A stretch of 16,920 nucleotides of DNA, from assembly GCA_025774205.1 (NCBI GenBank), contig JALGWK010000008.1:1-16920 (forward strand), written 5' to 3'. Below are positions 1-16,920 of the stretch, one piece after another. The stretch is from a bacterium (GTDB lineage: Bacteria; Blakebacterota; Blakebacteria; Blakebacterales; Blakebacteraceae). The notes beneath the pieces are model-generated. The model was given only the letters and a program-made list of their open reading frames with translations, made no database searches and had not been told where the DNA came from. The position numbers and the translations under genes are program-made. How positions within the stretch are numbered: position 1 is the stretch's first letter; each line of letters opens with the position of its first letter.

Positions 1-1
1 G

Positions 2-1293
2 ATGCAGGAGACTGTCAGGGCCCTCTGTGACTTCGGACCCCGCATGGGCGGTACCAGTTCGGGAGACGCCGCGGCATCGTGGCTGGCCGGGGAATTCAGG
101 CAGGCCGGCCTCGAGGTAGAGATCCTCGAGGAAGCGGAGGCTTCTTTCCACGAGGAGTTCGGGTGGGAGGTGTCGGTGGCGGGAGGAGCGTCCCTGACGA
201 TGGCCTGGCCGAACGGCGGCTCACCTTCGGTGGACGGGATCGGCCCGCTCTCGCTCACCCCTGCCACAGGTGCCGTCTGGCTCACTTCGGCCCCCCTGCC
301 ACAGGTGCCGTCTGGCTCACTTCGGCCAACCCGAACGCGGAAGAGGCGGCAGACTGCCTCGCCGTCCTGCACGAAGCACGTGCCACCCCCTCGGGGTGGC
401 CGCAACCTGGTCGACTGCGCGGTGAATGGACCACCCCGGTGTTCAGGATCGCCCCTTCTGAGGCGGAGGCCCTCCGGGCCCTGCTTGAGGAGGAGAGCGG
501 AACCCGGATCAGGGTGCAGCTCACAGCCCGCACCGGCCGGGGGATTCCGAAAACCGTAGTGGCCACCCTGCCCGGCCAGGACCACTCTGATTACTTCATC
601 TTCTGTGCCCACGGTGATTCCGATTCCGGCGGTCCCGGTGCGGATGACAACGCCTCCGGAGTGGCCATTGTCCTCGAGATCTCGCGCGCCTGGAGCGCGG
701 CGGTGCGGGCCGGTCTCATTCCCTCACCTGCCCTTGACATCAGGTTCATCTCCTGGGGATCCGAGATCCGCTCCACCCGCCAGTACGTGGAGAGGATGTC
801 CGGGGAAGAGCCCCGGCTGCGGGGGGTGATCAATTTCGACCAGTCCGGTTTCGGTTCCTGGCGCGACGCCCTCTTTGCCGAACCGGATGATGTGCCCGTC
901 AACAGCCGGATCATCGGTATCATCCGCGATCTCGCCATCGAACATCTTGGCCAGCCGGGCTTCCCCGAGCGCTTCGCCACCACGAAGAGCCAGGGGGGAA
1001 CCGACTCCTACGTCTTCCAGTCGGAACGGATAATGGCCGAGGGAATCGTTCCCTCCCTGACGGTCTACACTTCCGCCTGGAGCAGCCTCAATCCTCTCCC
1101 GGTGACTCCCGGATTCCCGCCGGTGAACTGGTACGAGGATGAAGAGGAGGGAATGGTGACTGTTGACGGGGATGCCTTCTACCACTCGGCCGGGGATACG
1201 CCGGAGAACACGACCGATCGGGAACCGTGGAATATGGGCTGGTGCGCGCGACTCGGACTGCTGACTGCGCGCCGCTTCATCGACGGCGGGTAG
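2..1293 (+). pseudogene. M28-family zinc peptidase, frameshifted by a 35-bp duplication
   Basis: This looks like an aminopeptidase-type M28 metallopeptidase in two reading frames. The first frame runs from 2 to about 292 and the second continues to the stop at 1293. Both frames encode PATGAVWLTSA across a perfect 35-bp tandem duplication. Removing one copy joins them into a protein of about 418 residues. Metal-site motifs are visible (reconstructed numbering): His192 in CAHGD, Asp204 in GADDNASG, Asp268 in NFDQSG and His383 in FYHSAGD. The usual Glu-Glu pair reads GSEI near residue 243, so one Glu is missing. No signal peptide is seen, but the ATG at 2 may be internal and the true 5' end may lie outside the window. 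The gene converges on rex with 18 bp between them. Family call is fairly secure; whether the break is real or an assembly error is unknown. Confidence 0.75.
258..327. repeat. Perfect 35-bp tandem duplication inside the M28 gene
   Basis: Copy one is 258-292 and copy two is 293-327, identical in all 35 bases. Because 35 is not a multiple of three, it shifts the frame. Deleting one copy puts the two coding halves back in the same frame. Confidence 0.95.
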
Positions 1294-1311
1294 TACTCCC
1301 GCAGCCCGGGA

Positions 1312-1926
1312 TTACTTCAGATGGTAGGCGATCTCTGAAAGACCGAGCGAGATGTGCTCGTTTCTCACCAGTACATCGGCAGGAACATTCAGACTGGTCG
1401 GGGTGAAGTTCCAGATGGCCTTGATGCCGGTCGAAGTGAGCCGGTCGGTGAGGGTCTGCGACACCTCCACCGGCGTGCAGAGTATGGCAAGCCTGATATT
1501 GTAATTCCTGATGTACTGTTTCAGGGTCCGCGTCGACCGGATCGTGTAGCCGGCCTTCCGACGGCCGACCTTGGCCGGATCGCTGTCGAACACGGCTTCG
1601 ATCATGAGACCGTACTTCTCGAATCCCGGATAAGTGAGCAGTGCTCCACCCAGCTGTCCCACGCCGATAAGCACCGCAGCGTTCTCATGGTCGAATCCCA
1701 TGACCTGCCGGATGGCGCAGCAGACATCTTCAACCTGGTAACCGACCCGGCCGATACCCATCAGACCGATCGCGCCGAAATCCTTGCGGACCTGGGTGGG
1801 ATCGATATCGAGGGCTTCGGCGATCTGGGCGCTCGTGATCGTCTGGATCGGCTTGATCTTTGTTGTCTGGGACAGGAAGCGGTGGTACCGCATCAGACGT
1901 TCCAGTACCACCCTTTTGAGCTGCAT
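1312..1926 (-). CDS. rex: Redox-sensing transcriptional repressor Rex
   Basis: Rex is a homodimeric repressor that binds DNA when NADH is low and lets go when NADH rises. The 204-residue protein has the expected two-domain order: an N-terminal winged helix (about 1-80, with the recognition-helix motif DPTQVRKDF at 42-50) and a Rossmann NAD(H) domain starting at GVGQLGGAL (88-96). The C-terminal NFTP segment (173-176) and the ending are also family-like. The start was placed at the ATG at 1926, not an upstream in-frame GTG at 1950, because a near-perfect Shine-Dalgarno sequence lies just ahead of this ATG and would fall inside the longer reading frame. A Rex-type operator lies about 50 bp upstream, suggesting autoregulation. 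The response-regulator gene upstream ends 165 bp away, so rex probably has its own promoter. Confidence 0.93.
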   Translation of the reverse strand: MQLKRVVLERLMRYHRFLSQTTKIKPIQTITSAQIAEALDIDPTQVRKDFGAIGLMGIGRVGYQVEDVCCAIRQVMGFDHENAAVLIGVGQLGGALLTYPGFEKYGLMIEAVFDSDPAKVGRRKAGYTIRSTRTLKQYIRNYNIRLAILCTPVEVSQTLTDRLTSTGIKAIWNFTPTSLNVPADVLVRNEHISLGLSEIAYHLK

Positions 1927-1931
1927 CGGCG

Positions 1932-1941
1932 GATCACCTCC
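1932..1941 (-). promoter_or_regulatory. Strong ribosome binding site of rex
   Basis: The coding-strand sequence GGAGGTGATC is fully complementary to the 16S anti-Shine-Dalgarno core and sits 5 bases before the ATG at 1926. It decides the rex start codon. Confidence 0.85.
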
Positions 1942-1974
1942 CCGTTGCACTGGCAGATCTCGAAAACGGATGAT

Positions 1975-1992
1975 GTGTGAAATATATCACGA
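1975..1992. promoter_or_regulatory. Rex-type operator upstream of rex
   Basis: The 18-bp site reads GTGTGAAATATATCACGA. It matches the Rex consensus TTGTGAA-N4-TTCACAA at 6 of 7 positions in the left arm and 5 of 7 in the right, with the correct 4-bp spacer. It lies about 49 bp upstream of the rex start. On the rex strand a TATATT hexamer inside it could be a -10 element, so binding would block transcription. Confidence 0.7.
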
Positions 1993-2091
1993 TTGATTAG
2001 TAAGCGCCACCGCAGGCATACGAATCCGAACCCGGATTGCACAAACATTTGATAGATGATTTTACGACTGCCAGCCTGGTGCCGGAACCGA

Positions 2092-2475
2092 TTACCCGAG
2101 CAGATCACCTACCAGCTTCAGGAGGAGCGGAGGATCCACAGGTTTGTGAATGAATCCATCCGGTGGCGGAATCTGCCGACGGGATGAGATAAAGGTCTCG
2201 AAATCATCCGATACACCGGTGATGATGATCACCGGAATACTCTTCAGCTGGTCGTCCTCCCTCAACTTCCGATATACGGCCACACCGGATTTCTCCGGCA
2301 TGGTGATGTCGAGCGTCACCAGGCCCGGTGTCTGCTCCTCCAGGATCGAAAGCGCCTCGGAACCATCTTTCGCCGTCACCGTGGTGTACCCGTTGTCCTC
2401 CAGAACCGTGGTCAGGAAATCCCGCGCGTCGGGATCATCATCCACAACCAGTACAAGTGTGCCAGCGTCAGCCAT
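2092..2475 (-). CDS. Single-domain response regulator (receiver only)
   Basis: This 127-residue protein is a CheY-like receiver with no output domain. The acidic pocket is Asp12-Asp13-Asp14, the phospho-acceptor is Asp56 in VTLDITMP, the switch threonine is Thr86 in IIITG and the conserved lysine is Lys111 in HKPVD. Its start overlaps the end of the histidine kinase gene by 8 bp, so the two are translationally coupled and the kinase is almost certainly its partner. It resembles the receiver domain fused to the iron-sulfur oxidoreductase of the same operon: both have FLxTVLEDxG after the acidic pocket and a PxGxxxKPVD segment around the lysine. With no DNA-binding domain it must act by protein contact or as a phosphate sink (inference). 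Confidence 0.92.
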   Translation of the reverse strand: MADAGTLVLVVDDDPDARDFLTTVLEDNGYTTVTAKDGSEALSILEEQTPGLVTLDITMPEKSGVAVYRKLREDDQLKSIPVIIITGVSDDFETFISSRRQIPPPDGFIHKPVDPPLLLKLVGDLLG

Positions 2476-3949
2476 GAGTCATGTCCTTTTCGGTCGAGAG
2501 CGTGTTGTCCGCATCAGGACCCGCTTCTGATTCTTCAACAGCAGGTGCTTCGCGCGGCAATTGTACCACAAAGTGGCATCCAGAATCAGGTTCAGATTTC
2601 AGTTCGATCGTTCCCCCATGGGCAGTGGCGATTTTATCAGCTATGAACAGACCGAGTCCGGTTCCGGTTCCCTTTGAAGAGAAGAACAGGGTGAAGGCTT
2701 TCTCACGGGTTTCCTGGTCCATCCCGATACCATTATCCTCCACTTCGAACTCGATATGATCGCGCAGCCCTCGCAGGCGGAACGTCACCCGGTGTTCGCT
2801 CTTCTTTTCATCCAGGCGGCAGGCGTCGAGGGCGTTCTCGAGGAGGTTTATCAGGAGTGCGCGGACGGCCTGACCATCAGCCTGGAACTCTCCAGCGTCA
2901 GGATCAAACTCGGTAACGAGTTCAACCTGCTGGTCCCTGGCCCGGTTCTCCATCGAGGCGAAGACCTCCTCGGCAATCTCCCTGGAGGATAGTTCCTCCC
3001 GATTCGGGATCCGGTCCTTGGCGTAGTAGAGGATATCGGAGACCATATTGCGGATGCGCATGACGTTCCGCTGGACGGTCTCCCACCCCTTCTCCACCCG
3101 TTCCTCATTGCCCTTCGACATGCCGGTATTGACGAGGTACATCCCTCCTGCCAGTCCGTTCAGCAGTCCCTTCAGACCATGAGAGACCGAACCGATCAGT
3201 AGCCCGAGCGAAGTCAAACGGTCCTCGAGCTCACGGATCTGGGTGATATCGGCGCTCATCTCCATCACCCCGGTGATGTTCCCCATCCCATCCTTCAGCG
3301 GGGCCGTCGTTACCAGCGTGTTGATCTGCCGTCCATCCCGGGAGGTCACACATTCCTCGCGGGAGTGGGAGAGACCGTCATCGAGGGTCTGCTGGACCGG
3401 ACAGGGGGCGCACGGCTCTGAGCGATGCTTATACGCCTCGTAGCACTTCTTCCCCAGGCTGTTGCCGAACGCTTCCTGGAAAGCCCGGTTGGCCTCAATA
3501 ATGTTCAGTTCGTGGTCCTGGATCGAGATGTAACAGGGTACCTCGTCGAAGAGGAGGCGATATCGCTGCTGGCTGCGGCTCAGGAGTTGATGGAGGTTCT
3601 GGATATGGGTGATGTCGGTCGAGACTTCCAGGACGGCGGTGATCTTTCCGGAATCGTCACGGATCGGTTTCGTGTAGACGATCGTCTTGACTTCCGAGCC
3701 GTTCAGGGTCTGGACCTGCTCCTGGCTCTCGTGGCGCTGACCGTCACGGAAGGTCCGGGCGACAGGACAGACCTCGCATCGGTCGGGACGCCGCTTGTAA
3801 ACCTGGTAACAGTAGCGGCCCTCGAAATCACCGAAGTCCTCCCGGAATCGCTTGTTGGCGTCGATGATCCGAAAATCCCGGTCCTGGACCGTCACATACC
3901 CGGGCATCTCTGCGAAGTACTGGAAGTACTGTTTGTACTCCGGATCCAT
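2468..3949 (-). CDS. Cytoplasmic histidine kinase with two cysteine-bearing PAS domains
   Basis: The 493-residue protein has no membrane segment. Two PAS-type domains (about 8-115 and 130-235) each carry the same three-cysteine pattern: Cys47, Cys58, Cys61 and Cys169, Cys180, Cys183, ending in CxxCPV. The dimerisation/phosphoacceptor helix has His257 in SVSHGLKG. The ATPase domain has an N box (Asn372 in LLENALDA), a G1 box (DNGIGM at 405-410) and a G2 box (GTGTGLGL at 427-434). A strong GGAGGTGA ribosome binding site precedes the ATG at 3949. The paired Cys sets suggest redox or metal sensing (inference). It lies 61 bp downstream of the oxidoreductase-receiver fusion gene and overlaps its response regulator, which places sensor and both receivers in one operon. 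Confidence 0.92.
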   Translation of the reverse strand: MDPEYKQYFQYFAEMPGYVTVQDRDFRIIDANKRFREDFGDFEGRYCYQVYKRRPDRCEVCPVARTFRDGQRHESQEQVQTLNGSEVKTIVYTKPIRDDSGKITAVLEVSTDITHIQNLHQLLSRSQQRYRLLFDEVPCYISIQDHELNIIEANRAFQEAFGNSLGKKCYEAYKHRSEPCAPCPVQQTLDDGLSHSREECVTSRDGRQINTLVTTAPLKDGMGNITGVMEMSADITQIRELEDRLTSLGLLIGSVSHGLKGLLNGLAGGMYLVNTGMSKGNEERVEKGWETVQRNVMRIRNMVSDILYYAKDRIPNREELSSREIAEEVFASMENRARDQQVELVTEFDPDAGEFQADGQAVRALLINLLENALDACRLDEKKSEHRVTFRLRGLRDHIEFEVEDNGIGMDQETREKAFTLFFSSKGTGTGLGLFIADKIATAHGGTIELKSEPDSGCHFVVQLPREAPAVEESEAGPDADNTLSTEKDMTHG

Positions 3950-4010
3950 ACCTCACCTCCAGACACCGGAGATCGATGTCTCAGCTCTGAACGTGAGAAC
4001 CTTACTCCTG

Positions 4011-5900
4011 TTAATCCGCCAGTTCGAGGATCTTCCTCACGTTCAGCAACAGCCTCTCTTCATCGACCGGTTTGTCCAGATACCCTTCAGGGGGCCTGAC
4101 CGAGCGATCATAGATGAGCTTCCGCAGCTCCGGTCGGCCAGTGATGACGCAGACCTTCAGTTCCTCGAGTTCTGGATCCTCCCGGAGCATCTCGAACACC
4201 TCACCCACGTCGCGACCCGGCATGTGCAGGTCGAGGGTGAGCAGATCGGGCTTCTCCCTGCGGGCCAGCTCCAGGGCCTCATCGCCGGTAGCGGCCCGAT
4301 AGATCGTGGCGCCATGATCCTCGAGCACGGTGGCCAGGAACTCGACCTGGTCCGGCTCGTCATCCGCGACCACGATCACACGACCAGCGAGCGACATGGC
4401 GTCAGCTGAGACCACTTCCGGAACCTCCCCCCCGGCAACCTCGACCGGAACCTCTTCAACAGCAACCTCGACCGGGACCTCTTCAACCGGTACGACCTCT
4501 TCAACCGGTACGACCTCTTCAACCGGTACGACCTCTTCAACCGGTACGACCTCTTCAACCGGTACGACCTCTTCAACCGGTACCACAATCTTCTCTTCGA
4601 TTACCAGAGCATTGGCCACCAGGTTCACAAGCTGGGTGACCTCAATGCCCAGCTCATAGTGTCTGATAACATCACTCAGTCCGTCCACACAGTTGTGGCA
4701 GCTGGTGACCACCACTTCAGCGCCGGTCTCTTTCAGCTGATCAGCCTTGACCACACCCGATTTCAGGCGATTCGGAGTGTACTCGGACATCGACATGGCT
4801 CCACCGCCACCCGTACAGCAGTAATTCTCGGCGCGGTTCGGGTACATCTCCTGGAAGTTCTCGCAGACCAGGTTCAGCAATTCGCGCGGCTCCTCGAAGA
4901 GTCCGCAGCTTCTGGCGTTGTTGCACGAATCGTGGAACGTCACCAGCTGGGTGTTCCGGCTCTTGTCGACCTTGATGCGTCCCTCCCTGATGTAGCGCAG
5001 CATGGTCAGCACCGAGCTCTCCATCTCGAAGGGGATGTCGAAAGCGGCCCAGTTGGGTCCCTCACATCGGGTTGAACGGTATCCGTGTCCACACTCGGAG
5101 ATAACCAGCCTGGAGGCATTCAGTTCGATGACTTTCTCATAGAGCCGCCGCGCCACCGATCCGCCGAGGGCATCATCACCGGAAAAGAGCCCGAAGTTCG
5201 TCTGATCCCAGCCCTCGCTCGGCATCGTCCAGCTCTCACCAGCGGCATGGAATATCTTGGCGGCGTCGGCGATGCTCCGGGGATCGTACTTCACTTCGCG
5301 CGGATTGATGGCGTACATAACCGTGCAATCGCTCTTGTCCACCGGGATCGCCACACTCGGATCCTCCAGTTCGTCCTGGAGTTCTTCCTCCATCCATTCG
5401 AGCGTGTCGAGGTAATCTTCCTTCAGCACACCCATCTGGTTGCCGAGTTCCCACTGGTCCTTGCTCACCACGGCCACCCCTTCGGGCTGAACCCCGACCG
5501 ATACCAGGAGCCCCCTGGCCATCCGGTTGAAGGTGGCATAATCGACACCCATCGGGCAGTTCAGGGTGCAGCGACGGCAGTTGGTGCACTTGCCGAACAC
5601 GGTGTCCTTCAGTTCCTCGAGATCCTCTTCGGTCCAGACAGAATCCGCCTTCACCCACCAGGGGATGACCCTTCCGGTCCAGTCGTAGTGGCGTTTGAAG
5701 AGTTTCCGGATCTTGTCAGCCTTGTAGGCCGGGGCGTACGTCGGATCACCCGGATTGGCGAGTACGTAATGGCACGATTCGGTGCACATGCCGCAGTGCA
5801 CACAGGCCGTCAGGGAACCAACTATCTGTCGGTTCAGCTTCTGCCCCATCCGTTCAATGACCTTCTCTGCCTTCTGGGAACGCTCTTTCTTCTGGCTCAT
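4011..5900 (-). CDS. TmcB/HdrD-like iron-sulfur oxidoreductase fused to a receiver domain
   Basis: This is the cytoplasmic catalytic-type subunit of a DsrMK/TmcBC/HdrDE-like complex, expected to pass electrons from the membrane cytochrome to a thiol/disulfide-type partner. Numbered from the ATG at 5900 (629 residues): two ferredoxin-type [4Fe-4S] motifs, Cys33/36/39/43 and Cys105/108/111/115; then CCG-type Cys270, Cys326, Cys332, Cys361-Cys362 and Cys401/Cys404. The CCG here reads CCTGGGG. A linker at about 440-475 is six VPVEEV repeats. A full receiver domain follows, with Asp513-Asp514, phospho-acceptor Asp557, Thr587 and Lys610. A GTG at 5936, directly after the upstream stop codon, would add 12 residues. 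The ATG was preferred because a weak AAGAGA-like ribosome binding site precedes it. Relatives such as TmcB normally end after the second CCG region, so the receiver is an addition. Confidence 0.9.
   Translation of the reverse strand: MSQKKERSQKAEKVIERMGQKLNRQIVGSLTACVHCGMCTESCHYVLANPGDPTYAPAYKADKIRKLFKRHYDWTGRVIPWWVKADSVWTEEDLEELKDTVFGKCTNCRRCTLNCPMGVDYATFNRMARGLLVSVGVQPEGVAVVSKDQWELGNQMGVLKEDYLDTLEWMEEELQDELEDPSVAIPVDKSDCTVMYAINPREVKYDPRSIADAAKIFHAAGESWTMPSEGWDQTNFGLFSGDDALGGSVARRLYEKVIELNASRLVISECGHGYRSTRCEGPNWAAFDIPFEMESSVLTMLRYIREGRIKVDKSRNTQLVTFHDSCNNARSCGLFEEPRELLNLVCENFQEMYPNRAENYCCTGGGGAMSMSEYTPNRLKSGVVKADQLKETGAEVVVTSCHNCVDGLSDVIRHYELGIEVTQLVNLVANALVIEEKIVVPVEEVVPVEEVVPVEEVVPVEEVVPVEEVVPVEEVPVEVAVEEVPVEVAGGEVPEVVSADAMSLAGRVIVVADDEPDQVEFLATVLEDHGATIYRAATGDEALELARREKPDLLTLDLHMPGRDVGEVFEMLREDPELEELKVCVITGRPELRKLIYDRSVRPPEGYLDKPVDEERLLLNVRKILELAD
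4476..4583. repeat. Six perfect 18-bp tandem repeats encoding a VPVEEV linker
   Basis: The + strand unit is GACCTCTTCAACCGGTAC, repeated six times without a mismatch (4476, 4494, 4512, 4530, 4548 and 4566). Degenerate copies follow towards 4440. The unit is 18 bp, so copy-number change keeps the reading frame and only alters linker length between the oxidoreductase and its receiver domain. Identity at silent positions suggests recent expansion by slippage. Confidence 0.95.
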
Positions 5901-5936
5901 GAGATCGTCTCTTTCGTCGCTGAGCTGTCTGGCCAC

Positions 5937-6617
5937 TTATCCGCGCTGAACCGGGTAGACACCCCTGTGACCGAGGGTCTTGCCGAGGTAGTAACGGGTG
6001 AACGGGTAGTAGAGGTAGTGGGAGATCTTGCTGAACGGCACATACATCAGGAAGAACGCCGTCAGGAGGAAGTAGGTCAGAAGATGCGTCTCTCCGTTCG
6101 TCGTCTGATTCGGCACCGACAGGAAGGCGAAGAAGAACCAGACCGTCAGGAGGATGAGAGAGAAGTAATCATCAGGAGAACTGAGCGCCCGCATGTACTT
6201 TCCGCCCGCGCGACGGATGATCCTGGTCACACCGATCAGGAAGGCGGTCCCGATCAGGATCTGGAAGAGCGTGACCACGAAGGCACTCTCCAGGAGACCC
6301 GGGCCGTAGGGAATTATCAGGGAGAGAGCGATCGAGGCGGTCACCCCGACATGGAAGATCCCGAAGGTGATCCACATCAGTAGATTCCTCCGTGTACTCT
6401 CCATCGCCCACGGCATGAAGATGTTGCCCCACGAATAGAAAATCCCCCGCCTCGGGGTGGTATCGGCCGCCCCGGTGGCTGGCTGACGGTCACCACCCGG
6501 CTTGAACCGGAGGAACCAGATGACACGAATGATGTAAACGGTCACCAGCCACGCGATCGCCACTTCTTGCAGGGTGTGTTCGGAAAAGTGCAGGAATTCG
6601 CTCATGACATGATCCAT
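5937..6617 (-). CDS. TmcC/NarI-like membrane cytochrome b subunit
   Basis: This 226-residue membrane protein is the likely quinone-facing heme b subunit that feeds the iron-sulfur protein encoded next. Five hydrophobic segments are visible at about 18-36, 80-103, 112-134, 150-168 and 178-196. Candidate heme ligands include His89 in GIFHVG and His200 in SKISHYLYYP, followed by the family-like ending PFTRYYLGKTLGHRG. A second in-frame ATG at residue 5 (6605) is an equally possible start; neither has a strong ribosome binding site. Spacing is tight: 7 bp after the macro-domain gene, and the oxidoreductase start region begins at or just after its stop. The pairing with a TmcB/HdrD-like partner supports the call; no heme c subunit is encoded nearby. 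Confidence 0.85.
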   Translation of the reverse strand: MDHVMSEFLHFSEHTLQEVAIAWLVTVYIIRVIWFLRFKPGGDRQPATGAADTTPRRGIFYSWGNIFMPWAMESTRRNLLMWITFGIFHVGVTASIALSLIIPYGPGLLESAFVVTLFQILIGTAFLIGVTRIIRRAGGKYMRALSSPDDYFSLILLTVWFFFAFLSVPNQTTNGETHLLTYFLLTAFFLMYVPFSKISHYLYYPFTRYYLGKTLGHRGVYPVQRG

Positions 6618-6624
6618 CCGGTTA

Positions 6625-7170
6625 TTACTGAGTCGCCATGGTTGACTGGAACGCGTCGAATTGGGGGGAATCGAAAACGCAGATGATCACCTCTGAAAGG
6701 CAGGTCTCCCCCTCCAGATGTGAGGTGATGACATCCAGCATCACCTTCGCCGATACTCCCGGCAAGATGCCGTAATAGCCTGCGCCCATGGCCGGAAAGG
6801 CGAGCCGCGTGACCCCCTTCTCCTCGGCGAGCTTCAGGGTGTTCTCCATCGTGGTTCGGAGCTTGCCCTCGATATCCTCTTCCTGGAAGCGGGGTCCGAC
6901 AGCGTGGATTATCAGTCCGGCCTTGAGATTACCGGCCTCGCTGACGACCGCTTCGCCTGTTTTCAGGGGGCCAGATTCATCGAGTTCGTTTTGCACTGAG
7001 GGACCGCCGCGAACCGCGATCGCGCCGCCGAATCCCGAGCCGAGTTGAAGATCGTGCTGGGCGTAATAGACGAACGCGTCGACCTCGATATCGGTGACAT
7101 CATCCTTGATGAGCCGCACAACACTCTTGTTGATCTGAAGGGTAGTTTCTTCCTGGAGAGTTTCTGGCAT
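6625..7170 (-). CDS. Macro-domain protein
   Basis: Macro domains bind ADP-ribose and related NAD-derived ligands, and some hydrolyse them. The 181-residue protein is a single macro domain: a binding-loop region GSGFGGAIAVRGG at about 44-56, LIIHAVGP at 86-93, and FPAMGAGYYGILPG at 125-138, which matches the phosphate-binding loop of the family. The usual Asn-rich catalytic loop (NAAN in MacroD-type enzymes) reads YYAQ near residue 35-38, so deacylase or hydrolase activity is doubtful and a binding role is possible (inference). It is the first gene of the operon with the cytochrome b and oxidoreductase-receiver genes. Ribosome binding site is weak (AAGG about 11 bases before the ATG). A hairpin lies 41-69 bp upstream. 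Confidence 0.85.
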   Translation of the reverse strand: MPETLQEETTLQINKSVVRLIKDDVTDIEVDAFVYYAQHDLQLGSGFGGAIAVRGGPSVQNELDESGPLKTGEAVVSEAGNLKAGLIIHAVGPRFQEEDIEGKLRTTMENTLKLAEEKGVTRLAFPAMGAGYYGILPGVSAKVMLDVITSHLEGETCLSEVIICVFDSPQFDAFQSTMATQ

Positions 7171-7211
7171 TGCAGGTCGGCCTTGTCAGAATGTAAAGGC
7201 CTGCCGTTCGT

Positions 7212-7239
7212 CAGATCGGTGACTTCACCCACCGATCTG
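7212..7239. repeat. 10-bp perfect inverted repeat upstream of the macro-domain gene
   Basis: Arms CAGATCGGTG (7212-7221) and CACCGATCTG (7230-7239) pair perfectly around an 8-base loop. A smaller palindrome, GGTGA-CT-TCACC at 7218-7229, overlaps it. It could be an operator or an RNA hairpin in the macro-gene leader. There is no T run, so a terminator is unlikely. Confidence 0.7.
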
Positions 7240-7392
7240 GCCACGCCCTTCCGTCCGGCGCTTAACGGATTCAGGCTCGTTCGAACCAGCTGGTACAGGA
7301 ACAAAATACGAAGGGACGGGTTCGCTAACAAGTTAATCGGACCTTTTTATCCCTTTTTCAATCCTGTCTAAAGTACGCATCTTACGGTCGTA

Positions 7393-7414
7393 GAATTCCT
7401 GGTAGCAGGGATTC
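7393..7414. repeat. 9-bp inverted repeat with one G-T wobble
   Basis: Arms GAATTCCTG and CAGGGATTC surround a 4-base loop GTAG. A partial third copy, CAGGAATC, lies at 7438-7445 and could pair with the left arm instead. Role unknown. Confidence 0.5.
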
Positions 7415-7423
7415 ATTCGAACA

Positions 7424-7439
7424 TGATACATCGTTATCA
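7424..7439. repeat. Operator-like palindrome TGATA-N6-TATCA
   Basis: Perfect 5-bp arms TGATA (7424-7428) and TATCA (7435-7439) are separated by six bases. It sits 22 bp ahead of the Rex-type site, in the likely promoter region of the + strand operon. A second regulator site is possible. Confidence 0.4.
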
Positions 7440-7460
7440 GGAATCGCTCAAACGTTCCAA

Positions 7461-7478
7461 TCGTGATTTGTTTCACAG
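7461..7478. promoter_or_regulatory. Rex-type operator upstream of the DsrMK-like operon
   Basis: The site reads TCGTGATTTGTTTCACAG. It matches TTGTGAA-N4-TTCACAA at 5 of 7 positions on the left and 6 of 7 on the right with the correct spacer. It lies 74 bp upstream of the start of the cytochrome b gene at 7553, a usual place for a repressor site. Confidence 0.62.
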
Positions 7479-7552
7479 TACATGCCACCCGGTCACACTA
7501 GCTCAGTCAGAGATCTGGTAACCAACAGAACCAACAGAGGAGAATACCAGGG

Positions 7553-8476
7553 ATGTCGGCCTCAACAGTGATGGTGGTGCTCTACCTCCTGCTGGCGATC
7601 ATGGTCGTGGCCTTTGCGGTCAGGACCATCAGAATCGCGAAGTATCCGGTTCACCTCCGCTGGGAACTCTCCCCGGTGCCCCACGAGAAGGGCCGGGGCG
7701 CGTACGGGGGTTCCTACCTCGAGGAATTCGAATGGTGGACGAAGCCGCGGGAGAAGTCGTTGATCAATGAAGGGATCTACATGTTCAAGGAGATCGTGTT
7801 CCTGAAGGCGCTCTGGGAACACAACCGCCGGATGTGGTACTTCTCCTTCCCCTTCCACTTCGGCCTCTACATCCTCTTCGTAATGGCCGTACTACTGGTC
7901 CTGGGAAGTATCGCCAGTCTCCTCAATCTGCCGACACCGGGGATCGGGCTGGTTGCGAACGGTGTCCCGTTCCTGGCCGGAATCGGGTATGTGCTCGGGG
8001 GGATCGGAGCGCTCGGTCTCTTTGCCGGCCGGCTCTTCAGCCAGCGGTTGAAGCCGGTCACCACCCCCTCATCCTTCATCAATCTGGGGCTCCTGCTGGC
8101 CTTCTTCATCACCGGCGTGCTGGCGGTTTTCTCAACAGATAATTTTGCCTACCAGGCGACCGTCTTCGCGCAGGCGTTCGTAACAGTCTACTTCGCGGGA
8201 GAGGTAACCGGCCCGCTGGCGATCCACCTGATCGTGGCTGGAATCTTCCTCGCCTACCTGCCTTTTACCCAGATGATGCATTTCGTGGCCAAGTACTTCA
8301 CCTACCATGAGGTCCGGTGGGACGACGAACCGCTCGAGGCCGGCAGCAAGATGGAAGCCGAGATACAGGAACTGCTGCAGCAGACGGTGACCTGGGCAGC
8401 TCCGCATATAGGAGCTGACGGCAAGAAGAACTGGGTGGACATCGCCACCTCGCCACCCGCCGAGGAGACAGAATGA
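7553..8476 (+). CDS. DsrM/NarI-like membrane cytochrome b subunit
   Basis: This 307-residue membrane protein is the likely quinone-interacting heme b partner of the DsrK-like protein encoded next. Membrane segments are seen at about 5-24, 101-122, 139-158, 177-195 and 222-240. A cytoplasmic loop at 31-95 carries a PVHLRWELSPVPHEKG stretch and is rich in charged and aromatic residues. His102, His225 and His243 in or next to membrane segments are heme-ligand candidates. An AGAGGAG ribosome binding site lies about 10 bases before the ATG. The stop overlaps the next gene's start by 4 bp (ATGA), which implies coupled translation. It is distinct from the shorter cytochrome b encoded on the other strand. 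A Rex-type operator precedes it. Whether it belongs to DsrM proper or a DsrM-like paralog family cannot be settled here; DsrJ, DsrO and DsrP are not adjacent. Confidence 0.85.
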   Translation: MSASTVMVVLYLLLAIMVVAFAVRTIRIAKYPVHLRWELSPVPHEKGRGAYGGSYLEEFEWWTKPREKSLINEGIYMFKEIVFLKALWEHNRRMWYFSFPFHFGLYILFVMAVLLVLGSIASLLNLPTPGIGLVANGVPFLAGIGYVLGGIGALGLFAGRLFSQRLKPVTTPSSFINLGLLLAFFITGVLAVFSTDNFAYQATVFAQAFVTVYFAGEVTGPLAIHLIVAGIFLAYLPFTQMMHFVAKYFTYHEVRWDDEPLEAGSKMEAEIQELLQQTVTWAAPHIGADGKKNWVDIATSPPAEETE

Positions 8477-10086
8477 TGAGTGAGAAGATCCGCGTGAAGG
8501 ACATCGGGAAGAATCCGGACCGGAACCTGACCACGATCCGGCCGGAAGAACTCATTCCTCTCCCACCTCCCTACGATGATTTCGAAGAGCAGCCTGACTG
8601 GAAGGAACTCAGTAAAGGCGCCCGGGAGAACCTGGTCTGCAACCTCGATGGCTTCGTGGCCGTGAGTCTTCCCAAACCACAGAACGCCGAAGAGGAGAAG
8701 AAGTACGTCGACCAGTTCGTCGACGGTATGAAGAAACTCCTCTCCCGGGAGAACAACTGGACCTTCCTCCAGCCCCTGATGCTCTCGCTGGAGTACTGCA
8801 TCGGTTGTCAGACGTGCAGCGACTCATGCCATGTTTTCGAGGGGAGCGGCGACAACGAGATCTACCGCCCGACCTATCGCTCGGAGGTGTTCCGTCGGCT
8901 GGTGAACAAGTACGCGAAACCGGGAGGAAAGTTCACGGCAGCCCTGAACGGCGCTGATGTCGATCTGAACTGGACCACCATCACCCGCCTGGCCGAACTG
9001 GCCTACCGCTGCAATCTCTGCCGGCGCTGTGCGCAGGTATGTCCCATTGGTGTCGATAACGGTCTTATCACGCATGAGATCCGCAAAGTCTTCAGCCAGG
9101 AACTGGGCTGGGCCCCGAAGGATCTGCACGAAAAGGGCACTGTGCTCCAGCTGGAGGTCGGATCGAGCACCGGCATGAACTCGCTCGTGGCCAAGGACAA
9201 CGTCGAGTTCATCGACGAGGACATGACCGACATTACCGGCATCGAGGTGGAGACCTGCTGGGACAAGGAGAACGCCGATGTGCTCCTGCTGCACAACGCC
9301 GGCGAGATCATGGCCTGGCCGGAAAACCCCGGCGCCTTCGCGATCATCCTCGAGAAGGCCGGCATCGACTGGACCCTCTCTTCGGAGCAGGTGGGCTACG
9401 ACGGTGTCAACTACGGCCTCTTCTACGATGACTTCCAGCTCGCCCGGATCGCGCTCAAACACGCCGGCACCGCGAAGAACCTGAAGGTCAACAAGATCGT
9501 CATGGGTGAGTGCGGCCATGAGCACAAGGCCCTCATGACCATCGCCGACCGGGTCCTGACCGGTGAGATGTCGGTGAATCGTGAGAGCTGCCTGCCCTTC
9601 CTCGAGGAGATCGTCTTCAGCGGCAAGATCGAGTTCGATCCCTCCAAAAACGATTTTCCGGTGACCCTGCACGATCCCTGCAACATCGTGCGCAACCTCG
9701 GTATCGTCGAGCCGCAGAGACGGATCCTGAAGTACCTCTGCCCCCAGTTCAGAGAGATGACCCCGCACGGCGTGGACAACTACTGCTGCGGCGGCGGAAG
9801 CGGCTTCGCGGTGATGTCGGTCAACAACTTCACCGACTGGCGGGTGAACATCGCCAGCCGGACGAAGTTCAAGCAGATCCTGGACGCCTTCGCCGATCAG
9901 CCGGGACCGGAAGTGCAGAAGTACCTCTGCGCTCCCTGCTCCAACTGCAAGGGCGAGATCCGCGACATGCTGCACTATTACAACGCGCTGGAGAAGAGCA
10001 GCATCACCTACGGCGGCCTGGTGGAGTTGATCGTGAATGCGATGGTCGACGTCAAGGAGCCCTTCATCGAGTGGGAGATGCACTGA
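8473..10086 (+). CDS. DsrK/HdrD-like iron-sulfur oxidoreductase
   Basis: This 537-residue cytoplasmic protein is the heterodisulfide-reductase-like subunit that would take electrons from the DsrM-like cytochrome. Two ferredoxin-type [4Fe-4S] motifs are present, Cys109/112/115/119 and Cys180/183/186/190. The non-cubane-type catalytic site pattern of DsrK/HdrD follows: Cys347 in GECGHEH, Cys403 in HDPCN, CCG at 438-440 and CAPCSNC at 486-492. The length is close to that of DsrK. Two adjacent ATG codons (8473 and 8476) are both possible starts, with AGGAG at 8463-8467. It shares its overall plan and a similar C-terminal helix (GGLVELIVNAMV) with the oxidoreductase-receiver fusion on the other strand, but has no receiver domain. 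Cytosolic partner unknown; DsrC or another small thiol protein is the family precedent. Confidence 0.9.
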   Translation: MMSEKIRVKDIGKNPDRNLTTIRPEELIPLPPPYDDFEEQPDWKELSKGARENLVCNLDGFVAVSLPKPQNAEEEKKYVDQFVDGMKKLLSRENNWTFLQPLMLSLEYCIGCQTCSDSCHVFEGSGDNEIYRPTYRSEVFRRLVNKYAKPGGKFTAALNGADVDLNWTTITRLAELAYRCNLCRRCAQVCPIGVDNGLITHEIRKVFSQELGWAPKDLHEKGTVLQLEVGSSTGMNSLVAKDNVEFIDEDMTDITGIEVETCWDKENADVLLLHNAGEIMAWPENPGAFAIILEKAGIDWTLSSEQVGYDGVNYGLFYDDFQLARIALKHAGTAKNLKVNKIVMGECGHEHKALMTIADRVLTGEMSVNRESCLPFLEEIVFSGKIEFDPSKNDFPVTLHDPCNIVRNLGIVEPQRRILKYLCPQFREMTPHGVDNYCCGGGSGFAVMSVNNFTDWRVNIASRTKFKQILDAFADQPGPEVQKYLCAPCSNCKGEIRDMLHYYNALEKSSITYGGLVELIVNAMVDVKEPFIEWEMH

Positions 10087-10144
10087 CCTGGAGAAGTAGT
10101 ATCGGAGAGCGGCGTCGTGACGGCGTCCCGACACCGGATGGATC

Positions 10145-10810
10145 ATGGCCCGAACCTCGCTGAAAACACAGATCCGGGAGCTGCTACTGAACGGTGACCT
10201 CGAGGGGGTCGCCGGGATGGCTGTCGCCAGGCGGCGCGTCCTCGGTCAACTCGTTTCACTTACCTTCGACAGCGATCAGCTGGTCGTCCACCGGGCGATC
10301 GAAGCGACTGGTCTCTGCGCGGAACGGCTCGCCCCCGTCGATCCTGAATCTCTCCTCGAACTCCTGCGGCGCCTGAACTGGATGATCACGGAGGAATCGG
10401 GCGGCATCTGCTGGCGCGCTCCCGAGATGATGGCGGAGATCGTCCGGTGCGATCCCGACCGGTTCAGTGATTTCCTGCATGTCACCGCCTCCTTCCTCAT
10501 CACCATGGAGCCAGAGGACCTCGAGCACTTCCGGGCTTCGGTCCTCAGGGCGCTCGGATTACTCAGCATCATTCCGGATGAGCGGCAGGCCGAACTGATC
10601 CCGCTGATGATGGCATCTCTCGACTCGCCTGATCCGCAGGTACGGGGCATGGCCGTATGGGCTCTCTCGGAACTGGGGAAGAACGCGGTACTCGGAGAAC
10701 GGTCCGAGCTGCTCTCAGATCAGGAAGAAGTGGAATATTACTCGGAAGGTGAGCTGAGCCGGATCACCGTGGCGGAACTGACCGGCTCACTCCTCGACGC
10801 AGCCCGCTGA
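10145..10810 (+). CDS. HEAT-repeat protein of the DVU0298-like type
   Basis: This 221-residue soluble protein is built of helical HEAT-like repeats, for example VLGQLVSLTFDSDQLVVHRAIEA, which shows the typical helix-turn-helix pattern, and a later copy around DSPDPQVRGMAVWALSELG. A central ESGGICWRAPEMMAEI segment matches what I recall of a HEAT-repeat family (DVU0298-like) seen in sulfate-reducing bacteria. It follows the DsrK-like gene by 58 bp on the same strand and is the last gene before the convergent cobA. A scaffold or assembly role for the iron-sulfur complex is inference only. Ribosome binding site is weak. No transmembrane segments or catalytic motif are seen. Confidence 0.75.
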   Translation: MARTSLKTQIRELLLNGDLEGVAGMAVARRRVLGQLVSLTFDSDQLVVHRAIEATGLCAERLAPVDPESLLELLRRLNWMITEESGGICWRAPEMMAEIVRCDPDRFSDFLHVTASFLITMEPEDLEHFRASVLRALGLLSIIPDERQAELIPLMMASLDSPDPQVRGMAVWALSELGKNAVLGERSELLSDQEEVEYYSEGELSRITVAELTGSLLDAAR

Positions 10811-10839
10811 AGCACCCTGAAACGCTGATCCGTCCCGAT

Positions 10840-11619
10840 TCAGAGTCCCAGTTCTCTGGTGAACCAGGAGCGTTCAGGCCCTCTATCCACGACCTTCCCG
10901 ATGACGAAGACCGACGGCGGCTCAAGATCATGTTCATCGATGTATCCGGTCACTGTTCCGAGAGTACAGCGGTGGATTTCCTGGTCCCGGCTGGAAACCT
11001 GGCGGATGATGGCAACGGGGGTGTCGGGCGGTTTTCCACCCTCGGTGAGCGCCCGGCTCCACTCCCCGGCCGTGCCCACTCCCATATAGAAGACCAGGGT
11101 TCCCGGAAAGGCCGCCAGAGCCGCGTAATCGATGGCCGATCCCTCCCGGTCGTGCCGTTCACGACCGGTGACGAGCGCGACTGCCGATGATTCGTCACGA
11201 TGGGTGAGCGGGATCTCGGCGTAAGCGGCAACCGCGAGGCCGGTGGTTATGCCCGGCACGATCTCATACGGGATCCCCTCCCCGCGGAGCACCTCGGCCT
11301 CCTCGGCGCCCCGTCCGAAGATCGAAGGATCGCCTCCCTTGAGCCGAACGACCATCCGACCCTTCTTCGCCCGGTCGAGCATCATCTCCATGATGTCATC
11401 CTGGCTGATACTGCGCCCCGACCCATGACTGCCAAGGAGGATGATCTCAGCCCCCTCGCCGGCATGATCCAGGAGAGCCTCGTTCGCCAGGTAATCGCAG
11501 ATGACGACATCGGCCCCCCTCAGGCACTCCACCCCGCGCAGGGTGATCAGCCCCGGATCGCCGGGACCGGCGCCGACCATGTACACAGTGCCCGGTTTGA
11601 TATTGCTGCCGTTCATCAT
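10840..11619 (-). CDS. cobA: Uroporphyrinogen-III C-methyltransferase
   Basis: CobA (SUMT) uses two S-adenosylmethionine molecules to turn uroporphyrinogen III into precorrin-2, the branch point to siroheme and cobalamin. The 259-residue protein has the family landmarks: VGAGPGDPGLIT near the N terminus (15-26), VRLKGGDPSIFGRG at 91-104, VPGIT at 121-125 and the IPLTHR segment at 136-141. The start is the ATG at 11619, which has GGAGAGG eight bases upstream; a TTG two codons earlier is too close to that site. The upstream cbiX stop lies 2 bp before this start, so the two are one transcription unit. No uroporphyrinogen-III synthase domain is fused to it. Confidence 0.93.
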   Translation of the reverse strand: MMNGSNIKPGTVYMVGAGPGDPGLITLRGVECLRGADVVICDYLANEALLDHAGEGAEIILLGSHGSGRSISQDDIMEMMLDRAKKGRMVVRLKGGDPSIFGRGAEEAEVLRGEGIPYEIVPGITTGLAVAAYAEIPLTHRDESSAVALVTGRERHDREGSAIDYAALAAFPGTLVFYMGVGTAGEWSRALTEGGKPPDTPVAIIRQVSSRDQEIHRCTLGTVTGYIDEHDLEPPSVFVIGKVVDRGPERSWFTRELGL

Positions 11620-11621
11620 CT

Positions 11622-12008
11622 TCAACGCCTCTCCGATCGTACCGGATCCTGGTCTGCAGCACGCCTGATGAGCTCAAGGAGCAGTTCCCGGAAGAGAGGA
11701 TGCTGTCCCACGGCCGGAAGCAGTTCCAGATCGACCTGCCCGTACCGGGAGCGGGCTTCATCGACAAGGGGGCGGATGTCGGCGGTGACATGCCCATCTC
11801 CGGCCAGGAAGAGCGGGAGGATCCGGACCGTCGTCGCTCCTTCGGCGATCACCTCCGACAGGGTTTCGTCCAGGGTGGGTGGCCCGTGTTCGAGGTACGC
11901 CAGGCGCACCCGGTCCTCTCCAGTCTCCTCCTGCAGGGATCGCAGGAGCCCCTCTACCGACTCCCGCCAGGCCTCTTTCGGGCTGCCGTGCGCGATCACG
12001 ATCAGCAT
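11622..12008 (-). CDS. cbiX: Small CbiX-type sirohydrochlorin chelatase
   Basis: This enzyme inserts iron (for siroheme) or cobalt (for cobalamin) into sirohydrochlorin. At 128 residues it is the single-domain short CbiX form, which acts as a dimer. The two metal-binding or catalytic histidines are His7 in IAHGSP and His73 in AGDGHVTADI. Its ATG directly follows the TGA of the upstream fusion gene, and its own stop sits 2 bp before cobA. With precorrin-2 dehydrogenase and CobA in the same operon, the set covers uroporphyrinogen III to siroheme, so iron insertion is the more likely role here (inference). A sulfite reductase would be the main user of siroheme. Confidence 0.88.
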   Translation of the reverse strand: MLIVIAHGSPKEAWRESVEGLLRSLQEETGEDRVRLAYLEHGPPTLDETLSEVIAEGATTVRILPLFLAGDGHVTADIRPLVDEARSRYGQVDLELLPAVGQHPLFRELLLELIRRAADQDPVRSERR

Positions 12009-14024
12009 TCAGGCACCCTCTTCCCCACTCCCGCCGCCGGTGATCCTGGTCCCGATCCAGGAACCCGCCTCCTCGACCGCCGCGAGGAATCCGTCACTCG
12101 CAGCCAGTCCGGTCGCCCGGTTCGTCACAAGGGTGTCGATCTCCTCCGAGGTCCAGAGGGACACGCCCTCCGGCACATCGGTATCGGTCAACGACCCGAA
12201 GGAGTTGAAGTCCATGATCAGGAGTGGCCTCTCCCTGAAGTCGCGCAGATCCGTCAGCACCGTCGTATCGAGGACCGGATCGGGATGATCGATACCGAAG
12301 TAGACGAAATCGGCCTCAGCGATGGCGCCGATCACGCTCTCCTCGGAGTAGGCGTGGACCCGCAGCCGTCGCCCGTCCCCGAGAGCACTCCGCAGCAGTT
12401 TCATCTGCCCGTGATGACAGCGGTAGATGACGGTCTTCCGTCTGCCGTGGACGCTGTACTCTCCGGCCAGCGTTTTCAGGATGGAATGGGAGGTCGTGGA
12501 CCCCCCGATCACCACATGGTGCCCCAGGTCCATCCTGACAGCGCTCTCCTGCTCGACACCAGTGAGAGCAGTCTGGCAGTAACTGGTCGCGTATCGACCC
12601 CACGAGGTCTCGGCCCGCACACCCTCCGTCAGCGCGGCGGCGTGTTCCATCAGCGCTTCCGACCTTGGTCCCTTCATATCGGAATGTCCGGCAATACGGC
12701 AGGCGGTCTGCAGCTGGGCCAGCACGTCGGTGTCGCCCGGCAGGTCACTGTTCAGTCCTGCGGCGGTCCGCATCAGATGATGCCAGGCTTCCTTTCCCTG
12801 GAAGGTGTTCACTTCCACACCGTCACCCTCCGAACCGAAGAAGATCCGGCGGATCCCGGCGATCGCACGATCCCGCTCACCCATTTCACCCGATCGGGTC
12901 AGCCAGCCGTAGAACTCGACGCGCTGACAGGTGTTCCAGACGAACGCCTCTTCCGCGTACCCCTTCTCGCGGACCTGATCGAGACAATCCAGGATGGCTT
13001 TTCGATGCTTCTTGATCGATCCGAAGGCGTCGGGATCACAATGATGCAGTCGCGGTCCCATGGAGGAACGATCCTCCCGGGCGGTGGAGACCCCTATCAT
13101 CACCAGCGAACTGATGTCCACCTCGACATGTTCCCGTTCCTTCACCGGAATGAGGATCGGCTCCTGATCGGGGCCTGTTATCCGCTGTGGTCCCCGTGTC
13201 ACGATGTTCTTCAGGGCGGTGACGAACGACTCCGAGGAACCCGGCCCTCCGCAGACATGGACTTCGACGGGGTGCTCATCCCCGACATCGGTATGGCCGG
13301 TAACCGGCAGCAGCGGCGTGATCAGGATCCTGGTCTCACCAGTATCCGTCAGGGCTTCGATCCGTTCGGTCACCTCAGGGTCCGGCTCACCATCTGTCAG
13401 GGAAGCGGTCCGGTGCGCGACCGAAAACCGATCCTCCGGCCAGCCGAGCCGCCGAGTGATCAGCCGTATCGTCCACTTAGTCTGTTCTTCGAACCGGTCA
13501 CCATTACCGGAGTCACAACCCGCACCAGGAGGAACCGTGAAGAGGAGATGGCAGTCGCGCGGTGAGAGATCATGGGCGGAAGCGAAATCGGCGATGTGCC
13601 GGGCATGGGCGTTCACGTAGCCGATGTCATCGAACCAGGCGGTCCTGGTAGCGACGTTGAGATGGGGTCCCGATTCGGCCAGCCGGCGATAGAGGATCCG
13701 GATCAGTTCCCCGGTGGTGCCGGAACTGAACTGGGGGGAGAGCGGTGTGACGACCAGCTCCTCGAATCCGGAGTTGATGATCTCGTCGAGCAGGTCTGTC
13801 AGGGAGGCCGCCTCACGGTCGTACGCCATGTAGACATCCCAGCCGGCGGGAAGGGAGGCGGTCAGGTTCTCAACCAGACTGGAGAGAGCAAGGATATGAT
13901 CGGGATCAGTCCCGGCAGGTGATACTACGTCAACCAGAAGGGCGCAGCGTCTCCGCGGCTCCCCGTTGGGGGCGGGGATAACCTGATCGGTATCGATCTG
14001 TCGATCTGTCGGAAACCTGGACAT
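12009..14024 (-). CDS. Ferrochelatase-like / glutamyl-tRNA-reductase-like fusion protein
   Basis: The 671-residue protein joins two tetrapyrrole-pathway folds. Residues about 26-285 resemble ferrochelatase: VVTPLSPQFSSGTTGELI (91-108) parallels the PLYPQYS-STTG signature, and RTAWFDDIGYVNAHARHI follows as in the family. Where ferrochelatases have FSAHG with the catalytic His, this protein has FTVPPGAG (162-169), so the catalytic His is lost. Residues about 305-655 resemble HemA: Cys366 and Arg368 in NTCQRVEFY (catalytic Cys retained), HHLMRTAAGLNSDLPGD (415-431), RAETSWGRYA and a Rossmann-type VIGGST near 505. The usual GE of HemA is GD. It lies between the precorrin-2 dehydrogenase and cbiX, 17 bp after the former. 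It may make the ALA precursor in this pathway, or be a diverged non-enzyme. Domain calls are fairly firm, function is not. Confidence 0.8.
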   Translation of the reverse strand: MSRFPTDRQIDTDQVIPAPNGEPRRRCALLVDVVSPAGTDPDHILALSSLVENLTASLPAGWDVYMAYDREAASLTDLLDEIINSGFEELVVTPLSPQFSSGTTGELIRILYRRLAESGPHLNVATRTAWFDDIGYVNAHARHIADFASAHDLSPRDCHLLFTVPPGAGCDSGNGDRFEEQTKWTIRLITRRLGWPEDRFSVAHRTASLTDGEPDPEVTERIEALTDTGETRILITPLLPVTGHTDVGDEHPVEVHVCGGPGSSESFVTALKNIVTRGPQRITGPDQEPILIPVKEREHVEVDISSLVMIGVSTAREDRSSMGPRLHHCDPDAFGSIKKHRKAILDCLDQVREKGYAEEAFVWNTCQRVEFYGWLTRSGEMGERDRAIAGIRRIFFGSEGDGVEVNTFQGKEAWHHLMRTAAGLNSDLPGDTDVLAQLQTACRIAGHSDMKGPRSEALMEHAAALTEGVRAETSWGRYATSYCQTALTGVEQESAVRMDLGHHVVIGGSTTSHSILKTLAGEYSVHGRRKTVIYRCHHGQMKLLRSALGDGRRLRVHAYSEESVIGAIAEADFVYFGIDHPDPVLDTTVLTDLRDFRERPLLIMDFNSFGSLTDTDVPEGVSLWTSEEIDTLVTNRATGLAASDGFLAAVEEAGSWIGTRITGGGSGEEGA

Positions 14025-14041
14025 GTATGGCTCAGCTCCAC

Positions 14042-14506
14042 TCAGGAGTCCCCACCGGAAAGGAGATCGGAGATCCGGTCCCGCAGGCTCCTCGCCCGTC
14101 CCGGATCACGACCGTCGGTAAAGACCGCCACCGTCACCCCGTCATCCTCGTGCAGGGCGCCGAAGATTACCTGTGAATCATTGGAAGATGAAGCATCACA
14201 GATGAGTACGCCAGACTCTCTTGCCTGGTGTGTGATCTCGATGTTCTCTTCCCGATCGTCGGTCGCGGCGACCGCCAGGAACATCCCCTCAAGGTGATCC
14301 GCCCGGAAGGTCTCCTTGAGCCACTCCACCTGACCCGCTCCCGCCAGTCCCGACAACCCATCGGTGATGACGGGGGCAACCACCGTCACGCGGGCTCCGG
14401 CCCTGAGCAGATTCTCCACTTTCCGGGTCCCGATCTCTCCTCCCCCGACCACCAGACACTTTTCTCCTGCGACCTGGAGTCCGACCGGGAGGAATCGTGG
14501 ACTCAA
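14042..14506 (-). CDS. Short precorrin-2 dehydrogenase (CysG/Met8 N-terminal type)
   Basis: This enzyme oxidises precorrin-2 to sirohydrochlorin with NAD+. The protein of about 154 residues opens with FLPVGLQVAGEKCLVVGGGEIGTRK, a Rossmann NAD-binding motif typical of CysG/Met8, followed by VTVVAP, VAATDD and a C-terminal region ending TDGRDPGRARSLRDRI, equivalent to the SPxLAxxLR segment. The family is usually about 200 residues or more; the C-terminal helical domain is absent. No ATG is available: the likely start is a TTG at 14506 that overlaps the TGA of the upstream gene (an ATT just ahead is an alternative). The frame extends upstream, but that part overlaps the neighbouring membrane protein and is not protein-like. 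Coupled translation is likely. Confidence 0.8.
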   Translation of the reverse strand: MSPRFLPVGLQVAGEKCLVVGGGEIGTRKVENLLRAGARVTVVAPVITDGLSGLAGAGQVEWLKETFRADHLEGMFLAVAATDDREENIEITHQARESGVLICDASSSNDSQVIFGALHEDDGVTVAVFTDGRDPGRARSLRDRISDLLSGGDS

Positions 14507-15012
14507 TGTCCGACCGCCAGGATCCCGCTTGCCGCCAGGGTCAGGATCAATACCTCCAGCACAGCCATGAAGACGTAGGCCCGGTCCTTCTTCCTGATCA
14601 GCACCGGAACGATTCCCATGTAGCAGATGATGGTGATGGCTGAAAGGACCGCGATCGGTATGAAGTTGAGGAAATCTCCCTTCCATACCTGGGAGAGCCA
14701 TGACCAGCCGGTCAGCAGATGTTCCTGGTGCAGATAGTGTTCGTTGAGCGATTCAAGGAAATCGTGGACGTTCATCGTCCAGAAGTCTGAGAGCTGCTCG
14801 ATTGGTATCACTGCCGGCAGGGTTCGAGTGAGATAGAGGGTGAACGTGACCAGCAGGAGTGCCAGTCCGAAGAACATGCCGACCTCGAGGATTTTCGCGT
14901 AAAGCAGCTGCTCTTCCTGCGGACCGGTGTCAGCGACCGGGTCGGTTGTTATATTGGTCTCATCGTTCATCTCGGGAGTGGTCGAGTCTTCGGTCATGGA
15001 GTCTTCGGTCAT
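14503..15012 (-). CDS. DUF1634-like membrane protein next to the TauE/SafE exporter
   Basis: This 169-residue protein has an acidic, Thr/Asp-rich cytoplasmic-type N terminus (1-35) and three hydrophobic segments at about 40-62, 115-138 and 146-166. The ending VPVLIRKKDRAYVFMAVLEVLILTLAASGIL has the PVLR-then-membrane-helix layout of DUF1634 proteins, which usually sit next to TauE/SafE genes, as here. A hydrophilic loop at 70-112 is longer than usual. The start is the ATG at 15012, preceded by AGGGG; the longer upstream frame is a shadow of the exporter gene. A 15-bp duplication has created a second in-frame ATG at 14997. It begins 11 bp after the exporter gene, suggesting a two-part transporter. 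Exact function unknown. Confidence 0.72.
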   Translation of the reverse strand: MTEDSMTEDSTTPEMNDETNITTDPVADTGPQEEQLLYAKILEVGMFFGLALLLVTFTLYLTRTLPAVIPIEQLSDFWTMNVHDFLESLNEHYLHQEHLLTGWSWLSQVWKGDFLNFIPIAVLSAITIICYMGIVPVLIRKKDRAYVFMAVLEVLILTLAASGILAVGH

Positions 15013-15013
15013 G
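14984..15013. repeat. 15-bp tandem duplication containing a start codon
   Basis: The + strand unit GAGTCTTCGGTCATG occurs at 14984-14998 and again at 14999-15013. It encodes MTEDS twice at the N terminus of the DUF1634-like protein and duplicates the start codon. Confidence 0.9.
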
Positions 15014-15023
15014 GAGATGTCCC

Positions 15024-16040
15024 CTAGACGATGAACGGGAGTCCGAGTCCCTTGGTGATGGCCTTCAGACCGGCGAAAAGAAGCAGCCCTATCACGATCT
15101 TCCGAACAAAGGCGGGTTTGGCGACCCTCAGAAGCCTGACACCGATCAGGGAGCCGAGCATGATCCCGACCAGAGAGGGCACCACCATCATCGGGATCAC
15201 CGCGCCCTTGTTGATATAGATCCAGGCCGCAGATGTGTCGGTGATGGAGAGGAGGAACTTGCTCGTGGCCACACTGATCTTCAGAGGCGCGCCCATGACC
15301 AGGTTGAGGACCGGCACGTTCGCCCACCCTGCCCCGAGACCGAACATCCCGGCCGCGAATCCGACCCCGATGAAGAGCAGGAGACCCGGGACTGTCCGGT
15401 GGATCTTCCAGTTTATTTCCCTTCCCAGACTGGCCTCGGTATAAACACCATAGATTCCGAGTGCCGATGACAGCCGGTCAGCCTGCTCCACTTCCGGGTA
15501 TTCCGATTTTTTTGCTACCGACAACAGGATCACGATCCCCAGGATCGTGGCTCCCAGTGCCGTCTGAACCACGTCGGTAGGCAGTGCCAGTCCCACCATT
15601 GCCCCCGCGATGGCGCAGGTCGAGGCGATCAGGGCCACCGGTATCGCCAGCCGGAGACTGGCCAGGTTCATCTTCAGGAATCCTGGACCGGCCGCCAGAG
15701 CGCCGGCAAGTGCCACCAGCAGCCCTGCCCCGCGGACGAAATCAAGGTGGAAGGGGAAAAAGCCGCTGACGATGGGAACGAAGAGGACTCCGCCACCGAC
15801 TCCGCCGAGCGCGGCCAGTATTCCCATTACGAAGGTGAGCACCAGCAGGACGAGTGGCCAGACCCACCATGCGACCTCAGGTCCGGTTACCACTTGAGCG
15901 CCCTCCTGTCCCATAACCGTCCCGGCAGGTAACAGAACGATAAGAAGGGGTAGGAGGAACCAGGTCAGTTGCAGAACCGATCCGGATCTAATCCTGTGTG
16001 CTCGTATGAGTCGGCTTCCTGTTGTGATTCCAGATGTCAT
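15024..16040 (-). CDS. TauE/SafE-family sulfite or sulfur-anion exporter
   Basis: Members of this family move sulfite, sulfoacetate and related organosulfur anions across the inner membrane. The 338-residue protein starts with a positively charged stretch and a hydrophobic segment (about 24-44, possibly a signal or first helix), then at least seven further membrane segments. The internal twofold repeat typical of the family is clear: GILAALGGVGGGVLFVPI at about 73-90 and GFAAGMFGLGAGWANVPVL at about 227-245. A central hydrophilic loop lies around 176-215. The ribosome binding site AGAGGT is 11 bases before the ATG at 16040. It begins 67 bp after the kinase-like gene and leads into the DUF1634-like and siroheme genes, which fits a sulfite-handling role. 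Substrate is not determinable from sequence. Confidence 0.87.
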   Translation of the reverse strand: MTSGITTGSRLIRAHRIRSGSVLQLTWFLLPLLIVLLPAGTVMGQEGAQVVTGPEVAWWVWPLVLLVLTFVMGILAALGGVGGGVLFVPIVSGFFPFHLDFVRGAGLLVALAGALAAGPGFLKMNLASLRLAIPVALIASTCAIAGAMVGLALPTDVVQTALGATILGIVILLSVAKKSEYPEVEQADRLSSALGIYGVYTEASLGREINWKIHRTVPGLLLFIGVGFAAGMFGLGAGWANVPVLNLVMGAPLKISVATSKFLLSITDTSAAWIYINKGAVIPMMVVPSLVGIMLGSLIGVRLLRVAKPAFVRKIVIGLLLFAGLKAITKGLGLPFIV

Positions 16041-16107
16041 TTCAAGACCGACCTCTTCTTGACTGTTGCCCTGTATCAGCGGATCCGCCGGCGTAACCGA
16101 CAGGCAC

Positions 16108-16920
16108 CTACGGAAGCGGATCGAACCATTGAATATTGAAGTTCACTTCCTTCACACCGCGAACGGATTGAACTATCTCGAGGATGTTGTCCCCCGTTCT
16201 GCCAGAGGGAAGGACCGGCGCGCTTCCCGCCACCGACACGAGTCCCGACGTCGAATCTATCTCCAGATCGAGAGCGCGCGTATCGGGCGCCCTGGCCAGG
16301 GCGAGTCTGACGTGACATTCGAGTCGGAAGTCCTTCAGGCGGTTGAGGACATCATCAGTGAGATTGAATTCGGTCTGCTTGACGGTGCTCTCCAGCATAC
16401 CGCAGGCCACGGTGAAATTGACCTGATCGAGATTCAGCACGATATCGTAGAGCGCCGGATCGTTGATATCTTCTCCGTACATTGTCCTGACCCAGCGGGC
16501 GCGGGCATCATCCACGTCGTGGAGATACCGTTCAGCGGCAGACCTGCTCATGTCGTCGGACTCCTGAAGGAACCTTATCCTGGTCTCCAGGGATGCGATG
16601 AGGCGAACGCGCACGTGGGCACACCACGCAGCAGTATCTGTCCGCAAAGACCGTGGTAAACCAGGTTTCCGTCGATTACATGATCGGCCAGAGCGGAGAG
16701 TACAGCCGCCTTGTAAAGCCTTGTGGCCAAAGAATGCTTCTCCCACATCCGTGGCGGGGTTTCCCAACGGTGTATCAAATCCTCTTCATCAACACCCAGA
16801 CCTGCAGCCGCTTCCTGGGCCACTTCCCGACCGAGGATGGGATAGCCCAGTTCTTCAGCAAGGCATTTCGCCATCGCCAGGCCACCGCTTTTCGTCCCTC
16901 GACTGATCGCAATGATCGCC
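16108..16920 (-). pseudogene. Cytidylate-kinase-like protein with C-terminal BON-like domain, frameshifted and 5'-partial
   Basis: The gene enters from the right edge. The first readable part, AIIAISRGTKSGGLAMAKCLAEELGYPILGRE, has the nucleotide-binding loop and opening of the cytidylate-kinase-like family. This frame runs to LLRGVP at about 16617. The expected continuation, HVRVRLIASLETRIRFLQ, is in another frame down to the stop at 16108. One extra C in the CCC run at 16617-16619 (- strand) would rejoin them as RGVPHVRVRLIA, which fits the family. The C-terminal part (about the last 75 residues) looks like a BON domain, with a GLVSVAGSAP turn and an IVQSVRGVKEVNFNI ending. It lies 67 bp ahead of the TauE/SafE gene. 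The break could be a sequencing error. Substrate unknown; a true CMP kinase role is not assured. Confidence 0.68.

Follow-up and report, generated by a model that had tools for sequence, protein, structure and literature searches.

The locus and its genes

The window, by which we mean the whole stretch of 16,920 nucleotides that was analysed, carries on its reverse strand a single open frame of 641 amino acids (4011–5936) in which an iron-sulfur electron-transfer part, a linker and a receiver domain follow one another. Met13 of this frame (position 5900) is the likely true start, as judged from the alignment of relatives, and residue numbers are those of the 641-aa frame. The fusion gene, its parts and its neighbours are as follows:

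2092–2475, reverse strand: free single-domain receiver, DVU0259-like (103 bits; cut-off of 160 not reached)
2468–3949, reverse strand: histidine kinase, PAS-PAS-DHp-ATPase
4011–5900, reverse strand: fusion protein (dicluster ferredoxin plus CCG, HmcF/TmcB/DsrK-like, plus linker plus receiver)
4017–4382, reverse strand: receiver domain, residues 518–639, with D525, D526, D569 (phospho-acceptor), T599, Y619 and K622
4383–4595, reverse strand: disordered linker, about residues 447–517, holding an 18-bp tandem repeat
4597–5900, reverse strand: iron-sulfur electron-transfer part, residues 13–446, with eight ferredoxin cysteines and CCG cysteines 338/373/374/413/416
5937–6617, reverse strand: membrane subunit, HmcE/TmcC-like (44 and 40 bits, below the equivalog cut-offs)
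6625–7170, reverse strand: macro-domain protein (ADP-ribose-binding type), first gene of the conserved set
7553–10086, forward strand: DsrM-like/DsrK-like pair (DsrK model 332 bits, below 400)

Across the clade of relatives described below, a recurrent gene order was found, consisting of the macro-domain protein, the HmcE/TmcC-like membrane subunit, the fusion, the PAS-PAS kinase and the free receiver. In the window the genes of the kinase and the free receiver share 8 bp. Two histidines of the membrane subunit, H89 and H200, are invariant (56/56), and the divergently placed DsrM-like/DsrK-like genes represent a second conserved electron-transfer pair, present in many relatives.

A Rex redox repressor gene (1312–1950, reverse strand) follows the operon in the same orientation, and does so in the sister genome L023 too. 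Siroheme-pathway genes are found within the window, and beside them is a 671-aa ORF (12009–14024, reverse strand) in which a ferrochelatase-like stretch (residues 52–250) is followed by a glutamyl-tRNA-reductase-like one (346–606); both matches are far below curated cut-offs, and the ORF reads as an odd fused tetrapyrrole enzyme. A perfect direct repeat of 35 bp in two copies (258–327) gives overlapping frames in a peptidase-like ORF (79–1293) and may be a duplication or an assembly error. No RNA families or tRNAs were found in the window.

The iron-sulfur part and its closest known systems

The N-terminal part contains a Fer4_8 match (residues 42–131, 43.9 bits) and a CCG domain (residues 332–416, 38.6 bits), both above the Pfam gathering cut-offs, with eight ferredoxin cysteines (45, 48, 51, 55 and 117, 120, 123, 127) and the signature C338...C373C374...C413xxC416. 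The ferredoxin cysteines are kept in all 47 fused sequences that reach this part and the CCG cysteines in 48/48, and this dicluster-plus-CCG composition places the fusion in the HdrD/CCG iron-sulfur superfamily. An earlier reading of the DNA from its letters alone (the sequence-only reading) had described ferredoxin and CCG cysteines of a TmcB/HdrD-like protein. The cysteines are as described, but the second CCG domain is missing, there being only one; in the N-terminal half Cys282 is conserved and Cys204 partly so. The family name holds at the level of the superfamily, but not below it: over the first 450 residues the best curated models were HmcF (NF045711, 333.7 bits), TmcB (NF045724, 320.7 bits) and DsrK (NF045796, 253.5 bits), and membership of each was rejected against equivalog cut-offs of 750, 735 and 400 bits, respectively.

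HmcF and TmcB of the Desulfovibrio Hmc and Tmc complexes share with the fusion a layout of two ferredoxin clusters and CCG over ~430 residues, and these complexes, like the window locus, have a co-encoded HmcE/TmcC-like membrane subunit. The fusion differs from them in scores that do not reach half of the curated cut-offs, in bearing a receiver and in having no cytochrome c gene in the window, where a search for a multihaem cytochrome c (HmcA/TmcA) found no CxxCH in any of 14 genes; this motif is present beside the unfused relatives L013 and L015. DsrK of DsrMKJOP is also a homologous HdrD-like subunit, and dsrA occurs in most fused genomes, but on another contig of the window genome dsrA adjoins a separate and more canonical dsrK-dsrJ-dsrO-dsrP-like cluster (the four names of the cluster being a sequence reading and dsrA a model match). 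The closest solved structure of the iron-sulfur part is Mycobacterium EtfD (PDB 9ojn; Foldseek E 1.7e-14, TM 0.51, 20% identity), which differs in being longer (1042 aa), in having another partner and in having no receiver reported in the match. From these comparisons the complex of the window resembles the membrane and HdrD-like core of Hmc, Tmc and DsrMK, minus the c-type cytochrome. In the open-access literature nothing relevant was found on the fusion or on receiver control of HdrD/HmcF/DsrK proteins.

The receiver domain and its linker

The C-terminal domain matches Response_reg (residues 521–633, 58 bits, cut-off 30.2), and with the acidic pair D525/D526, the phospho-acceptor D569, T599, Y619 and K622 its hallmarks are complete, so that it can be classed, by sequence, as a response-regulator receiver. 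These are the key residues that the sequence-only reading had listed; its D557, T587 and K610 correspond to D569, T599 and K622, the numbers being 12 apart because it counted from Met13. Asp569 and Lys622 are invariant in the 48 fused sequences, residue 599 is Thr or Ser in all 48, and the acidic pair is present in 47/48. The linker, in comparison, is almost unconserved, which points to strong constraint on the receiver, and residue conservation also ruled out the receiver as a degenerate passenger.

Linker length ranges from 11 to 56 aa in relatives (11–72 aa over the whole set) and its composition is variable, mostly P/V/E-rich. The repeat that had been noted here is real, with six perfect copies of 18 bp (4476–4583) encoding VPVEEV, but it is peculiar to this genome; its expansion was seen in the window genome only, and L023 has a short linker. 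In the AlphaFold2 model of the fusion (40-sequence alignment, mean pLDDT 85.5) the receiver is confident and the linker has pLDDT <50, and no confident arrangement of receiver and enzyme was obtained (pTM 0.67).

The curated receiver model matched best by both the fused (66 bits) and the free receiver (103 bits) is the DVU0259 family (NF045717), but both fall below its cut-off of 160 and the family, judged by its model name, is not fused to an electron carrier. Recent duplication of the free receiver next to it was rejected as the source of the fused one, the two being separate, co-inherited families. In L057, L060, L061 and L069, which branch together as a divergent clade among the fused sequences of the tree, the receivers are only ~30% identical to that of the window, as against ~70% for the iron-sulfur part; fast evolution or a domain swap was considered as a possible origin of these receivers.

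Distribution and phylogeny of the fusion

Relatives were sought by scanning one genome per species. The iron-sulfur part and receiver were found in one ORF at 47 loci, giving 48 sequences with the window, and a census of Acidobacteriota added six further fusions. These single-ORF fusions include ones on the finished MAG chromosomes CP070717, CP070812 and CP070666. Chance, a frameshift, an assembly chimera or two genes could thus be ruled out by 48 single ORFs from many assemblies, and the fusion proposed from sequence alone is confirmed; of the outcomes that had been set against it, two genes here and no fusion in relatives were looked for, and neither was found. The MAG labels of the fused relatives span at least nine named phyla, among them Acidobacteriota, Planctomycetota, Gemmatimonadota, Ignavibacteriota, Bacteroidota/Kapaibacteria, Thermodesulfobacteriota, Zixibacteria, LCP-89 and Electryoneota; relatives labelled 'Deltaproteobacteria' are placed under Myxococcota at NCBI.

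A maximum-likelihood tree built on the iron-sulfur part unites every one of its 47 fused rows with five unfused ones in a single clade with 100% support, and the fused or unfused state needs five label changes over the whole tree. With the root left uninferred, these changes may be gains or losses of the fusion. The five unfused members (L048, L051, L053, L066 and L070) have the receiver lost or split, and in L051 it is a separate ORF 53 bp downstream which nests within the fused-receiver family. These losses, like the high variability of the linker, are what might be expected if the fusion were functionless, a passive accident of gene order or an assembly artefact. Such a reading is very improbable, and is effectively refuted by conservation, given 48 single-ORF cases from many assemblies, an invariant phosphorylation site, a broad spread and a conserved kinase.

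Conservation of the neighbouring genes

The adjacent kinase on which the sequence-only reading relied is a regular companion of the fusion, an orthologue adjoining it in 43 of 47 relatives. Three of the four loci lacking it are at contig ends; the fourth, L043, is genuine, with no orthologous kinase within 8 kb of its fusion. Of the unfused clade members, two (L053 and L070) have ~8 kb of sequence on the downstream side, and the kinase is absent from both. Outside the clade, L074, a Desulfarculaceae MAG, has a membrane subunit, an unfused iron-sulfur protein, a free receiver, a homologous kinase and a receiver. As this is the same order lacking the fusion, the association of kinase and receiver is probably older than the fusion. 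Kinases and response regulators have likewise been described as flanking the hmc and tmc loci of sulfate reducers (PMC5109826).

The same neighbours bear on whether phosphorylation would set the location or partners of the subunit (the membrane subunit, the DsrM/DsrK-like pair or the macro-domain protein) and not its catalysis. A long disordered tether would suit such a role, as would conserved, co-encoded membrane and macro-domain partners and a second DsrMK-like pair nearby in many loci. Against it, the macro-domain gene was not detected beside the fusion in the Ignavibacteria-type clade, where both the fused receiver and the kinase are retained, and we regard this reading as improbable.

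The kinase and the two receivers

With an HATPase_c domain (Pfam, 85.5 bits) and a candidate phospho-acceptor, His257, that is invariant in 43/43 aligned kinases, the neighbouring gene product is predicted to be a sensor histidine kinase, and its AlphaFold2 model has two PAS folds, a two-helix dimerisation domain (DHp) and an ATPase domain. Each PAS domain holds a Cys-x10-Cys-x2-Cys triad (C47/C58/C61 and C169/C180/C183) in all 43 kinases, and the unfused L074 has a kinase with these triads as well. We infer that this Cys-PAS kinase would be a metal- or thiol-based redox sensor, the ligand being hypothetical, and the triad PAS domains are possibly an uncharacterised Fe-S or thiol sensor type. 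No DNA-binding domain was found among the Pfam matches of the kinase, the free receiver or the fusion.

Helix alpha1 of a receiver is the usual kinase-contact surface. Over 34 pairs from the same operon, fused and free receivers are 55% identical in alpha1 and 38% in the rest of the domain; for unrelated receivers, used as a control, the values are 38 and 35%. That likeness in alpha1 exceeds the rest of the domain fits a kinase common to both receivers, and is suggestive only.

A shared kinase also bears on the main rival to direct control, in which information flows in reverse: the fused receiver would be a docking or feedback domain through which the kinase is inhibited or drained in proportion to the state or abundance of the enzyme, and the free receiver would be the real output. 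Matching alpha1 helices would allow the two receivers to compete for the kinase, and since a second, free receiver is co-inherited the fused one need not be the sole output. A precedent exists in FixT, an Fe-S-binding single receiver whose 4-Cys motif holds the cluster and which inhibits the kinase FixL by feedback (PMC7078487). Like the fusion, FixT ties a receiver physically to Fe-S chemistry and redox control, but it binds its cluster itself, whereas the clusters here belong to a separate electron-transfer enzyme. A pure docking domain, moreover, need not keep Asp, Lys and Thr/Ser in 48/48 sequences over many phyla, and the free receiver is likewise without a known target. Reverse flow is in our judgement unlikely, though it deserves more weight than the alternatives above.

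Sulfur metabolism of the host genomes

Among the 48 fused genomes, dsrA, a gene of sulfite respiration, was found above the cut-off in 39 and as fragments in two more, and a substantial aprA match was present in 30 of 41; the window genome has a partial aprA. Within 347 genomes of Acidobacteriota, dsrA is present in 9/9 with the fusion, in 0/33 with the unfused relative only and in 4/38 sampled genomes with neither (Fisher p 2e-9 for the contrast, kinship between genomes being ignored). Of these 33 unfused cases, absence of the receiver was inspected in 14, and almost all of the rest have too short an open frame. Beyond Acidobacteriota, dsrA frequently accompanies unfused relatives as well, and a link to sulfite metabolism is therefore not peculiar to the fusion. 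The gene dsrD was rejected as a marker of the reductive direction; occurring in 10/41 genomes only, it does not set the direction (reduction, oxidation or disproportionation). In the dsrA-less Acidobacteriota L116–L119, a different kinase and a 225-aa regulator lie just upstream of the unfused subunit.

A possible direct control of electron transfer

The explanation that we favour, and hold to be probable by a small measure, is that the flow of electrons into the sulfite/DsrC branch is tuned by a redox-sensing kinase, which would phosphorylate the cytoplasmic subunit of the membrane complex itself. The complex would carry out membrane-bound electron transfer of a quinone/thiol type in dissimilatory sulfur metabolism, with the fusion as its cytoplasmic subunit. 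The Cys-PAS domains would sense the redox or sulfur state of the cytoplasm. Autophosphorylation of the kinase on His257 would be followed by phosphotransfer to Asp569 in the fused receiver, and to the free receiver as well, which would serve as a partner or sink. Once phosphorylated, the flexibly tethered fused receiver may dock on or release the iron-sulfur module and so speed or stop the passage of electrons, whose most likely recipient would be DsrC or some other disulfide partner of the sulfite pathway. Published genetics led to the proposal that Tmc lies on a route of electrons to the sulfite pathway, with DsrC as a possible acceptor (PMC4215793); DsrC as a redox partner is not established for Tmc or Hmc either.

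This explanation draws on the conserved fusion and phosphorylation site, the single clade, the adjacent kinase, the alpha1 match, the lack of a DNA-binding output and the association with dsrA. Against it we count the L043 locus, the five unfused clade members (one with the receiver as a separate ORF), the occurrence of dsrA with unfused relatives outside Acidobacteriota and the AlphaFold2 model, which in giving no confident arrangement of receiver and enzyme does not explain the route from phosphorylation to the clusters. Direct kinase control of electron flow, which the sequence-only reading had proposed, is plausible and strengthened, being partly supported by the comparisons made here; an electron carrier that ends in a receiver and lies beside a matching Cys-rich kinase may be a direct switch of the pathway that does not act via gene expression.

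More tentatively, and at a strength somewhat short of probable, this could be a widespread control layer in many phyla of dissimilatory sulfur metabolisers, in which a Cys-PAS kinase phosphorylates an electron-transfer subunit and gates sulfite reduction within seconds, without transcription. To our knowledge, hardly anything is known of how flux through sulfite/sulfate respiration is adjusted post-translationally. The fusion with its own Cys-PAS kinase and no DNA-binding output offers a concrete, testable hypothesis of direct phospho-control of a respiratory electron-transfer complex, and would serve as a sequence marker for such control across uncultured sulfur-cycling phyla.
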